Assembly (NCBI GenBank): GCA_951828535.1 | Contig: OX639990.1 | Span: 1,227,300 to 1,291,299 of the forward strand | From: an uncultured Candidatus Entotheonella sp. | GTDB lineage: Bacteria > Tectomicrobia > Entotheonellia > Entotheonellales > Entotheonellaceae | Length of the DNA stretch: 64,000 nt | Direction: 5' to 3' | Part shown: piece after piece, positions 1 to 64,000 of the stretch | How positions within the stretch are numbered: the first letter of the stretch is position 1 | Layout: every line of letters begins with the position of its first letter | Made by a program: the position numbers and the translations under genes | Notes under the pieces: generated by a model | Told to the model about the DNA's origin: nothing | The model's database searches: none | The model's input: only the letters and a program-made list of their open reading frames with translations

Positions 1-54
1 TCCTTTTATGGTGTACACTTCCAAAATCCGAAAAAACAAAACAACCTAACAAGC

Positions 55-83
55 TCCTGGCAACGCAACAAGGCGTGCCAGGA
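55..83 (+). promoter_or_regulatory. Hairpin in the ftsH leader
   Basis: A perfect 8-bp inverted repeat (TCCTGGCA at 55-62, TGCCAGGA at 76-83) encloses a 13-nt loop, about 50 nt before the ftsH start. No T-run follows, so it is not an intrinsic terminator. It may be a leader-RNA structure or the remains of an upstream gene's end; its role is unknown. Confidence 0.4.
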
Positions 84-132
84 CCTGCATTACTGAAGAC
101 CCGCCATGGGGCGGTTCGTACGGAGGTTGCAG

Positions 133-2007
<1,875 letters not shown>

Positions 2008-2321
2008 GGCGCTGCAAGTCCTTCTGTAACGCCCCTGGCGTGGCTTAACTCCCGAACAATCAAAGGGTTTGGTAGTGATTTTGGCCGTCTGTTTTATAAG
2101 TCACATCTGACCCGTTCCTTGACACTCCCAAATTCCAGGACGTATATTTGGGACTCACGCACAATATCTCTCTTTGTTTTGGCTGTCACCCGCTTTTGGT
2201 GGCTGTGGCCATGGGGCAAGGGCTTCGCTGCTTTGCTCCGCCAGAATGGGCATAGTTCTGCTGTTTTGTCTTTGCTTAAAGCTGTTGTTTTGCTTTTTGC
2301 TCTAAAGAAGGATTCAATCGT
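2008..2321. other. Intergenic region between ftsH and rpsU
   Basis: This 314-nt gap has no convincing gene. It contains a short stem just after ftsH (ACGCC/GGCGT, 2029-2043), too weak to call a terminator with confidence, and the sigma70-like promoter at 2119-2148 that should drive rpsU and the genes behind it. The leader from that promoter to rpsU would be about 165 nt; short reading frames in it have no recognisable content. Confidence 0.7.
2119..2148 (+). promoter_or_regulatory. Sigma70-type promoter of the rpsU-mutS2-dnaG-rpoD operon
   Basis: A consensus -35 box TTGACA (2119-2124) and a -10 box TATATT (2143-2148) are separated by 18 nt. It faces rpsU, 174 nt downstream of the -10 box. 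No other strong promoter is visible before rpoD, so this is the likely main promoter of the operon. Confidence 0.7.
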
Positions 2322-2519
2322 ATGCCGGCAGTGAAAGTCCGTGAAGCGGAGCCTTTTGAGAATGCTCTGCGACGGTTTAAAAAGCAGTGTGAAAAAGCAG
2401 GCGTCCTGTCTGAGATTCGCAAGCGCGAGTATTATGAGAAACCGAGCGTGAAGCGGAAACGCAAAGTCATTGCGGCCCGGAAGAAGGCTGCGAAGGCTCG
2501 GATGTTGCTCGGTATCTGA
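2322..2519 (+). CDS. rpsU: 30S ribosomal protein S21
   Basis: Small basic protein of the 30S subunit that helps mRNA engagement at initiation. The 65-aa product has the S21 pattern: an acidic-hydrophobic start, the [14 protein letters not shown] helix, a REYYEKPS segment, then a Lys/Arg-rich tail. AGAAGGA lies about 11 nt before the ATG. It is the first gene of a macromolecular-synthesis operon, as in many bacteria, but here mutS2 sits between it and dnaG. Confidence 0.95.
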
Positions 2520-2563
2520 GAGCACCTTGATCTCTGTTTTCCATGCCTTACGTAGGTGCATGC

Positions 2564-4897
2564 ATGAATAAACATACGGTTAAGGTGCTGGATTACGATC
2601 TCATTCGAGATGAACTACGAACCTATACCGTCACGCCCATGGGCAAAACCCTCGCTCAGCAGTTACAACCTCACACGGATTTGGCCTTGCTGGATATCCA
2701 GTTACGCGAAACGTCCGAAATGACGGACTTGCTGGCCACCGGCGATGATCCGCCTTTAGCGCCGGTCACTGATCTCCGCATCCATGTGGAGGCAGCGCAA
2801 CTCGCCGGGTATTACCTGGAAGGCCAACAGTTTCTGGAAGTGGCTGATTGTCTCGAGGTTCTTCAGCAACTTCGGCGGTTTACCCAGCATAACTCTCAGC
2901 GCATTCCCCTCCTCGCACGTCGGTCGGCTTCCCTCTCAGACTTCAGCATTTTCCTACGTCAGATTCGCAGCGCCATCGATGAAAGAGGCGCGGTGCGTGA
3001 TAGCGCCAGCCCGCTTCTGCAAGAAATCCGGAAAACGTTGAACCACACCGGCGAGCGCATTCACCGTACGTTGCTGAGGTTGATGGCCACGCACAGTTCG
3101 GTGGTACAGGACGCTGTCGTGACGATCCGCAACGACCGCTTTGTTGTGCCGCTGAAAACGGATTTCCGTCGAACCCTACGAGGTATTGTGCATGGGGAAT
3201 CGGCCAGCGGTGCCACCGTGTACGTCGAACCGGACATCGTGGTGGGCCTCAACAATCATTTGTTTCAGACCCGCGCCAAAGAGGAACGAGCCGTACGAGA
3301 GGTCTTGCGTGAACTCACCGAGAGATTGGCCATCCAGCGTGTCGCCGTTGAACAGGCACTGCAACTCCTAGGTGAGGTCGACTTGATCGTTGCCAAGGGG
3401 CGACTGAGCCAACGCATGCATGGTATCGCACCCCGTATTACCACCACGGAGAAACGCTTGCGGCTTGTCGCGGCACGCCACCCTCTGCTAACCGATCCGG
3501 TACCGATCGACGTTCATTTGGGGCCGCAGGAACGGACCTTGGTTATCACCGGACCCAACACTGGCGGTAAGACGGCAGTGCTCAAGACGGTGGGATTGCT
3601 CAGCGCGATGGCTCAGTCTGGCTTGCACATTCCCGCGCACGGCGAAAGTGAACTGCCCCTGTGCAGAGAGATTTTCGTCGACATGGGAGACGAACAAAAC
3701 CTGCAGCAGAACCTCAGTACGTTTTCCGCCCATCTGAAGAATATTCACACCATGACAAAGCAGGTGTCTGCCGACTCTCTGGTGCTCCTGGACGAACTGG
3801 GCGCTGGCACGGACCCGCTGGAAGGAGGACCGCTGGGAACGGCAATTCTGGAATACTTCCATGCCAGTGAGGCGCTGACGTTGGTTACGACACACCACAG
3901 CGCCATCAAAGCTTTTGCCATGGCGACTCCGGATATTGTCTGTGCGGCGGTCGATTTTGATCTTGATACGTTGCAGCCGCGCTACCAACTTGTTTATGGT
4001 CTGCCGGGCCGCAGCAAAGCTTTTGCCATTGCCCAGAAACTGGGATTTCCAGCGGAGATCATCACCCGCGCTGAGCAAGAGGCTGGTGCGACCCAGATGC
4101 GCAGCGAGTCTCTGTTGGCTCGGTTGGAAGCAAAACGTCAGACCATGGATGACGAGCAGCAACGCATACGGCAGAAGAAGGAGGAAACAGAGCGGCTGCA
4201 TGCTGAGGCGCAGCAAGTTTTGTCTGACGCTTCGACCGAAGAGCGACGTATTCGTGAGATGTTCTTTCGTGAAGGCCAAGCACTGCTCAAGACGACTAGG
4301 CAGGAGCTCGACATGCTTTTGGGCTCCCTCCGTCAGTTATCGGGGAACGGCACGGCCGCTGCCTTTCCGCGTGACGAATGGCAGCGCGTCGTGGAGACAA
4401 TTGAATCATTGGCCCCTACCCCAGCATCACCTCAGCCTGCGCCGTCGTGGCAGGTGGGAGACAACGTGCGCGTTCGAGGTCTCAACATCAAGGGTCGGTT
4501 ACGCACGCCCGTCACGGGTGCGGGCAGCGTAACGGTCGAAGTCGGTAACAAGACCGTCATCGTGGCTGCTTCGGAACTCGAGCGTGTCGATGAGGTCGAT
4601 GAGGATGTGAAAGCTTCAAACCACGCTTCCAATGGCACCAAGGGGCCGCCGCCTGCATCGCTGGCTCCCGAATTGCATCTGCGCGGTGCCACGTTATCCG
4701 AGGCGATTCCCGCCGTCGAGAAATACCTTGACGAGGCCTCGTTGCAAGGCTTTCCCCGTGTACGGCTTATTCATGGCATTGGCAGCGGACGGTTGCGTGC
4801 TGGCATCGCCGCCGTGCTCGAACGCCACCCCCTAGTCCGACGCTTTCAGGTCGGTGATGCAGGCGGCGGCGTAACGGTTGTTGAGCTTGAAGGATAA
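2564..4897 (+). CDS. mutS2: Endonuclease MutS2 (DNA-binding ATPase with Smr domain)
   Basis: MutS paralogue without the mismatch-recognition domain. Family members suppress recombination or act on stalled, collided ribosomes. The 777-aa product has an N-terminal core, Walker A GPNTGGKT at about 330-337, Walker B with LLDELGAGTDP near 407-417, a long charged coiled coil near 500-580, a KOW-like linker, and a C-terminal Smr nuclease domain from about residue 704 beginning LHLRG. I prefer ATG 2564 (AGGTG 5 nt upstream) to ATG 2543, which has no ribosome-binding site. It is followed after 4 nt by dnaG, indicating translational coupling. Confidence 0.93.
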   Translation: MNKHTVKVLDYDLIRDELRTYTVTPMGKTLAQQLQPHTDLALLDIQLRETSEMTDLLATGDDPPLAPVTDLRIHVEAAQLAGYYLEGQQFLEVADCLEVLQQLRRFTQHNSQRIPLLARRSASLSDFSIFLRQIRSAIDERGAVRDSASPLLQEIRKTLNHTGERIHRTLLRLMATHSSVVQDAVVTIRNDRFVVPLKTDFRRTLRGIVHGESASGATVYVEPDIVVGLNNHLFQTRAKEERAVREVLRELTERLAIQRVAVEQALQLLGEVDLIVAKGRLSQRMHGIAPRITTTEKRLRLVAARHPLLTDPVPIDVHLGPQERTLVITGPNTGGKTAVLKTVGLLSAMAQSGLHIPAHGESELPLCREIFVDMGDEQNLQQNLSTFSAHLKNIHTMTKQVSADSLVLLDELGAGTDPLEGGPLGTAILEYFHASEALTLVTTHHSAIKAFAMATPDIVCAAVDFDLDTLQPRYQLVYGLPGRSKAFAIAQKLGFPAEIITRAEQEAGATQMRSESLLARLEAKRQTMDDEQQRIRQKKEETERLHAEAQQVLSDASTEERRIREMFFREGQALLKTTRQELDMLLGSLRQLSGNGTAAAFPRDEWQRVVETIESLAPTPASPQPAPSWQVGDNVRVRGLNIKGRLRTPVTGAGSVTVEVGNKTVIVAASELERVDEVDEDVKASNHASNGTKGPPPASLAPELHLRGATLSEAIPAVEKYLDEASLQGFPRVRLIHGIGSGRLRAGIAAVLERHPLVRRFQVGDAGGGVTVVELEG

Positions 4898-4901
4898 AAA
4901 G

Positions 4902-6695
4902 GTGAGCCAGCGCATTCCTGAAGAGATCGTTCAGGAAGTCCTGCTCAGGGCTGAGATTGCCGACGTTGTCGGTGACTATGTTCTGCTCAAGAAGACAGGT
5001 GAAAACTATAAGGGGTTGTGCCCTTTTCACAACGAGAAAACCCCTTCGTTCACGGTGAGTCCGGCGAAGGGGTTTTTTTATTGCTTCGGCTGCCAAGCCA
5101 AAGGAAACGCGGCGGGCTTTCTCATGCAACAGGCGTCGTTGACATTTCCCGAGGCAATCCAGATGTTGGCGCTGCGTTATGGGGTACATATTCCGGAAAC
5201 GCGCCCAGCCCAGGAGCCGGATAAGCATAAGCCGCTATATGATCTGATTCGGGCCGCCGCCACATTCTTTCATGATGGTTTGCGGCGTGACCCAGCTGCG
5301 GAGGCTGGGCGTGCTTTTTGTCGTCAACGCCAGATTTCCAGGGAACTGGCGGCCCGTTTCGAGTTGGGTTATGCCCCGCAGGCCTGGGAGGCCTTAAGGC
5401 AGACGATGCTGCAACAGGGGTTCGCGGAGGAGTTGTTAATCCAGGGCGGCCTTTTGGTTGTCCGCGACGAACCGCAGCGGCGCGTGTATGACCGTTTCCG
5501 GAATCGTATCGTATTTCCGATTCACGACCGGTTGGGTCGTCCAGTGGCGTTCGGTGCACGCGCGCTTGACGAGTCTGCTGATGGTAATGTGCCGAAATAT
5601 CTGAATTCGCCGGAGACACCCATTTTCCACAAAGGGCAAACGCTCTATGGCCTACACTTGGCTCGGCAAGCAATACGTCAGCATGAACAGGTGATCGTCG
5701 TTGAAGGCTATACGGATGTCCTGGCTTGCCACAGGCAGGGTGTGACGCACGTGGTGGGCACGTTGGGCACGGCTTTGACCGACCGCCACGTCGGGCAACT
5801 GAGGGGCGTCGTTAAGGAAGCCGTTCTGGTTTTCGATAGTGATGACGCGGGCGGTAAGGCCGCGGAGCGCAGTATTGCGCTGTTTCTGGACGCGGGGGTT
5901 CGGGTACGCATTGCGACGCTTCCCGCCTCGGAGGATCCTGACAGCTTCTTACGGAATCATACGGGGGAAGAATTTCTGGATTGCGTCAAAAACGCCATGA
6001 CATTTCCGGCCTACCTCGTGGCCCGCGCGCAACATGATTTTGACCTGCAGACGCCCGCCGGTCGTGGGGATTTTGTTGAACGTATGTCGCCCCTTCTGCG
6101 GAAGGTGGACAACGAAGTGGAGCGGTGGGGCCATCTGGTGTTCCTGGCCGAAAAACTCGAGGTTCCGCTGCAAAATTTGGAACGGCAACTTTTTGCGCGA
6201 GCCTCTGGGCGCCATTCCCCTGCTCCGCCGCGGCAGGCTGGCCCACCCCCGCCGCGTCCAGTAACGAAGCGGTTCCCTGAGGAGTACGACCTGGTGCATT
6301 TGTTGTATCACCGGCCGGAATTACTCTCCAAGGCCAATTCCCACATAGCCCCCACCGATTTCATGGACGCCGACCTCGGCAGCGTTTACGCGCTCTTGTT
6401 GCGATTCGCCCCGCATGTTGAAGACGAACGCTGGCCCCGGAGACTGCATGACGAGGCTAGTGACAAGCAAGACGTACTTCTCACTCAGATAGCCGTGCAA
6501 TCTCTGCCGCCAGCATCCACGGGGGAGACCCAGGTCGTGCAGGATTGTCTAGAAAAGATGCGTCAACGTCGCTACAAACTCCGGTTGCGACAAGTCAAAC
6601 AGCGGCTCGAGTCTGAAAGCAACGAGGCTGAGCGGCAGCGGCTTTTGGAGCAGGCAACGTTGTTGGCAAAGGAGAGGCAACCCGCGGTTTTGTAG
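4902..6695 (+). CDS. dnaG: DNA primase DnaG
   Basis: Synthesises RNA primers at the replication fork. The 597-aa product carries the CHC2 zinc ribbon (C40-x2-H43 and C61-x2-C64), a TOPRIM catalytic core with the EGYTD motif near E268 and the DSDDAGG motif at D312/D314, and a C-terminal helicase-binding region. I use the GTG start at 4902: GAAGGA (4889-4894) is 7 nt upstream and mutS2 ends at 4897. A TTG further upstream at 4878 would overlap mutS2 and lacks a site. The zinc-ribbon codons contain a perfect terminator-like hairpin (5037-5079), listed separately. Confidence 0.96.
5037..5079 (+). terminator. Terminator-like hairpin inside dnaG
   Basis: AAAACCCCTTCG at 5037-5048 is perfectly complementary to CGAAGGGGTTTT at 5065-5076, giving a 12-bp stem with a 16-nt loop. 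The T-run continues to 5079 (seven T in total). It has the form of an intrinsic terminator but lies within the coding sequence for the DnaG zinc ribbon, about 135 nt after the start. Translating ribosomes would normally disrupt it. It could act as an attenuator lowering dnaG and rpoD transcription when translation of dnaG is poor; that function is inferred. Confidence 0.6.
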
Positions 6696-6775
6696 GTTAT
6701 GAATTATTCCACAGATCCCGATACCTGCTAGCCGGTAAGAAGCGCAATCCAGGAGGGAGGGAGGTCCAATCAACT

Positions 6776-8536
6776 ATGGTAAAGAAAGATAGGCGCGGTG
6801 AAGTCAAACAGTTGATTTCCCTGGGTAAGGAGGAGGGGCATCTTCCCTACGAGGAGGTGCGCAGCATTCTGCCTCGCGAGGCTGTGTCTTCAGAGCAGAT
6901 TGACGAGTTGATCACGTTTGGCGATTTGGACCTGGACCTCATTGAGCCTGAAAGGGTGTCCGAAAGGGCTTCCGATACACACGACAATGGCCTGTCGGTG
7001 GACTATCTTGACGAGGGCCGGCTGATCGATTTATCGGCTGACGTGCTGGGAAAAACCGACGACCCGGTACGCTTGTATCTTCGCGAAATGGGCTCTATTC
7101 CCTTGCTGACACGCGAGGGTGAGGTCGAAATCGCCAAGCGCATTGAGGACGCCCACAATGAAGTTGTGCAGGCGATTGTGTCCAATAAGTTTGTCGGACA
7201 GGGGCTATTAGAGCTCGGTTCGAAGGGATATGTCGGCCAAGGCGTTCCGAGTGAGGATGACGATCTTAACTTGGAAGAAAGCGACGCCACGGAAGAGCCA
7301 TGGATGACGCCCGATTCCAGGATGAATAAGATTGTTAACCGCTTGCGTGAGCTCTATGTCGAAAACAGTAATTTGCGAGCGCAAACACGGTCCGAGACAC
7401 TTACTGCCGGACAACGCAAGGAATTGCTCAAGCAAGAGAAGACTTTGGGCAATGTTATCACCAAGTTGACCAAGGAGCTCAATCTCACCGCCGATCTCAT
7501 CGACATTATCGTGAGCGAAAGCAATGGCCTGTTGCAGCGTCTCCGTGCCTGCGAGCGTAACCTTGCTTCTTGCGTGCAGCAAGCCAATGGCGATGCGAGG
7601 GTGTTTCACCGCTGTATGCACGAACACCATGTGCGGATGGCCCGTAACGGCTCCTCCGCGGACCACCCACAGCCGGAATGTTCGAGTCTCGAATACTGTG
7701 TGCAGGAGGCCTTTTGTATTGCGCATCGTCAGGAGCCCGAAGTTGGTCTCTCCTGCCAAGAGTTCGTGGACATGCTGCAGCGCGTCTATCACTGTCAGCA
7801 AAAGGACCGAGACGCGAAACGCGAATTGGCGGAGGCGAACCTTCGATTGGTGGTCAGCATCGCCAAGAAATACACCAACCGCGGCTTGCATTTCCTTGAT
7901 CTCATTCAGGAAGGCAACATTGGCCTCATGAAGGCGGTGGACAAATTCGAATACCGCCGCGGCTATAAATTCAGCACCTACGCCACTTGGTGGATTCGCC
8001 AGGCAATCACGCGGGCAATCGCGGACCAGGCACGGACGATTCGTATTCCGGTTCACATGATTGAGACAATCAACAAGCTCGTTCGTACGACGCGTCAGTT
8101 GGTGCAGGAAAATGGCCGTGAACCGCTGCCGGAGGAGATTGCCCAGCGCCTCGACTTGCCAGTGGACAAAGTGCGAAAGGTGTTGAAGATTGCCAAAGAA
8201 CCCATATCGTTGGAAACGCCCATCGGTGAGGAAAAGGACAGCCATTTGGGTGATTTCATCGAAGACAAGAAAATCACCTCGCCTGCTGAATCGGTGATTC
8301 GCACGAATCTGAAGGAACAGACACTCAAGGTGCTGCAAACGCTGACACCGCGCGAAGAGCGGGTTCTGCGCAAGCGATTCGGCATTGGTGTGGATATGGC
8401 GCACACCCTCGAAGAAGTGGGACATGATTTCGACGTCACCCGTGAGCGGGTTCGACAGATCGAGGCCAAAGCACTTCGCAAGCTGCGCCATCCAAGTCGA
8501 AGCAGGATGCTGCGACACTTCGCCGAACATGCATGA
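6776..8536 (+). CDS. rpoD: Principal RNA polymerase sigma factor RpoD
   Basis: Housekeeping sigma factor. The 586-aa product has region 1.1 (residues about 5-45), region 1.2 (about 90-120), a long non-conserved region, region 2 with the [19 protein letters not shown] core from about 375 and the -10 reading helix with [10 protein letters not shown], region 3, and region 4.2 with [22 protein letters not shown] at 6761-6765 lies 10 nt before ATG 6776. Odd: the non-conserved region at residues about 259-340 holds eight Cys and several His, unlike the usual acidic spacer. Last gene of the operon; a tRNA follows. Confidence 0.96.
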
Positions 8537-8598
8537 TGCTGGCAGGAATTCCGTTGATACCCGGCGGTGTTGATCGTGGGAATAGGACAACCCAGGCT

Positions 8599-8618
8599 CC
8601 GGGAGCAAACGCTCCCGG
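8599..8618 (+). terminator. GC-rich hairpin between rpoD and a tRNA
   Basis: CCGGGAGC and GCTCCCGG form a perfect 8-bp stem with an AAAC loop. It lies 63 nt after the rpoD stop and just before the tRNA gene. No T-run follows, so it may be a weak terminator or an RNA-processing signal. Confidence 0.45.
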
Positions 8619-8625
8619 GACAAGT

Positions 8626-8698
8626 GGGCCCATAGCTCAGTTGGAAGAGCCCCCGGCTCATAACCGGTAGGTCCCTGGTTCGAGGCCAGGTGGGCCCA
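8626..8698 (+). tRNA. tRNA with CAU anticodon (Met or lysidine-modified Ile2)
   Basis: A cloverleaf of 73 nt: acceptor GGGCCCA/TGGGCCC, D stem GCTC/GAGC, anticodon CAT at 8659-8661 in the loop CTCATAA, T arm with TTCGAGG and discriminator A. The acceptor stem looks like an isoleucine tRNA, so C34 may be converted to lysidine (tRNA-Ile2), but elongator Met cannot be excluded. The outermost anticodon-stem pair is a C-T mismatch, and the D loop is short. The 3' CCA is not encoded (genomic CCT). Confidence 0.88.
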
Positions 8699-8747
8699 CC
8701 TGACCACAAGGTGGTTTGATTCGTCCATGAATAAGGAAAGGTGGACG

Positions 8748-9473
8748 ATGCGTGGACAGTTGGCACTCTTGACGGCTCTACAAAAGGTCGATGACCAATT
8801 GCGTTCACTACGCAGGGAGCAGCAGGCGCTTCCACGGCAACTCGAGGCGCCCAGGTGTGCCCATAATGAGGCGCGCAAGGAGTTGGAATCGGTGCAGGTC
8901 GAAATCGACCGCAATGAACGCCAGCAGCACGACCTGGAGATGGAACTGCAAAGTACCCAGGACGCTCTCGACAAGGTCCAGCGTAAGCTCCGCGAGGTAA
9001 AAACCAATAGGGAATACAGCGCCGTGCTTGTGGAAATCGATGCTGGCAAGCAGCAGATGACGTGCATGGAGGATCAGCTACTGCAACTCATGGAGCAGGC
9101 GGAGCAGAAGCGCCAGGCGAAGGGGGTGCAAGAACAACGGCTGCGGGCAGCACGTGATGTCCTGCAAGAACAAGGGCAGGCGGTGGAACAGGCTTCGGAA
9201 CTCCTGAACCAGAAAATTCTGGTCGAACGAGAGAAACGGCGCCAGACAGCCGTCGGACTGAATGCGGACTTGTTGGAGGTCTATGAAAAGTTGACGGCTC
9301 AGAACGACGGTTCCGTTGTCGTGCATCTCAATGATGGTGTCTGTGGTGGCTGTCATCTGAAAGTTCAGCCACAATTGATTTCCGAAATTCGGTTGCAGGA
9401 ATCTCTCCATACCTGTCCCCATTGCCGTCTGATCCTACTTTGGCCCGCCGAGTGCCCTGAATTAGAGGGATGA
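8748..9473 (+). CDS. Coiled-coil protein with C-terminal C4 zinc ribbon
   Basis: Member of the widespread family of about 240 aa with a long antiparallel coiled coil and a C-terminal zinc ribbon (often annotated zinc ribbon domain protein, DUF164/CT398-like). Residues about 1-180 are almost entirely charged heptad-like helix. The ribbon has C199-x2-C202 (CGGC) and C223-x2-C226 (CPHC). Function is not established; nucleic-acid binding or an assembly role is guessed from the fold. I prefer ATG 8748; an in-frame ATG at 8727 would add seven residues. It starts 47 nt after the tRNA. Confidence 0.85.
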   Translation: MRGQLALLTALQKVDDQLRSLRREQQALPRQLEAPRCAHNEARKELESVQVEIDRNERQQHDLEMELQSTQDALDKVQRKLREVKTNREYSAVLVEIDAGKQQMTCMEDQLLQLMEQAEQKRQAKGVQEQRLRAARDVLQEQGQAVEQASELLNQKILVEREKRRQTAVGLNADLLEVYEKLTAQNDGSVVVHLNDGVCGGCHLKVQPQLISEIRLQESLHTCPHCRLILLWPAECPELEG

Positions 9474-9565
9474 TCCACATAACCGCCGAGGCTGTCAGGA
9501 ATTCATCATCGGTTTTGGTCTATACCAATTTCGGGAGTTGGTTTGAGCGGTATCAGGAGGAATCA

Positions 9566-10072
9566 ATGAGACATTTGGCAACGCTCCGTTCCCTTGCTCA
9601 CTTCATCGTAGTGGTTGTGGCGTTGACCGCACTGTATACACCCGTTTCGGCACAAGAGCCGGGGTGGCAAGACGTTGCCGGAGAGTTGATGAGCCCTGCC
9701 TGTCCGGGACGCACATTGTTAAATTGCACGAGTGAGCATGCTGGCCAATGGCAAGAGTTGATACGGCAAAAAATAGCGCGAGGAGTGCCCAAGGATGAAA
9801 TCATGCAGTATTTCATCAACATCGGTGGTGAAGAAGTACTCGCCTCCCCTCCTAAACGTGGCTTCACTTTGGCGGTGTGGCTTTTGCCTGCTTTCGCACT
9901 CCTGAACGGTGCCGGTTTGATTATCCTGCTTACCACAAGGTGGGTGAGACGACCTCATTCCCGTGAGCAAGATGCATTGCCTGCGTCTTGTCCGGGTGAT
10001 TCAACACAGACGGCGACAGCCGTTTCAGACCCATATCTGAGTCGTGTTCGCAAAGAGTTGCAAGACATCTAG
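9566..10072 (+). CDS. CcmH-like cytochrome c maturation protein with unusual Cys spacing
   Basis: The 168-aa product has a signal peptide (cleavage near residue 30), a periplasmic helical domain like that of CcmH/CcdA-partner proteins, and a membrane segment at about 102-125. The helical part resembles CcmH (QWQELIRQKIARG, then the GEEVLASPPKRGF stretch before the membrane helix). In CcmH, which reduces apocytochrome c haem-binding cysteines, the motif is Cys-x2-Cys. Here the pair is C46-PGRTLLN-C54, seven residues apart. Start chosen at ATG 9566 with AGGAGG 5 nt upstream. dsbD follows 131 nt later, consistent with a shared redox role. Confidence 0.75.
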   Translation: MRHLATLRSLAHFIVVVVALTALYTPVSAQEPGWQDVAGELMSPACPGRTLLNCTSEHAGQWQELIRQKIARGVPKDEIMQYFINIGGEEVLASPPKRGFTLAVWLLPAFALLNGAGLIILLTTRWVRRPHSREQDALPASCPGDSTQTATAVSDPYLSRVRKELQDI

Positions 10073-10203
10073 AGTCCTGTCAATTCAGGGCGGTAGAGAC
10101 AAAACCCGGATTCAGAGTTCCCCGAAATTTCCCACCATTTTCAAGAGTTATGCAAGATATTGTGTAAAGCAACGATCTGAATTGGTTTCCAGGGGGATCA
10201 TTT

Positions 10204-12183
10204 GTGCCTTTGCTGCTGCGTTTTTTCATGCTGGGCCTTGTCTTCGCTTCCCCGTTGGTTACGTCTGTTGAAGCCCAGCTTTCCTTGGAGGATACGCTCC
10301 CTGGCATCCCGGAGGTCGTAGTCCAAGGACGGGACTTCACGGTTGACGAACAGGCCGGTCTAGCGACATTCCGGGTTGATGTGCGTGTGCCCGCGGACCA
10401 TCATGGGTATCTTGACAGGGGCGATGAGGGGTTCTTTATCCCATTGGCTTTTGTCTTCGATTCATTGGAGGAACACGGATTTCGAGTCACTGAGATTTCA
10501 CGTCCATCGGGCACCAGGGACGACATTGTTCACGCCACGGTGTTGCGAGACAGCGGTGCGTTCGAATTCCAATTGGAAAGTCCCGACGACACGTTTCCAT
10601 CAGGCACCTTCTCTGCAACGCTGCGCCACCAAATCTGCAACGACGTCACAAATATCTGCTACCCTCCCAAGATCACGATCTTTCCAATACGCTTTGCAAA
10701 AGGGACAGTTGACGAAAACACCCCCCTCTTGGCGAACATCACGCAACAATCTGCCCCCGCTCTCACATTGAGCGAACGCCTGACAGCACTATTTCGACGT
10801 CATTTCGCTAATTTCCCCATGGCACTTCTTTTGGTGTTCCTAGCCGGCCTCATCGCTTCGGCAACACCATGCGTGTATCCCGTCATTCCGATCACGTCGG
10901 CGATACTCATGGCACGAGGCGGGGGAGCCCGACGCCTGGGACAACTGAACGCTCTGGTCTATTTCTTGGGCATTACCTTTTTCTTTGCTCTGCTCGGGAC
11001 TTTTGCGGCCACCACAGGCACTGCCCTTTCAGCCGTTATGACCAGCGCATGGGTGAATCTGGCCTTTGCCGGAATATTCGCCTATTTCGGCTTGAGCATG
11101 ATTGGGTTCTATGAATTTCAGTTTCTTACACCACTCATAGCCAAATTGGACAACACGGCAGGCCGGTGGGATGGATTCTTCGGCACCTTCTTGATGGGAG
11201 CGACTGCCGGTCTCGTCATTTCTCCATGTGTAGGTCCGATTGCGGGAGCCATTCTACTTGACATTACTGGCCAAGCGGCGGGTACCCAGTTGTCCGGAAG
11301 TACCAGTCCGGCCGAAACTGCGTTGCGAGGCATTGGTCTGATGGCGAGTTTTGGCATGGGACTGGGGGTTCCTTTTCTCGTGGTTGGAATGCTCAGTAAC
11401 GGACTGCCACAATCGGGCCCGTGGCTTACAAAGGTCAAATTTCTCCTCGGCATCCCAATTCTTTACTTCGCTTATGTTTATTATCTCAAGGGCATGGAAA
11501 CCGCGGCCGTGCCGCCGAACATAGCTCATGCCATCCTCGTCGGGATACTGGCAATCGCGCTCGCCGTTTTTCTAGGCTTGTTTCATTCCTTGGGAGACGC
11601 CCCAAAACAAGGCCAGTTAGTCCGTCGCATTCTGGGAATCATCCTGCTTATTCTGGGGGGGCATTTTCTCTACAATGGCTTAGGTCAATCGGGGATTCTG
11701 ATCCCGGTATCGGGAACGGGCCAACAAATGGCCGCAGGGGGGCTTACGCTACCCGAGGGAGTGGAAATCGGGGATTTCACTGCCTCGCAAGTGGAATTTT
11801 CCGGGAATCTTCGCTGGTTGCGGGACTTTTCGCTAGCCCAAGAGCGCGCCAGGGTCGAAGGCAAGGCTCTTTTTGTAGACTTCTATGCGACCTGGTGCGC
11901 GAACTGCAAAGCCTTTCAGCGATTGGCAGAAAGCAACGGCCAATTGAACAATGCCTTGCAGCAAGCCGTGCTTGTAAAAATCTACGACAGCGATGAAATC
12001 TTTGAGACCTTTCAACGGGACGAAAACTACCCGGAACTAGGTGGTGTTGGAGGCCAGCCGTTCCTACCGTTGTTTGCCATTTATTCCGACCGGGGCGACT
12101 TGCACTGGAAGGGTCAGGATTATCGAGCTGTCACCACAATCGTAAGCCAACTCGAAGCAGTCAAACAAATTGTCGTGCCGTGA
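10204..12183 (+). CDS. dsbD: Thiol:disulfide interchange protein DsbD
   Basis: Carries electrons from cytoplasmic thioredoxin across the inner membrane to periplasmic thiol proteins. The 659-aa product has a signal peptide, an N-terminal periplasmic immunoglobulin-like domain (about 25-190), an eight-helix membrane domain with its Cys pair in the CVYP (C223) and SPCVGP (C342) motifs, and a C-terminal thioredoxin domain with WCANC (C565, C568). Translation starts at GTG 10204 with a GGGGGA site about 7 nt upstream. Context with the CcmH-like gene points to reductant supply for cytochrome c assembly. Confidence 0.94.
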   Translation: MPLLLRFFMLGLVFASPLVTSVEAQLSLEDTLPGIPEVVVQGRDFTVDEQAGLATFRVDVRVPADHHGYLDRGDEGFFIPLAFVFDSLEEHGFRVTEISRPSGTRDDIVHATVLRDSGAFEFQLESPDDTFPSGTFSATLRHQICNDVTNICYPPKITIFPIRFAKGTVDENTPLLANITQQSAPALTLSERLTALFRRHFANFPMALLLVFLAGLIASATPCVYPVIPITSAILMARGGGARRLGQLNALVYFLGITFFFALLGTFAATTGTALSAVMTSAWVNLAFAGIFAYFGLSMIGFYEFQFLTPLIAKLDNTAGRWDGFFGTFLMGATAGLVISPCVGPIAGAILLDITGQAAGTQLSGSTSPAETALRGIGLMASFGMGLGVPFLVVGMLSNGLPQSGPWLTKVKFLLGIPILYFAYVYYLKGMETAAVPPNIAHAILVGILAIALAVFLGLFHSLGDAPKQGQLVRRILGIILLILGGHFLYNGLGQSGILIPVSGTGQQMAAGGLTLPEGVEIGDFTASQVEFSGNLRWLRDFSLAQERARVEGKALFVDFYATWCANCKAFQRLAESNGQLNNALQQAVLVKIYDSDEIFETFQRDENYPELGGVGGQPFLPLFAIYSDRGDLHWKGQDYRAVTTIVSQLEAVKQIVVP

Positions 12184-12209
12184 TTCAATACACAAGGTGG
12201 AGTTCTGGC

Positions 12210-13130
12210 TTGCTTCGGTTTTGGACCGCCATGATGCTTTGTTTGTGCACCTTCCCTGCCTGTTCCCAGCCCCCGGTTTCCGACTAAACGCCGAACCTGT
12301 CTCGCCCGCGCCATCGTCGTCAGAACAGCCGTTCTCTCCGGATCCGATGTTGGCTTCGCAGCGGAGTTGATGCGAAAAAGAGAGTAACTACCGTGCCATC
12401 ACGGAATACAGCGATTTCTCTTCACCTTCCCGTATGACATACGGCGTTCTATGGCCCACTTTCGCGTGGATCTGGCTTTCTTATCGCGGCATGGTACGGC
12501 AAGGCTCTGGAGGCCTTTGACGGGTTAGCCAAGCTGTATCCGGATACGTCTTACGGCATACAGGTATGGCTTTGGCAAGGTAAGTGTCTGATGCGACAGG
12601 GCACAAATATGAGACAGCGGAAGACTTTTACGATGCTGTCAGGTGCCACTCACCTGGACGGCGTTCGGAGAACATGCTACTTACCGGGATGCTTGGGCAC
12701 TGCTGCATCAGTAAGAATGGCGGAAGGCCACCGAACAATTTTAAAGCATCCCCACCCATAATTCGTTTCGCGAGACAGCCCACCAAATAGTCGAAGTAAT
12801 TCTGGACAAGGGAGACCTGTCTCGGAAATCCCCCTTCTAGCTGGCGTTTTATCGGCCACTTTACCGGGGAGCGGGCAGTTATATGTTGGACGCCAAGGGG
12901 ACGCGTTGCTTGCTTCTGTTCTGAACGGGTTATTCGTTGTGGGGATTGTCGAGGCGTTGAATCATGATCAAGTAGCAATAGCGGGAGCGCTCAGCTATTT
13001 GAGGCGGGGTGGTTCGCGGGCAACATTTATGAGGAACGGGCGCGCATAAGTACAATCGGCATCGTACAGATACCTTCACACGAGAATTGGGAGGTCAATT
13101 TCGTTACCATCCACCGAAGGCCTCGCCGGC
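12210..13130 (+). pseudogene. Broken lipoprotein with TPR-like repeats and a C-terminal membrane domain
   Basis: No intact gene exists between dsbD and rplQ, but consecutive fragments in shifting frames make one protein. First comes a lipoprotein-type signal peptide with FPACSQPP (TTG at 12210, stop 12285). Next is a Pro/Ser-rich stretch (about 12275-12370), then TPR-like text around EAFDGLAKLYPDTSYG (12465-12605), then ETAEDFYDAVRCHSP (12607-12657), then a segment with RDAWALLHQ and in-frame stops (12648-12835). Last is a membrane part with LPGSGQLYVG and VLNGLFVVGIVEAL (12834-13000), continuing as FEAGWFAGNIY after a frameshift near 13000. I recognise this C-terminal pattern from a conserved family of unknown function. 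At least five lesions are visible. Confidence 0.75.
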
Positions 13131-13142
13131 CGCGAGGACCTT
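13117..13142. terminator. GC-rich hairpin at the end of the ribosomal gene block
   Basis: AAGGCCTCGC pairs with GCGAGG-A-CCTT across a CGGCC loop: six plus four base pairs with a one-base bulge. It sits 17-42 nt beyond the rplQ stop on the minus strand. There is no T-run on the minus-strand side, so termination may need Rho. It is the only candidate end for the 33-kb block. Confidence 0.45.
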
Positions 13143-13158
13143 TGGAATCCGATTGGGC

Positions 13159-13527
13159 CTACGATTCTGAAGGACGATCCACCAATTCCATCAATACCAA
13201 CGGTGCGTTATCCCCCTGGCGCCGGCCGGCCTTCATGATGCGCGTATAACCACCCGGCCGTTGTCGATAGCGAGGACCTAATTCATCGAACACCTTTTTC
13301 ACAACCGTCCGACTACGGACCCTTTTGAACGCCAGACGCCGGGCATGCAAGTCGCCACGTTTGCCCCACGTAATGATCCGATCTACCAAGCCACGCACCT
13401 CCTTGGCTTTCACCTCGGTTGTATGAATCCGTTCGTGGGTGAGCACCGCCACCGCTAAATTGCAAAGCAGCGCCTTACGATGGCTGCTCCGGCGGTGCAG
13501 ACTTTTTCCTTTTTTCAGATGGCGCAT
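13159..13527 (-). CDS. rplQ: 50S ribosomal protein L17
   Basis: Large-subunit protein near the peptide exit tunnel. The 122-aa product begins MRHLKKGKSLHRRSSHRKAL, the family's standard start, and ends with RPGGYTRI and LVLMELVD. An in-frame ATG at 13578 would add 17 residues that merely re-read the end of rpoA, so I use 13527. It is the last gene of the block, 29 nt after rpoA, as is usual for the alpha operon. Confidence 0.95.
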   Translation of the reverse strand: MRHLKKGKSLHRRSSHRKALLCNLAVAVLTHERIHTTEVKAKEVRGLVDRIITWGKRGDLHARRLAFKRVRSRTVVKKVFDELGPRYRQRPGGYTRIMKAGRRQGDNAPLVLMELVDRPSES

Positions 13528-13556
13528 AATACTGCTCACTTTCCTTGCGAAGCGAC

Positions 13557-14546
13557 TCAGTTTGTCTTCCCTTGCCAATCCACTCCATCCAGACTCATGC
13601 CGAGGCCCAAGCCCATGCTGGTCAAGATCTCCTTAATTTCGTTAAGAGATTTGCGACCAAAATTTCGGGTCTTCAGCATCTCCGGCTCATTTCGTTGCAC
13701 GAGTTCACCGATGGTCTTGATATTGGCATTCTTCAGACAGTTGTATGAACGAACCGACAACTCCAATTCATCAACACTACGGCTGAGATTCTCAACCAAC
13801 TTCTGCCGTACCTCATCCACTTCCGGGGCGTCCTGGACAGGATCTTCCCGAAAGTTAACGAAAATTTCCAAATGCTCCTCAAGGATGGTGGCAGCTTGCG
13901 AAATAGCGTCCTCCGGGTGAATGCTCCCGTTTGTGTGGATTTCAAATATCAGCCGATCATAGTCGGTTGCGTAGCCAACGCGTGTGTTTTCAACGTGCAG
14001 ACCTACTCGGCGGACAGGGGAAAAAACCGCGTCCACGGGGATGACTTGTGGATCGACGATTGACGCGGCATGCCTCTCGGCGGGGACATACCCTCGCCCC
14101 CTCTGAACATCCAAGGCGATCTCCAATGTCGCATCTTTATTCAAAGTGGCGATATGAAGATCAGGGTTCAGAATTTCGACATCCGCATCCGTAACGACTT
14201 GACTGGCTAGCACCTCGCCTGGCCCGGTAGCTCGTAGTAAGAGCTGCTTTGGCTTGTCCACATGCATCTTCAAGAGCAATTCTTTAATGTTGAGAATAAT
14301 TTCCGTAGTGTCTTCCAAGACGCCCGGAATTGTCGAAAATTCGTGGTACACACCCTGGATTTTTAGGGCGGTCACTGCAGTTCCCGTCAAAGAGGAGAGC
14401 AGCACACGGCGCAGAGCGTTACCAATCGTCACACCAAAACCACGTTCAAATGGCTCGGCCGTGAAACGCCCGTATGTATTGGTCAGCGAATCTCGATCGC
14501 TTTCGATACGCTTGGGTTTTTGAAAGCCAATCGACGTTGTCTCCAT
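13557..14546 (-). CDS. rpoA: RNA polymerase alpha subunit
   Basis: Assembly platform of RNA polymerase. The 329-aa product has the N-terminal dimerisation domain ([20 protein letters not shown] near residues 33-52), a flexible linker near 230-250, and the C-terminal DNA- and activator-binding domain with [19 protein letters not shown] and [16 protein letters not shown] lies about 10 nt before the ATG. The order rpsD-rpoA-rplQ is standard; the 96-nt gap after rpsD is among the longer ones in this section. Confidence 0.97.
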
Positions 14547-14642
14547 GCTACAACGCTCCTTCTACGTTTCCCAAAACTTGTTGTGTTAAAAAGACACGGG
14601 GCGAGTACGACTGCACGAGGACATTGTTGGTAGGCCAGCCCT

Positions 14643-15269
14643 TTATTTCGAGTAGAGCTCAACTACAAGCTGCTCTTGGAATGACAGCGTGATGTCGTCT
14701 CGTTTCGGCAGCGCCTGCACCACACCACGCATGTTCTCCGTATCGACATGCACCCATTCAGGAATTTGTCTTTGATCGTGACGCTGCATGCCGCTACGGA
14801 GCACTTCTATTTCACGACTCTTTTCTCGAGGTTCTACAACGTCACCCTGTTTGACAAGAAACGACGGGATGTTTGTTTTACGGCCGTTGACACGGAAATG
14901 GCCGTGGCGAACAAGCTGCCGTGCTTGGGCGCGAGACTCAGCAAAGCCCATGACGTAGAGGACATTATCCAATCGACGTTCCAAAAGTACCAAAAGCTCC
15001 GAACCCGTTACTTCCTTCGAACGTGATGCCCGTGCAAAATAACGTCTGAACTGAGATTCCAATACGCCATATGTCCGTTTGACCTTTTGCTTTTCACGCA
15101 ATTGCAAGCCGTATTCCGAAAGTTTTGTCCGCCTCTGTCCATGTTGACCTGGAACGTAGTTGCGCCGGTTAATGGCGCATTTATCGCTCAAACAGCGATC
15201 GCCTTTGAGATAAAGTTTCATGTTTTCCCGACGACACAATCGGCAGACAGCATCCGTGTATCTTGCCAC
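14643..15269 (-). CDS. rpsD: 30S ribosomal protein S4 (zinc-binding form)
   Basis: Primary 16S rRNA-binding assembly protein and, in many bacteria, the translational repressor of this operon. The 208-aa product retains the N-terminal zinc site (CRLCRRE, then C at GDRC and C at KCAIN), so it is the Cys-containing S4 form. The S4 RNA-binding fold with RLDNVLY and [10 protein letters not shown] is complete. It lies 23 nt after rpsK. Confidence 0.96.
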
Positions 15270-15292
15270 GCTTGTTCTAACCTCCCTCTTCT

Positions 15293-15688
15293 CTAAACGC
15301 GCCGTTTTTTCGGTGGGCGCGGGCCATTGTGCGGTATCGGCGTTACATCGCGAATAACACTTACCTCAAGACCGGCTGCTTGCAATGCACGAATAGCAGC
15401 CTCGCGTCCCGAACCAGGTCCTTTAACCAATACATCCACTTTTCTCATGCCTTGATCCATCACCTTGCGAGCGACTTGCTCGGCGGCAGTTTGGGCCGCA
15501 AAAGGTGTGCTCTTACGCGAGCCTCGGAAACCCTGTCCTCCCGCGCTGGCCCAAGCCAACGCGTTGCCCCCGCCGTCGGTTATGGTAATAATCGTGTTGT
15601 TGAAGGTCGATTTAACGTGCACCACACCTTCTGCTACCGTACGCCGTTCACGGCGACGTTTCCCCTCTTTACGCCTTGACTCTGCCAT
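15293..15688 (-). CDS. rpsK: 30S ribosomal protein S11
   Basis: Platform protein of the 30S subunit that contacts mRNA in the E-site region. The 131-aa product has a short basic N-terminal tail, the [15 protein letters not shown] segment, the conserved [14 protein letters not shown] stretch, and the [15 protein letters not shown] end. Length is normal. It follows rpsM after 9 nt, as in the usual rpsM-rpsK-rpsD-rpoA order. Confidence 0.96.
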
Positions 15689-15697
15689 GTATGCCCT

Positions 15698-16069
15698 CTA
15701 TTTCTTGCCCTTGCGACCAATCGTACGCCGCGGGCCCTTACGTGTGCGAGAGTTGGTCCGGGTCCGTTGGCCTCGGACCGGCAATCCACGACGATGTCTC
15801 AAGCCACGATAAGCTCCCACGTCCATGAGTCGCTTGATATTCATTGCCACTTCCCGACGCAAGTCGCCTTCTACGGAGTATTGCTCCTCGATCGCCTCAC
15901 GGAGTCGGGTAATATCACTCTCGGTCAGTGCCTTCACGCGTGTGTCGGGATCAACCGCCGTGGTTTGCAATATTTTCTTCGCAGAAGTAGGACCAATGCC
16001 GTAAATGTAGGTCAAAGCGACTTCGACTCGTTTTTCGTTTGGAATGTCAGCTCCAGCTATACGAGCCAT
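15698..16069 (-). CDS. rpsM: 30S ribosomal protein S13
   Basis: Head protein of the 30S subunit contacting the P-site tRNA and forming a bridge to the 50S subunit. The 123-aa product starts [19 protein letters not shown] and ends in the basic [22 protein letters not shown]-type tail. I use ATG 16069; the longer in-frame start at 16171 would add 34 residues overlapping rpmJ. Purine-rich AGGAAAGGGAA precedes the start. Confidence 0.96.
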
Positions 16070-16088
16070 CTTCTGTTCCCTTTCCTGT

Positions 16089-16202
16089 TTAGCCCTGCCG
16101 TTGCTTATGGCGCGAGTTTTCGCAAAGAATCCGCACAATACCCTTACGGCGGACGACCTTGCACTTCGCACAGATCGGCTTCACCGAAGCACGAACTTTC
16201 AT
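16089..16202 (-). CDS. rpmJ: 50S ribosomal protein L36 (zinc-binding form)
   Basis: A 37-aa protein, too short for routine ORF calls. It begins [15 protein letters not shown] and ends RHKQRQG, a full match to L36. The Cys-x2-Cys, Cys and His of the zinc site are all present, so it is the zinc form. It lies between infA (59 nt upstream in the direction of transcription) and rpsM (19 nt downstream), its normal place. Confidence 0.95.
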
Positions 16203-16261
16203 GTTGTTACCCTCGCACTCAACGTCTCTTTGAGTTTTACTCACGCAATCGCGACGCGACA

Positions 16262-16480
16262 TCACTTGAAGCGATAAACAATCCGCCCCCGAGTCAGGTC
16301 ATAGGGTGACAATTCCAATTTCACCTTATCTCCAGGAAGAATACGGATGAAATGCATTCGCATCCGGCCCGAAATATGTGCCAAGACTACATGCTTGTTC
16401 TCAAGCTCTACCTTAAACATGGCATTAGGTAAAGGCTCGACCACCGTGCCTTCAACGGCTATAATTTCTTCCTTTTCCAT
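16262..16480 (-). CDS. infA: Translation initiation factor IF-1
   Basis: Binds the 30S A site during initiation. The 72-aa OB-fold product starts [19 protein letters not shown] and ends [13 protein letters not shown], the usual length and pattern. I prefer ATG 16480; a TTG nine nt upstream would extend it by three residues. GGAG lies close, only 3 nt, before the ATG. It sits between map and rpmJ as in many bacteria. Confidence 0.95.
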
Positions 16481-16511
16481 AATCTCCAAAGTGCCGTAAT
16501 AGTGTCGCTTG

Positions 16512-17261
16512 TCAAAGCTGACTGAGGATGATGCCGCCCCCTTCAGCTACCGTGATGGTGTGCTCAAAATGAGCCGACGGCTTGCCGTCGTCGGTAATGA
16601 CAGTCCAATTATCCTTCAGGATATGCACGTCACAAGTACCCAGATTCAACATGGGTTCCAGTGCCAACACCATGCCTTCACGTAAGCGTGGCCCACGCCT
16701 CGGTGGGCCAAAGTTGGGAACCTGTGGTTCTTCGTGCAACTCCGTGCCAATACCGTGTCCAACAAAATCCTTTACGACCCCATAACCTCGCTGTTCAGCG
16801 AAAGTTTGAATTGTGTGCGAAATATCGGACAGGTAATTGCCGATTCGGGCTTGAGTAATTCCTGCATTCAGAGCACCGCGGGTGTCCTCGATAAGGGACT
16901 GCAAGTCCTGATCGATAGGGCCAACAGGGAAAGTGATGGCGTGGTCTCCATAATAGCCATCGACAATTGCACCGCAGTCGACCCCGATGATATCGCCCTC
17001 TTTCAGTTTCCGTTTCTTGGATGGAATGCCATGTACAACCTCGGAGTTGATGGAGGTGCACAATGTTGCAGGAAATCCTCGATAACCCTTAAATGCCGAG
17101 AGGCCTCCCTGTTTACGAATGAAAGCCTCGGCAGTACGATCAAGCTCGTGCGTGGTTCTCCCAGGCTCAATCATTGGCTGCAAGCGTTGCAGTGTCTCTG
17201 CTACTAACTGGCAACTTTCCCTAATCCTTTCAATTTCGCGTGGCGACCGATAGGTAATCAT
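16512..17261 (-). CDS. map: Methionine aminopeptidase, type I
   Basis: Removes N-terminal Met from new proteins. The 249-aa product shows the metal ligands in order: the two Asp of [14 protein letters not shown], His in GHGIG, Glu in LALEPML and Glu in FEHTITV. The pita-bread fold is complete. It sits directly between secY (34 nt) and infA (31 nt). In many bacteria adk precedes map here; adk is absent. Confidence 0.96.
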
Positions 17262-17295
17262 GATCCGTTACAGCGCTGTTTGTTGTTATACGATT

Positions 17296-18612
17296 CTACC
17301 GGCGGCCTTTGAGCCGCCCTTTTTTCATGAATGTATCGTAGTGGCGCATGACCAAATGGGATTCCACTTGCTGCATTGTGTCCATCGCTACACCAACCAC
17401 GATGAGGAGCCCTGTGCCCCCGAAAAAAAAGGGCACTTGAAGAAATAACACTAAGTAAGTGGGAAGAATGACGATGAACGACAAATAAAGCGCCCCCGCC
17501 AAGGTTAACCGCGACAACGTGCGGTCAATAAACTCCGCCGTCCTCCTGCCGGGACGGATACCCGGTACATACCCTCCATACTTTCGCATGTTGTCCGCAA
17601 CATCAACAGGGTTAAAAATGATAGCCGTATAAAAATACGCAAAAAATATGATCAAGACCACGGTCAAGACAGAATAAAGCAGAGTTCCCGGCGAGAGTTG
17701 TTGAACAATCGTATCCAATATGCCACCGGCATTCTGACCACCAGCAAACTGGGCAATCGTCGCAGGGAACACCATGATAGAAGAGGCAAAAATTGGTGGG
17801 ATAACGCCTGAAGTGTTAATCTTCAGCGGTAAATGGGTATTCTGACCGCCGTACATACGCCGTCCGACTACACGTTTCGCGTACTGAATCGGGATTTTCC
17901 GATGACCTGCCTCCATAAAAACGATTGCAGCTACTACGGCGACCATCACGATGAGGAGAAGAAGAAAGAGAAAAGGACTCAACTCGCCTAAACGCAATTG
18001 AGTCCAAGTAGAGCCTGCGGCGGATGGCATCCCGGCAACGATTCCGGCAAAAATCAGAAGTGATATGCCATTACCAATGCCACGCTCTGTAATTTGTTCC
18101 CCCAACCACATGAGGAATGTCGTACCCGCGGTCAACGTAAGCATCGTCATCACCCTGAATCCCCAGCCGGAGACTGGTACGACTGATGCCCCACCGACTT
18201 CCATATTTTCAAGGCCAATGGAAATGCCCAAGCCTTGGATCAAACTAAGTACCACAGTACCATAGCGGGTATACTGGTTAATCTTTTTTCGTCCTTGCTC
18301 TCCCTCTTTCTTCAGTCTTTCCAGGTGTGGCACAACAACCGTAAGCAGTTCAAGAATAATAGATGCACTAATGTACGGCATAATGCCCAGCGCGAACACC
18401 GCCATTTGTTGCAAGGCGCCACCTGAAAACATGTTGAAAAATCCCAGGATGGTACCTTGCACGCTTTCGAAAAACCGGGTCAAAGCTTGGCCGTCAATGC
18501 CCGGCGTCGGAATGAAGGCTCCTACACGATAAACTACAAGCAATCCGAAGGTGTAGAGGATTCGTCTCCTCAATTCTGGAATCTTGAATACGTTTTGAAC
18601 CCCATCGATCAT
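17296..18612 (-). CDS. secY: Protein translocase subunit SecY
   Basis: Pore-forming subunit of the inner-membrane Sec translocon. The 438-aa product has ten hydrophobic segments, the plug region after the first one, and the cytoplasmic loops with YGGYVPGIRPGRRTAEFI near residues 345-365. Its start overlaps the end of rplO by 4 nt, indicating translational coupling. Its partner secE is 25 kb away in the same block. Confidence 0.97.
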   Translation of the reverse strand: MIDGVQNVFKIPELRRRILYTFGLLVVYRVGAFIPTPGIDGQALTRFFESVQGTILGFFNMFSGGALQQMAVFALGIMPYISASIILELLTVVVPHLERLKKEGEQGRKKINQYTRYGTVVLSLIQGLGISIGLENMEVGGASVVPVSGWGFRVMTMLTLTAGTTFLMWLGEQITERGIGNGISLLIFAGIVAGMPSAAGSTWTQLRLGELSPFLFLLLLIVMVAVVAAIVFMEAGHRKIPIQYAKRVVGRRMYGGQNTHLPLKINTSGVIPPIFASSIMVFPATIAQFAGGQNAGGILDTIVQQLSPGTLLYSVLTVVLIIFFAYFYTAIIFNPVDVADNMRKYGGYVPGIRPGRRTAEFIDRTLSRLTLAGALYLSFIVILPTYLVLFLQVPFFFGGTGLLIVVGVAMDTMQQVESHLVMRHYDTFMKKGRLKGRR

Positions 18613-19058
18613 GCAGGTCCCTCCTCCACATTCCCACCGGCATCTACAATCTTTTGCTTGGCAGTTTGACTGAGTTTATCCGCCTTTATGGTCAAAGAAA
18701 CAGATAGATCACCTTCTCCCAATATCTTAACCGGTTTCCTTAGGGATCTGATCTTCCCAGCTTCTTGCAGCACTGAAGGCGTTACCACAGTCTGGCTCTC
18801 AAAGGAATTCAGATCGCCCACGTTAACAATCTGATATTCAACCTTAAAGATATTGGTGAAACCCCGTTTTGGGAGGCGTCTCTGTAAAGGCATTTGGCCA
18901 CCTTCGAATCCGGGGCCACGGCCACCTCCAGAACGCGCTTTCAGCCCTTTGTGCCCACGCGAAGCCGTCTTGCCGTGACCCGAACCAGGACCACGGCCTA
19001 CACGTTTAGGCGCCTTGCGGGCTCCGACTGAAGGATGAAGAGAACTGAGTGTTGCCAT
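18609..19058 (-). CDS. rplO: 50S ribosomal protein L15
   Basis: Late-assembling large-subunit protein. The 149-aa product has the Gly/Arg-rich N-terminal extension (KRVGRGPGSGHGKTASRGHKG) that threads through rRNA, then a globular domain. The stop overlaps the secY start by 4 nt. It lies 30 nt after rpmD, in standard spc-operon order. Confidence 0.96.
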   Translation of the reverse strand: MATLSSLHPSVGARKAPKRVGRGPGSGHGKTASRGHKGLKARSGGGRGPGFEGGQMPLQRRLPKRGFTNIFKVEYQIVNVGDLNSFESQTVVTPSVLQEAGKIRSLRKPVKILGEGDLSVSLTIKADKLSQTAKQKIVDAGGNVEEGPA

Positions 19059-19088
19059 ATTGTCTCCGAGAAGGTTCGTGTCGTGCTC

Positions 19089-19274
19089 TCATGACTCAAT
19101 GCGAACCAAATGCCTCACTTTATCGATCATGCCTTGAGTCTGAGGCGTGTCCGGCAATTCAACCACCTTGTGCAACTTGGTTAATCCCATCCCACGCAGC
19201 ACGTACCGCTGTTTCTCAGGCCGTCCAATTGCACTTCGTGTCAACCGTATTGCGATCTTCTTGCCGCTTGCCAT
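19089..19274 (-). CDS. rpmD: 50S ribosomal protein L30
   Basis: A 61-aa large-subunit protein. The pattern KIAIRLTRSAIGRPEKQR, then LGLTKLHK-like text (GMGLTKLHKVVELPDTP), and the terminal IDKVRHLVRIE are typical. It lies between rpsE (11 nt) and rplO (30 nt). No unusual features. Confidence 0.95.
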   Translation of the reverse strand: MASGKKIAIRLTRSAIGRPEKQRYVLRGMGLTKLHKVVELPDTPQTQGMIDKVRHLVRIES

Positions 19275-19285
19275 TGTTAAGACCC

Positions 19286-19789
19286 CTATCGGACTCGTAA
19301 CTCTTCATGTTCAATATTGCGCACCCGGGCAATCTCGCGACTGCTCCGTAACTGCAGCAGTCCTTCCATCGTGGCCTTAACGACGTTGTGGGGATTATTC
19401 GTCCCGAGGGATTTGGTCAGGACGTCACCTATCCCGACAGCCTCCAGGACAGCGCGAACAGGACCACCCGCCGTAATCCCGGTGCCACGAGCAGCAGGCT
19501 TGAGCAGCACACGACCTGCTCCATAGTGGCCCAAAACGCTGTGCGGGATGGTTGTGTCGGCTAACGGGACGGCGTATAGATTCTTCTTGGCTTTGTCTAC
19601 GGCTTTCCGAATGGCTTCTGGCACCTCATTCGCTTTGCCAAGCCCAACACCAACGCGGCCAGCACGGTTGCCTACCACTACAAGGGCACTGAAACTGAAA
19701 CGCCTGCCGCCCTTTACGACCTTCGCCACCCGATTCACGTACACAATTTTATCGACGTATTCGGTTTGTTCAGCACCTGTTTCGACCAC
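19286..19789 (-). CDS. rpsE: 30S ribosomal protein S5
   Basis: 30S protein at the mRNA entry side, important for decoding accuracy. The 167-aa product has the N-terminal double-stranded RNA-binding fold ([23 protein letters not shown]) and the C-terminal domain with [18 protein letters not shown]. Spectinomycin-contact loop residues look ordinary. It lies 37 nt after rplR. Confidence 0.96.
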
Positions 19790-19826
19790 CCACTCTCCTT
19801 CGCCCTGCTATTCGCACTTACGATGG

Positions 19827-20195
19827 CTAAAACTCTAAGCCGTTCTCACGTGCTGCCGTCGCCACAGCCTTCACACGCCCATGATAGAGGAAACCATTAC
19901 GGTCAAACACGACACGCTGGATACCCTTCTCTTTGGCCTTTCCTGCAACCAGCTCACCGACAAGGGTTGCTCCCGCAACATTACCGCCATTCACGCCCGT
20001 AGCGCGGAACTCTCCAGTCATGCTCGACGCGGAAGCCAAAACACGATTGGATACATCATCTATTATTTGTGCGTAAACATGCTTTGCACTTCGGAACACC
20101 GAAAGACGTGGTCTTTGTGGCGTGCCTCGGACTTTAACCCGTACTCGTCTTCTCCGTCGCTCCCGTGCGCGCAGTCTATTTCCCGGATTACCCAT
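19827..20195 (-). CDS. rplR: 50S ribosomal protein L18
   Basis: Binds 5S rRNA in the central protuberance. The 122-aa product has a basic N-terminus ([23 protein letters not shown]-type), the [14 protein letters not shown] strand, and ends [17 protein letters not shown]. It follows rplF after 4 nt. Confidence 0.96.
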
Positions 20196-20199
20196 GATG

Positions 20200-20730
20200 C
20201 TATGACTTACCCTCCTTGCGACGGATAATCTCCGTGGTGTATTTGATTCCCTTTCCCTTATAAGGTTCCGGCTTTCGTATAGCGCGTATATTGGCTGCTG
20301 TCTGCCCCACCAATTCCTTGCTGATTCCCCGGACTGTAATAAGAGACCGATTCAACTCAAATTCGACACCTTCAGGCGCGTCATAGATAATCGGGTGGGA
20401 ATGCCCCAATTGCAACGTCAGAGTGCGATTTTGCAACTGCGCGCGAAATCCACCCCAAACAATCTCCAGTTGTTTTTCATATCCGGTTGTCACGCCTACT
20501 ATCATGTTGTCCAACAATGTTCGACTAAGACCGTGAAGGGACTTATCCAATTTGGCATCACTTTGCCGCAACACCGTGATTTGATTACCCTCCTGCCGCA
20601 AAACAACGCGTGGATGCAGCGTACGGGCTAAGGTTCCCCTAGGCCCCTTGACCTCCACAAAATTGTCCTCACCAAGCCGCACATCTACGTCTGTAGGAAT
20701 AACTACGGGCATCCGGCCAATCCGTGACAT
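20200..20730 (-). CDS. rplF: 50S ribosomal protein L6
   Basis: Large-subunit protein near the factor-binding centre. The 176-aa product has the two related L6 domains and the conserved C-terminal signature with [17 protein letters not shown]. Its start is 21 nt from rpsH and its end 4 nt from rplR, in spc-operon order. Confidence 0.96.
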
Positions 20731-20751
20731 CGTATCAACCCCTTCGATCCA

Positions 20752-21150
20752 CTACCAAACGTAGCAAACAACTTCTCCGCCCACATTTTCCGCAATGCAC
20801 TGCCGGTCAGTCAAAAGGCCTCGAGATGTCGAAACAATGGCAATACCTAAGCCCTCCAAGACCCTTGGCATTGCCTTGCACGAAACATAACGACGTTTTC
20901 CTGGTGTACTTATTTTTCGTAAACCATGAATAACACTTCTGCTCGTCGAATCGTACTTGAGTACAATCTCCAAAAGACCCTGCGGACGCGACTCTTTCTG
21001 CATGTTGAAATCTTGGATATAACCTTCCTGTTTCAGAAGCTGTGCGATCGCCAACTTCATTCGGGATGAAGGCATAGGAACCCGTTCGTGCTGCACCGCT
21101 ATGGCATTGCGCATCCGCGTCAGCATATCAGCAATAGGATCAGTCATCAT
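20752..21150 (-). CDS. rpsH: 30S ribosomal protein S8
   Basis: Primary 16S rRNA-binding protein and, in enterobacteria, repressor of the spc operon. The 132-aa product starts MMTDPIADMLTRMRNA and ends with GLLTDRQCIAENVGGEVVCYVW. I use ATG 21150, with GGAGT about 10 nt upstream; the next ATG (21147) would also fit. A longer in-frame start at 21171 is not needed. Confidence 0.95.
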   Translation of the reverse strand: MMTDPIADMLTRMRNAIAVQHERVPMPSSRMKLAIAQLLKQEGYIQDFNMQKESRPQGLLEIVLKYDSTSRSVIHGLRKISTPGKRRYVSCKAMPRVLEGLGIAIVSTSRGLLTDRQCIAENVGGEVVCYVW

Positions 21151-21189
21151 ATGACAGGCCACTCCAACCAATCAGCTTGAAAGAACACA

Positions 21190-21375
21190 TTACCAACTAG
21201 ACTTCACAACTCCGGGAATCTCACCCCGCAAGGCCAGATCACGAAAATGAATCCGGCATAAGGCAAACTTGCGCAAGTACCCGCGGGACCTTCCACACAG
21301 ACGACAACGTGAGTATTTTCGCACTTTGAACTTCGGTGTCCTGTTTGCTTTGTTAATCAATGCTTTCTTGGCCAT
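21190..21375 (-). CDS. rpsN: 30S ribosomal protein S14, short zinc type, with a Cys-to-His change
   Basis: The 61-aa length and pattern identify the short zinc-binding S14. The site reads CRLC, a 14-residue spacer, then CRIH; the usual final ligand is Cys (CRIC). Codon CAT at the last position is clear in the sequence. His can ligate zinc, so the site is probably functional with three Cys and one His. It lies 30 nt after rplE and 39 nt before rpsH. Confidence 0.94.
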
Positions 21376-21405
21376 GCCTACCTCTTGTTCCTGATGCCAG
21401 AACCT

Positions 21406-21954
21406 TTAAGTTCGGAAAGGCATCCCGAGTAATCGAAGAAGCTCACGACCCTCCGCATCGGTCCGAGCCGAGCTAACTATTGTAACGGCGATGCCTTTGA
21501 TCTTTTCGATCTTATCGTAGTCAATTTCCGGGAAAATTACTTGCTCCTCGACTCCCAGCGTGAAGTTGCCACGACCATCAAAAGCATTGGCGGTAACGCC
21601 CCGAAAGTCGCGCACGCGGGGTAGCGCGACATTGACCAAGCGATCAAAAAAATCATACATTCGGTCTCGCCGTAGGGTTACTTTCACGCCTATGGACATA
21701 CCCTCGCGCAACTTGTATGCGGCGATCGATTTCCGCGCCTTGGTGATAATTGGTTTTTGACCTGCGATGATAGCAAGCTGCTCCATTCCGCCGTCCAGCA
21801 GCTTTGCATTTTGAATTGCCTCTCCAAGCCCCATGTTCAACACAATTTTATTAAGCCTTGGAACTTCCATGACATTGCCGTAACCAAACCGTTGCTGTAA
21901 CGCAGGCACGACTTCATCAAGGTAGTACTGATGTATTCGCGACACATAGGCCAT
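21406..21954 (-). CDS. rplE: 50S ribosomal protein L5
   Basis: Binds 5S rRNA and forms a bridge to the 30S head. The 182-aa product has the [12 protein letters not shown] segment, the [18 protein letters not shown] strand, and the [14 protein letters not shown] region before the C-terminus. Length and order (rplX-rplE-rpsN) are standard. Confidence 0.96.
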
Positions 21955-21981
21955 ACTTTACGACCTCACTTCCTGATTTCG

Positions 21982-22332
21982 CTACTTGTCAAGAACCTCG
22001 CCACACGCACGGCAAATACGCACCTTATTGCCGTCCTCAAGGAACCGACGACCGACTCGGACGCCGCGACTGCATCGGCTACATACAAGCATCACGTTGG
22101 AAATGTGTAGTTTCCCCTCGCGTTCAATAATGCCACCTTGCTGCGTCTGTCGAGTTGGGCGAGTATGGCGCTTTATCATGTTCACACGCTCTACAGTCAA
22201 ACGCCCTTCCTTGGGAAAGACCCGCAAAACTTTGCCCTGTTTACCGCGGTCTTTGCCGGCGACCACTTTAACGATATCGTCTTTCCTGACATGCCCCCGT
22301 CCCTGGGAAGCAACATGTCCTGACCGCGCCAT
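21982..22332 (-). CDS. rplX: 50S ribosomal protein L24
   Basis: Early assembly protein of the 50S subunit. The KOW motif (IVKVVAGKDRGKQGKVLRVFP) is near the start, and the C-terminal half has CSRC and CRAC, a probable zinc ribbon as in many bacterial L24 proteins. I use ATG 22332, preceded by AAGGAG with 6-nt spacing; an in-frame ATG at 22347 has no such support. Length is 116 aa. Confidence 0.95.
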   Translation of the reverse strand: MARSGHVASQGRGHVRKDDIVKVVAGKDRGKQGKVLRVFPKEGRLTVERVNMIKRHTRPTRQTQQGGIIEREGKLHISNVMLVCSRCSRGVRVGRRFLEDGNKVRICRACGEVLDK

Positions 22333-22354
22333 ACTCTGCTCCTTCACTGTGCCA

Positions 22355-22723
22355 TCAAAGCACTTCCGGCGCCAAAGAGATGATTTTCATATAGCCTTTA
22401 GCACGCAACTCACGCGGCACAGGTCCAAAAATGCGCGTCCCAATAGGTTCTCCCGCATCATTTATGATCACTGCCGCATTGTCGTCAAAACGGATGTAGG
22501 TACCATCAATTCTGCGAATCTCTTTCCTCGTGCGGACTACAACTGCCCGGCGCACATCGCCCTTCCTAACGGCGGCATTGGGTAGGGCCTCCTTCACAGA
22601 AACGACAACCACATCTCCCACATGCGCGTAGCGTCTCCTTGTCCCCCCAAGCACATGGAAACACTTCACCTTACGAGCGCCGGAATTATCGGCCACATTG
22701 AGGACCGTCTCTTTCTGTATCAC
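22355..22723 (-). CDS. rplN: 50S ribosomal protein L14
   Basis: Forms an intersubunit bridge. The 122-aa product begins [19 protein letters not shown] and ends [18 protein letters not shown], an unambiguous L14. Its start overlaps the end of rpsQ by 4 nt, indicating coupling. Confidence 0.97.
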
Positions 22724-23019
22724 TCGTCTTGTCCCTCAGACACGGTGGCCGACGCCGACGTAGCGTCTATACGACGACGCACGATTTCTTGTAAACGCCA
22801 ACGCTTCGTCCGACTAAGTGGGCGCGTTTCGACAATCCGCACCACATCGCCTATCTGGCATTGATTCCGCTCATCGTGCGCATGATATTTCTTACTACGC
22901 CTGATAACTCGTTCGTATATTGGGTGGCGAACCCGTCGCTCGACCAAGACCGTGATGGTTTTATGCATGCGGTCACTCACCACTTCTCCGAGTAGGATTT
23001 TCCTCTTGTGCGCTACCAT
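22720..23019 (-). CDS. rpsQ: 30S ribosomal protein S17
   Basis: OB-fold assembly protein of the 30S subunit. The 99-aa product starts [21 protein letters not shown], with the [15 protein letters not shown] motif, and has a 15-residue low-complexity C-terminal tail. I use ATG 23019; the earlier in-frame ATG at 23067 lies inside rpmC. The gap to rpmC is 13 nt. Confidence 0.95.
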
Positions 23020-23032
23020 TTCCGATGTCCCT

Positions 23033-23239
23033 CTAACCGTGCTTTGCAGAGGCCAATTGGCGCTCACGCTGAATGGTCTTCATGCGAGCAATATCTCGCC
23101 GTACAACCCGCATACGGCCAACATTTTCAATTTGGCTTGTCGCCAGTTGAAAGCGAAGATTAAATAGTTCTTCGGTCAACTCTTTGTATTTCTGGTCCAG
23201 CTCGTCTTCGGTAAGCTCACGTAAAACCGATGCTTTCAC
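23033..23239 (-). CDS. rpmC: 50S ribosomal protein L29
   Basis: A 68-aa two-helix protein at the exit-tunnel rim, where nascent-chain factors bind. The pattern [27 protein letters not shown] is typical. Normally rpmC follows rplP closely, but here 203 nt separate them, with a hairpin in between. Confidence 0.95.
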
Positions 23240-23442
23240 CGCGCTACCCTCATAGTGGTGCCTCTGATCTCTAACTAGACGCGTTAATCAAACAAATGTT
23301 GCACTTTGCTTGCGTTGCTCCTGACTGACTTGCGTCGGCAGCCACCGACCTCAGAAAACCCTCCCCGCCTGTGAACGGCGAGGGGCAAATTTTATCGCGA
23401 CCATGGGCTCTCGGACAATACATCCACCACGGCGCCCGCAAG
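23240..23442. other. Unusual 203-nt gap between rplP and rpmC
   Basis: In most bacteria rplP and rpmC are adjacent or overlap. Here the gap holds no convincing gene. On the minus strand it contains a GC-rich imperfect hairpin (about 23354-23386: CCCCTCGCC and GGCGGGGAGGG arms around GTTCACA) followed by TTTTCT. This could be an intra-operon attenuator or the site of an old deletion or insertion. Confidence 0.6.
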
Positions 23443-23850
23443 TTAGCCTTTTGTGAGAAAACGAGTGGCGATGGGGAGCTTGTGGGATGCCAGACGCATA
23501 GCCTCTCTTGCTACGTCTTCGGCCACACCATCCATTTCGTAGAGGATACGTCCAGGTTTCACAACAGCCACCCAAAATTCCGGCCCCCCCTTACCTTTAC
23601 CCATGCGCGTTTCAGCGGGTTTTTTTGAGACTGGCTTATCGGGGAAAATGCGAATCCATACATTGCCGCCACGCCGGACGTGCCGTGTCATGGCAATGCG
23701 ACCTGCTTCGATATGTCGGCTTGTTATCCAAGCTGGCTCAAGGGCCTGCAAGGCATATTGACCGAAACTGATCGTACTGCCGCGACTCGCCTGACCTGCT
23801 CTGCGTCCACGGTGCTGCTTCCGGAATTTTATCTTTCGTGGCATTAACAT
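23443..23850 (-). CDS. rplP: 50S ribosomal protein L16
   Basis: Protein near the A-site tRNA elbow. The 135-aa product begins [19 protein letters not shown] and contains the loop with [18 protein letters not shown], typical of L16. It lies 17 nt after rpsC. The following gap to rpmC is abnormal. Confidence 0.96.
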
Positions 23851-23867
23851 AAGTCAAATTACCTCCG

Positions 23868-24545
23868 CTAGCGGCGCCGACGTGGGCGCGGGCCCTCAAG
23901 AGCTTGCCCGTCTTGTTCAGGTGTCACGAACACCCCCTTGTACACCCACACCTTCACACCCACCTGGCCGTAAGTCGTTTTTGCTTCAGCAAAACCGTAA
24001 TCAATATCGGCACGCAAAGTATGAAGAGGTACCCCTCCCTCACGATACCATTCACGGCGAGCCATCTCAGCGCCAGCCAGCCGTCCTGAAGACTCAACTC
24101 GAATGCCTTTGGCTCCAAAACGCAATGCAGAGGTGATCGCCTTCTTCATTGCGCGTCGAAAGGCCACTCTGCGCTCCAACTGTAAGGCAATATTTTCTGC
24201 GATAAGCTGTGCGTCAATTTCTGCCTTCCGAATTTCTCGGATGTTTATAGACACTTGTTTCTGCGTCAGGTTTTGCAACTCGTTTTTTAACTTATCGACT
24301 TCCGCGCCCCGCTTGCCAATAATAATTCCGGGGCGAGCAGTGTGAATATTGATCTTGGAGCGGTTAGCCGCCCGCTCAATTTCCACCCGCGAAATCCCAG
24401 CATGATACAAGCGCTTCTTGATGTAGCCCCTGACCATAAAATCTTCGTGCAACAAATCAGCGTAACTCTTTCGAGCATACCAATTTGACTGCCAGGTTTT
24501 ATTTATGCCCAATCGAAAGCCAATTGGATGAACCTTTTGCCCCAC
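23868..24545 (-). CDS. rpsC: 30S ribosomal protein S3
   Basis: mRNA-entry and helicase-site protein of the 30S head. The 225-aa product has an N-terminal KH domain ([16 protein letters not shown]) and the C-terminal S3 domain with [22 protein letters not shown]-type residues and GVKVWVYKG. Length and order (rplV-rpsC-rplP) are normal. Confidence 0.97.
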
Positions 24546-24564
24546 AATACCCCCCTTTCAAGAA

Positions 24565-24900
24565 TCAAGTGCCTCGTTCGCGCAAAACAAGCCGTACATG
24601 GCTCGTACGCTTGCGAATCGGGGTGGCCCTGCCACGTGCCCTCGGCATATATCGCTTTATGGTTGGTCCTTCATCAACAGTGATATGTTCAATAAACAGA
24701 TCATCTACGTTGCTGACCCCGTTATATTCCGCCGCATTTGCAACAGCCGATTTAAGCAGCTTTTGCACTGGCATGGCTGCCTTCTTACGAGCGAAGCGCA
24801 AGATGTCCATGGCCTGGCTGGCACTCTTACCACGCACGGTATCAACAACCATCCTTACCTTGCGCGGAGAAATCCGAAGATGTGTCACGCTTGCTTTCAT
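24565..24900 (-). CDS. rplV: 50S ribosomal protein L22
   Basis: Lines the peptide exit tunnel with its extended hairpin. The 111-aa product starts MKASVTHLRISPRKVRMVVD and ends with the PRARGRATPIRKRTSH hairpin and HVRLVL. I use ATG 24900; the in-frame ATG at 24930 would add ten atypical residues. It lies 45 nt after rpsS. Confidence 0.94.
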   Translation of the reverse strand: MKASVTHLRISPRKVRMVVDTVRGKSASQAMDILRFARKKAAMPVQKLLKSAVANAAEYNGVSNVDDLFIEHITVDEGPTIKRYMPRARGRATPIRKRTSHVRLVLRERGT

Positions 24901-24945
24901 ATTACGACGCTTTCCTTTACACCGATGCAAGGTCGACGCGCTGTG

Positions 24946-25230
24946 CTATTTCAAACCAGTGGTTCGCTTCGTCATACCGCTATGCGAACGAAAAGTGCGA
25001 GTCGGCGAAAACTCCCCAAGCTTATGCCCTACCATATTCTCGGTGATATAAACCGGGATGAACCTTTTTCCATTATGCACGGCGATAGTATGCCCTACCA
25101 TTTCTGGGATAATCGTCGAACGTCGCGACCATGTCCGGATAATACGCTTCTCCTGAGCCTGCTCCATCAACTGAACTTTCTTCAGCAAATGGTCGTCAAG
25201 AAACGGCCCCTTTTTTATCGAACGACCCAC
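24946..25230 (-). CDS. rpsS: 30S ribosomal protein S19
   Basis: 30S head protein that contacts the 50S subunit through a bridge. The 94-aa product starts [19 protein letters not shown] and contains [21 protein letters not shown]. It lies 31 nt after rplB, in S10-operon order. Confidence 0.97.
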
Positions 25231-25261
25231 ATCTACCTCCCCGGCTCTAAGCTATAATCCC

Positions 25262-26086
25262 TCACCGCTTACGCCGCCGAACGATGAATTTATCTGTGCG
25301 CTTATTCCGACGTGTCTTGTAACCTTTCGTTGGCACACCCCACGGAGTCACCGGGTGACGACCACCCGAAGTTTTCCCTTCACCGCCGCCGTGGGGGTGA
25401 TCAACTGGATTCATTGCAACGCCACGCACGCGGGGACGCCTTCCTAACCATCGCGACCTCCCTGCCTTTCCAACGGAAATATTTTCATGGTCGGCATTGC
25501 CAACTTGTCCAATGGTTGCCCGGCACGTTACCAATACCAGGCGCATCTCTCCTGACGCCAATCGCAACTGTGCATATTTGCCTTCGCGCGCCATAAGTTG
25601 GGCGGAAGACCCTGCACTTCTGGCGAGTTGCCCGCCTTTCCCTGGGGAAAGCTCAATGTTGTGAATGGTCATTCCGAGAGGCATATCGCTCAACGCCATT
25701 GCATTTCCGGGCCGAATGTCCGCCTGCGGTCCGGACATAACGGTTTCGCCAACTTGAATACCTGCTGGGGCCAGGATATACCGCTTTTCCCCATCCAGGT
25801 AGTGCAAAAGCGCCACACGTGCGGATCGATTGGGGTCATATTCAATGGAGGCGACGCGAGCCGGAACTTCATCCTTCGTACGTTTAAAATCGACTACGCG
25901 GTAACGCCGCTTATGCCCCCCTCCACGACGCCTACTGGTAATACGCCCATTGCTGTTGCGTCCGCCGGATTTCCTCACAGAACGAAGCAAGCTCCGTTCA
26001 GGGTTCGAAGAAGTAATCTCTTCGAACGTACTTACGGTTTGAAAACGCCTTCCTGGAGATGTCGGCTTGTAGCGGCGAATTGCCAT
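25262..26086 (-). CDS. rplB: 50S ribosomal protein L2
   Basis: Core large-subunit protein needed for peptidyl-transferase assembly. The 274-aa product carries the conserved [21 protein letters not shown] loop, including the functionally important His. The N-terminus is the standard [11 protein letters not shown]. It follows rplW after 14 nt. Confidence 0.97.
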
Positions 26087-26100
26087 TTTCCCGTCCCTCG

Positions 26101-26388
26101 TTAGACCCCTTCGAAGAAGGTGATACTATCGCCTTCCCGCAAAGTCACATAGGCTTTTTTCCAATCAGGTCTCTTGCCTTCTCGCCCCCGAATCCGCTTT
26201 TTCTTACCTTGGATATTTAGGGTGTTTATGCGCAAAACTTTAACTTGAAACAGGGCTTCAAGAGCTTGTTTGATTTGCAGTTTGTTAGCCCTGGGGTCTA
26301 CCTGAAATACCACTGTGTTTTGCTGCTCGTTGTAGCGCATGCCTTTTTCAGTGATCAAGGGCCGTCTAACAATTTGATGATACTCCAT
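26101..26388 (-). CDS. rplW: 50S ribosomal protein L23
   Basis: Exit-tunnel rim protein and docking site for trigger factor and signal recognition particle. The 95-aa product starts [16 protein letters not shown] and has the [15 protein letters not shown] loop. I use ATG 26388, right after the rplD stop (1 nt) with GGGAGG about 10 nt upstream; the in-frame ATG at 26433 lies inside rplD. Confidence 0.94.
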
Positions 26389-26389
26389 G

Positions 26390-27013
26390 TTAGGCAAGCC
26401 TCCCTGCAATTTCGTCCAGAGCTTCCTCGGCACAAATTACCGTAGTGTAATGCAGCAAGTCGTATACATTTAACCCCGCAACGGGCAACACCTTGACCTG
26501 CTGAATGTTTCGTGCAGAGAGATGTAACGTCTCGTTCGGCTCTCCAACAAGCAAGAGCACCTTGGGCTCATCGGTGAAAACTCTGATCATCTGCACGACC
26601 TGGCGGGTTTTCGGTTGAACAACGTCAAACCGTTCAATAACACGAAAGGCATTTTCGCGTAGCTTTAGGCTTAAGGCGCCACAGAGTGCCGCACGGCGTT
26701 TCTTCTTCGGCATGCTGTAAGCATAAGAGCGCGGCATAGGGCCAAAGACCGCCCCTCCACCACGCCACAATGGCGAACGTCGGGAGCCCGCACGTGCACG
26801 TCCAGTGCCCTTCTGACGCCATGGCTTGCGCCCACCACCACGCACAGCGGAGCGATTCTTGGCATGCGCCGTTCCCTGCCGCCGGCGTGCAAGTTGATAA
26901 CGCACAACCTCGTAAAGCAAGTGGTCCCTCACCTCGACCCCGAATACATCATCCGGCAATTCGGCTTGACGGAGAACCTGACCTTGAGAGTCATATACGT
27001 CAATGTTCATCAA
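26390..27013 (-). CDS. rplD: 50S ribosomal protein L4
   Basis: Exit-tunnel constriction protein; in enterobacteria it also represses the S10 operon. The 207-aa product has the extended loop AVRGGGRKPWRQKGTGRARAGS and the C-terminal globular domain. Its start overlaps the end of rplC by 4 nt. Confidence 0.96.
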   Translation of the reverse strand: MMNIDVYDSQGQVLRQAELPDDVFGVEVRDHLLYEVVRYQLARRRQGTAHAKNRSAVRGGGRKPWRQKGTGRARAGSRRSPLWRGGGAVFGPMPRSYAYSMPKKKRRAALCGALSLKLRENAFRVIERFDVVQPKTRQVVQMIRVFTDEPKVLLLVGEPNETLHLSARNIQQVKVLPVAGLNVYDLLHYTTVICAEEALDEIAGRLA

Positions 27014-27669
27014 CGTTCCCCCGTTTCCTGCGGGTGCTTTTTGCTGACCTGAACCAATATCATGCCCCCGTTCGGTCCCGGTACTGCCCCCTTAACCAAC
27101 AACAGGTGACGCTCTTCCAGAAACCTAACCACTTCAAGCTTCTGCACTGTCACCCGCTCGTTGCCGTATTGCCCAGGCATGCCCCTGTTCTTAAACACTC
27201 TGGAAGGGGTTGCGGAGGCTCCGATTGATCCTCCATGCCGGAAATATTCGTGTGTGCCGTGGGTTCGGCTTTTACCGGCAAAGTTATGACGTTTCATGAC
27301 ACCCGTAAATCCCCGCCCTTTTGAAGTGCCGGTCACGTCTACATAACGCCAATTGGCAAAAATTTCGCCCGAAATCTGCTGGCCTTCCTCGAGTTCTTCG
27401 AGCGTTTGCTCGTCAACACGAAACTCCCGAAGCCAGCGTGTTGGGGGCACATTGCTGCGTTGGAAGTGCCCTCTTAGTGGCTTAGTGGCACGTTTGACTT
27501 TGCCGGCCCCGAAACCAAGCTGAACCGCCGTATAACCATCACGTGTTTGATTTTTCTTCTGGATGACCCAGCACGGACCGGTTTCGATAGCAGTGACAGG
27601 AATAACCTCCCCTTCGTCAGAGAAGACCTGAGTCATTCCCACTTTCCGTCCAATCAATCCCCGCAACAT
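27010..27669 (-). CDS. rplC: 50S ribosomal protein L3
   Basis: Early-assembling protein reaching the peptidyl-transferase centre. The 219-aa product starts [16 protein letters not shown] and contains [19 protein letters not shown] and [21 protein letters not shown] use ATG 27669, since the longer start at 27705 overlaps rpsJ. It lies 13 nt after rpsJ. Confidence 0.95.
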
Positions 27670-27682
27670 GCGCCCGGTTCTC

Positions 27683-27991
27683 CTACAGCTTGATTTCCAC
27701 ATCAATCCCTGCGGACAAGTCTAGTTTCATCAGGGCCTCCACGGTCTGCGGAGTTGGCTCAACAATATCCAAAAGGCGCTTATGCGTCCGGATCTCAAAC
27801 TGCTCACGGGATTTCTTGTCAACATGGGGCGAGCGCAAAACCGTATATTTATTCAAAACCGTCGGCAAAGGAATGGGACCCACAATTCTAGCCCCGGTTC
27901 GTTTAGCCGTTTCTACAATTTCGCCCACCGATTGATCGAGAACCCGATGATCATACGCCTTAAGACGTATACGAATCTTTTGTCCAGCCAT
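27683..27991 (-). CDS. rpsJ: 30S ribosomal protein S10
   Basis: 30S head protein that also acts as NusE in transcription antitermination. The 102-aa product starts [19 protein letters not shown] and has the tunnel loop [19 protein letters not shown]. It follows tuf1 by 35 nt with no visible terminator, so the str and S10 gene sets appear joined. Confidence 0.97.
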
Positions 27992-28026
27992 CGCTCCATC
28001 AAGCCTTTATGTGATTTGTGGCCACC

Positions 28027-29220
28027 CTACGCCAGTATTTCACTAACGACGCCCGCCCCTACCGTCCGGCCGCCCTCACGGATCGCAAAGCGCAACTCTT
28101 TCTCCAAAGCTATCGGCGTGATTAACACCACCTCCACGCCAACGTTGTCCCCAGGCATCACCATCTCCGTACCCGAGGGCAATGTCACCACACCCGTCAC
28201 ATCCGTCGTGCGAAAGTAAAACTGCGGCCGGTAGCCATTGAAAAACGGCGTGTGACGACCTCCCTCGTCTTTCGACAATACGTATACCTCTGCCTGAAAA
28301 TGCGTGTGGGGCGTAATCGATCCCGGCTTCGCCAATACCTGACCACGCTCTATCTCATCGCGCTTCACACCGCGCAACAACACCCCTATGTTATCACCTG
28401 CCTCGCCACGGTCCAATATCTTCCGAAACATCTCCACACCCGTCGCTACCGTCTTGTGCGTCTCCTTCATACCCACAATCTCCACATCGTCGCCTACCGT
28501 CACCACGCCACGCTCAACACGACCCGTCGCTACCGTCCCTCGACCCGATATCGTGAATACGTCCTCCACGGGCATCAGAAACGGCCGCTCGATGGCGCGC
28601 TGCGGCGTCGGCACGTAGTCATCAATCGCACCCATCAACTCAAAGACGCAGGCGCTCTCCGAAGCACTCGGATCGCCACTCTCCAAGGCCTGCAGGGCAC
28701 TGCCCCGGATAATCGGAATGTCGTCGCCCGGAAATTCGTACTTGCTAAGCAACTCCCGCAACTCCAACTCCACCAAGTCCAGCAACTCTTCATCGTCCAC
28801 CATGTCCACTTTGTTCATGAACACCACGATGTAGGGCACCCCAACCTGACGCGCCAACAAGATATGCTCGCGCGTCTGCGGCATCGCCCCATCGGCGGCA
28901 CTCACCACCAGGATCGCCCCGTCCATCTGCGCGGCACCCGTGATCATGTTCTTTACGTAGTCGGCGTGCCCAGGACAATCGACGTGCGCGTAGTGGCGGT
29001 TCTCGCTTTCGTATTCCACGTGGGCAGTAGCAATGGTGATGCCGCGGGCTTTTTCCTCGGGCGCCCTGTCGATCTGGTCAAAGGGCACATAGTCCGCCTT
29101 GCCTTGCGCTGCCAGTACCTGCGTTATGGCAGACGTGAGCGTCGTCTTGCCGTGGTCTACGTGACCGATCGTCCCAACGTTGACGTGCGGCTTGCTACGC
29201 TTGAATTTCACCTTCGACAT
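28027..29220 (-). CDS. tuf: Elongation factor Tu, copy 1
   Basis: GTPase delivering aminoacyl-tRNA to the ribosome. The 397-aa product starts [20 protein letters not shown] and has [17 protein letters not shown] and NKVD, followed by domains 2 and 3. I use the family start at 29220; a longer in-frame start at 29409 overlaps fusA. It lies in the str position between fusA (73 nt) and rpsJ. Its sequence and that of tuf copy 2 (44524-45717) differ at one base, near 28205, a synonymous Asp codon. Identity continues 21 bp upstream of the ATG, covering the ribosome-binding site, and stops at the stop codon. Confidence 0.97.
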
Positions 29221-29293
29221 TAACCTAATCCCCCTCTGTGTTATAACTTCCTGAACACTATGCAGCCTTGCCAGACCTCTATCCAAACGGCCT

Positions 29294-31360
29294 CTACAAG
29301 GCACACAACTCCGTTTGCTTATGGGATGGAACGGTCTCGTAGAGCGCAAACTGCATCGTAAATGTCGCCCGTCCCTGCGTCCGGGAACGCAGGTCTGTAG
29401 CGTAGCCAAACATCTCTGCTAACGGCACATGGGCCGATACAACTTTAGCACCAGCCCGATCTTCCATGCCTCGCACTTTGCCTCGACGGCTATTCAGATC
29501 GCCAATAATATCACCCATGTATTCATTTGGAACCACGACTTCAACACTCACGATAGGCTCCAGAATCACTGGACCAGCTTTTTTTACGGCTTCCTTAAAT
29601 GCCATGGACGCTGCTACCTTAAAAGCCAGTTCCGAAGAATCAACCTCGTGATACGACCCATCGTAGAGAGTAGCTTTCAGATCGACTACCGGATGTCCCA
29701 TGAGAATACCATGCTGCATTGCCTCGGCGACACCCGTCTCTACGGCCGAGATATATTCCTTGGGCACCGCCCCGCCAACAATGCCGTCTTCAAAAACATA
29801 CCCAACGCCGCGTTCCAAGGGCTCAAAGCGCATCTTAACGTGACCATATTGCCCTCGGCCACCGCTCTGTCTCACAAAGCGTCCTTCGGATTCTGCGGCA
29901 CGCTGAATCGATTCCCTGTATGCCACCTGAGGGCGGGACACGTGAGCAGCAACCTGAAATTCCCGTGCTAGACGGTCCACGAGAATTTCGAGGTGTAACT
30001 CGCCCATGCCGGAAATGATGGTTTGACCGGTTTCTTTGTCAATCCGCACCCGGAAGGTCGGGTCCTCTCGAGAGATTTTGCTGAGCGACATGCCCAGTTT
30101 ATCGCTGTCAGCTTTGGTCTTTGGTTCAATAGCGATCGCCATCACTGGCTCAGGGAACGTTATCGCTTCCAAGACGACTGCCTGAGAGGTGTCGCACAAC
30201 GTATCGCCGGTTGCTGTAGTCTTCAGACCGATTACCGCACCAATGTCTCCAGCCTGAATTACCTTCACGTCTTCTCTCTTGTTGGCATGCATTTTCATCA
30301 GACGTCCGATGCGTTCTTGTTTACCCTTAGTGGAGTTGTACACGTAAGAACCTGCCTCCAACACCCCGGAGTAAACCCGCACGAAGACTAATTGTCCCAC
30401 GTAAGGGTCAACCATGACTTTGAACGCTAACGCCGCTAGGGCATTGTCGTCGGCCGCACGGAAAATTCTTTCTCCTGTTTTGGATTCTATGCCAACCATG
30501 GGGGGGACATCGACAGGTGAGGGCAAGTAATCGACAATGCCATCCAGTAGGGGCTGGACGCCTTTATTCCGGAATGCAGCACCACAGAAAACCGGTGTGA
30601 TTTGATTGTTGATTGTACCTTGGCGGATTACCTTGGCGAGGTCACCAGGAGTAACAACCTCCTCGGCTAAATACCGCTCCATGAGAGTATCGTCCAATTC
30701 TGCCACATCTTCGAACAGACGCGCCTGGTATTGTCTCGCCTGCTCGTGGTAAGAATCAGGAATGTCCGTCGTACGGTACCCAACTCCCAGGTTGTCCTCG
30801 TCGTAAACGAGTGCTTGCATTCGTAGTAGGTCGATCACCCCGCAGAACTTCTCCTCACTGCCCAATGGCAGTTGTAAAACCACTGGAGAGGTCCCCAATC
30901 GATCTTCCATCGCCCTTATCGTGCGAAAAAAATCGGCCCCTGCGCGGTCCAACTTATTCACGAATGCTATGCGTGGCACACGATACTTTTCCGCCTGACG
31001 CCACACGGTCTCCGATTGCGGCTCCACACCTCCCACCGCGCAGAAAAGGCCCACCGCGCCATCAAGCACGCGCAAGCTCCGTTCCACTTCGGCCGTAAAG
31101 TCCACGTGCCCCGGTGTGTCAATGATATTGATGACGTGATCACCCCAGGAACATGTCGTGGCAGCGGAGGTGATCGTGATCCCTCGCTCCTGCTCCTGAA
31201 CCATCCAATCCATCGTGGCAGAACCTTCGTGGACTTCACCCAGGCGATGTGACCTGCCTGTGTAATAGAGGATGCGTTCAGTCGTTGTCGTCTTCCCCGC
31301 GTCAATGTGCGCAATGATGCCGATGTTACGTGTTCTTTCCAACGGGACTAGCCGGGGCAC
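29294..31360 (-). CDS. fusA: Elongation factor G
   Basis: Translocation GTPase. The 688-aa product has [26 protein letters not shown] and NKLDRAGAD in domain I, then domains II to V. I use GTG 31360 ([14 protein letters not shown]), with GAGG 5 nt upstream; a GTG at 31399 would add 13 unusual residues without a good site. It follows rpsG after a 217-nt gap, longer than normal in a str operon. Confidence 0.95.
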
Positions 31361-31577
31361 GGGAACCTCATTTCTCTTTACTACAACGCGCAATACCACG
31401 TGAGTGAGCCCAGTTAGTGCTCACTTTAAATGTTGAGCACAATCGAAGACGCTACAATTTGGCTTCAGAAAAGCATGTCAGAGGTGAGCCAACACCCTTG
31501 CTCTCGTCACAACTCGCAGAAAGTACCCAAAGGTGTTGGGCAAGGAATTTCTACGTGGGAAGCAATATGGATAGTGA
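31361..31577. other. Gap of 217 nt between rpsG and fusA
   Basis: No convincing gene. A perfect 7-bp inverted repeat with a 9-nt loop (AGTGAGC at 31403-31409, GCTCACT at 31419-31425) lies about 45-65 nt upstream of the fusA start. No T-run follows on the minus strand. I see no clear promoter. It may set relative expression of rpsG and fusA. Confidence 0.5.
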
Positions 31578-32048
31578 TCACCAACGATAATGAGCGAAAG
31601 CTTTATTGGCTTCCGCCATACGATGTGTGTCTTCCTTTTTCTTTACCGCGTTCCCCGTATTACGATAGGCATCAAGTAGCTCTGCCGCCAAACGCCTTAA
31701 CATCCCTCGCTCGCTACGAGCGCGAGCGCTCGCGACAATCCAACGCATGCTCAAAGCGATTCGTCGTTCGGGCGGGACGTCCACTGGAATCTGATAGGTG
31801 GACCCTCCCACTCTGCGTGACCGCACTTCGATGACAGGTCGTACGTTGTCCACGGCTTGTCGGAATACCTTCAGTGGTTCTTCGTCAGTTTGTTCGCCAA
31901 GCACGTCCATCGCACCGTACATGATCCGTTCAGCAATACTCTTCTTCCCGCGCTTCATCAAGACATTGACACAACGCGTGACGAACGCGTCACCGTATCT
32001 AGGATCCGGCAAAACCGGTCGCTTCGTCACAACTTTTCTTCGTGGCAT
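31578..32048 (-). CDS. rpsG: 30S ribosomal protein S7
   Basis: Primary assembly protein of the 30S head; in E. coli it represses translation from the rpsL-rpsG intercistronic region. The 156-aa product starts [20 protein letters not shown] and contains [16 protein letters not shown] and the terminal [14 protein letters not shown] use ATG 32048 with GGAG upstream. A hairpin lies just before it. Confidence 0.96.
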
Positions 32049-32070
32049 ACAGCCTCTCCAAAAATAAAGA

Positions 32071-32101
32071 GGAGGTGGCATGAAAAATCACTACCACCTC
32101 C
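32071..32101 (-). promoter_or_regulatory. Hairpin between rpsL and rpsG
   Basis: GGAGGTGG (32071-32078 on the plus strand) and CCACCTCC (32094-32101) form a perfect 8-bp stem with a 15-nt loop. On the transcribed minus strand it is followed by TCTTTATTTTT, so it resembles an intrinsic terminator, and it lies 23 nt before the rpsG start. It may reduce transcription into rpsG or serve S7 autoregulation, which uses this junction in E. coli; neither is shown here. Confidence 0.55.
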
Positions 32102-32112
32102 CTCGAACTAAA

Positions 32113-32481
32113 TTACGACCTCTTAGCCCCGTATTTCGACCTGCCCTTTCTGCGGTTTTGAACCCCCATCGTGTCCAAAGTACCGCGCACAATATGGTAC
32201 CGCACGCCCGGCAAATCCTTCACGCGCCCACCCCGGATTAAAACGATTGCATGTTCCTGCAAATTGTGGCCGACACCCGGAATGTACGCCGTCACTTCGA
32301 CACCGTTGGTAAGCCGTACACGTGCCACCTTACGCAGGGCAGAGTTCGGCTTCTTTGGAGTCGAAGTATAGACTCTCGTGCAGACCCCTCGTTTTTGAGG
32401 GTTTGAACGCAACGCGGGACTCGAGGTTTTTTTCTTCGCTCGCTTCCGTCCCTTTTGAACCAACTGATGAATCGTAGGCAT
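32113..32481 (-). CDS. rpsL: 30S ribosomal protein S12
   Basis: Decoding-centre protein. The 122-aa product starts [18 protein letters not shown] and has the [13 protein letters not shown] and [10 protein letters not shown] loops. The lysines where streptomycin-resistance changes usually occur are wild type. I use ATG 32481; the longer start at 32523 is not family-like. It lies 72 nt after rpoC. Confidence 0.96.
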
Positions 32482-32553
32482 AAGAAACCTTCTATCAGGA
32501 ACTGATAAGTGTGTACAACACAACTCTATGGATTGTCAATACTTACCACGCTT

Positions 32554-35500
32554 CTAATTGCTCCCTTCTTGACCCTCAACGGCAAGCATGACATCCGCAT
32601 TGGATTCACCAGCAGCCGGAAAAGTCTGTGTTTCATCGACGTAATCGTCCACCCCATTCACATCCGGTTCGGCCAGATTGTCCTGGTGTTGAGCGATACC
32701 TGTGCCAGCCGGAATGACGCGACCCATGATGACGTTCTCTTTCAAGCCGCGGAGCCGGTCAACCATGCCACTCACTGCGGCCTGCGTCAGCACACGCGTC
32801 GTTTCCTGGAAAGAAGCTGCAGAAATGAAACTCTCCGTGCTTAATGAGGATTTGGTTATCCCCAAGAGGATGGGCTTGCCAAGGGCTGGTCCACCCCCCT
32901 CGGCTACAACGGCCTGATTGCGGCGAGAGAAAATTGTTTTGGCCACTTGCTCACCAACCAAGAATTCGGTGTCGCCAGGCTCCTCAACGGCCACACGTTT
33001 CAGCATCTGCTTAACAATCACCTCAATGTGCTTGTCATTGATCTGTACCCCCTGAAGGCGGTATACCTCCTGGATTTCGTTCACGAGATATTTTTGCAGT
33101 TCCTGTTCGCCCCGGATGTCAAGAATATCATGAGGATTAACCGCCCCATCCATCAACGGCTCACTGGCGCGAACCCGATCGCCCTCATGCACATTGACGT
33201 ATTTACCTCGTGGCACCAGGTATTCCCGTTCTTCGCCGCTATCCGCGGCGACAATAACCTTGCGGGCCCCTCGCTGAAATCCTCCGAACCTCACAACACC
33301 ATCGATCTCGGAAATGATCGCTTGTTCCTTCGGCTTCCGGGCTTCAAAGAGCTCAGCAACACGCGGCAACCCACCGGTGATATCTTTTGTCTTTGCCGTT
33401 TCGCGCGGAATCTTTACCAAAACGTCGCCAGCGGAAACCATTTCTCCCTCCGTCACGGAAATGTGCGCACCTGCAGGGAGTTGATGGCGTCCTAATGTCG
33501 TATTCTGTTCATCCTTGATGGACACACGCGGTTGACGCTTTTCATCGTGGTGGTCGAGGATCACTTTCTGCGACAATCCGGTCTGTTCGTCTAGTTCTTC
33601 CTGAACTGTAACACCTTCCACAATATCGCCGTAGGCGACGCGACCGGAAACCTCTGCAAGAATCGAACGAGTGTAAGGATCCCACTCGACCAGATTTTCA
33701 CCGCGTTCGATCTTCTGGCCGTCCCTCACCCTTAGACGTGCTCCGTACTCAATTGGGTAACGCTCTTTCTCGCGTTCCTCCTCGTCCTGGATAACCAGGA
33801 CGCCGTTACGGTTCATAACCACCATCGCACCTTCACGATTATTTACCGTGCGAAGATTCTGGTAGCGCACCACCCCATTGTTCTTGGCCTGTAAGGTGCT
33901 CTGGTCTACCTGTAAGCTCGCAGCCCCTCCGATGTGAAACGTTCGCATGGTGAGCTGCGTGCCTGGCTCGCCAATCGACTGGGCAGCAATAACGCCCACA
34001 GCCTCGCCGATTTCGGCTAAAGAACCAGAAGCCAAATTGCGCCCGTAACACATTGCACAGATGCCACTTTTCAACTCACAGGTAAGTACAGATCGCATGA
34101 CAACATGCTCAAGCCCGGCGTTTTCGATGCGCTCCGCAGCTTCCTCATCGACAAGCGTATTGCGGACAACCAACACCTCGCCGCTATAGGGATCCAGCAC
34201 ATCTTCGGCGGTGACACGACCCAGGATTCGCTCTCCGAGCGATTCGATGATCTCACCGCTTTGAACAAGAGCAGTTACCGTAACGCCGCCAAGAGTACCG
34301 CAGTCTTGAGTCAGGACGATCACATCCTGGGCCACATCTACCAAACGACGGGTCAAATAGCCGGAATTAGCCGTCTTCAGGGCCGTATCTGCAAGCCCTT
34401 TCCTCGCTCCGTGCGTAGAAATGAAATACTGGAGCACACTAAGCCCTTCGCGGAAATTCGCCGTAATCGGCGTCTCCATGATTTCCCCGCTTGGCTTAGC
34501 CATTAACCCTCGCATGCCTGCCAGTTGTCGAATCTGCTGCAAACCACCGCGTGCACCCGAGTTGGCCATTGCATAGATGGGATTAAAGTCGTGCCGAGCC
34601 CCGTTGGCGCCACGACTATGCATGACCTCAAGGTCTTCCCGCTCCAATTCCTTAAACATTTCGTTGGACACCTGCTCAGTGACCTGTGCCCAAATGTCGA
34701 CGATTTTGTTGTAGCGCTCGCCGTTCGTGATGAGGCCCTCTCGATACTGACTCTCGACATCTACAACTTGAGTTTGGGCTTCTTCGATCAAAGACTCCTT
34801 CATCATCGGGATGTGCATATCATCTATTCCGATGGAGAGCCCGGACTGAGTTGCATATTGGAACCCAAGTGTCTTGAGGTCTTCCAAGAGTTGTACGGTC
34901 CGTTCCTTCCCAACACGCTGATAGCATTCCGCCACCAAGTCCGTAAGGGAAGCCTTATCCATGTGCCGATTCACCCGCTCGAATTCCAATTCCGGCGGCA
35001 AAACCTCACGGAGGAGAATACGGCCGACCGTGGTGGGCGCAACATCCTTGCCCATCCGCACCCGGATACGAGCCTGTAATCCAATCTCCTCGGCATCGTA
35101 TGCAATGCGAACTTCCTCGGGACTCGTAAACAGTTTGCCCTCTCCGAGACTTCCACCCCGCTCCTTGGTCATATAGTAGCAGCCCATAATGATATCTTGG
35201 CTGGGCACTGCCAAGGGCTTACCGTGGGCAGCCGACAGGATATTATTCACGGATAGCATGAGGGCCTTGGCTTCTACTTGAGCTTCGACAGAGAGAGGCA
35301 CGTGAACTGCCATTTGATCACCGTCGAAATCGGCGTTGAATGCCGAACATACCAGCGGGTGAATACGGATTGCCTTGCCCTCTACCAGCACGGGTTCAAA
35401 GGCCTGAATGCCAAGACGATGAAGGGTGGGCGCCCGGTTCAGTAATACCGTGTACTCGTGGATGATCTCGTCAAGGGCATCCCATACTTCCGGCAGACCC

Positions 35501-36768
35501 TTTTCCACCATCCTCTTGGCACTCTTGATGGTGTTAACGTGTCCACGTTCTTCGAGTTTGTGATAGATGAAGGGCTTGAAGAGCTCCAAAGCCATTATTT
35601 TTGGCAGCCCGCACTGGTGCAACTTGAGTTCCGGCCCGACGACAATAACGGAACGTCCAGAGTAGTCGACTCGTTTTCCCAGCAGGTTCTGGCGAAAACG
35701 TCCTTGCTTACCTTTAAGCATGTCACTCAAGGATTTCAGCGGCCGCTTGTTCGGCCCCCGCAAGGCACGGCCGCGTCGTCCATTGTCGAACAGCGCGTCC
35801 ACGGCTTCTTGTAACATGCGTTTCTCATTACGAATGATGATCTCCGGAGCGCGCAACTCCTGCAAACGGATCAGCCGATTATTTCGGTTGATGACCCTGC
35901 GGTACAAGTCGTTCAAGTCCGAGGTGGCAAACCGCCCTCCGTCTAATGGCACCAATGGGCGCAGCTCCGGCGGAATAACGGGTATTACTTCAAGAATCAT
36001 CCATTCGGGTCGGTTGTCCGATTTGCGGAAGGCTTCAACGACCTTTAGCCGTTTGATGATTTTCTTGCGTTTTTGCAGCGACGCCGACTCATGCATCTCG
36101 GATCGCAGGGACTCAGCTAGCTCGTCAAGGTCCAAACGACGCAGCAACTCGCGGATTGCTTCGGCCCCCATGCCAGTTACAACATCGGCGCTAGGTTCGA
36201 GACGACGAGATTCCTCATACGGCTTGACGCCATACGTTACGACCTTGCTGCCGTGCTCCTTGACTAGTTCGCGATGACGTTCCTCCATGAGGAGTTCTTG
36301 CTTTTTCAACCCTGTTACACCAGGGTCTACAACCACGTAGTTTTCGAAATAAAGAATACGCTCCAACTCCCGCAAGGACATGTCCAGCAGGATTCCAATA
36401 CGACTTGGAATACCTTTGAAAAACCAGACATGGGACACCGGGCACGCCAGTTCAATGTGTCCAAGTCGCTCACGCCGCACTTTGGACTGGATAACCTCCA
36501 CGCCGCATTTTTCGCAGACGACGCCGCGGTGCTTCATGCGTTTGTATTTGCCACAGTTGCATTCCCAGTCCTTCGCTGGGCCAAAAATCTTGGCGCAGAA
36601 CAAGCCGTCACGCTCAGGCTTGAAGGTGCGATAGTTAATGGTTTCCGGCTTTTTGACCTCGCCGTGTGACCAAGAGCGGATCTTTTTTGGCGACGCGAGA
36701 CGAATGCGGATCGCACTGAAAGAAGTGGGGTCTTTGGGTTTCTCATACAAATTAAATATGCTATCCAA
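32554..36768 (-). CDS. rpoC: RNA polymerase beta' subunit
   Basis: Catalytic subunit of RNA polymerase. The 1404-aa product has the N-terminal zinc finger ([20 protein letters not shown]), the [12 protein letters not shown] active-site loop that binds magnesium, the bridge-helix and trigger-loop regions, and the second zinc site ([13 protein letters not shown]). Translation starts at TTG 36768, supported by AGGAGG at 36775-36780 with 6-nt spacing, giving [13 protein letters not shown]. Length and order (rplL-rpoB-rpoC-rpsL) are normal. Confidence 0.97.
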
Positions 36769-36871
36769 AGGCGGCCTCCTTCAGCAGGTGTCAGGATTTG
36801 CGTCCATACAGCAACTGGACGACGTAACGTCTCAACAAATTGAGGCAGATTGGCACGTGATGGTGAAGCGG

Positions 36872-39800
36872 TTACTCAGACATTTCTTCCCACTGGTCGT
36901 CCTGCGGTACCTCGCTAGCCTCAAGTAACTCGACATCGAGAGCCAAACTCTGCAATTCCTTCACAAGAACATTAAACGATTCGGGCAAACTTGCTTCTAG
37001 GGTATTTTCACCCTTAACAATAGCTTCATACATTCGTGTACGCCCGGCAACGTCATCCGACTTGACAGTAAGCATCTCCTGCAAGGTACGGGCAGCGCCA
37101 TAAGCCTCGAGCGCCCATACTTCCATTTCACCCAAACGCTGTCCGCCGAACTGCGCCTTGCCACCTAATGGTTGTTGCGTCACCAGGGAGTATGGTCCGG
37201 TCGAGCGGGCATGAATTTTGTCGTCAACGAGGTGATGAAGCTTCATCATATAAATCTGACCGACGACAACTTTCTGATCGAATGGAACGCCAGATTTCCC
37301 GTCAAACAATTCTACACGCCCGTTTTCCGGTAAATCAGCCTGTACCAACGCGTCTTTGATGTTCTTTTCCGTTGCTCCGTCGAATACCGGCGTTGACACT
37401 GCCACATCCAATTTCTGTACGGCCCATCCCAAATGGGTTTCAAGAATTTGCCCAACATTCATGCGCGACGGCACACCAAGGGGATTCAGAATGAGATCAA
37501 TCGGGGTGCCATCGGCCATGTAAGGCATATCTTCTTCGGGCACAATAATTGACACCACACCCTTGTTTCCGTGCCGACCGGCCATCTTGTCCCCGACGCT
37601 TAACTTGCGCTTCATGGCGACGTAGACCTTGACCATCTTGATAACGCCCGGCGGCAATTCATCACCCCGGCGGAGTTTGACGATTTTGTCTTCTGACATC
37701 CTCTTCAGATCATCAAGTTGCCGCTCCGCCGCTTCAGTTACCTCAAGCATACGCTCATGAACAAGGTCTGACTCCTTGACTCGGACGTCCAGAAGCGCTT
37801 TGCCGGACAATTTGGCTAACGCCTTCTCCGTGAGTTTCGTACCTTTGGAGGTCCGCCGACTTGCCTTGCCATTAGACACATCAGCGATGATGGCCGTCTT
37901 GCCTAAAAGGAGAAGGCGAATTTTCTTGTCCCGCTCTGCCTCGACGATTTTGATTTCGTCGTAAATATCCTTTTCGATACGGACCACGTCTTCGTCTTCA
38001 ATAAATTGCATGCGTTCGTCTTTATCGGCCCCACGGCGTGAAAACACTCGCACCCCAACTATCGTGCCCTCCACGCCTGGGGGCACGGTCAGCGACGTAT
38101 CCCGCACATCTCCAGCCTTCTCGCCGAAGATGGCCTTAAGAAGTTTCTCCTCAGGACTCAGTTGCGTCTCACCCTTCGGAGTAATCTTTCCAACCAATAT
38201 GTCTCCGGGCGTAACGGTGGCGCCAATCCGAACAATGCCGCTCTCATCGAGATTCGCCAGCGCCTCCTCGCCTACGTTTGGGATGTCTCGGGTGATCTCC
38301 TCTTTGCCCTGCTTGGTGTCACACGCCTCAACGTCAAACTCTTCAATATGTATCGAAGTAAAAACATCTTCTTTCACAACGCGTTCGCTGATGACAATCG
38401 CATCTTCGAAGTTGTACCCGCCCCAAGGCATGAAGGCTACCAGCACGTTGCGGCCAAGCGCCAATTCACCAAATTCAGTTGACGGGCCATCGGCCAGCAC
38501 TTCGCCCTTGCTGACGCGTTGTCCTAAATCCACAATGGGGCGTTGGTTGATACAGGTGCTTTGGTTGGACCGTTGGTATTTCACCAGGGAGTAGATGTCG
38601 ACTCGGGTATTTCCTCCTTCATCATCCTCATCCACCCGTACGACGATGCGCGTCGCATCAACGTTGACCACCTCGCCCGCCGCCTTCGCCAAAACGACAG
38701 CACCCGAATCACGCGCGGCAATTGTTTCCATTCCCGTCCCAACAATTGGAGACTCGGTCTGCAAAAGGGGGACGGCCTGACGTTGCATGTTAGAGCCCAT
38801 CAAGGCCCGGTTCGCATCGTCGTTTTCCAGAAAGGGGATCAAAGAAGCCGCGACGCTGACAAGCTGTTTCGGCGACACATCCATAAAATTGATTTTGCTC
38901 GGTGGAGTTAGAACGAACTCGCCCCCTCTGCGCGCCGATATCAGATCTTCAACAAATTCTCCCTTTTCCGTTACTTCCGCATTCGCCTGAGCGATTACGT
39001 ACTGATCCTCCTCAATGGCCGATAAGTATTTAATTTCATGCGTCACACGGCCTTGTTCCACCTTGCGGTACGGTGTCTCAATGAAACCGAAACGATTCAC
39101 CCGTGCATACGTGCTGAGTGAGGCGATCAGTCCGATGTTGGGCCCCTCGGGAGTTTCAATGGGACAAATGCGTCCGTAATGCGTTGGGTGGACATCTCGA
39201 ACTTCAAAACCTGCTCGGTCTCTCGTCAGGCCTCCCGGCCCCAAAGCCGACAAGCGACGCTTGTGGGTAATTTCTGACAACGGATTGGTCTGATCCATGA
39301 ATTGAGACAACTGGCTACTACCAAAAAACTCCTTTACTGCCGCCGTCACTGGCTTTGAGTTGATCAGGTCATGCGGCATCGCTGTCTCAAGATCCTGGAT
39401 ACTCATCCGTTCACGAACGGCGCGTTCCATTCGCACTAGACCTATTCGCAACTGGTTTTCAAGCAATTCACCGACGGAACGCACGCGACGATTACCCAAA
39501 TGATCGATATCGTCAACCGTACCGCTACCTTGGCGCAACGCCAGGAGGTATCTAACCACCTCAATCACATCTTGCTGCGTCAACATGCGCGTCTCAAGCG
39601 ACAAATCAAGACCTAACTTCGTATTTAGCTTCAAACGGCCTATTCTCGAGAGGTCGTAACGTTTGGCGTTAAAGAAGAGGTTGTTAAAAAATAGGCGCGC
39701 GGTGTCCTTCGTTGGGATGTCGCCAGGTCGCAAGCGTTTATAAATTTCTAGTAGCGCCTCCTCTTTCGTCTCAAGGCGGTCTGCCATAAGCGTGAGACGG

Positions 39801-40966
39801 AGCGAGACATCAGCGGACAACGGATCCAGAAAAAGTAGTCGGAAATCCGTGACGCCCTTCGCCTTCAATTGCGCCAAATCGTCCGAGGTCAGCTCGTGAT
39901 TCAGTTCATACAAAACTTCGCCCGTGACTGGATCGATGATGTCTTCTGCCGCGACCCGATTTACGAGCCATTCTTCAACGGTCGGAATCTCCTCAACCTC
40001 ACTATTTTGTAATCGGCGTAAGGCGCTGCGTGAAATGCGCCGCCCGGCACGAATGATTACTTCACCGGAATTCGGGTCCAATACGTCCTCTGGACTCTGC
40101 TGCTGCAGTGTCAACTCCGACACCCCTTTGTAGAAAACATCGCGCCCAGGGTCGTAACGTACGGATTCATGCTGATAGAAAGTTTGGAGAATTTCTCTTG
40201 AAGACAGGCCCAGGGCCCGCAGAAGAATCGTAACAGGCAGTTTCCGACGTCGATCGATACGAACGTACAAGTGATCTTTGAGATCAAACTCAAAGTCAAG
40301 CCACGAACCGCGGTAGGGAATGATCCGCGCCACGTATAGCGGTTTGCCGCTGCCAGTGCTGCGCCCCTTTTCCTGCGCAAAAAACACACCGGGCGAACGA
40401 TGCAATTGGCTCACAATGACACGCTCCGTGCCATTGATGACGAAAGTGCCATGTTCCGTCATCAGCGGCACTTCCCCGAGATATACTTTCTGCTCCTTCA
40501 CATCACGAATGACCGCGGGTTCGCTACTGTTGCCTTTTTCACGCACCACCAAACGCACCAAAACACGTAAGGGGTCTGCATAGGTTATGCCCTTCTGCCG
40601 ACATTCCCCTAAATCGTACTTGGAATGATAGGAGAGGGGCTGACGGGTGCTCTGACTCACCACACCACTGCCACCAAGCCCTTTGTATTCGCCCTCCTTA
40701 GACTCCCACATCCCAATTTCATAACCCACGTATTCCAGTGTGGAGGTGCCGTTGAAGTCCTCAATGGGAAATACGCTTCTGAAGACCGCTTCCAAACCAC
40801 GATCTTCGCGATCCATGGGAGGGCGCTCCTGCTGCAGAAAGCGCGAGTAGGATTTCTGTTGCACCTCTATGAGGTTGGGAAGATCGATAATCGTGGGAAT
40901 GCGTGCGAAATCCTGTCGCTCCCGACGGCTATTTCCGTTAGCCTTCGATTTATCTCGTACGGTCAC
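36872..40966 (-). CDS. rpoB: RNA polymerase beta subunit
   Basis: Large catalytic subunit. The 1364-aa product has the rifampicin region with [20 protein letters not shown] and [10 protein letters not shown], wild type at the classic resistance sites, and the C-terminal [13 protein letters not shown] segment. It starts at GTG 40966 with GGGGAG about 4 nt upstream. It lies 72 nt after rplL and 103 nt before rpoC. Confidence 0.97.
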
Positions 40967-41038
40967 AGTCTCCCCTCACAGGTGAAAATGAAACAACTCC
41001 GTGGAACTTCTCAATCAAAGCCCTCAGCCTGCGAAATC

Positions 41039-41419
41039 TCACTTCACCTCAACTTGCGCGCCCACTTCTTCCAACTGTGATTTGACGGTTTCGGCTTCTT
41101 CTTTCGCAATCCCTTCCTTAACGGGTTTGGGGGCTTCATCCACCAAAGCCTTAGCCTCCTTCAAACCGAGACCGGTGATTGACCGAACCTCCTTGATAAC
41201 TTGGATTTTCTTGTCTCCAACACCGATAAGGACGACGTCAAATTCGGTCTTCTCGGCCGGGGCCTCTTCGACCGCCGCGCCACCCGCAGCGGGCATGGCA
41301 ACCATTGGGGCCGCCGCTGACACCCCGAATTTCTCTTCCAACTCCTTCACTAATTCCGACAACTCAAGAACGGTCATGTTGTCTATGTAATCAAGCACTT
41401 CTTCTTTCGTGACAGCCAT
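41039..41419 (-). CDS. rplL: 50S ribosomal protein L7/L12
   Basis: Stalk protein that recruits translation GTPases. The 126-aa product has an N-terminal dimerisation domain, an Ala/Pro-rich hinge near residues 35-55, and the C-terminal domain with [21 protein letters not shown] and [20 protein letters not shown]. It lies 45 nt after rplJ. Confidence 0.97.
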
Positions 41420-41464
41420 CTTTTCCTCCGTGATTACATTCCAAAGTCACTATATAAAGCCGCC

Positions 41465-42004
41465 TCAATCGCCCGTCTGCCCTTTCGCGTCCTTAATCGC
41501 AACGAGGGCATAAAGGAATTGTCGCAGCACCCCGTGCAGCACCCCAACAAAACCGGATAGGGGATTCTGCATGGCACCAAGCATTTGCGCTAAAAGTACT
41601 TCCCGCGGCGGCAACGCCGCCACCCGAGTGAGCTGTTCCGCTGTCAGCACTCGCCCGTCCATAATCCCAACCCGAATGTCTAGTTTAGGCTCTTTCTTGG
41701 TGTATTCGGTTAGGATCTTGGCCATGCCCACAGCATCGTCAATCGTTAAGGCGACAGCGGTCGGGCCTTTAACATACTCAGCCAGCGGCTTAAGATGCGT
41801 GGATTCAACTGCGCGCCGTGCCAGAGTATTCTTCACGACGTACAGTTCGACATCGGCCTTTCGCAACATGCCGCGGAGCTCTGACATCTCTTGAACGTTC
41901 AATCCGCAGTAATCGGATAAAACTGCTGCCTTGGCATCCGCAAGCTTGGCCTGCAAGAACTTTACTTTCTCTATCTTTGTTTCGCTTATCGTTTTGTCAG
42001 CCAC
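41465..42004 (-). CDS. rplJ: 50S ribosomal protein L10
   Basis: Stalk base that binds L7/L12 dimers. The 179-aa product has AKAAVLSDYCGLNVQEMSELR and VVKNTLARRAV, typical of L10. I use GTG 42004, with GGAGAGGG upstream; an in-frame ATG at 42025 would add MTWRGLA and has no better site. The 50 nt after rplA may hold the L10 leader site, but I cannot demonstrate it. Confidence 0.92.
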   Translation of the reverse strand: MADKTISETKIEKVKFLQAKLADAKAAVLSDYCGLNVQEMSELRGMLRKADVELYVVKNTLARRAVESTHLKPLAEYVKGPTAVALTIDDAVGMAKILTEYTKKEPKLDIRVGIMDGRVLTAEQLTRVAALPPREVLLAQMLGAMQNPLSGFVGVLHGVLRQFLYALVAIKDAKGQTGD

Positions 42005-42054
42005 GGCTAACCCTCTCCACGTCACCTTGCTAATTCGCCTTTACTGTATGCAAC

Positions 42055-42759
42055 CTACCGTAGCGCATTGCCTATAGCGACCTCATCCACCTTGACGCCT
42101 GGACCCATCGTCGATGACAAAGAAATGGTACGCATGTATTTGCCCTTGCTGGTGTTCGGTTTCATCCGCACCAGTGTGTCCAGAAGCGTGCGGGCGTTTT
42201 CCTCCAAGGAATCAAGAGAAAAACTGACCTTCCCAATGCCCACGTGAATAATACCGGCACGATCAACACGGAATTCCACTTTGCCCGATTTGATCTCTCG
42301 AACCACGCGGCCGATGTCGAGGTCAACCGTACCTGTCCTTGGGTTAGGCATCAGTCCGCGCGGACCCAAAATTTTGCCCAATTTGCCAACAACCGCCATC
42401 ATGTCAGGGGTTGCTGCCGTGCGATCAAAATCCAGCCAACCATCGGTTATTTTCTGGGCAAGGTCTTCCCCGCCAACGAAATCGCCGCCTGCCTCTACCG
42501 CCTCTCGCTCCTTGTCGCCTTTGGCAAACACCACAACGCGTGGGACCTTGCCAACGCCATGAGGTAACACAACTCCGCCCCGCACCATCTGATCCGCATG
42601 GCGAGGGTTCACACCAAGTCGCACCGCCATCTCGATGGTTTCATCAAACTTGGCGAAAGCCATGTCCTGCACCAAATCCAACGCTTCCCGCAACTCGTAT
42701 TTTTGCGTTTTGTCAAGCTTCTTCCGTGCATTATCGAGATTCTTGCTCCGCTGCGCCAT
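42055..42759 (-). CDS. rplA: 50S ribosomal protein L1
   Basis: Stalk protein guiding E-site tRNA release; in many bacteria it represses its own operon. The 234-aa product starts [17 protein letters not shown] and contains [13 protein letters not shown] and [16 protein letters not shown] use ATG 42759, with GAGGGG 9 nt upstream. It lies 23 nt after rplK. Confidence 0.96.
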
Positions 42760-42782
42760 GCGACGTGTCCCCTCATTAAATG

Positions 42783-43208
42783 TCAATCGACGACCTCAAC
42801 GCCCATGCTGCGCGCTGTCCCAGCGATAATCTGTATTGCGGCCTCAACAGTATTCGCATTAAGGTCAGCTTGCTTGGTTTCAGCGATCTGCTGCAGCTGC
42901 ATTGTTGTCACTTGTCCAATCTTTTCCCGATTTGGTGTCGACGCTCCCTTGGCAAGCCCGGCCGCCTGCTTTATCAATTCAGCGGCGGGAGGAGACTTTG
43001 TAATGAACGAAAACGAACGATCGGCGTACACATTCACAACCACCGGAGTAATCATGCCGGCCTGGGCCTGAGTTTGGGCGTTGAATGCCTTGCAAAATTC
43101 CATGATGTTCACACCATGCTGACCCAATGCAGGGCCCACTGGAGGGGAAGGATTGGCTTGGCCCGCGGGCACCTGCAGCTTTATTTTCGTTACAACCTGT
43201 TTCGCCAT
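42783..43208 (-). CDS. rplK: 50S ribosomal protein L11
   Basis: GTPase-associated-centre protein. The 141-aa product starts [20 protein letters not shown], has [19 protein letters not shown], and ends [12 protein letters not shown]. It lies 66 nt after nusG, its standard neighbour. Confidence 0.97.
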
Positions 43209-43274
43209 CTATTATTTCCTTACCGTGGCAACGTTCATGCGCCATCAAGCATTTGGTTAAAATCTGTATCTATC

Positions 43275-43805
43275 TCAGATCGATTCCACCTGTAAGAATT
43301 CCAACTCAACCGGCGTAGAACGTCCGAATATACTGACCATCACTTTGAGCTTGCCACGCTCAGGATGCACCTCTCTGATCACGCCGGTAAAGTTTGTGAA
43401 TGGCCCATCGGTCACGCGCACACTCTCACCCGGCCCAAAAATCACTTTGGGCTTTGGTTCTGAAGTTTCGCTGCTGATCTGATTCCAAATGTAAGCTACT
43501 TCTTCCTCCGACAAAGGCGTTGGGTCTTTTCCGCCCCCCAGAAATCCGGTGACCTTGGGGGTATCTTTGATTGCGTACCAAACTTCGTCATCTATCTCCG
43601 CCTCAATCAGCACGTATCCTGGAAAGAATTTCCGTGACGATATTTTGCGTTTGCCGCCTTTGATTTCAACAACATCCTCTGCTGGCACCAGAATCTGTCC
43701 AACTCGTTCAAGCAACCCTCTCGAATTCAGACGTTCTTCAAGACTAGCCTTGACTTTATTCTCGTGGCCGGAATATGTATGAATAACATACCAATGCTTG
43801 CTCAT
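43275..43805 (-). CDS. nusG: Transcription termination/antitermination factor NusG
   Basis: Binds the polymerase clamp and links it to Rho or ribosomal S10. The 176-aa product has the NGN domain ([22 protein letters not shown], then [10 protein letters not shown]) and a C-terminal KOW domain ([21 protein letters not shown]). It lies 20 nt after secE. Confidence 0.97.
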
Positions 43806-43825
43806 AGCGGCTCGTCCTACGTGGA

Positions 43826-44047
43826 CTACTTGAGAAGATTGCCTAAAGCCATTGAAAGGATGAGATCTACTATGCCGAGGTATAAGGCAATGATGAAAAC
43901 AACGGCAATAACAACCGACGTGGATGCAATTGTCTCTTTTCGATTAGGGAATGTGACTTTTCTCAGTTCAGAGCGCACATCCTGAAAGAATTGGATACTT
44001 TTGCCATATACATCTCGAACGTACCGCTGAATGTAGGCCTCAAACAC
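43826..44047 (-). CDS. secE: Protein translocase subunit SecE
   Basis: Single-span subunit that clamps SecY. The 73-aa product has an amphipathic segment ending with [19 protein letters not shown], the family signature, and one membrane helix (about 42-66). The start is GTG 44047 with AAAGG upstream. tRNA-Trp lies 129 nt upstream. Confidence 0.93.
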
Positions 44048-44176
44048 AGCAGCAACCTTTAGTGTAGCACGAGGGTATCTTTGTCATCGAAAATAGTAAG
44101 GGTGGACGTGTTTTCTTTTGGTCGCCTGTGCGATTTGTTTGCTACAGGGAACCACGCACTGTTTCTTTAATTCAAG

Positions 44177-44249
44177 CAGGCCAGGAGGGATTCGAACCCC
44201 CATCACCCGGATTTGGAGTCCGGTGCTCTACCGTTCGAGCTACTGGCCT
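44177..44249 (-). tRNA. tRNA-Trp (CCA)
   Basis: A 73-nt cloverleaf with acceptor AGGCCAG/CTGGCCT, anticodon CCA (complement of 44214-44216), T loop TTCGAAT and discriminator G, as expected for Trp. The 3' CCA is not encoded. It lies between rpmG and secE, the classic position. Confidence 0.95.
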
Positions 44250-44292
44250 ACAGTTCTGAGATTTCCAAATTCCCCGCAACTTGACGTTCAGC

Positions 44293-44442
44293 TTACCTCG
44301 TTTCCCTATGGGGCTGATGCTGACGACAAAAGCGGCAGTATTTTTTGAACTCGAATCTCTGAGGAGTACGTCGCTTATTTTTCGTCGTCGTGTAGTTGCG
44401 ACGCCTGCATTCGACACACGCCAAAGTAACCAAATCCCGCAC
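44293..44442 (-). CDS. rpmG: 50S ribosomal protein L33 (zinc-binding form)
   Basis: A 49-aa protein recovered by reading the minus strand. It starts at GTG 44442, with AAGGAG 5 nt upstream, and runs [20 protein letters not shown] to an end rich in basic residues. The two Cys-x2-Cys pairs (CVEC, CRFC) mark the zinc form. The arrangement tuf-rpmG-tRNA-Trp-secE-nusG is the common one. Confidence 0.94.
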
Positions 44443-44523
44443 GGGTACTCCTTACGTTATCTCCAGGCACATCCACACCAAGAGGCGATTACTCACCAAC
44501 GTGATCACACAGCTAGAAGAAAG

Positions 44524-45717
44524 CTACGCCAGTATTTCACTAACGACGCCCGCCCCTACCGTCCGGCCGCCCTCACGGATCGCAAAGCGCAACTCTTTCT
44601 CCAAAGCTATCGGCGTGATTAACACCACCTCCACGCCAACGTTGTCCCCAGGCATCACCATCTCCGTACCCGAGGGCAATGTCACCACACCCGTCACGTC
44701 CGTCGTGCGAAAGTAAAACTGCGGCCGGTAGCCATTGAAAAACGGCGTGTGACGACCTCCCTCGTCTTTCGACAATACGTATACCTCTGCCTGAAAATGC
44801 GTGTGGGGCGTAATCGATCCCGGCTTCGCCAATACCTGACCACGCTCTATCTCATCGCGCTTCACACCGCGCAACAACACCCCTATGTTATCACCTGCCT
44901 CGCCACGGTCCAATATCTTCCGAAACATCTCCACACCCGTCGCTACCGTCTTGTGCGTCTCCTTCATACCCACAATCTCCACATCGTCGCCTACCGTCAC
45001 CACGCCACGCTCAACACGACCCGTCGCTACCGTCCCTCGACCCGATATCGTGAATACGTCCTCCACGGGCATCAGAAACGGCCGCTCGATGGCGCGCTGC
45101 GGCGTCGGCACGTAGTCATCAATCGCACCCATCAACTCAAAGACGCAGGCGCTCTCCGAAGCACTCGGATCGCCACTCTCCAAGGCCTGCAGGGCACTGC
45201 CCCGGATAATCGGAATGTCGTCGCCCGGAAATTCGTACTTGCTAAGCAACTCCCGCAACTCCAACTCCACCAAGTCCAGCAACTCTTCATCGTCCACCAT
45301 GTCCACTTTGTTCATGAACACCACGATGTAGGGCACCCCAACCTGACGCGCCAACAAGATATGCTCGCGCGTCTGCGGCATCGCCCCATCGGCGGCACTC
45401 ACCACCAGGATCGCCCCGTCCATCTGCGCGGCACCCGTGATCATGTTCTTTACGTAGTCGGCGTGCCCAGGACAATCGACGTGCGCGTAGTGGCGGTTCT
45501 CGCTTTCGTATTCCACGTGGGCAGTAGCAATGGTGATGCCGCGGGCTTTTTCCTCGGGCGCCCTGTCGATCTGGTCAAAGGGCACATAGTCCGCCTTGCC
45601 TTGCGCTGCCAGTACCTGCGTTATGGCAGACGTGAGCGTCGTCTTGCCGTGGTCTACGTGACCGATCGTCCCAACGTTGACGTGCGGCTTGCTACGCTTG
45701 AATTTCACCTTCGACAT
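44524..45717 (-). CDS. tuf: Elongation factor Tu, copy 2
   Basis: Second EF-Tu gene, 397 aa, protein identical to copy 1 (28027-29220). The nucleotide sequence differs only near 44702 (a G where copy 1 has A), synonymous. Identity runs from the stop codon to about 45738, 21 bp beyond the ATG, covering the ribosome-binding site. Such sharp boundaries indicate gene conversion. It lies between tRNA-Thr and rpmG, the ancestral tufB position. Confidence 0.97.
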
Positions 45718-45799
45718 TAACCTAATCCCCCTCTGTGTCGAATATGCTGTGTTCCAGAAATTACAATGCAGAAAGTAATCCACAATGGATGCGAAAAGG

Positions 45800-45872
<73 letters not shown>

Positions 45873-45902
45873 GTTCACCGAAACGACATCACACAATAAG
45901 AA

Positions 45903-45976
45903 AGCGGGAAACGGGACTCGAACCCGCGACCCTCAGCTTGGAAGGCTGATGCTCTAGCCAACTGAGCTATTCCCGC
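45903..45976 (-). tRNA. tRNA-Gly (UCC)
   Basis: A 74-nt cloverleaf with acceptor GCGGGAA/TTCCCGC, anticodon TCC (complement of 45940-45942), T loop TTCGAGT and discriminator T. CCA is not encoded. Third gene of the four-tRNA cluster. Confidence 0.95.
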
Positions 45977-46005
45977 AACGTGTCGCCGACACCCACATCA
46001 TCCTA

Positions 46006-46088
46006 TGGGGAGGGGAGGATTCGAACCTCCGAAGACATCAGCCAACAGATTTACAGTCTGTCCCCTTTGACCGCTCGGGAACCTCCCC
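46006..46088 (-). tRNA. tRNA-Tyr (GUA)
   Basis: An 83-nt class II tRNA with a long variable arm, acceptor GGGGAGG/CCTCCCC, anticodon GTA (complement of 46052-46054), T loop TTCGAAT and discriminator A. CCA is not encoded. Second gene of the cluster. Confidence 0.95.
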
Positions 46089-46147
46089 AAGAACGCATGT
46101 GTTGAACAATATTCAATATGTGAAATGTGAAGATGGGTACAAACAGG

Positions 46148-46219
46148 AGCCGATGAGAGGAGTTGAACCTCCAACCTGCCGATTACAAATCGGCTGCTCT
46201 GCCATTGAGCTACATCGGC
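46148..46219 (-). tRNA. tRNA-Thr (UGU)
   Basis: A 72-nt cloverleaf with acceptor GCCGATG/CATCGGC, anticodon TGT (complement of 46185-46187), T loop TTCAACT and discriminator T. CCA is not encoded (CCT). First gene of the block; the promoter lies about 45 bp upstream. Confidence 0.95.
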
Positions 46220-46263
46220 GGAGAGGGCATCCTCATGCGACCGCCAGGAAAGAGCGAACGGGT

Positions 46264-46292
46264 AAGATAAACAAAATGGTCCCTTGTGTCAA
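46264..46292 (-). promoter_or_regulatory. Sigma70-type promoter of the tRNA-tuf2-ribosomal block
   Basis: Read on the minus strand, TTGACA (46287-46292) and TATCTT (46264-46269) are separated by 17 nt, near consensus. It points into tRNA-Thr(UGU), 45 nt away. It is the strongest promoter-like sequence I found in front of the 33-kb block; internal promoters probably exist but I did not identify them. Confidence 0.8.
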
Positions 46293-46415
46293 TGGAGATA
46301 TGGTGCAGCTTTCGGATATTGCGTCGATCCTAACACAAGAGCCGCGCAAACCGATTTCTGACGGAGGCAGGTAACCTCGCAACACCAAGAATCCCCGTTG
46401 GTCAGCTCCGCGCCG

Positions 46416-47171
46416 TCAAGGTACCGAACCGACAGCGCAACGTTGTTCCCAAGCATAAGCAAGAACGATGGCGCCTGCTACGGCGACGTTGAGCGAATTG
46501 CTGTCTGGGTGCATCGGTATGCGTATCAAGGCATCACAGCGTTTACGCACGAGCCGCCGCATACCGCTTCCCTCAGCGCCCAGAACAATTGCAAGGCGTT
46601 CCGGCCACTGAACCTGAGCGACCCGTAGTTCTGCCGTCATCCCGGCACCATAAATCCAGAAGCCTCGCTGTTTCAGTTCGTCGAGCGTATTTGCAATGTT
46701 GACCACTCGGACTATTGATACCCGTTCAATCGCGCCGGACGACCGCTTGGCGACTGCGGATGTCAAAGCAACGGAGCGATTGCGCGGTATTACAATCGTA
46801 TCCACACCAAAAGCAACAGCCGACCGTATGAGAGACGCGAAATTGCCGACATCTGTCACGCCGTCAAGTACCAGAAGCGTTTGAGTGCCTGCGGTATCTT
46901 CAACGCGTTCACTTACCTGCCTGAAAGAATCATACCCCAACGACTCGGCAAGGGCGGCAACCCCTTGATGTCTCGTATGCCCAAGTAAGTGGTTCAATTG
47001 CGCCCGGTTGGCGAGCTCAAGGGCGATGCCACGCTGTTCAGTCAGTGCCAGGATCTGATGCACTGCGTCACCGCGGCGGCGTTCATCGACCACAACTTTC
47101 GATACATGCCGCTGCTCATTTTTCAGGGCTCCGATAACGGCATGGAAACCGTACAAAGTCTCTTCCGCCAT
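46416..47171 (-). CDS. rlmB: 23S rRNA 2'-O-methyltransferase, TrmH/RlmB family
   Basis: SPOUT-family methyltransferase, probably modifying G2251 of 23S rRNA. The 251-aa product has an N-terminal substrate-binding domain (LYGFHAVIGAL) and the knotted SPOUT motifs: DGVTDVGNFASLIRSA, LGAEGSGM and SNSLNVAVAGAI. The exact target rests on family membership only. ispF starts 15 nt upstream. Confidence 0.93.
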   Translation of the reverse strand: MAEETLYGFHAVIGALKNEQRHVSKVVVDERRRGDAVHQILALTEQRGIALELANRAQLNHLLGHTRHQGVAALAESLGYDSFRQVSERVEDTAGTQTLLVLDGVTDVGNFASLIRSAVAFGVDTIVIPRNRSVALTSAVAKRSSGAIERVSIVRVVNIANTLDELKQRGFWIYGAGMTAELRVAQVQWPERLAIVLGAEGSGMRRLVRKRCDALIRIPMHPDSNSLNVAVAGAIVLAYAWEQRCAVGSVP

Positions 47172-47186
47172 CGTCCGTCGTCCACA

Positions 47187-47678
47187 TTAAGAGGGTGCAG
47201 CAGCCTGTAACGGCCATACAAGACAAACCGCGTATGCCGCTATGCCCATCTCCATTCCGGGAAAACCCAGTCCGTCCGTCGTGGTAGCCTTGACGCTCAG
47301 TTGCGCAGGCTCGGCATGTACGGTGGCAGCGAGCGTTGCCGCCATGCGCGGAAGGTAGGGAGCCAGTCGAGGACGTTGGGCCACAATCGTGATATCGGCG
47401 TTCCCCAGCGTGTGGTGGTTTTCCGCCAGCAATCGTGTTACGGCTTTCAGGATAGTGAGACTGGAAACTCCTCGCCAACGTTCGTCCGTGCTTGGGAAAT
47501 GTTGGCCTATATCGCCAAGTGCGGCTGCTCCAAGCATGGCGTCGCACAGCGCATGCACAACAACGTCCGCGTCAGAGTGTCCTTGCAGGCCAAATTCATG
47601 ATGAATGGGCACGCCGCCCAACACCAAGGCGGCGTCAGGGACCAGCCGGTGCGCATCGTAGCCGAACCCTATTCGCAT
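47187..47678 (-). CDS. ispF: 2-C-methyl-D-erythritol 2,4-cyclodiphosphate synthase IspF
   Basis: Fifth step of the MEP isoprenoid pathway. The 163-aa product has the metal-binding Asp and His of GFGYDAHRL, the HSDADVVVHALCDAMLGA motif and the C-terminal ATTTDGLGFPG(M/R)-type active-site loop. It lies 9 nt after ispD; the two enzymes are often adjacent or fused. Confidence 0.96.
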   Translation of the reverse strand: MRIGFGYDAHRLVPDAALVLGGVPIHHEFGLQGHSDADVVVHALCDAMLGAAALGDIGQHFPSTDERWRGVSSLTILKAVTRLLAENHHTLGNADITIVAQRPRLAPYLPRMAATLAATVHAEPAQLSVKATTTDGLGFPGMEMGIAAYAVCLVWPLQAAAPS

Positions 47679-47687
47679 GCCCCTCCC

Positions 47688-48407
47688 TCACTGACGCGGG
47701 GTGCGCAGCAATCCTTCGCTGAAAATCAAGTCTTCCGGGGTCGTAATCTTGATGTTGCTTTCCAGCCCCGAGACCACTTTCACCGGATGTCCTATCGATT
47801 CGAGCAGACTGGCGTCATCTGTCGCACACACGCCTCGCTCCCAAGCCTGACGATACGCCGACATCAGGAGATGCCGCTGAAATGCCTGCGGCGTCTGCGT
47901 ACGCCACAAATTTTCCCGCGGGACCGTTGCTTCAACTACTCCCCCTTCGGAGATGCGCTTCAGCGTATCTCGCAGCGGCACGGCTGCCACGGCGGCACCG
48001 TGCTGTGCGGCACAACCCAGCGTTTCTTGCAAAACCGCCTCCGTTACAAAAGGGCGAACGCCATCATGAACCACCACGAGGTCAACCGCCGCATCGATCC
48101 GCTGCAGACCGCGCCAAACCGATTCCTGGCGACTCGTTCCCCCTGCCACGACGTCTCGCACTTTACGGAATCCATAACGTTTGATGATTCCCTGCTGGCA
48201 AGCAGAAACATTTTTGGCCGCAACGACAACCCATAACTCATCGATAACCGCAGAACGTTCAAAAACGTCCAACGTGCGGGCCAATATCTCTCGCCCGCAG
48301 AGTTGCAAAAACGGCTTCGCAATGTCCCCGCCCATCCGGACGCCACTGCCGGCAGCCGGAATAAGCCCCGCGACACGTTTTGGAGTCAGCGTTGCTTTCA
48401 CGTTCAT
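47688..48407 (-). CDS. ispD: 2-C-methyl-D-erythritol 4-phosphate cytidylyltransferase IspD
   Basis: Third step of the MEP pathway, forming CDP-methylerythritol. The 239-aa product has the nucleotide-binding start IPAAGSGVRMGGDIAKPFL, the VVVHDGVRPF motif and QTPQAFQ. It is the first gene of ispD-ispF-rlmB on the minus strand and is divergent from rpoZ across a 149-nt gap. Confidence 0.95.
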   Translation of the reverse strand: MNVKATLTPKRVAGLIPAAGSGVRMGGDIAKPFLQLCGREILARTLDVFERSAVIDELWVVVAAKNVSACQQGIIKRYGFRKVRDVVAGGTSRQESVWRGLQRIDAAVDLVVVHDGVRPFVTEAVLQETLGCAAQHGAAVAAVPLRDTLKRISEGGVVEATVPRENLWRTQTPQAFQRHLLMSAYRQAWERGVCATDDASLLESIGHPVKVVSGLESNIKITTPEDLIFSEGLLRTPRQ

Positions 48408-48556
48408 ATGTCCCTAGCAGCACCCACTCAATGTATAATGCCGCTCAAAAGGAATGCCCGTACAGGTGGCAAGAATTTCAATGCGCATGTTATAGTGGAG
48501 CCTTGATCACCACGATTGGTCTCTTAGTTCGCGGAGCACGCTCCGGGAGGAGTCTC

Positions 48557-48865
48557 TTGAGACAGCAGCACGCTCTTCTTGATGCCGCCATTAAAGTGGT
48601 AGGAAACCGCTACCATACGACCATGCTGATCGCCAAACGCATCCGTCAACTCCATCACGGCGCCCGGCCGCAGGTACCACCTGAGGAGGCAGACAGCTTC
48701 TTTACCATCGCGGTTCGTGAAATTGCCGCTGGCCACCTCTCTTTTGAGTCTGCCCCCCCGCCTGAGACTGCCCCTCCTGTCCCCGCCGCAATTTCCGGCA
48801 ACGGCACCCTTGAGGGTGACAGTAAAGCGGTGGAAACGTCTGAAACGGCAGACGATGGTGCCTGA
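48557..48865 (+). CDS. rpoZ: RNA polymerase omega subunit (probable)
   Basis: The 102-aa product has the omega core: LLDAAIKVVGNRYHTTMLIAKRIRQL (residues about 7-33), then the segment ending TIAVREIAAGHL. Omega helps fold beta'. The C-terminal 35 residues are Pro/Ala/Glu-rich and unstructured. I choose TTG 48557 because GGGAGGAG (48545-48552) lies 4 nt before it; longer in-frame starts back to 48380 run into the divergent ispD and have no support. yggX follows after 20 nt. Confidence 0.75.
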   Translation: MRQQHALLDAAIKVVGNRYHTTMLIAKRIRQLHHGARPQVPPEEADSFFTIAVREIAAGHLSFESAPPPETAPPVPAAISGNGTLEGDSKAVETSETADDGA

Positions 48866-48885
48866 CAGGGAGAAAAGGTTCAACC

Positions 48886-49206
48886 ATGACACAACGATTC
48901 GTCTACTGCGGGAAGCTTCAAAAAGAGGCTCCTGGTATTGATGAGGATGAGCTTCAGGGCAGCATTGCCTTGGAAATGATTGAATCGCTGGGCGGGGCTG
49001 AATTACGTCAACGTATCCATGAAAACATCTCCATGGAGGCTTGGGAATTGTGGAAAGGCTTCCTGACGATGATTCTAAATGAATACCGTCTGAATGTCAT
49101 GGACCCACAAGCCGACGAGTTCATCCGTCAGCAAATGGAAGAGTTCTTTTTCGGCGAAGGCGCTGCCCTGCCGCCAGGGTACGTTCCGCCAATGGGCAAG
49201 GGCTAG
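48886..49206 (+). CDS. yggX: Fe(II)-trafficking / oxidative damage protection protein YggX
   Basis: The 106-aa product matches the YggX family across its core: a Cys near residue 7 (FVYCGKLQKEAPG), NISMEAWELWKGFLTMILNEYRLN, and DPQADEFIRQQMEEFFFG. Family members are thought to protect iron-sulfur clusters or carry iron; the biochemical role is not settled. It has AAAAGG 7 nt before ATG 48886. It ends 1 nt before the proposed start of a radical SAM gene, whose cluster it could serve. Confidence 0.9.
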   Translation: MTQRFVYCGKLQKEAPGIDEDELQGSIALEMIESLGGAELRQRIHENISMEAWELWKGFLTMILNEYRLNVMDPQADEFIRQQMEEFFFGEGAALPPGYVPPMGKG

Positions 49207-49207
49207 C

Positions 49208-50638
49208 TTGAGAGCGGCATCCGTTAGGGTGGCCACAGTGCGTGTCGTACTCCTCGCAACCTATGAATTGGGACGGCAGCCTTTTGGCTTGGCTTCCCCT
49301 GCCGCTTGGCTACGACAGGCAGGAGCGACGGTTCGGTGCCAGGATTTGTCACGCAGTCGCCTGGACCGTGGGGCCATTCTGGCGGCCGACCTTGTGGCCT
49401 TCTACATCCCCATGCACACCGCAACGCGGATTGCCATCCAGGTTGCGAAACACGTCAAGACCCTTAACCCGCAAGCTCACCTCTGCTTCTATGGCCTTTA
49501 CGCCCCCATGAATGACCGATTGTTACGCGAACTGGGGGCCGCCACCCTGCTCGGTGGGGAATTTGAATCTGGGCTGTTACGACTCGTGCAATATCTTCAG
49601 ACAGATTCCACACCCCCTGCCCAATCGCCGGAAGTCGTCACTTCCCTGGATCGCCAACAGTTTCAGGTACCTGATCGGCGCGATTTACCCCCCCTGCCAG
49701 TTTACGCCCAACTCAAAATAGGCGAGCGGTCACACGTCGCCGGCTACACGGAAGCCAGCCGCGGCTGCAAACACTTCTGTCGCCATTGTCCGATCGTGCC
49801 GGTCTATGAGGGCCGCTTTCGCATCGTGCAGAGGGACGTCGTCCTGGAAGATATCCGGCGCCAGGTCGCGGCCGGCGCCGAGCACGTGACCTTTGGCGAC
49901 CCCGATTTTTTCAACGGTATCGGCCACGCCATGCCGTTGGTGCATGACCTGCACCGGGAGTTCCCCAGCCTCACTTACGACGTCACCATCAAGATAGAAC
50001 ACCTGTTGCGGTATACCGAGCATCTGCCCACCCTCCGCCAAACCGGCTGCCTGATGGTGACGAGCGCCGTGGAGTCCGTCCAGGATGGCGTTCTGCGTCT
50101 GCTCGATAAAGGCCACACCCGACAGGATTTTCTCCAGGCTCTGGCCCGGTGCAGGCAAGCCGGAATTTGCCTCAATCCGACCTTTGTCGCCTTCATGCCC
50201 TGGACCTTTTTGCCCGACTATATCGACTTACTGGCCGTAATCGCCACGCAAGGTCTGATCGAACACGTCGCGCCCATCCAACTCGCCATGCGTTTGCTGA
50301 TCCCTGACGGCTCCAAACTACTTGACCTGCCCGAAATGGGTCTGTCGCTGCGGGAATTCGACGCCGACGCCCTGTCGTACCGCTGGGAACATCCCGACGT
50401 ACGGATGGATGGCCTCTGCGCGGAGGCGCTCCAATTGGTCCAAAGCGGTGAGGCGGAAGGCGCCGGCCGCTATGAGATATTTGAACGCCTCTGGCACGCC
50501 GCCCACAAGGCCGCCCAAATTCCCGCTCCGCTGGTGCCCGCCCCCGTTGCCCCGCCAGCCCGTGGGCCCGTTCCTTACCTTGATGAGCCGTGGTATTGTT
50601 GAGCGGAACCCACCGAGGAGCAGGTTGCTCCGTTCTAG
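49208..50638 (+). CDS. Radical SAM selenoprotein with Cys-Sec-Ala-Glu-Pro tail
   Basis: Radical SAM enzyme of unknown substrate. Residues about 15-140 form a Rossmann-like domain similar in outline to cobalamin-binding N-domains but without the usual His motif. The iron-sulfur motif is C187-KHF-C191-RH-C194. The ORF would end at TGA 50600-50602, after Trp-Tyr-Cys. If that TGA is selenocysteine (residue 465), the tail reads Cys-Sec-Ala-Glu-Pro and runs 11 more codons to TAG 50636, total 476 aa. A SECIS-like hairpin follows the TGA. I recall an NCBI family named for a CUAEP/CCAEP tail. The start is uncertain: TTG 49208 (AAGGG 5 nt upstream) or GTG 49229. Confidence 0.88.
50600..50636 (+). promoter_or_regulatory. 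In-frame UGA and bacterial SECIS element of the radical SAM gene
   Basis: After TGA (50600-50602), GGAGC (50617-50621) pairs with GCTCC (50627-50631) around the loop AGGTT. A lower stem of GGAAC (50605-50609) with GTTCT (50632-50636) is stacked on it, leaving a 7-nt bulge on the 5' side. The apical loop starts 20 nt after the UGA. Distance and G-containing loop fit the bacterial SECIS pattern recognised by SelB; the loop resembles AGGUCU of E. coli fdhF. Confidence 0.75.
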
Positions 50639-50690
50639 AACCAAGGACTTCTTGGTGCTCTGGCCATACGCGCAGTCTGGGGAAATAAGG

Positions 50691-51962
50691 ATGGCAACAC
50701 CCGACGTCGGCCGTTCCCGGCTCATGCTCCTGTATACGACGACAGGGTATGAGGCACGAGAATTCATACGGACGGCTCAGCAACTCGGCGTGGAAACGGT
50801 GCTCGGCAGCGACCGCTGTGATGTTCTGGACGATCCCTGGGAAGACGATGCCGTGCCGCTACGGTTTGAGCGCCCACAGGAAGCCGCACGGCGCATCGTC
50901 GAGGTTGCTGGGCAGCAACCCGTCGCCGCCATTCTCCCCGTGGGCGACACCCCTCTTCTCAGCGCCGCGAAAGCGAGCCGGGCGTTGGGTTTGCTGCACA
51001 ATCCACCGGACGCCGTGCTGTCCAGCCACAACAAATACCTCATGCGCCAGCGCCTGCAAGCGGCTTTTGCGCAAGTGCCGGCTTTTATGTGTTTCCCGAT
51101 GCAAACCGACCCCCGTCTCGTGCAACACGAGGTTCCATACCCATGTGTCGTTAAGCCGCTCGCCCTGTCGGCGAGTCGCGGTGTCATGCGGGCCGATACC
51201 CCGGCCGAATTTATTGCCGCCTTCCTTCGATTGCGCGCCTTGCTGGAACGGCACGAAATACGCCAGAAACAAGATGAAGCCAACGAAGGGATCCTCATCG
51301 AAAGTTTCATTCCCGGTGCCGAGGTCGCCCTGGAAGGTCTGTTAACCGCCGGCCGTCTGCAACCGTTGGCCCTGTTTGATAAGCCCGACCCGCTGAACGG
51401 TCCTTTTTTTGAAGAAACCCTCTACATCACGCCTTCCCGTCTCAGTGCGGACCTGCAGGCCGAGATCGTCCGCTGCGCCGAACAGGCAGCCCTTACTCTG
51501 GGTCTCTGCCACGGTCCCTTGCACGCCGAATTTCGGGTCAACAGCCAAGGCCCCTGGCTCCTCGAACTCGCCGCCCGGCCCATCGGCGGCTTGTGAAGCC
51601 GCTCGCTGCGCTTTGGGACCGGGATGTCCCTTGAAGAGCTGCTCATCCGTCACGCGTGCGGCCTCCCTCTGCCCTCTCTGAAACGCGAGCAGGCTGCTGC
51701 CGGCACTATGATGCTACCCATTCCCCGCGCTGGTTTTCTCAAACATGTGACGGGCCTGGACGCGGCACTCAGCCTTTCCGGCATCGAAGATGTTGTGATC
51801 ACCGCCAAGCCGCATGAGAAACTCCAGCCCTTCCCCGAGGGCGCCAGTTACCCCGGGTTCATTTTTGCCCGCGGTGAAACCCCACAGGCGGTCGAACAGA
51901 CCCTGCGCGAGGCCCATCGACGCCTGCATCTGGTCATCACGCCCAGCCTCGACTTGCTTTGA
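50691..51962 (+). CDS. ATP-grasp ligase selenoprotein
   Basis: ATP-grasp enzyme resembling L-amino-acid ligases and related carboxylate-amine ligases. The N-terminal Rossmann domain (LMLLYTTTGYEAREF) leads to the ATP-grasp core, with PYPCVVKPLALSASRGV near residues 143-161, ILIESFIPGAEVALEGL, and LLELAARPIGGL. The ORF would stop at TGA 51594-51596, directly after Gly-Gly-Leu. Read as Sec302 it continues SRSLRFGTGMSLEEL and on through a typical C-terminal domain to TGA 51960-51962 (423 aa). Homologues I recall have Cys at this position (GGLCAR). ATG 50691 has GGGGA about 7 nt upstream. It follows the radical SAM gene by 52 nt. Confidence 0.88.
51594..51639 (+). promoter_or_regulatory. In-frame UGA and bacterial SECIS element of the ATP-grasp gene
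   Basis: After TGA (51594-51596), GGGAC (51615-51619) pairs with GTCCC (51626-51630) around the loop CGGGAT. A lower stem of CTT (51611-51613) with AAG (51634-51636), extended by GC/GC across a mismatch (51608-51609 with 51638-51639), supports it. The apical loop begins 24 nt after the UGA and has G at its second position, consistent with bacterial SECIS elements. Confidence 0.7.
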
Positions 51963-52250
51963 CACCCTGAGGTGTCCCCTCCCAATCCACGGGGCCTCAC
52001 CTTAAGGAAACCAAAACTTACAAAGATGTCGATTCGTACAAAAATGGTCCCTCGCCTAACAATCCCGTTGTTACCTTAGCGCCATCCTTAGGGAGTGCTG
52101 GTCACTCCTTACCGCGTCTGGCACCCAAGCCGGGCGGCCCCATACAACGGCTTTGGCATCCCTATCCGCAGTTGGCACGCAAGTTGCTCTCATTAGACAA
52201 GCATCGAAAGTCCGCAACATTGTCCCGTACAAGCTACTAAGGAGAACATC
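51963..52250. other. Regulatory gap upstream of urtA
   Basis: This 288-nt gap holds no gene. It contains a broken GC-rich hairpin just after the ATP-grasp stop (about 51964-52003, GAGG/CCTC and CCCC/GGGG arms), a perfect dyad GGAGTG-N5-CACTCC at 52092-52108, and the sigma54 promoter at 52173-52188. The dyad lies about 65-80 bp upstream of the -24 element, a suitable place for an activator such as NtrC, though it does not match the NtrC consensus well. Confidence 0.6.
52173..52188 (+). promoter_or_regulatory. Sigma54 promoter of the urt operon
   Basis: TGGCACG (52173-52179) and TTGCT (52184-52188) are separated by four bases, giving GG and GC dinucleotides at the canonical -24/-12 spacing. 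It lies 63 nt before the urtA start. Sigma54 control fits nitrogen-responsive expression of a urea transporter. Confidence 0.88.
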
Positions 52251-53603
52251 GTGACCAACTTGCACACCGCGGGCTGGGCCCGCACCCACAAATGGCAGGC
52301 CGTGAAACGCACGGCCTGCACCCTCGGGCTCTCGCTTGTCCTGTTGGCGGGACTGATGGGCACCGGCGCCATGGCACAGGAGCCTATCAAAGTAGGCGTG
52401 TTGCATTCGCTGAGCGGCACCATGGCCATCAGTGAGGGACCCCTCAAGGAAGTCATCCTCATGGCCATCGAGGAACTCAATGAGGCTGGTGGGGTGTTAG
52501 GGCGCCCTGTCGAGCCGATCGTGGAAGATCCCGCCTCGAACTGGGATCTCTTCGCCGAAAAGGCGAAGAAACTTCTGACGCAGGATGAGGTGGCGACGGT
52601 ATTCGGCTGCTGGACCTCGGTGAGCCGCAAGTCCGTGCTGCCGGTGTTTGAGCAGTACAACGGCCTCCTTTTCTACCCTGTCCAGTATGAGGGCGAGGAG
52701 TGCTCCAAGAACGTCATTTACACCGGTGCGACGATCAACCAGCAAGCCTCTCCCGCGGTGGATTACCTGATGAGCCCGGAAGGCGGCGGCAAAAGGCGCT
52801 TCTACCTTATAGGTACGGACTACGTCTACCCGCGCACCACGAACAAAATCCTGCGGCTCTACCTCACCAAGGCCAAGGGCGTCATGGAGGCCGGCATCGC
52901 TGAGGAATACACGCCGTTTCACCATCAGGACTACCAGACCATCGTCGGCAAGATCAAAAGCTTCTGCGCCGGCGGTGATGGCGCTGTGATCAACACCATC
53001 AACGGCGACAGCAATGTGCCGTTTTTCAAGGAACTGGCCAATCAGGGCATCACGGCCGACACCTGCCCGGTCATTTCGTTCAGCTTTGCCGAGGTGGAAT
53101 TGCAAACCCTGGACGTTAAGCCCCTGGCCGGCCACCTTGCCTCCTGGAACTACTACATGTCGCTGAAGTCCCCGCAGAACTTTAAGTGGGTGAAGGCGTA
53201 CAAGAAATGGTGCGAAAAGCGCGGCATACCGGACAAACAGTGCGTGACCGATGATCCGATGATGCACGCCTACATACACGTCAAACTGTGGGCCAAGGCC
53301 GTCGAGAAAGCCGGCAGTACGGACGTCGAAGCGGTCCTCAAGGCACTGGAAGGTCTGACGCTCAGCAGTCCCGTTGGCAATTACAAAGTCGACGAGAAGA
53401 ACCATCACACCTGGAAGCCGGTCTACATCGGCAAAATCCGCGAAGATGGTCAGTTCGACGTCGTGTGGAAGACCAAGGAGTGGGTGCGGCCCCTGCCGTG
53501 GAGCGAGTTGACCTATCCCGGTCGGGCCTGCGATTGGAGCGGCGACGGCCTGGGAACCTATGATATGGTGAACGGCAACCGCAGCTGGCTGTCTCAGCAA
53601 TAA
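52251..53603 (+). CDS. urtA: Urea ABC transporter, substrate-binding protein UrtA
   Basis: Periplasmic urea-binding protein. The 450-aa product has a long signal peptide (hydrophobic core LGLSLVLLAGLMGTGAMA, cleavage near residue 42) and a type I periplasmic-binding fold with IKVGVLHSLSGTMAISE, GCWTSVSRKSVLPVFE and NQQASPAVDYL. It starts at GTG 52251 with AAGGAG 6 nt upstream. First gene of urtABCDE. No urease genes are in the window. Confidence 0.94.
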   Translation: MTNLHTAGWARTHKWQAVKRTACTLGLSLVLLAGLMGTGAMAQEPIKVGVLHSLSGTMAISEGPLKEVILMAIEELNEAGGVLGRPVEPIVEDPASNWDLFAEKAKKLLTQDEVATVFGCWTSVSRKSVLPVFEQYNGLLFYPVQYEGEECSKNVIYTGATINQQASPAVDYLMSPEGGGKRRFYLIGTDYVYPRTTNKILRLYLTKAKGVMEAGIAEEYTPFHHQDYQTIVGKIKSFCAGGDGAVINTINGDSNVPFFKELANQGITADTCPVISFSFAEVELQTLDVKPLAGHLASWNYYMSLKSPQNFKWVKAYKKWCEKRGIPDKQCVTDDPMMHAYIHVKLWAKAVEKAGSTDVEAVLKALEGLTLSSPVGNYKVDEKNHHTWKPVYIGKIREDGQFDVVWKTKEWVRPLPWSELTYPGRACDWSGDGLGTYDMVNGNRSWLSQQ

Positions 53604-53669
53604 CGCCTTGCGAGCGGGGGAATGCCTGGGCGTTCCCCCGCAACCGTTTCAAGCACGCGGAGACCTGAA

Positions 53670-55298
53670 TTGTTACGCATCCTGACCTTCCTGCTGGTCG
53701 TGTGCTGTGCCGGCGGCGCGTTGCCCAACGCGTCGGTCGCGGCTGACACGCCCGCCGACTATGCCCAGGACCTCGCCACGCTCGCTACCCAGCGGGCCAC
53801 CCTCGAGCAAATCCGTGACCTCGCCGACCCGGCCTTCCGGGGCCTGCTCCAGGCCTTGAAGGAAGGCGCCCTGTATAGTTGGCCGGAAGGCCTCCTTATT
53901 TTCACCGATGACGGGGTTTTTGTAGACCTCGCCGGCACTCCGCTGCTCGACGCCGCCGGTGAGGCCATTTTCCCCGAGGAGGGTCTTGAGCAGGTCCCCT
54001 TAGAGGAAGAAAACATCCCGCTAGTGCAACGCGCTCTTGACGTTATCGCACTTTTTGCCTCGGATCCGGGTGCGCGGCGCTCGACCGCTCTGCGCCTGGG
54101 GAACATGCGCGACGTATCTCTCATTCCCATCTTGACAAAGGCGCGCGACGCGGAACCGGATGCCGTGGTGCGCAATGTCCTTATCGAGGCCGTCAACAAA
54201 TTGCAATTGTTCGCGCCGGAAGCGCAGGCACGGCGCGCGGCCGTCAACTACTTCGGTGACACGCGCTCGGAAGCCGCGCTGAGCCGTTTACGCGACATGC
54301 GCCAGCAGGAACCCGACCCCCAAGTACGGGCCGCGGTCGTCGGAGCTATCGAAACCATTGAGAATTTTCTGCTTGTTCGCAACACCGTCGGCTACATCTT
54401 CAACGGCGTGAGTCTCGCCTCCGTCCTGATGATCATGAGCCTGGGACTCGCGATTACCTTCGGACTGATGGGCATCATCAACATGGCGCACGGCGAAATG
54501 CTGATGATCGGCTCGTACACCGCCTACGTGCTGCAAGAATTCTTCACCTCACACCTGCCGGGTTATCTTGACTATTACTTCATCTTGGCCTTGCCCTTAT
54601 CCATCCTAACGGCGGGCTGTGTCGGCCTGTTGATGGAACGCGGCATCCTGCGTTTCCTGTATGGCCGCCCGCTGGAAAGCCTGCTCATCACGTGGGGTAT
54701 CGGCATGGTGCTGCAACAGGGCGCGCGTCTTTATTTCGGTGATCAAACGAGCGTCAGTCCGCCCACTTGGTTTCGTGGCGGATGGGAGGTCATGCCAGGG
54801 CTCATTTTCCCCTATAGCCGGCTCTTCATCATTGCCCTGTCGGCGTTCGCCCTTGCCATGGTGTATCTGCTGCTGTATCGCTCCAACGTCGGCCTGCGTG
54901 TCCGTTCGGTGATGCAGAATCGCGACATGGCCGCCTGCATCGGCATTTCCACACGCAAAGTTGACGCCCTCACCTTCGCGCTCGGTACCGCTTTGGCGGG
55001 GCTGGCGGGTTGCGCTTTGAGCCTCATCGGAACCGTGGACCCGGAGGTAGGCAAGACATATATTGTCGATTCATTCATGGTCGTGGTGCTGGGCGGGGTC
55101 GGTAAACTGTTCGGCACGGTCCTGGCTTCCGGCATCGTCGGCATGTCGAACAAGCTTCTGGAGCCGCTGATCGCCGGCACCGCCGCTGCCGTTTACGCCA
55201 AGGTCAGCATTCTCGTGCTGGTCATCATTTTCCTGCAGATCAGACCCACGGGTCTCTTCCCGGCCAAGGAACGCACGGCCGCAGGCGCGCTGCGATAA
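53670..55298 (+). CDS. urtB: Urea ABC transporter, permease UrtB
   Basis: Membrane subunit of the LIV-H type. The 542-aa product has a signal peptide, an extracytoplasmic N-terminal extension of about 220 residues with helical HEAT-like repeats (typical of UrtB), and a C-terminal membrane domain from about residue 230 with GLMGIINMAHGEMLMIG. I choose TTG 53670 (GGAG 7 nt upstream), placing the signal peptide at the N-terminus; ATG 53622 would add 16 polar residues. Confidence 0.92.
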   Translation: MLRILTFLLVVCCAGGALPNASVAADTPADYAQDLATLATQRATLEQIRDLADPAFRGLLQALKEGALYSWPEGLLIFTDDGVFVDLAGTPLLDAAGEAIFPEEGLEQVPLEEENIPLVQRALDVIALFASDPGARRSTALRLGNMRDVSLIPILTKARDAEPDAVVRNVLIEAVNKLQLFAPEAQARRAAVNYFGDTRSEAALSRLRDMRQQEPDPQVRAAVVGAIETIENFLLVRNTVGYIFNGVSLASVLMIMSLGLAITFGLMGIINMAHGEMLMIGSYTAYVLQEFFTSHLPGYLDYYFILALPLSILTAGCVGLLMERGILRFLYGRPLESLLITWGIGMVLQQGARLYFGDQTSVSPPTWFRGGWEVMPGLIFPYSRLFIIALSAFALAMVYLLLYRSNVGLRVRSVMQNRDMAACIGISTRKVDALTFALGTALAGLAGCALSLIGTVDPEVGKTYIVDSFMVVVLGGVGKLFGTVLASGIVGMSNKLLEPLIAGTAAAVYAKVSILVLVIIFLQIRPTGLFPAKERTAAGALR

Positions 55299-55317
55299 GG
55301 AAGGTTAAGCCGCGACC

Positions 55318-56481
55318 ATGAAACACACCTCGGCTTGGAAAGAAGCGCTGCTCCCGGGCGCTCTGCTCGCGGTGATCCTGGTAATCGGCCTGCCGCTGCT
55401 GAATGCCGCCGGTTACGTCTCCGACTACTACCTCAACCTGTTCGGCAAGTACCTGTCGCTGGCCGTTCTGGCCATGGGCATGGCCCTCATTTGGGGATTC
55501 TCCGGCATCCTGAGTCTGGGGCAAGCCATTTTCTTCGGCATTGGCGCCTACTCATTCGGCATGTACCTGATGCTCGAATCGAGCGGTAAAGGCGTGTACG
55601 GAGAGGCCATTCCCGACTTCATGGTGTGGAACCAGGTTACCCAGCTGCCGTTGTACTGGAAACCCTTCCACTCCCTGCCCTTTGCCCTGGCCGCGGCCCT
55701 GCTGTTGCCGGTCGTAGCCGCCACCATTATCGGCTTTCTGACGTTTCGGCGGCGCGTCGGCGGCACCTACTTCGCCATTCTGACCCAGGCCATGGCTTTC
55801 GCCACGTGGTTGATGTTCAACCGCAACGAACTCAACCTCGGCGGCACGAACGGTCTCACGGATTTCAAGAGCGTACTGGGTTATCCGCTGAGCGAGCCGA
55901 GTACACAACGCGGGTTGTACCTGTGCACCGCGCTTCTGCTCGTCGTCAGTTTTTTCATCTGCCGCTGGCTGGTGGGCTCGAAAATGGGGTTGGTGCTGAC
56001 CGCCATGCGCGACCAGGAGCAGCGCCTGCGGTTTCTGGGCTATCCGGTCGCCTCGTACAAGATCTTCATTTTCGCCGTGGCAGCGGCCTTGGGTGGTCTG
56101 GCCGGCGCTCTGTACGTGCCGCAAGTCGGCATTATCACGCCCAGCCAGATCGGTGTTTTGCCATCGCTGGAAATTGTCGTCTGGGTCGCCACCGGCGGGC
56201 GCAACAGCCTCATCGGCGCGATCATCGGCGCGGTGGGTATCAATGCGGCGCGCAGCGTCCTGACGGCTCGCTTTCCGGAATGGTGGCCGGTGATCCTGGG
56301 CAGCCTGTTCGTGGCCGTCGTCCTGTTCTTCCCCGATGGCGTCGTCGGCATCCCCAGCCAGTGCCGCCGCGGCATCCGGCGGCTGCGCGCTCGGCTTGCC
56401 GGCGCTCCGGCCCGTCGCCCAGAACCGGGGCCACGCCCAAGCGAGCAGCCGGCGCCAACCGTTAGCCGGTCCGACGGCTGA
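55318..56481 (+). CDS. urtC: Urea ABC transporter, permease UrtC
   Basis: Second membrane subunit, LIV-M type. The 387-aa product has about ten hydrophobic segments, the GFSGILSLGQAIFFGIGAYS motif and a Pro/Arg-rich cytoplasmic tail of about 40 residues. It starts 19 nt after urtB. Confidence 0.93.
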   Translation: MKHTSAWKEALLPGALLAVILVIGLPLLNAAGYVSDYYLNLFGKYLSLAVLAMGMALIWGFSGILSLGQAIFFGIGAYSFGMYLMLESSGKGVYGEAIPDFMVWNQVTQLPLYWKPFHSLPFALAAALLLPVVAATIIGFLTFRRRVGGTYFAILTQAMAFATWLMFNRNELNLGGTNGLTDFKSVLGYPLSEPSTQRGLYLCTALLLVVSFFICRWLVGSKMGLVLTAMRDQEQRLRFLGYPVASYKIFIFAVAAALGGLAGALYVPQVGIITPSQIGVLPSLEIVVWVATGGRNSLIGAIIGAVGINAARSVLTARFPEWWPVILGSLFVAVVLFFPDGVVGIPSQCRRGIRRLRARLAGAPARRPEPGPRPSEQPAPTVSRSDG

Positions 56482-56494
56482 CAGGGAGCGACAC

Positions 56495-57247
56495 ATGGAA
56501 CAACAACGTGGCACCATCATGTACATCGAGGACATCACCGTCACGTTCGACGGCTTCCAGGCGCTGAAAGAGGTCGACTTTTACGTGGACCACGGCGAGC
56601 TGCGCGCCTTGATCGGTCCCAACGGGGCCGGCAAAACGACCTTGCTAGACGTTATCTGCGGCAGAGCCAGGCCGGATACCGGGCGCGTCGTCTTCGGCCA
56701 GCGAACCGACCTCAGCAAGCTTGAGGAACACGAGATCACCTTGCTGGGCATCGGGCGTAAATTCCAGACTCCCACCGTTTTCAAGAATCTCACGCTCATC
56801 GACAATCTCACCCTCGCCCTGCGTTTCCGCCGCGACGTGATGGCAACCCTGTTCGGTGCCCTGACCCGCAGCCATACCGACAAAATTAATTCGACTTTGC
56901 AGACCCTGGGGTTGGAACAGAAAGCCCAAAATAAGGCCGGGGCGCTGTCGCACGGCGAGATGCAATGGCTGGAGATCGGCATGGTGATGGTGCAGGAACC
57001 GGCGCTTTTTCTGCTGGACGAGCCGGTTGCCGGCATGACCCGGGAAGAACGCGAGAAAACCGGGGAGATCCTGCAGGACTTGGCCAAGGAGCACGCCGTG
57101 CTGGTGGTTGAGCACGACATGGAATTCGTGCGCCAGACGGCCCACCGGGTAACGGTTCTGCACGAAGGACGGATTCTCTGCGAGGGCTCGGTGGCGCACG
57201 TGCAAAGCGACCCCCGCGTGGTCGAAGTCTATCTGGGAAGGGGTTAG
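56495..57247 (+). CDS. urtD: Urea ABC transporter, ATP-binding protein UrtD
   Basis: Cytoplasmic ATPase of the transporter. The 250-aa product has Walker A GPNGAGKTT, a signature LSHGEMQWLEIG and Walker B LFLLDEPVAGM. ATG 56495 is preceded by AGGGAG with 6-nt spacing; an earlier in-frame ATG at 56336 lies inside urtC. It follows urtC by 13 nt. Confidence 0.94.
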   Translation: MEQQRGTIMYIEDITVTFDGFQALKEVDFYVDHGELRALIGPNGAGKTTLLDVICGRARPDTGRVVFGQRTDLSKLEEHEITLLGIGRKFQTPTVFKNLTLIDNLTLALRFRRDVMATLFGALTRSHTDKINSTLQTLGLEQKAQNKAGALSHGEMQWLEIGMVMVQEPALFLLDEPVAGMTREEREKTGEILQDLAKEHAVLVVEHDMEFVRQTAHRVTVLHEGRILCEGSVAHVQSDPRVVEVYLGRG

Positions 57248-57253
57248 CCGGCG

Positions 57254-57949
57254 ATGCTTACCATCCACGACCTGTGCGTGAGTTACGGCGAAAGCCAAGT
57301 GCTCTGGGACGTCGGCCTGCACGTTCCGGCCGGTCAGGTCGTCTGCCTCATGGGACGCAACGGCGTCGGCAAAACGACACTGCTGAAGAGCGTCATGGGG
57401 CTCCTGAAGCCCCGCACCGGCGCCATCACGTTCCGGGACAGACCGCTCACCGCGCTGTCTTCCGACCGCCGCGCCCGGCAGGGCATCGGCTATGTGCCGC
57501 AGGGCCGCGAAATCTTCCCTGACATGACCGTCCTCGAAAATCTCCGCATCGGCCTCATCGCTCAGGGCCTGCCCACTGCCACCATCCCGGACGACATCTT
57601 CGAGCTTTTCCCCGGCCTGCAAACCATGCTGCACCGCAAGGGCGGCTACCTCAGCGGCGGCCAGCAACAGCAATTGGCCATCGCCCGCGCCCTCGTCACT
57701 CGCCCCCAACTCCTCCTCCTCGACGAGCCCACCGAGGGCATCCAGCCCTCCATCATCCTGGAGATCGAAGCCATCATCCAGCGCCTGAAAGAAGCTGGCA
57801 ATATGGCTATCCTGCTCGTCGAACAATACGTCGAGTTCGCCAGCCGCCTCGCTGACCACGTCTTTGTCATGGAGCAAGGCAGCATCGTCCTGGAAGGCAA
57901 GCTTGATGACATGTCGGACGCGGACCTCCAACGCTACTTGGCGTTCTAA
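57254..57949 (+). CDS. urtE: Urea ABC transporter, ATP-binding protein UrtE
   Basis: Second ATPase, LIV-F type. The 231-aa product has Walker A GRNGVGKTT, signature LSGGQQQQLAIARAL and Walker B LLLLDEPTEGIQPS. It lies 6 nt after urtD and completes the transporter. No clear intrinsic terminator follows in the 141-nt gap to the next gene. Confidence 0.95.
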   Translation: MLTIHDLCVSYGESQVLWDVGLHVPAGQVVCLMGRNGVGKTTLLKSVMGLLKPRTGAITFRDRPLTALSSDRRARQGIGYVPQGREIFPDMTVLENLRIGLIAQGLPTATIPDDIFELFPGLQTMLHRKGGYLSGGQQQQLAIARALVTRPQLLLLDEPTEGIQPSIILEIEAIIQRLKEAGNMAILLVEQYVEFASRLADHVFVMEQGSIVLEGKLDDMSDADLQRYLAF

Positions 57950-58090
57950 ACCGGTCCGCCAATCAAGCCGTTCTTCCCTCTGGACAGAACCGCCTCCATA
58001 GCTCACAGCGATAGAGGCGCAGCCATTTTGCAGTAGAATTTTTTGGCGCCACGATGCCCGGCAAGCGAATCTCACCCATTTGAGGCCCAC

Positions 58091-61000
58091 ATGCCCGGCC
58101 AATTGTTCACCCAGTACTTTTTCACCGACGGCATCCGGCACACCCCTGAATGGCGGTCGTCCGTCGAGCGCCCGCAAGCCTTCACCGCGTTCGCCGGTAC
58201 CGTTGCCGAGCGCTTCGAGGCGTTCAGCCACTACGACAGTCCCAACGAATCGGTGACCGAGCAGGACTTGATTTGTCCGATCTTGGAGATGCTCGGATGG
58301 ACCCATTACCTGCCCCAACAGGGCGCGGCGCGCAACGAAGATATCCCCGACCATCTGTTATTCGTCGACGCCGTATCCAAGGCCCGCGCTGTCGGGCGCG
58401 GCGACTCCGAAGAACGCTACCGGGACGCCCTGCTGATTGAAGAAAGCAAGCGGTTCGGCCTGCCCCTCGATACACGCGAGGCAACCGGGAAAGCCCGAGC
58501 GGGCACGCCGCACGGGCAGATACGCCGCTATCTGGCCACCGCCGACAGCGTCACCGACGGGCGCCTGCGCTGGGGTATCCTGACCAACGGCGGCGTCTGG
58601 CGGCTCTACGACACCCGCGCCCGGCCGCGCGCCAGCGGCTACTACGAGGCCGACCTGACGGCCCTGCTGCGATCCGGCAACGAAGATGGGCTCCGCACGT
58701 TCTACCTGCTGTTCCGCCGGGATTCCTTCAACCTACGGGATGGGGCGCAGGCCCCCTTCCTGGAAACCGCTCTCGCCGAGGGGCGCCACTACGAGGAGCA
58801 AGTCGCGCGCGACCTCTCGAACGTGGTGTTCGACACCGTGTTCCCGGGACTTGTGACCGCCCTCGCCCGGCAATCGACACAGGATTTGTCGGCAATCCGC
58901 GACGCGGCGCTGATCTTTCTGTACCGGCTGCTGTTCGTGCTGTACGCCGAAGACCGCGGGCTGGTCCCCGTGAACGACCCGCGCTACGATGATTACGGCC
59001 TGCGCAAGCGGGTGCGCGATGACATCGCGCGGCGAACCCAAGACGGCGACACCTTCTCCATCCACGCCGCCAGCTACTACAACCATCTGACAACGCTGTT
59101 CACCCTCATCGACAAAGGCGACGCCTCCATCGGCCTGCCCCCATACAACGGCGGCCTGTTTGCGCCCGCGTCCGCCCCGATGCTGGAGACCGTTCGCCTG
59201 TCGGACGCCGCCGTCGCGCCCATCATCTACGCCATGAGCCACCGCGAGTCACACTTTGTCAACTACCGCGACATGTCCGTGCAGCAACTCGGCTCGATCT
59301 ACGAACGCCTGCTGGAGCACGAGCCGGTGCGTCACGACGATGGCAGCATCACCATCCGCCCCAATCCATACGTTCGCAAGGACAGCGGCAGTTTCTACAC
59401 CCCCCAGGAACTGGTCGATCTGATCGTGGACAGCACCCTCAAGCCCTTGGCGGAGGAACGGCTCAAGGCGTTCGAGGACAAGGCCGCGGCGCTGCAACAC
59501 GACCGCCACCCCAAGGCGGAACGGCACGCCGAACTCAACAGGCTCGACCCGGCCGAGGCGGTCCTGGACCTCAAGGTGCTCGACCCGGCGATGGGCAGCG
59601 GCCATTTCCTGGTTACCGCGGTGGATTTCCTGTCCGACTATATCTCCGACCTGATCGAGTACGTGCCAGCCGTCCCGGCATGGCTGGACGGTGACTACGC
59701 CTCGCCCCTGGTGCAGCGCATCGAACGCATCCGGCACGACATCCTGCAACGCGCCGCGGCGTCCAATTGGGTCATCGACGAAGCCCAGTTGACGGATCAG
59801 GCCATCATTCGCCGCATGGTGCTCAAGCGCTGCATCTACGGCGTCGACAAGAACCGCCTGACCGTGGAACTGGCCAAGGTGTCGCTGTGGCTGCACAGCT
59901 TTACGGTGGGCGCGCCGCTGTCCTTTCTGGACCACCACCTGCGGGTCGGCGACTCGCTCATCGGGGTGCGGGTGCAGGACGCCACCGGCGAGTTGCACCG
60001 GCTCGGCGGCCTGTTCGCCGGGTCCGCCATTGCCGGCGCCGAGGCCGCAACCGCGGGGATGCAACGCATCGAGGCGATGTCCGACGCCGACGTGGCCGAG
60101 GTGCGGGAATCCGCGTCGCTGTTCGCGCGGGTGGAGGAAACGACCGCCGACCTGCGCGGCCTGCTCGATTTTGTCTGCGGCTGGCGATGGATGACGGCGG
60201 GCATGAAGCAGAAAGAACGAGCCGCCTTCGAGGTCCCGCTGATCGAGGCGCTCGGACAAAAACCGGACGACGCCTACAGCCTGATGGCCCAAGGCCCAAC
60301 GTCTCTGGCGACTTCATCCCCTTGTTCGAAGGAAGAAAGCCGGGTTGAGGACGAGGTTTCTCCCTCTCCCTTGAAGGGAGAGGGCCGGGGTGAGGGTGAG
60401 AATTTCACGCGCCCATCCCCTGCCTTTACCAACCTGTGGCGCAATGCCCGCGCCATTGCCGACCGCGAGGGCTTCCTGCACTGGGAGGCCGCCTTTCCCG
60501 GCGTCTGGCAGCACTGGCAGAACGCCCACCCGGACGGCGGCTTCGACGCCGTCATCGGCAACCCGCCGTGGGACCGCATCAAGCTGCAGGAAGTCGAGTG
60601 GTTCGCCACCCGTGCCCCCGATCTGGCGCTGGCGCCAACCGCGGCGGCGCGGCGAAAAGGCATTCAACGGCTGCGCGACGCGGGCGACCCGCTGGCCGGC
60701 GCGTTCGACGACGCCAAGGCGCGCGCCGACAGCCTGGGCCAACTGGTGCGGGTGTCCGGCGATTATCCCCTCCTCGGCGGCGGCGACATCAACCTGTATT
60801 CGTTGTTCGTCGAGCGGGCCATGCACCTGGTCAAGCCAGACGGTCTGGTGGGCCTGCTCACGCCGTCGGGCATTTACGCCGACAAGACGGCGGCCGATTT
60901 CTTCAAGTCGGTGTCCACGAGCGGGCGGCTGGGCGGGCTGTTCGATTTCGAGAACCGGCGCCTGGGAACCGAGTTGCCGCCCTTCTTCCCGGACATTGAT

Positions 61001-62209
61001 TCGCGCTTCAAATTCTGCGCCCTGATCGTTGGCGGCGAAGCGCGACGGTTCAACGAGACGCGCTGCGCCTTCTTCCTCCACGACACCGCCGAGATCGACG
61101 ACGCGGAGCGCTGCTTCCCGTTGGCGCCGTCCGATTTTGCCCGCGTCAACCCCAACACCGGCACCGCGCCCGTGTTCCGCACCCGGCGCGACGCCGACAT
61201 CACCCGCCGCATCTATGAACGGCATCCGGTGCTGGTGGATCGCTCAGGCGGCGGCGAGCAGAAGGTGTGGCCGGTGCGGTACGTGCGCATGTTCGACATG
61301 ACCAACAACTCGGACCGCTTCCGCACCGCTGCGCAACTCGACACAGAAGGTTTCTACCCGGTGCAGGGCAATCGCTGGAAACGTGGGGAGGACCTGTATC
61401 TGCCGTTGTACGAAGGCAAGATGGTGCAGGCGTATGACCATCGCGCCGCCAGCGTGGTGGTGAACCCGGACAACCTGAACCGGCCCGCTCAGCCGCGAGA
61501 AGCGACCGGCGAAGAACACGCCAACCCGAACTGGCTGCCGGATCCGCAATTCTGGGTCAGCATCGACGATATCGAATGGCCGGGAGGGTTGGGATGGGCC
61601 GTGGCTTTCAAGGACGTCACTGCGCCTACGAATGTGAGAACAATGATTGCAGCGGTAATACCCCGCTCGGCCTGTGGAAATACGTTGCCCATTCTGATGC
61701 CCGGCGCAGTTGAAACAGCCGCATACCGGGAAATGGCCTGCCTCCTGGCCGCTTGCCTCAATTCGTTTGCCCTCGATTTTGTTGCACGGCAGAAAGTTCA
61801 AGGGCAACATCTCAATTGGTTCGTCGTTGAGCAACTTCCTGTGCTGGCCGTTGATGCTTATGACCGGCAATTCGGCGCCACGACCGCCCGCGCCCTCGTC
61901 CGCGATCACGTGCTGCGCCTCACCTACACCGCCCACGACATGGCGCCCTTCGCCCGCGACCTCGGATACGACGGCCCGCCGTTCCCCTGGGACGACGAAG
62001 AACGCCGCCACCTGCGCGCCCGCCTCGATGCCCTCTACTTCCACCTCTACGGCCTGTCGCGGGGCGACACCGAATACATCCTCGACACCTTCCCCATCGT
62101 CCGCCGCGAGGACGAAAAACAATTCGGCCGATTCCGCACGCGGGACATGATCCTGGCCTATATGAACGCCCTGGCAGCCGGTGATACGGAGACGAGGGTG
62201 GCGATTTAG
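58091..62209 (+). CDS. Type IIG-like restriction-modification protein (Eco57I-type methyltransferase)
   Basis: A 1372-aa defence protein. Near the N-terminus YRDALLIEESK has D112 and E118-x-K120, compatible with a PD-(D/E)xK nuclease. The N6-adenine methyltransferase has motif I DPAMGSGHF at about 498 and the catalytic NPPW at about 824. The C-terminal part is a likely target-recognition region. Overall it resembles single-chain type IIG enzymes; BREX PglX-type methyltransferases are alternatives, but no BREX genes are present. ATG 58091 has GAGG 5 nt upstream. A palindromic repeat is inserted in frame around residues 745-775. GC content is high. Confidence 0.85.
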   Translation: MPGQLFTQYFFTDGIRHTPEWRSSVERPQAFTAFAGTVAERFEAFSHYDSPNESVTEQDLICPILEMLGWTHYLPQQGAARNEDIPDHLLFVDAVSKARAVGRGDSEERYRDALLIEESKRFGLPLDTREATGKARAGTPHGQIRRYLATADSVTDGRLRWGILTNGGVWRLYDTRARPRASGYYEADLTALLRSGNEDGLRTFYLLFRRDSFNLRDGAQAPFLETALAEGRHYEEQVARDLSNVVFDTVFPGLVTALARQSTQDLSAIRDAALIFLYRLLFVLYAEDRGLVPVNDPRYDDYGLRKRVRDDIARRTQDGDTFSIHAASYYNHLTTLFTLIDKGDASIGLPPYNGGLFAPASAPMLETVRLSDAAVAPIIYAMSHRESHFVNYRDMSVQQLGSIYERLLEHEPVRHDDGSITIRPNPYVRKDSGSFYTPQELVDLIVDSTLKPLAEERLKAFEDKAAALQHDRHPKAERHAELNRLDPAEAVLDLKVLDPAMGSGHFLVTAVDFLSDYISDLIEYVPAVPAWLDGDYASPLVQRIERIRHDILQRAAASNWVIDEAQLTDQAIIRRMVLKRCIYGVDKNRLTVELAKVSLWLHSFTVGAPLSFLDHHLRVGDSLIGVRVQDATGELHRLGGLFAGSAIAGAEAATAGMQRIEAMSDADVAEVRESASLFARVEETTADLRGLLDFVCGWRWMTAGMKQKERAAFEVPLIEALGQKPDDAYSLMAQGPTSLATSSPCSKEESRVEDEVSPSPLKGEGRGEGENFTRPSPAFTNLWRNARAIADREGFLHWEAAFPGVWQHWQNAHPDGGFDAVIGNPPWDRIKLQEVEWFATRAPDLALAPTAAARRKGIQRLRDAGDPLAGAFDDAKARADSLGQLVRVSGDYPLLGGGDINLYSLFVERAMHLVKPDGLVGLLTPSGIYADKTAADFFKSVSTSGRLGGLFDFENRRLGTELPPFFPDIDSRFKFCALIVGGEARRFNETRCAFFLHDTAEIDDAERCFPLAPSDFARVNPNTGTAPVFRTRRDADITRRIYERHPVLVDRSGGGEQKVWPVRYVRMFDMTNNSDRFRTAAQLDTEGFYPVQGNRWKRGEDLYLPLYEGKMVQAYDHRAASVVVNPDNLNRPAQPREATGEEHANPNWLPDPQFWVSIDDIEWPGGLGWAVAFKDVTAPTNVRTMIAAVIPRSACGNTLPILMPGAVETAAYREMACLLAACLNSFALDFVARQKVQGQHLNWFVVEQLPVLAVDAYDRQFGATTARALVRDHVLRLTYTAHDMAPFARDLGYDGPPFPWDDEERRHLRARLDALYFHLYGLSRGDTEYILDTFPIVRREDEKQFGRFRTRDMILAYMNALAAGDTETRVAI
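60353..60405 (+). repeat. Palindromic repeat inserted in frame in the restriction-modification gene
   Basis: CCCTCTCCCTT (60362-60372) and AAGGGAGAGGG (60374-60384) are perfect inverted copies around a single G, followed by GCCGGGGTGAGGGTGAG. This composition is that of a dispersed palindromic repeat seen in many bacterial genomes, translated here as SPSPLKGEGRGEGE. It adds a Ser/Gly/Glu-rich stretch between the two catalytic methyltransferase motifs without breaking the frame. Confidence 0.7.
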
Positions 62210-62378
62210 ATTCGAGCCGGTAAACTTCAAGTACCAAGGCCAAGAGCAGTTATAGCGATGGCGGGCCTGTGAAACGGTATTGTAAGGGTGATTCTGCTTG
62301 AAATATGATCGAACATCACGGTATCAAGCAGGGCGCCTGGCAATCAATGGTTATGCATAGAGGAGCGGCCTGATCCCG

Positions 62379-63272
62379 ATGACACAACTACCCCTCGTCT
62401 TGCAACTTCAACAATTGGCCACCGACAACAACACTGACATTATGGAATTATTGCGGAAGGCTCTGCTTGTCGCCGCCAAACTTGGGTTACGGCCGTTTCG
62501 TGACTGGGCGAACAAAGAACTCCAAGGATACGGCACCAGCCACGTCCCCGAGTATCGGCATGTTCACGCGGAACTCAAGGTTGACAATCCGTACCACGGC
62601 CTAATTCCGTTTCTGATCGACGATAAGGAAATGATGGAGGAAATATGTAATGTGCCGATACAGGAACCCATCGGCTCTCTGGTCGATCTGATGGCAATCC
62701 GGTACGAAGACAAGGGCCATGTGCAGGTCTTAATGTCGCCACAGCAGAAATTGCTCCTTATGCGCATGCAAGGCAACTTCTTGCAGTTGGAGCCTGTTCA
62801 AACCATCGGTCGGAACCAAGTTGCTGCAATTCTCGACGCTGTCCGAACGAAGATACTCAATTGGTCACTACAACTTGAAGCCGATGGCGTAATTGGGGAA
62901 GGGATGACGTTTTCAGCAGAAGAAAAACAGAAGGCGCAGTCAAGCATCACGATTGAAAATTTTCAGGGCATAATCGGTAACGTGTCCAGCAGCGCAGTCA
63001 CGCAAAACCTCAATATGGTTGTCTGCCGGGGCGACTTCGCAAGTCTCCGTGCTTACTTGTCAGAAAATGGTATAGACGCCGAAGATATTGATGACCTCGA
63101 AAGAGCGATCAAAGCCGATCCAACACCCGCTTCATCCGAGTCATTCGGCGATAAGGTAAGTGCATGGGTCGGCAAAATGGTTTCCAAGGCGGCAACGGGG
63201 GCATGGCAGATAGGTGTTGGCGCGGCAGGCGGTTTGCTCGGCAAGGCTCTCGGGGCATACTACGGGCTCTGA
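62379..63272 (+). CDS. AbiTii-domain protein (probable abortive-infection type defence)
   Basis: The 297-aa product begins with an AbiTii-like domain (LQLQQLATDNNTDIMELLRKAL, then WANKELQGYG). It continues with a middle domain ending near residue 195 and a Gly/Ala-rich, moderately hydrophobic C-terminus (IGVGAAGGLLGKALGAYYGL) that may associate with membrane. AbiTii has been linked to phage resistance; its mechanism is not known to me. ATG 62379 has only a distant GGAG. A weak promoter (TTGAAA 62298-62303, TATCAA 62322-62327) may exist. Base composition is lower in GC than the preceding gene, suggesting separate acquisition. Confidence 0.72.
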   Translation: MTQLPLVLQLQQLATDNNTDIMELLRKALLVAAKLGLRPFRDWANKELQGYGTSHVPEYRHVHAELKVDNPYHGLIPFLIDDKEMMEEICNVPIQEPIGSLVDLMAIRYEDKGHVQVLMSPQQKLLLMRMQGNFLQLEPVQTIGRNQVAAILDAVRTKILNWSLQLEADGVIGEGMTFSAEEKQKAQSSITIENFQGIIGNVSSSAVTQNLNMVVCRGDFASLRAYLSENGIDAEDIDDLERAIKADPTPASSESFGDKVSAWVGKMVSKAATGAWQIGVGAAGGLLGKALGAYYGL

Positions 63273-63415
63273 CCAATGCACATAACGGGCCGCTACCCTG
63301 GAACGCGCTCGCCTTTTTCTCAGCTCGGACACGACCTCAAGATTTTCCTCCGGTCACCCGCACCTGAGCAGCACCGTTAAGCCAATGTGGCACAGCCCAG
63401 GAGGGGGACGTAAAC

Positions 63416-63631
63416 ATGCCAAAGGCTCTGTTTTTTGGAGAAGTCGTGGAAGGTATCGAGGCTTTATCTCTGGAAGATCAGGAAATCCTCAGAGACATTC
63501 TGCGCCGTCGTATTGTCGAACGACGACGGGAAGAACTCGTCCAAGACGTTCAACAGGTGCAACAAGAATTTCAAGCGGGCCAGTGTCGACCCGCGACGCC
63601 AGAAGAACTTATGAAAGAGATCGTGCCGTGA
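63416..63631 (+). CDS. Antitoxin-like protein of a type II toxin-antitoxin pair
   Basis: A 71-aa acidic-basic helical protein (ALSLEDQEILRDILRRRIVERRREEL) of the kind that precedes RelE/YafQ-type toxins. AGGAGGGGGA lies about 7 nt before ATG 63416. Its stop overlaps the toxin start as GTGA, the usual coupling. I identify it by size, composition and context, not by a diagnostic motif. Confidence 0.7.
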   Translation: MPKALFFGEVVEGIEALSLEDQEILRDILRRRIVERRREELVQDVQQVQQEFQAGQCRPATPEELMKEIVP

Positions 63632-63910
63632 CACGACTCTTGCTGCGTTCCAGTGCCTTTGTGCGGTCGGCCCGACGCGTGGTGAGGCGGCAGCCCCACA
63701 TCGCTGAAGATTTACGAGTCGCATTGGCCGTTGCTGGCTGAAGACGCGTTCCACCCCCAACTCCGGAGCCACAAGCTGAAAGGCAAATTTGCAGGCTCCT
63801 GGGCGTGCAGTGTCGGTTATGATATGAGAATTGTTTTTCAATTCGTCCAACATGAGGATTCCGAAGCGCTCTTGCTAGTGACAGTTGGCACGCATGATGA
63901 AGTTAATTGA
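63628..63910 (+). pseudogene. Frameshifted RelE/YafQ-family toxin
   Basis: From GTG 63628 the frame gives LLLRSSAFVRSARRVVRRQP, a RelE/YafQ-like N-terminus, but stops at TGA 63738. Shifting frame near 63730 restores LLAEDAFHPQLRSHKLKGK, then GSWACSVGYDMRIVF and VTVGTHDEVN to TGA 63908, which is the rest of such a toxin. One extra G near 63730 explains it. The toxin (normally an mRNA interferase) is therefore probably inactive, leaving its antitoxin as an orphan, unless this is an assembly error. Confidence 0.78.
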
Positions 63911-64000
63911 AAAGCCCTTTTCCCGGCTTACTTCTGCTGGAGCAAAGGTTGGCAATGCATGTTTTCGACGTTGCTGGGTCTCGCTTCGGTTACCGCCCGA

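Follow-up and report, generated by a model that had tools for sequence, protein, structure and literature searches.

The window analysed here, a 64,000-nucleotide stretch of an uncultured Candidatus Entotheonella genome that sits within one 3.6-Mb contig, carries four genes in tandem (Table 1): rpoZ, yggX, the gene of a radical SAM protein (rSAM) and the gene of an ATP-grasp ligase of the L-amino-acid-ligase type (LAL). The last three are intact, save that each enzyme gene contains a single in-frame TGA. An initial annotation had described this tandem with its two selenoenzymes, and its genes, its coordinates, and its gaps of 20 nt (rpoZ to yggX) and 52 nt (rSAM to LAL) were right. The 1-nt gap that it gave between yggX and the rSAM gene holds for a start at TTG 49208, which is possible; judging from the homologues, which align from the matching residue, GTG 49238 is probably the true start, and the gap is therefore probably 31 nt. 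The assignment of YggX is given by two models, NF003817 and PF04362, both above their cut-offs. The same four genes, with protein identities of 88-94%, are present in the closest named record, a chromosome of an uncultured Candidatus Entotheonella. The rpoZ gene, which had been counted as part of the unit, adjoins the others in its own genus only (80 rSAM loci, the closest of 290 relatives), and we regard it as an incidental neighbor rather than a component of the system.

Table 1. Genes, selenocysteine codons and hairpins of the locus, numbered from the first letter of the window.
Feature	Position	Strand	Match or context
rpoZ	48557-48865		PF01192, 46.9 bits
yggX, Fe(2+)-trafficking / oxidative damage protection protein	48886-49206	+	NF003817, 95.8 bits (cut-off 74); PF04362, 92.9 bits
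rSAM selenoprotein gene (predicted), CUAEP-tail family	49238-50638	+	NF040546; stop TAG 50636-50638
TGA, predicted Sec in the C-terminal WYC-U-AEP tail of rSAM	50600-50602	+	DEPWYC-U-AEPTEEQVAPF
SECIS-like hairpin, 3' of the rSAM TGA	50617-50631	+	GGAGCA-GGT-TGCTCC, inverted repeat
LAL gene, ATP-grasp ligase of L-amino-acid-ligase type, predicted selenoprotein here	50691-51962	+	PF13535, 105 bits; PF18603 (LAL_C2), 60.5 bits
TGA, predicted Sec302 of LAL	51594-51596	+	ARPIGGL-U-SRSLRF (RPIGGL-U-SR)
SECIS-like hairpin, 3' of the LAL TGA	51614-51630 (approximate)	+	GGGAC-CGGGAT-GTCCC, common to four Sec-LAL genes

The rSAM protein is, by its sequence, a member of NF040546, the CUAEP/CCAEP-tail family, whose profile it matches at 633 bits (cut-off 500) over positions 1-467 of 468, and it carries WYC-TGA-AEP where the family has its C-U/C-AEP tail. 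The cluster motif CxxxCxxC (residues 177-184) is invariant across 52 homologues, and the structural model of the protein (pLDDT 91.7) finds its best match among solved structures in AprD4. This family had already been named by NCBI, with no function assigned, and the name takes in neither a ligase partner nor iron-sulfur neighbors. For the ligase we found no named family. Our literature search found no mention of CUAEP, of which a description by Haft and colleagues may exist.

Both in-frame TGA codons are predicted to be read as Sec, on account of the conserved protein sequence past each of them, the restriction of each site to TGA or Cys, the Sec machinery of the genome (tRNA-Sec, 73.9 bits against a gathering score of 47; SelB, 363 bits against a cut-off of 242) and the hairpins. 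Of 81 rSAM genes, 67 had TGA and 14 a Cys codon after WYC, with no other codon seen, the sample being the 80 loci (closest of 290 relatives, supplemented elsewhere by two phylum surveys) and the window. Site 302 of LAL was Cys or Sec in all 88 readable sequences; within this sample Sec was confined to the window, the closest named record and two more loci (L033 and L034), all of the Tectomicrobia group, and the rest had Cys. A five-pair hairpin about 14 nt 3' of the rSAM TGA, in either of two registers, was present in 57 of the 67 TGA genes, compared to 4 of the 14 Cys genes (Fisher 6e-5, an optimistic value as the rows share ancestry) and about 1 in 67 shuffled sequences. By single-sequence folding the SECIS candidates were weak (the LAL hairpin had a z of 0.23, not significant), and the signal in rSAM became clear once base pairs were counted over the 67 genes. 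The LAL hairpin is kept in all four Sec-LAL genes. Both enzymes thus show the features of bacterial selenoproteins, namely a UGA aligned to Cys, a SECIS-like hairpin and the Sec machinery. Joint variation of the Sec and Cys states, for which the initial annotation had proposed a test, was not borne out: rSAM-Sec is widespread and most often paired with LAL-Cys, and in this sample Tectomicrobia were the only group with LAL-Sec. In the reviews consulted we found no mention of LAL as a selenoprotein, and a 2026 selenoproteome review lists neither rSAM nor LAL; papers by Haft and colleagues, two of which that review cites, might describe such families.

The ATP-grasp_4 domain (104.9 bits) and the LAL_C2 domain of the ligase both score above their gathering thresholds. 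The closest solved structures to its model (pLDDT 89.9) are the L-amino acid ligase 3vot (BL00235; E 4e-34) and then BacD (YwfE; E 8e-28). This pairing of domains, on the fold of solved ligases, is that of the L-amino acid ligases, and LAL is very likely an amino-acid ligase itself. BL00235, its closest solved relative, makes Met-Gly and Met-Met (PMC6920838). LAL shares with BL00235 and BacD the domain order, the fold and the LAL_C2 domain, at identities of about 26% and 20%, respectively, but Cys/Sec302 occurs in neither, and only LAL has iron-sulfur neighbors. In the alignment R296 of LAL pairs with R328 of BacD, and residue 302 falls two positions past Trp332 of BacD, in the loop after R-x-x-G-G; its counterpart in 3vot is Val. 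Trp332 shapes the N-terminal substrate pocket of BacD (PMC6920838). Considering that Cys/Sec302 lies so close to this pocket residue in the alignment, it is probably in contact with the substrate or with a bound metal. The two types of chemistry first proposed for the locus, a radical SAM step and an ATP-dependent ligation, are in keeping with what the sequences suggest, an ArsL-like rSAM and an ATP-grasp enzyme of the L-amino-acid-ligase type.

The genes of rSAM and LAL are found nearly always together across about ten bacterial phyla. LAL lies within the fetched stretch at 53 of the 80 rSAM loci (closest of 290 relatives), and in 25 of the 27 genomes whose rSAM is unlinked, LAL is found elsewhere, at 459-673 bits. 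Among 197 evenly drawn genomes of the phylum Acidobacteriota, LAL was present in 31/31 genomes with rSAM (at 420 bits or above) and in 1/166 without it (Fisher p 2e-35). Among 201 genomes of the phylum Chloroflexota the figures were 55/55 and 13/146, the 13 scoring at least 400 bits (Fisher p 3e-37), with four further LAL matches at 340-355 bits in genomes without rSAM; both p values ignore the kinship of the genomes and are optimistic, and the incompleteness of metagenome-assembled genomes may produce false absences. The distances of the two proteins over 27 pairs correlate with r 0.655 (reached in 0/5000 permutations), in part as a result of shared species history. The genome survey that the initial annotation had proposed thus found the two families rarely apart, and its supposition of one shared pathway agrees with the co-occurrence in two phyla, the linkage and the correlation of distances: rSAM and LAL almost certainly act in one pathway. 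A loose search of the LAL-only Chloroflexota for the rSAM family gave nothing above 52 bits. As some Chloroflexota have LAL without rSAM, the reaction of rSAM is either optional or comes downstream. We sought a third universal gene by clustering the neighbors at all loci, and only rSAM, LAL and an NfuA-like carrier reached more than five phyla. A cluster of 267-residue neighbors was seen in five phyla, at five loci. The aconitase, G6PD and glucokinase neighbors were set aside as Acidobacteria synteny.

The NfuA-like carrier and YggX alternate beside LAL. At the 72 LAL loci flanked by 2.5 kb or more on each side, YggX was found within 2.5 kb of LAL at 40, the NfuA-like protein at 18, both at none and neither at 14. 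One or the other was therefore present at 58/72 loci, against a chance expectation of roughly 0.3% per locus; though the loci are not independent, several phyla and gene orientations show this pattern. In Tectomicrobia, YggX is near LAL and upstream of rSAM on the same strand. In Acidobacteria and Chloroflexi it adjoins LAL, mostly convergently, also where rSAM is elsewhere. NC10, Latescibacterota, Gemmatimonadetes, Calditrichota, SAR324 and others (phylum labels taken from the record titles) have the carrier instead of YggX. We call the carrier NfuA-like because it has the layout of an A-type domain and a NifU-like (Nfu) domain, while its matches to TIGR03341 (89-120 bits) are short of the cut-off of 269. 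Across the Acidobacteriota genomes YggX was not enriched with rSAM (16/31 vs 68/166, p 0.32), so YggX is an interchangeable neighbor and not a fixed component, and we reject it as an obligatory partner at the genome level.

The iron-sulfur genes might merely supply rSAM, with YggX or the NfuA-like protein repairing or reloading its [4Fe-4S] cluster for the sake of a metabolite unrelated to iron. The NfuA-like gene is indeed directly upstream of the rSAM gene at 10-11 loci in several phyla, and NfuA serves other iron-sulfur enzymes, rSAM enzymes included (PMC8593673). However, the partner remains beside LAL when rSAM lies elsewhere and also in genomes that have no such rSAM; at the LAL-only Chloroflexota loci that we inspected it was there in 9/9 (NfuA-like in eight, YggX in one). 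Mere supply of the cluster is thus unlikely. The iron-sulfur partner is linked to LAL rather than to rSAM, and since it tracks LAL even without rSAM, it is more likely tied to the product than to the feeding of the rSAM cluster. The role first given to YggX is corrected in this respect: YggX follows LAL, with the NfuA-like protein replacing it in other lineages. A part for the pathway in iron-sulfur or iron metabolism is, on balance, probable. That most LAL loci encode an adjoining small protein could also mean that LAL adds an amino acid to this neighbor (YggX or NfuA), in the way that RimK modifies a ribosomal protein. YggX and NfuA are, however, unrelated in sequence, their C-termini differ and are typical of their general families, and the closest solved structures to LAL are ligases of free amino acids, all of which makes such a modification highly improbable.

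The nearest named relative of rSAM outside its own family is ArsL (NF040542), its second-best match at 272.7 bits, well below the cut-off of 450; all other families score 48 bits or less. The two have the same body length and align over the full body at 30-35% identity; a mixed alignment has 60 invariant columns, the cluster cysteines among them, and each of the two proteins ends in a vicinal Cys pair. They differ in that the C-terminal RCCLKC of ArsL is absent from rSAM, whose tail, WYCUAEPTEEQVAPF, is carried on a linker, rich in Pro and about 50 residues long, and has Sec in most members. An ATP-grasp ligase was also present at the five ArsL plasmid loci inspected, in Priestia, Alicyclobacillus and Pantoea, so that ArsL-type rSAM proteins and ligases may form a module that recurs. 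These likenesses would fit an organoarsenic pathway parallel to the arsinothricin clusters, in which the Cys-Sec tail of rSAM binds As(III), rSAM makes an arsenic amino acid and LAL builds the peptide. Several observations count against it. Unlike ArsL, rSAM has no arsenic genes nearby: ArsR, ArsB, ArsC and an arsinothricin-type transporter were not found in 1.5 Mb around 100 loci, where the search returned only weak methyltransferase matches and one N-acetyltransferase match. ArsM was not significantly enriched (24/31 vs 103/166, p 0.11), and the ligases at the ArsL loci are only 22-24% identical to LAL and lack Cys302. An arsenic product would moreover leave the iron-sulfur neighbors unexplained, and we consider it quite improbable.

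The locus therefore most likely encodes a previously undescribed pathway in which two enzymes make a small molecule for iron-sulfur or iron maintenance. To the core of this reading, one pathway that performs a small-molecule ligation and is linked to iron-sulfur clusters, we give a probability of roughly 0.58. LAL would use ATP to join one amino acid to another or to a small acceptor. rSAM would cleave SAM in the manner of ArsL and transfer part of it, 3-amino-3-carboxypropyl or some other SAM-derived group, to a soft atom that is presented by the Cys-Sec pair at the C-terminus of rSAM. ArsL transfers 3-amino-3-carboxypropyl (PMC8552651), and the kinship of rSAM to ArsL suggests the same transfer here, a tentative assignment that we rate a little short of even. 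rSAM could either make an amino acid for LAL or elaborate the product of LAL; elaboration after ligation is slightly favored, as LAL also occurs alone and rSAM does not. The product would then act together with YggX or NfuA to protect, ligate or deliver iron-sulfur clusters. In Staphylococcus aureus the loss of bacillithiol is suppressed by extra nfu, and low-molecular-weight thiols overlap in function with Nfu (PMC8593673); the same article and its reference list point to joint analyses of yggX and gshA mutants with regard to the labile iron pool. By analogy with this suppression and these joint analyses, a small peptide ligand would be the simplest common thread. The likeness to glutathione and bacillithiol is in the role in iron-sulfur maintenance only, with no genes in common, and replacement of bacillithiol was rejected, given that BshC is equally frequent with and without rSAM (p 1.0). 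In its most specific and more doubtful form, the proposal is that LAL and an elaborating rSAM make a peptide cofactor of low molecular weight, so far undescribed and perhaps bearing a thiol, selenol or metalloid ligand, for the protection or delivery of iron-sulfur clusters by YggX or NfuA in many, mostly uncultured phyla.

The pairing of rSAM and LAL beside one of two alternative iron-sulfur proteins predicts a shared metabolite that has apparently never been isolated. It gives the unexplained CUAEP family of rSAM proteins a partner and a testable function, and it adds a predicted selenoprotein among the ligases, with Sec in what is likely a substrate-pocket loop. If the product is a helper of iron-sulfur clusters akin to glutathione or bacillithiol, the pathway would represent new physiology of the Acidobacteriota, Chloroflexota, Methylomirabilota and Tectomicrobia.

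The public annotation of the CUAEP radical SAM gene on the Thermomicrobium roseum plasmid NC_011961.1 ends at an in-frame TGA. Because the reading frame runs on past this codon as AEP..., the database entry probably represents a selenoprotein cut short. The NfuA-like neighbours of the partner ATP-grasp ligase (LAL), in L035, L173 and other loci, reach just 89-120 bits where the NfuA model requires 269, and we read them as a putative divergent NfuA subfamily tied to LAL.

An aconitase gene, itself encoding an Fe-S enzyme, lies divergently upstream of the radical SAM gene in L095 and about 20 Acidobacteria loci, an adjacency that is probably lineage synteny. A MoaA-like radical SAM gene is close to the CUAEP radical SAM gene in four loci (L074, L049, L066 and L103). 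In the window, the long open frame following the UrtA gene looks like UrtA's permease, and both are apparently unrelated to the locus.

Features and their coordinates
Feature	Location	Evidence
CUAEP radical SAM gene, T. roseum	L112:5935-7371	
NfuA-like neighbour	L035:9320-9913	
NfuA-like neighbour	L173:5341-5910	
Aconitase gene	L095:7252-9915	
MoaA-like gene	L074:7998-8993	
UrtA, urea ABC transporter substrate-binding gene	within window 52251-55298, after the locus	552 bits
Long open frame, permease-like	within window 52251-55298, after UrtA gene	appearance

Five plasmid loci from Priestia, Alicyclobacillus and Pantoea (L113, L114, L164, L165 and L166) carry ArsL, the arsinothricin radical SAM enzyme, with its RCCLKC tail; ArsR, ArsM, a CobW-like GTPase, aquaporin or ArsN1 is also present in most. 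In all five, a LAL-like ATP-grasp ligase is encoded no more than 4 kb from arsL, and arsinothricin may therefore be produced as a peptide.

Follow-up and report, generated by a model that had tools for sequence, protein, structure and literature searches.

The closest described relative of the locus analysed here is NF040546, a named radical SAM family with a C-terminal CUAEP or CCAEP tail and no assigned function; a limited literature search found no paper using either its name or its accession. A second relative, ArsL (NF040542), belongs to the arsinothricin pathway (PMC8552651) and has, by the name of its model, a Cys-rich C-terminal tail, RCCLKC. The L-amino acid ligases BL00235 (3vot) and BacD (3vmm) combine the ATP-grasp fold with ATP-grasp_4 and LAL_C2 domains. 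Finally, the Sao and Tso neighbourhoods are groups of several selenocysteine (Sec) proteins of poorly known chemistry that have likewise been assembled by genome neighbourhood, and the inventory from 2026 that lists them, with 119 families of prokaryotic selenoproteins, contains neither an ATP-grasp ligase nor CUAEP (PMC13188914). NCBIfam also lists no ATP-grasp selenoprotein.

In the window, the whole stretch of 64,000 nucleotides of Candidatus Entotheonella DNA that was analysed, two adjacent genes each contain an in-frame TGA. We put the probability that both encode selenoproteins and serve one small-molecule pathway, its specific chemistry left aside, at roughly 0.85. The features of the locus are the following:

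48886-49206, + strand: gene for a YggX-type Fe(2+)-trafficking protein (PF04362), a conserved neighbour
49238-50638, + strand: radical SAM gene, in all likelihood for a selenoprotein of the CUAEP/CCAEP-tail family (NF040546, PF04055), with its start placed from the alignment
50600-50602, + strand: in-frame TGA in the C-U-A-E-P tail, almost certainly read as Sec
50606-50635, + strand: two-part bSECIS-like hairpin, apical stem GGAGC/GCTCC, loop AGGTT
50691-51962, + strand: L-amino-acid-ligase-like ATP-grasp gene with an internal TGA
51594-51596, + strand: second in-frame TGA, in place of the Cys that is invariant in ARPIGGL-C-SR
51615-51630, + strand: bSECIS-like hairpin GGGAC-CGGGAT-GTCCC, 18 nt after the second TGA

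The radical SAM frame is open from a TTG at 49208, its first start codon, to a TAG at 50636-50638. The earlier note had listed 49208 as the start, and the frame is indeed open from there, but by alignment the start would be better placed at the GTG at 49238, where homologues begin with an MKVVLISTY-like sequence. At its 3' end the gene reads ...DEPWYC-TGA-AEPTEEQVAPF-TAG, so that 11 sense codons separate the TGA from the TAG, exactly the Cys-Sec-Ala-Glu-Pro extension that the earlier note had described. The CUAEP/CCAEP family to which this tail had been assigned does exist; with the tail restored, the protein reaches 633 bits in the NF040546 model, whose cut-off is 500, and covers positions 1-467 of the 468 in the profile. 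Judged by its sequence the gene is a new member of this family: it has the full-length match, the CX3CX2C motif (CKHFCRHC) and the C-U-A-E-P tail, with no essential difference, and the motif cysteines and the C-[U/C]-A-E-P tail are invariant in the alignment. The second best family is the ArsL model, with homology along 400 residues and a score of 272.7 bits against a curated cut-off of 450. Searching the PDB by sequence with the radical SAM protein yielded nothing beyond weak matches to MiaB; the predicted structure is nearest to AprD4, with the AprD4/TsrM type of fold and an N-terminal Rossmann-like domain, and the C-terminal tail is among its least confident parts (pLDDT 59-77).

We compared the codon at the TGA site in 85 aligned rows, which consist of 80 GTDB loci, the window, and overlapping copies of the window and its kin. 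It is TGA in 61 rows, TGC in 15 and TGT in 9, and no other codon is found. Sec and Cys forms thus alternate as had been claimed, and homologues do not end at this position: the CxAEP tail is kept across the 80 GTDB loci, which span many phyla. A tree from which the tail was left out requires at least eight changes between Sec and Cys, of which well supported branches force four, and all the Methylomirabilota matches that reach the tail have TGA. Among sampled genomes, tRNA-Sec was found in 25 of the 26 that have a Sec form and in 18 of the 24 that have a Cys form (Fisher p = 0.045). Because those 18 retain tRNA-Sec, Sec is not required and the Cys form is not merely a sign of lost machinery. 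An Anaerolineae homologue (L109, near 9350-9386) has two consecutive TGAs, DWY-U-U-AEP, a possible di-selenocysteine tail.

The earlier note had asked for Sec-decoding genes elsewhere in the genome, and all of them were found in the single contig of 3.6 Mb from which the window comes: tRNA-Sec with anticodon TCA (C1:193160-193252, 73.9 bits), selA (3374799-3376175) directly followed by selB (3376202-3378091), and selD (3250621-3251538). On these comparisons we regard decoding of the radical SAM UGA as Sec as nearly certain. The SelD genes of three other Tectomicrobia genomes, G001, G003 and G004 (L117, L118 and L121), themselves contain an in-frame TGA, and the SelD of the window's own genome has none.

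Bacterial SECIS elements (bSECIS) have a small apical loop, located about 16-37 nt downstream of the UGA, in which the first or second base is G, and both TGAs of the locus are followed by hairpins of this kind. In the radical SAM gene, the apical hairpin GGAGC-AGGTT-GCTCC lies at 50617-50631. Its loop starts 20 nt past the TGA, and the short stem GAAC/GTTC beneath it (50606-50609 / 50632-50635) gives the two-part structure that had been noticed from the sequence. In the ATP-grasp gene the loop, CGGGAT, begins at nt 24. An Rfam scan of the locus gave no match, but to our knowledge Rfam has no general model for bacterial SECIS elements. The energy of the radical SAM hairpin was reached by 239 of 5000 synonymous shuffles of the window gene, and that of the ATP-grasp hairpin by 325 of 5000. 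Taken singly, both hairpins are only moderately unusual, and for the radical SAM gene it is the comparison between species that carries the claim. Here we took, for each sequence and alike in both sets, the loop register giving the best apical hairpin whose loop has G as its first or second base. The median energy was -9.15 kcal/mol in the Sec forms (74 unique sequences) and -1.45 kcal/mol in the Cys forms (32 unique; Mann-Whitney p = 1e-8, only a guide, as the sequences are related). The paired positions of the Sec forms also vary in a compensatory manner, the second pair from the loop being G-C in 40, C-G in 29 and T-A in 5, the third A-T in 48 and G-C in 18, and the fifth G-C in 48 and A-T in 20; about half of these pairs are broken in the Cys forms. 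In two Chloroflexi loci (L053 and L055) the radical SAM gene is of the Cys form and its Cys codon is still followed by a SECIS-like hairpin, which one would expect if the change from Sec to Cys was recent.

The earlier reading of the radical SAM gene as a selenoprotein gene therefore stands, but it was incomplete, since it overlooked the second in-frame TGA in the adjacent ATP-grasp gene. The standard code cuts this gene at 51594-51596, and readthrough gives one ATP-grasp protein with PF13535 (104.9 bits) and PF18603 (LAL_C2, 60.5 bits), both over their cut-offs, and also PF18130. Its predicted structure (26 aligned sequences, pLDDT 89) is closest to BL00235 (TM 0.82) and then to BacD. Identity to BL00235 is 26%, however, and the Cys or Sec after the GGL aligns with no Cys in that enzyme; no named relative with Sec after GGL was found. 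The TGA corresponds to residue 302, in the context ELAARPIGGL-U-SRSLRF. In ATP-grasp enzymes, the E-x-x-x-R strand meets metal and phosphate. Residue 302 follows this strand by its position in the modelled fold, and is thus probably near the substrate.

All four Tectomicrobia genomes that have the ATP-grasp gene (the window, L032, L033 and L034) carry TGA at residue 302, and every other aligned homologue has Cys. A search outside the Tectomicrobia gave matches in 68 Acidobacteriota, 66 Methylomirabilota and 131 Chloroflexota genomes; Sec at this position was not found in these three phyla, and the five matches with an internal TGA all have Cys there. The presumed Sec is confined to one lineage, which points to probably one gain and no repeated alternation with Cys. 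The proteins of the four species are 67-92% identical, and codon identity over the gene is 12.6% overall. The longest run of identical codons, 307-313 (seven codons; the next longest is three), contains the hairpin, as would be expected under selection for a SECIS. We consider it highly likely from the sequences that this UGA is also decoded as Sec. Sec in an ATP-grasp ligase is apparently undescribed, judging from NCBIfam, one review and a limited literature search.

Both genes were seen in 62 loci, and in 57 of these they lie within 1 kb of each other. Among Methylomirabilota genomes, 61 have both genes, 5 + 5 have only one and 24 have neither (Fisher p about 5e-13); the corresponding numbers for Acidobacteriota are 63, 5 + 2 and 326 (p about 2e-64). 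These counts were made by hand, and the genomes are related and many are incomplete. Five Acidobacteriota genomes, G071 among them, have an ATP-grasp homologue and no detected CUAEP radical SAM gene, which could mean that these MAGs are incomplete or that the ligase is used separately. When neighbours were clustered in search of a wider operon, the ATP-grasp gene alone recurred tightly, and many of the other clusters were shadow reading frames. The YggX gene was missed by this clustering and found by direct search. Of 80 loci, 42 have a homologue no more than 1 kb away from the pair; it usually follows the ligase gene in convergent orientation, and in Tectomicrobia it immediately precedes the radical SAM gene. 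In ten loci a NifU-like gene is found at a distance of up to 1.5 kb from the radical SAM gene. An arsenic operon was considered and rejected, as no ars genes were seen among the recurrent neighbours of the pair. Other genes were identified by eye: in some 17 loci (Acidobacteriota, e.g. L040 and L081), 6-phosphogluconolactonase- and glucose-6-phosphate dehydrogenase-like genes that follow the pair at roughly 3-5 kb, and, in the window, a 1388-aa frame at 58043-62209 (+ strand) that resembles a type II restriction-methylation enzyme.

A pathway shared by the radical SAM enzyme and the ligase is likely. In the mechanism that we propose, each UGA would be decoded by SelB and tRNA-Sec by way of the hairpin about 20 nt downstream. 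The first gene would give a radical SAM enzyme with a vicinal Cys-Sec pair in its C-terminal tail (CUAEP), and the second a ligase of the L-amino-acid-ligase type, with Sec instead of the invariant Cys that immediately follows the ARxIGG active-site strand. Kinship with ArsL suggests that the radical SAM enzyme could make an unusual amino acid out of SAM, possibly by transferring a 3-amino-3-carboxypropyl group to a soft atom that the Cys-Sec tail holds, the pair handling this atom or electrons during the SAM-derived radical chemistry. The ligase would link another amino acid to the product by an amide bond, or would act earlier and prepare the precursor in this way. This particular sequence of an unusual amino acid made from SAM and then ligated is drawn by analogy, and we hold it to be rather doubtful. 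We also suggest, tentatively and as a somewhat unlikely possibility, that the locus holds the first known Sec-containing ATP-grasp ligase beside a Sec radical SAM enzyme, and that together they form an unrecognised biosynthetic module that needs soft nucleophiles at two successive enzymes, e.g. for an amino acid carrying selenium, arsenic or another soft atom and capped as an amide. Such a module would be widespread in Acidobacteriota and Methylomirabilota, with the ligase also in Chloroflexota.

Both proteins may instead be selenoproteins in which the Cys-Sec tail serves as a redox arm that reduces a cluster, a substrate or a disulfide, with no metalloid involved, an alternative that we take seriously at somewhat less than even odds. 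Mammalian thioredoxin reductase has a redox arm of this kind, a C-terminal Gly-Cys-Sec-Gly. The placement of the C-U or C-C pair in a short tail of low model confidence would suit such an arm, and the YggX and NifU-like neighbours point to Fe-S care; however, no reductase or thioredoxin gene is found among the recurrent neighbours of the pair. It is improbable that the radical SAM enzyme is ArsL, the arsinothricin synthase proper, since NF040542 is its second best family but the score is under the curated cut-off, the tail is CUAEP and not RCCLKC, and arsM, arsQ and arsR are absent from the recurrent neighbours, as judged by eye, the partner being a ligase instead of ArsM or ArsQ. We think it very improbable that the radical SAM TGA alone encodes Sec and that the ATP-grasp TGA is read through as some other amino acid or reflects lineage-specific decay. 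Its occurrence in one lineage only would fit this, but it replaces an invariant Cys, and its hairpin is at the right distance and nucleotide-identical in four species, with no comparably frozen stretch elsewhere in the gene. Lastly, TGA does act as an ordinary stop in this genome, ending both rpoZ and the ATP-grasp gene, but it is hardly credible that the two in-frame TGAs are stops as well, leaving a radical SAM protein that ends in ...WYC and a broken or split ATP-grasp gene, given the conserved coding past both, their retention in four Tectomicrobia genomes, the invariant CxAEP tail, the frozen hairpin codons and the presence of the Sec genes.

The reading that we prefer, of two adjacent selenoprotein genes in one small-molecule pathway, concerns a radical SAM family that was already named; what is new is the partner ligase with its probable Sec, and the close coupling of the two genes in one module. 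In Tectomicrobia the operon escapes notice because standard gene calling cuts both genes short. If Sec does replace a Cys that is otherwise invariant, this Cys of the ligase would be marked as chemically important, in a ligase class not known for redox chemistry. The CUAEP family is now linked to a definite second enzyme, and its function could thus be tested by expressing the two genes.

Follow-up and report, generated by a model that had tools for sequence, protein, structure and literature searches.

Gene organization at the locus

The window analyzed here is a stretch of 64,000 nucleotides from an uncultured Candidatus Entotheonella sp. (contig OX639990.1), on whose forward strand a YggX-type gene, a radical SAM gene and an ATP-grasp ligase gene lie close together (Table 1). 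The ligase frame opens with ATG 50691 and, as a sequence-only reading of this DNA had pointed out, is interrupted within a domain by a TGA at codon 302, right behind Ile-Gly-Gly-Leu. Beyond it another 121 in-frame residues lead to a second TGA (51960-51962), which is the real stop of the gene. Pfam domains ATP-grasp_4 (residues 149-303) and LAL_C2 (341-416) flank TGA302 in one frame, so that a single protein family extends across it. The gene is probably misannotated in sequence records, since standard annotation would stop at residue 301. Ordinary annotation would likewise end the radical SAM gene at 50602, dropping its Sec and last 11 residues. Downstream of the ligase (52251-57949), reading of the sequence indicates genes resembling an ABC transporter set for urea or branched-chain amino acids, comprising a substrate-binding protein, two permeases and two ATPases.

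Table 1. Features of the ligase locus, in window coordinates
Feature	Position	Strand	Basis
YggX-type Fe(2+) trafficking/oxidative damage protection protein, recurrent neighbor	48886..49206	+	PF04362, PRK05408
CUAEP-tail radical SAM selenoprotein (NF040546), probable GTG start, end ..EPWYCUAEPTEEQVAPF	49238..50638	+	633 bits
Sec-encoding UGA of the radical SAM tail	50600..50602	+	sequence
Hairpin GGAGCA-GGT-TGCTCC downstream of the radical SAM UGA, bSECIS candidate	50617..50631	+	
ATP-grasp ligase of the L-amino acid ligase type; 423 residues including Sec302	50691..51962	+	Pfam, AlphaFold, Foldseek
UGA codon for Sec302, opposite an otherwise invariant Cys	51594..51596	+	alignment
bSECIS candidate, hairpin 51615-51630 within a 23-nt identical stretch	51609..51631	+	conservation, bSECIS constraints

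Residue 302 among homologs

The same reading had predicted Cys at this site in relatives, and had named homologs lacking it as grounds for rejecting a selenoprotein. Among 88 aligned homologs, residue 302 is Cys in 84 (every one of the Cys type), is encoded by TGA in four, and is never anything else, an invariance on a par with that of K155, E280 and R296 of the ATP-grasp domain. The Cys-type homologs are spread over Acidobacteriota, Chloroflexota, Thermomicrobiota, Rokubacteria, NC10, Poribacteria, Nitrospirota, Pseudomonadota, Myxococcota and others. The four with TGA at the identical codon belong to three genera of one family in the window's own phylum (Tectomicrobia group), namely the window genome, a congener and two members of other genera, and their orthologs share 67-91% protein identity. 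In a maximum-likelihood tree these Sec forms make up a single branch among the Cys forms (support 100/100); because the tree is unrooted, it does not fix the direction of the change between Cys and Sec. Two phyla, represented by 396 and 95 genomes, yielded no further Sec form, with position 302 read directly only at the retrieved loci, and a search of viral contigs gave no match. Four other sequences (G124, G031, G475 and L023) were considered as additional TGA homologs and rejected, as they have Cys at 302 and their TGA lies 5' of the gene, at its end or outside the aligned protein. A second, cysteine-type ligase copy, about 50% identical, is present in the Sec-form genomes (L022, L023, L021); its examined flanks lack a CUAEP gene.

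Evidence for read-through of UGA302 as selenocysteine

Judged from substitution patterns, the sequence 3' of TGA302 is under purifying selection: dN/dS beyond the codon is about 0.09-0.27, and similar upstream where both could be calculated. Between UGA302 and ATG 51624 lie nine codons whose changes are synonymous, so that the protein sequence is kept, including the SR-x-LRFGTG of the family. This constraint, together with the conserved nine codons, argues against the two ways in which the TGA could be taken as a true stop. An open reading frame does begin at ATG 51624, and one might suppose a split enzyme in which translation ends at TGA302 and restarts there to give two assembling chains; synonymous change in codons that such an enzyme would leave untranslated speaks against this, as do the relatives, which are single chains with Cys, and the AlphaFold model, in which a restart would drop the helix holding residue 302. 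We regard a split enzyme as very improbable. To a nonsense pseudogene or sequencing error, with the TGA disabling and the downstream part decaying, we give practically no credence: a lone in-frame stop looks like a nonsense mutation, but this one is shared, at one codon, by all four Sec-form genomes and their three genera at the divergence given above, is followed by coding sequence with low dN/dS and a constrained 23-nt hairpin region, and would have had to strike precisely the invariant Cys.

A genome without selenocysteine machinery would also have favored a pseudogene, and here the complete set was found. The genome encodes tRNA-Sec (73.9 bits, detected by ARAGORN as well), SelA (606 bits) and SelB (363 bits), which adjoin each other, and SelD (319 bits).

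The hairpin described in the sequence-only reading lies exactly where it was placed, beginning 18 nt past the TGA, with GGGAC (51615-51619) and GTCCC (51626-51630) enclosing the loop CGGGAT; as a fold by itself, however, it is not significant. Bacterial SECIS elements are expected to have a loop of 3-9 nt, a stem of 4-16 bp, a G in the first two loop positions, a spacing of 16-37 nt and an energy <= -7.5 (PMC13188914). The SECIS prediction that had been suggested as a check agrees with these constraints (loop of 6 nt beginning CG, stem of 5 bp, spacing of 23 nt, -7.8 kcal/mol for a 28-nt fold), with a borderline energy in that the stem scored alone gives -6.6. Its folding energy is not unusual (z -0.8), equally good hairpins occur behind 10-30% of codons in these genes, and a search of Rfam returned no convincing family. 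Without its conservation the hairpin would thus be weak evidence. That conservation exceeds what protein coding demands: the longest run identical in the four Sec-form coding sequences is 23 nt, CGCTTTGGGACCGGGATGTCCCT (51609-51631), spanning the whole hairpin, against 10 nt for the runner-up in the ligase gene, with 52% of nucleotide columns identical overall. Cys paralogs with the same amino acids use different codons that break the stem (e.g. GGT ACC GGC ATG TCG in L021). The stem is invariant in all four Sec-form genomes and so gives no covariation test. On the combined evidence of alignment, selection and hairpin conservation, the gene almost certainly encodes a selenoprotein in which UGA302 is read as Sec under the direction of the conserved downstream hairpin, with Cys in its place in relatives.

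Ligase class and the position of Sec302

Sequence comparison gave the L-amino acid ligases BL00235 (3vot, E 4e-37) and BacD as the best solved relatives, and Foldseek with an AlphaFold model of the ligase (mean pLDDT 90.7) likewise gave 3vot and 3vmm as top matches. The protein has the ATP-grasp_4 and LAL_C2 domains and the fold of L-amino acid ligases; no NCBIfam model matches it, the best curated match scoring 101 bits where 625 are required. By this analogy the enzyme is, with high probability, a carboxylate-amine ligase of the L-amino acid ligase type.

The claim that Sec lies beside the metal-site segment of the ATP-grasp domain is right by homology, with E280 and E292 followed by R296-x-x-G-G. 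Residues E292, R296 and G299 align with E324, R328 and G331 of BacD, G300 with Trp332 and residue 302 with Met334, where BacD numbers have been shifted by two for an inferred chain offset. Trp332 has been described as a key residue of the BacD pocket (PMC6920838). Sec302, in the first turn of helix 300-305 of the AlphaFold model, falls two residues beyond the equivalent of this specificity residue and just past the R296-x-x-G299-G300 acyl-phosphate loop, a position from which it probably lines the amino-acid pocket. The sequence-only reading suggested that Sec may contribute to catalysis or bind metal, which is plausible; the BacD alignment points to the amino-acid pocket over the Mg2+ ligands.

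Linkage to a radical SAM selenoprotein

The ligase had been called a second selenoprotein, and its neighbor indeed belongs to the radical SAM family NF040546 (633 bits, cut-off 500) and has the CUAEP tail. A CUAEP gene lies within about 6 kb at 34 of 80 homologous ligase loci (22 with a C-U tail, 12 with C-C), and more than half have none within that distance. These CUAEP-free loci, and the cysteine paralogs in the same genomes, imply that the ligase family is not bound to CUAEP everywhere. In the window's phylum the Sec ligase sits beside CUAEP in all four CUAEP genomes, and a fifth genome has neither. In the phylum to which the Rokubacteria record G013 belongs, 58 of 95 genomes have both genes, 5 and 8 have one or the other singly, and 24 have neither (Fisher p 3.5e-11, in a test that ignores shared ancestry). 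The ligase and CUAEP genes are, by gene neighborhood and co-occurrence, linked across several phyla, and it is likely that the two proteins act in one pathway. The adjacent selenoenzymes of the window point to an undescribed, two-step selenium-dependent pathway.

Other genes recur at these loci. Of 85 neighborhoods, 22 have a YggX-type gene near the ligase and 17 an Nfu-type gene; many lineages have the one or, in its stead, the other beside the ligase (YggX was named by Pfam for the gene in the window, Nfu from reading the sequence). Their presence suggests a supply of iron or Fe-S clusters for the radical SAM enzyme. In Chloroflexota and Thermomicrobiota a gene read from its sequence as formyltransferase-like often follows the ligase (11 loci, L037, L043, L045, L052 and L088 among them).

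One may speculate further that the CUAEP radical SAM enzyme, the ligase and an iron-handling protein of YggX or Nfu type constitute an undescribed pathway of roughly ten phyla, in which the ligase is mainly of the cysteine form, and that its product is a peptide-like metabolite or a cofactor that bears a metalloid or chalcogen and is handled at soft-ligand sites (C-U and Sec302) in both enzymes, a reading we hold to be unlikely in this full form. The pair might also make an organoarsenic amino acid or peptide, with the ligase coupling the product of an ArsL-like partner. The second-best match of the radical SAM protein is the ArsL family, NF040542, and ArsL has been predicted to attach the 3-amino-3-carboxypropyl group of SAM to As(III) (PMC8552651). 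The partner nonetheless scores only 273 bits against the ArsL cut-off of 450, no ars genes were recognized in the identified part of the clusters among recurrent neighbors, and an arsenic antibiotic would be expected to have a narrower distribution than the many phyla seen here, all of which makes an organoarsenic product rather improbable.

A possible mechanism and the role of selenium

Most probably the ligase would phosphorylate a carboxylate with ATP-Mg to an acyl phosphate and then couple this to an amine; the product of the adjacent CUAEP radical SAM selenoprotein would probably serve as a substrate. As this partner is distantly related to ArsL, a natural guess is that it supplies the ligase with an amino acid. 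Sec302 may bind a soft (sulfur-, selenium- or arsenic-bearing) group of the substrate in the pocket, or alternatively may keep an essential thiol position more reactive and resistant to oxidation; by analogy with solved ligases we put forward this pair of roles tentatively, at rather less than even chances.

Sec might instead act as a redox switch or guard against over-oxidation of an essential Cys position, being neither substrate nor metal ligand. The oxidative damage protection gene of YggX type near the ligase, here and in the neighborhoods counted above, would suit such a role, as would the fact that most lineages tolerate Cys, but no conserved partner Cys lies nearby in sequence, and we judge a redox role possible though on balance unlikely. 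C152 is Cys in 83 of 88 rows of the alignment. Still less probable, in our view, is covalent catalysis, in which the selenolate would attack the acyl phosphate to form a selenoester ahead of amide formation. Residue 302 is suitably placed behind the acyl-phosphate loop and is invariably Cys or Sec; yet solved L-amino acid ligases function without Cys there (Met in the aligned BacD), and ATP-grasp ligases transfer straight from the acyl phosphate.

Taken as a whole, a selenoprotein of the L-amino acid ligase type that probably shares a pathway with its radical SAM neighbor is with considerable confidence the best explanation of the locus.

Novelty and comparison with known systems

What appears to be new is an ATP-grasp enzyme of the L-amino acid ligase type with Sec replacing an invariant Cys; its partner family NF040546 is already catalogued. 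Thiol-redox folds account for the bulk of selenoproteins, and if the present reading is true the ATP-grasp superfamily joins the Sec-using enzymes beyond them. It would also reveal a universally conserved Cys in a widespread, uncharacterized ligase family, link that family to a catalogued radical SAM selenoprotein of no known function, and offer a two-enzyme reaction for reconstitution, for which natural Sec and Cys versions can be compared. The 119 prokaryotic selenoprotein families tabulated in a 2026 review (Table 1 of PMC13188914) include neither an ATP-grasp ligase nor a CUAEP radical SAM protein. In the literature searched we found no account of CUAEP, of Sec in an L-amino acid ligase or of a Tectomicrobia selenoprotein, where predictions in other papers or supplementary tables are possible.

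Among known systems, the CUAEP/CCAEP-tail radical SAM family NF040546 is a linked neighbor of the ligase but a different enzyme. ArsL, the radical SAM enzyme of arsinothricin (NF040542), is a distant relative of the partner, which falls under its family cut-off, and the terms ATP-grasp and ligase are absent from the arsQML paper (PMC8552651). BL00235 (3vot), BacD/YwfE (3vmm, 3wnz, 3wo1) and RizA (4wd3) have the same fold, domain order and LAL_C2 domain as the Sec ligase, as well as the same positions of the ATP-grasp Lys and Glu and the same R-x-x-G segment; they differ in sharing only about 17-26% identity with it, in their partner genes and in having no Cys at position 302 in the alignments shown. 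The combination of a UGA codon, a downstream bSECIS and Cys-containing homologs is, in turn, that of the known prokaryotic selenoprotein families (PMC13188914).
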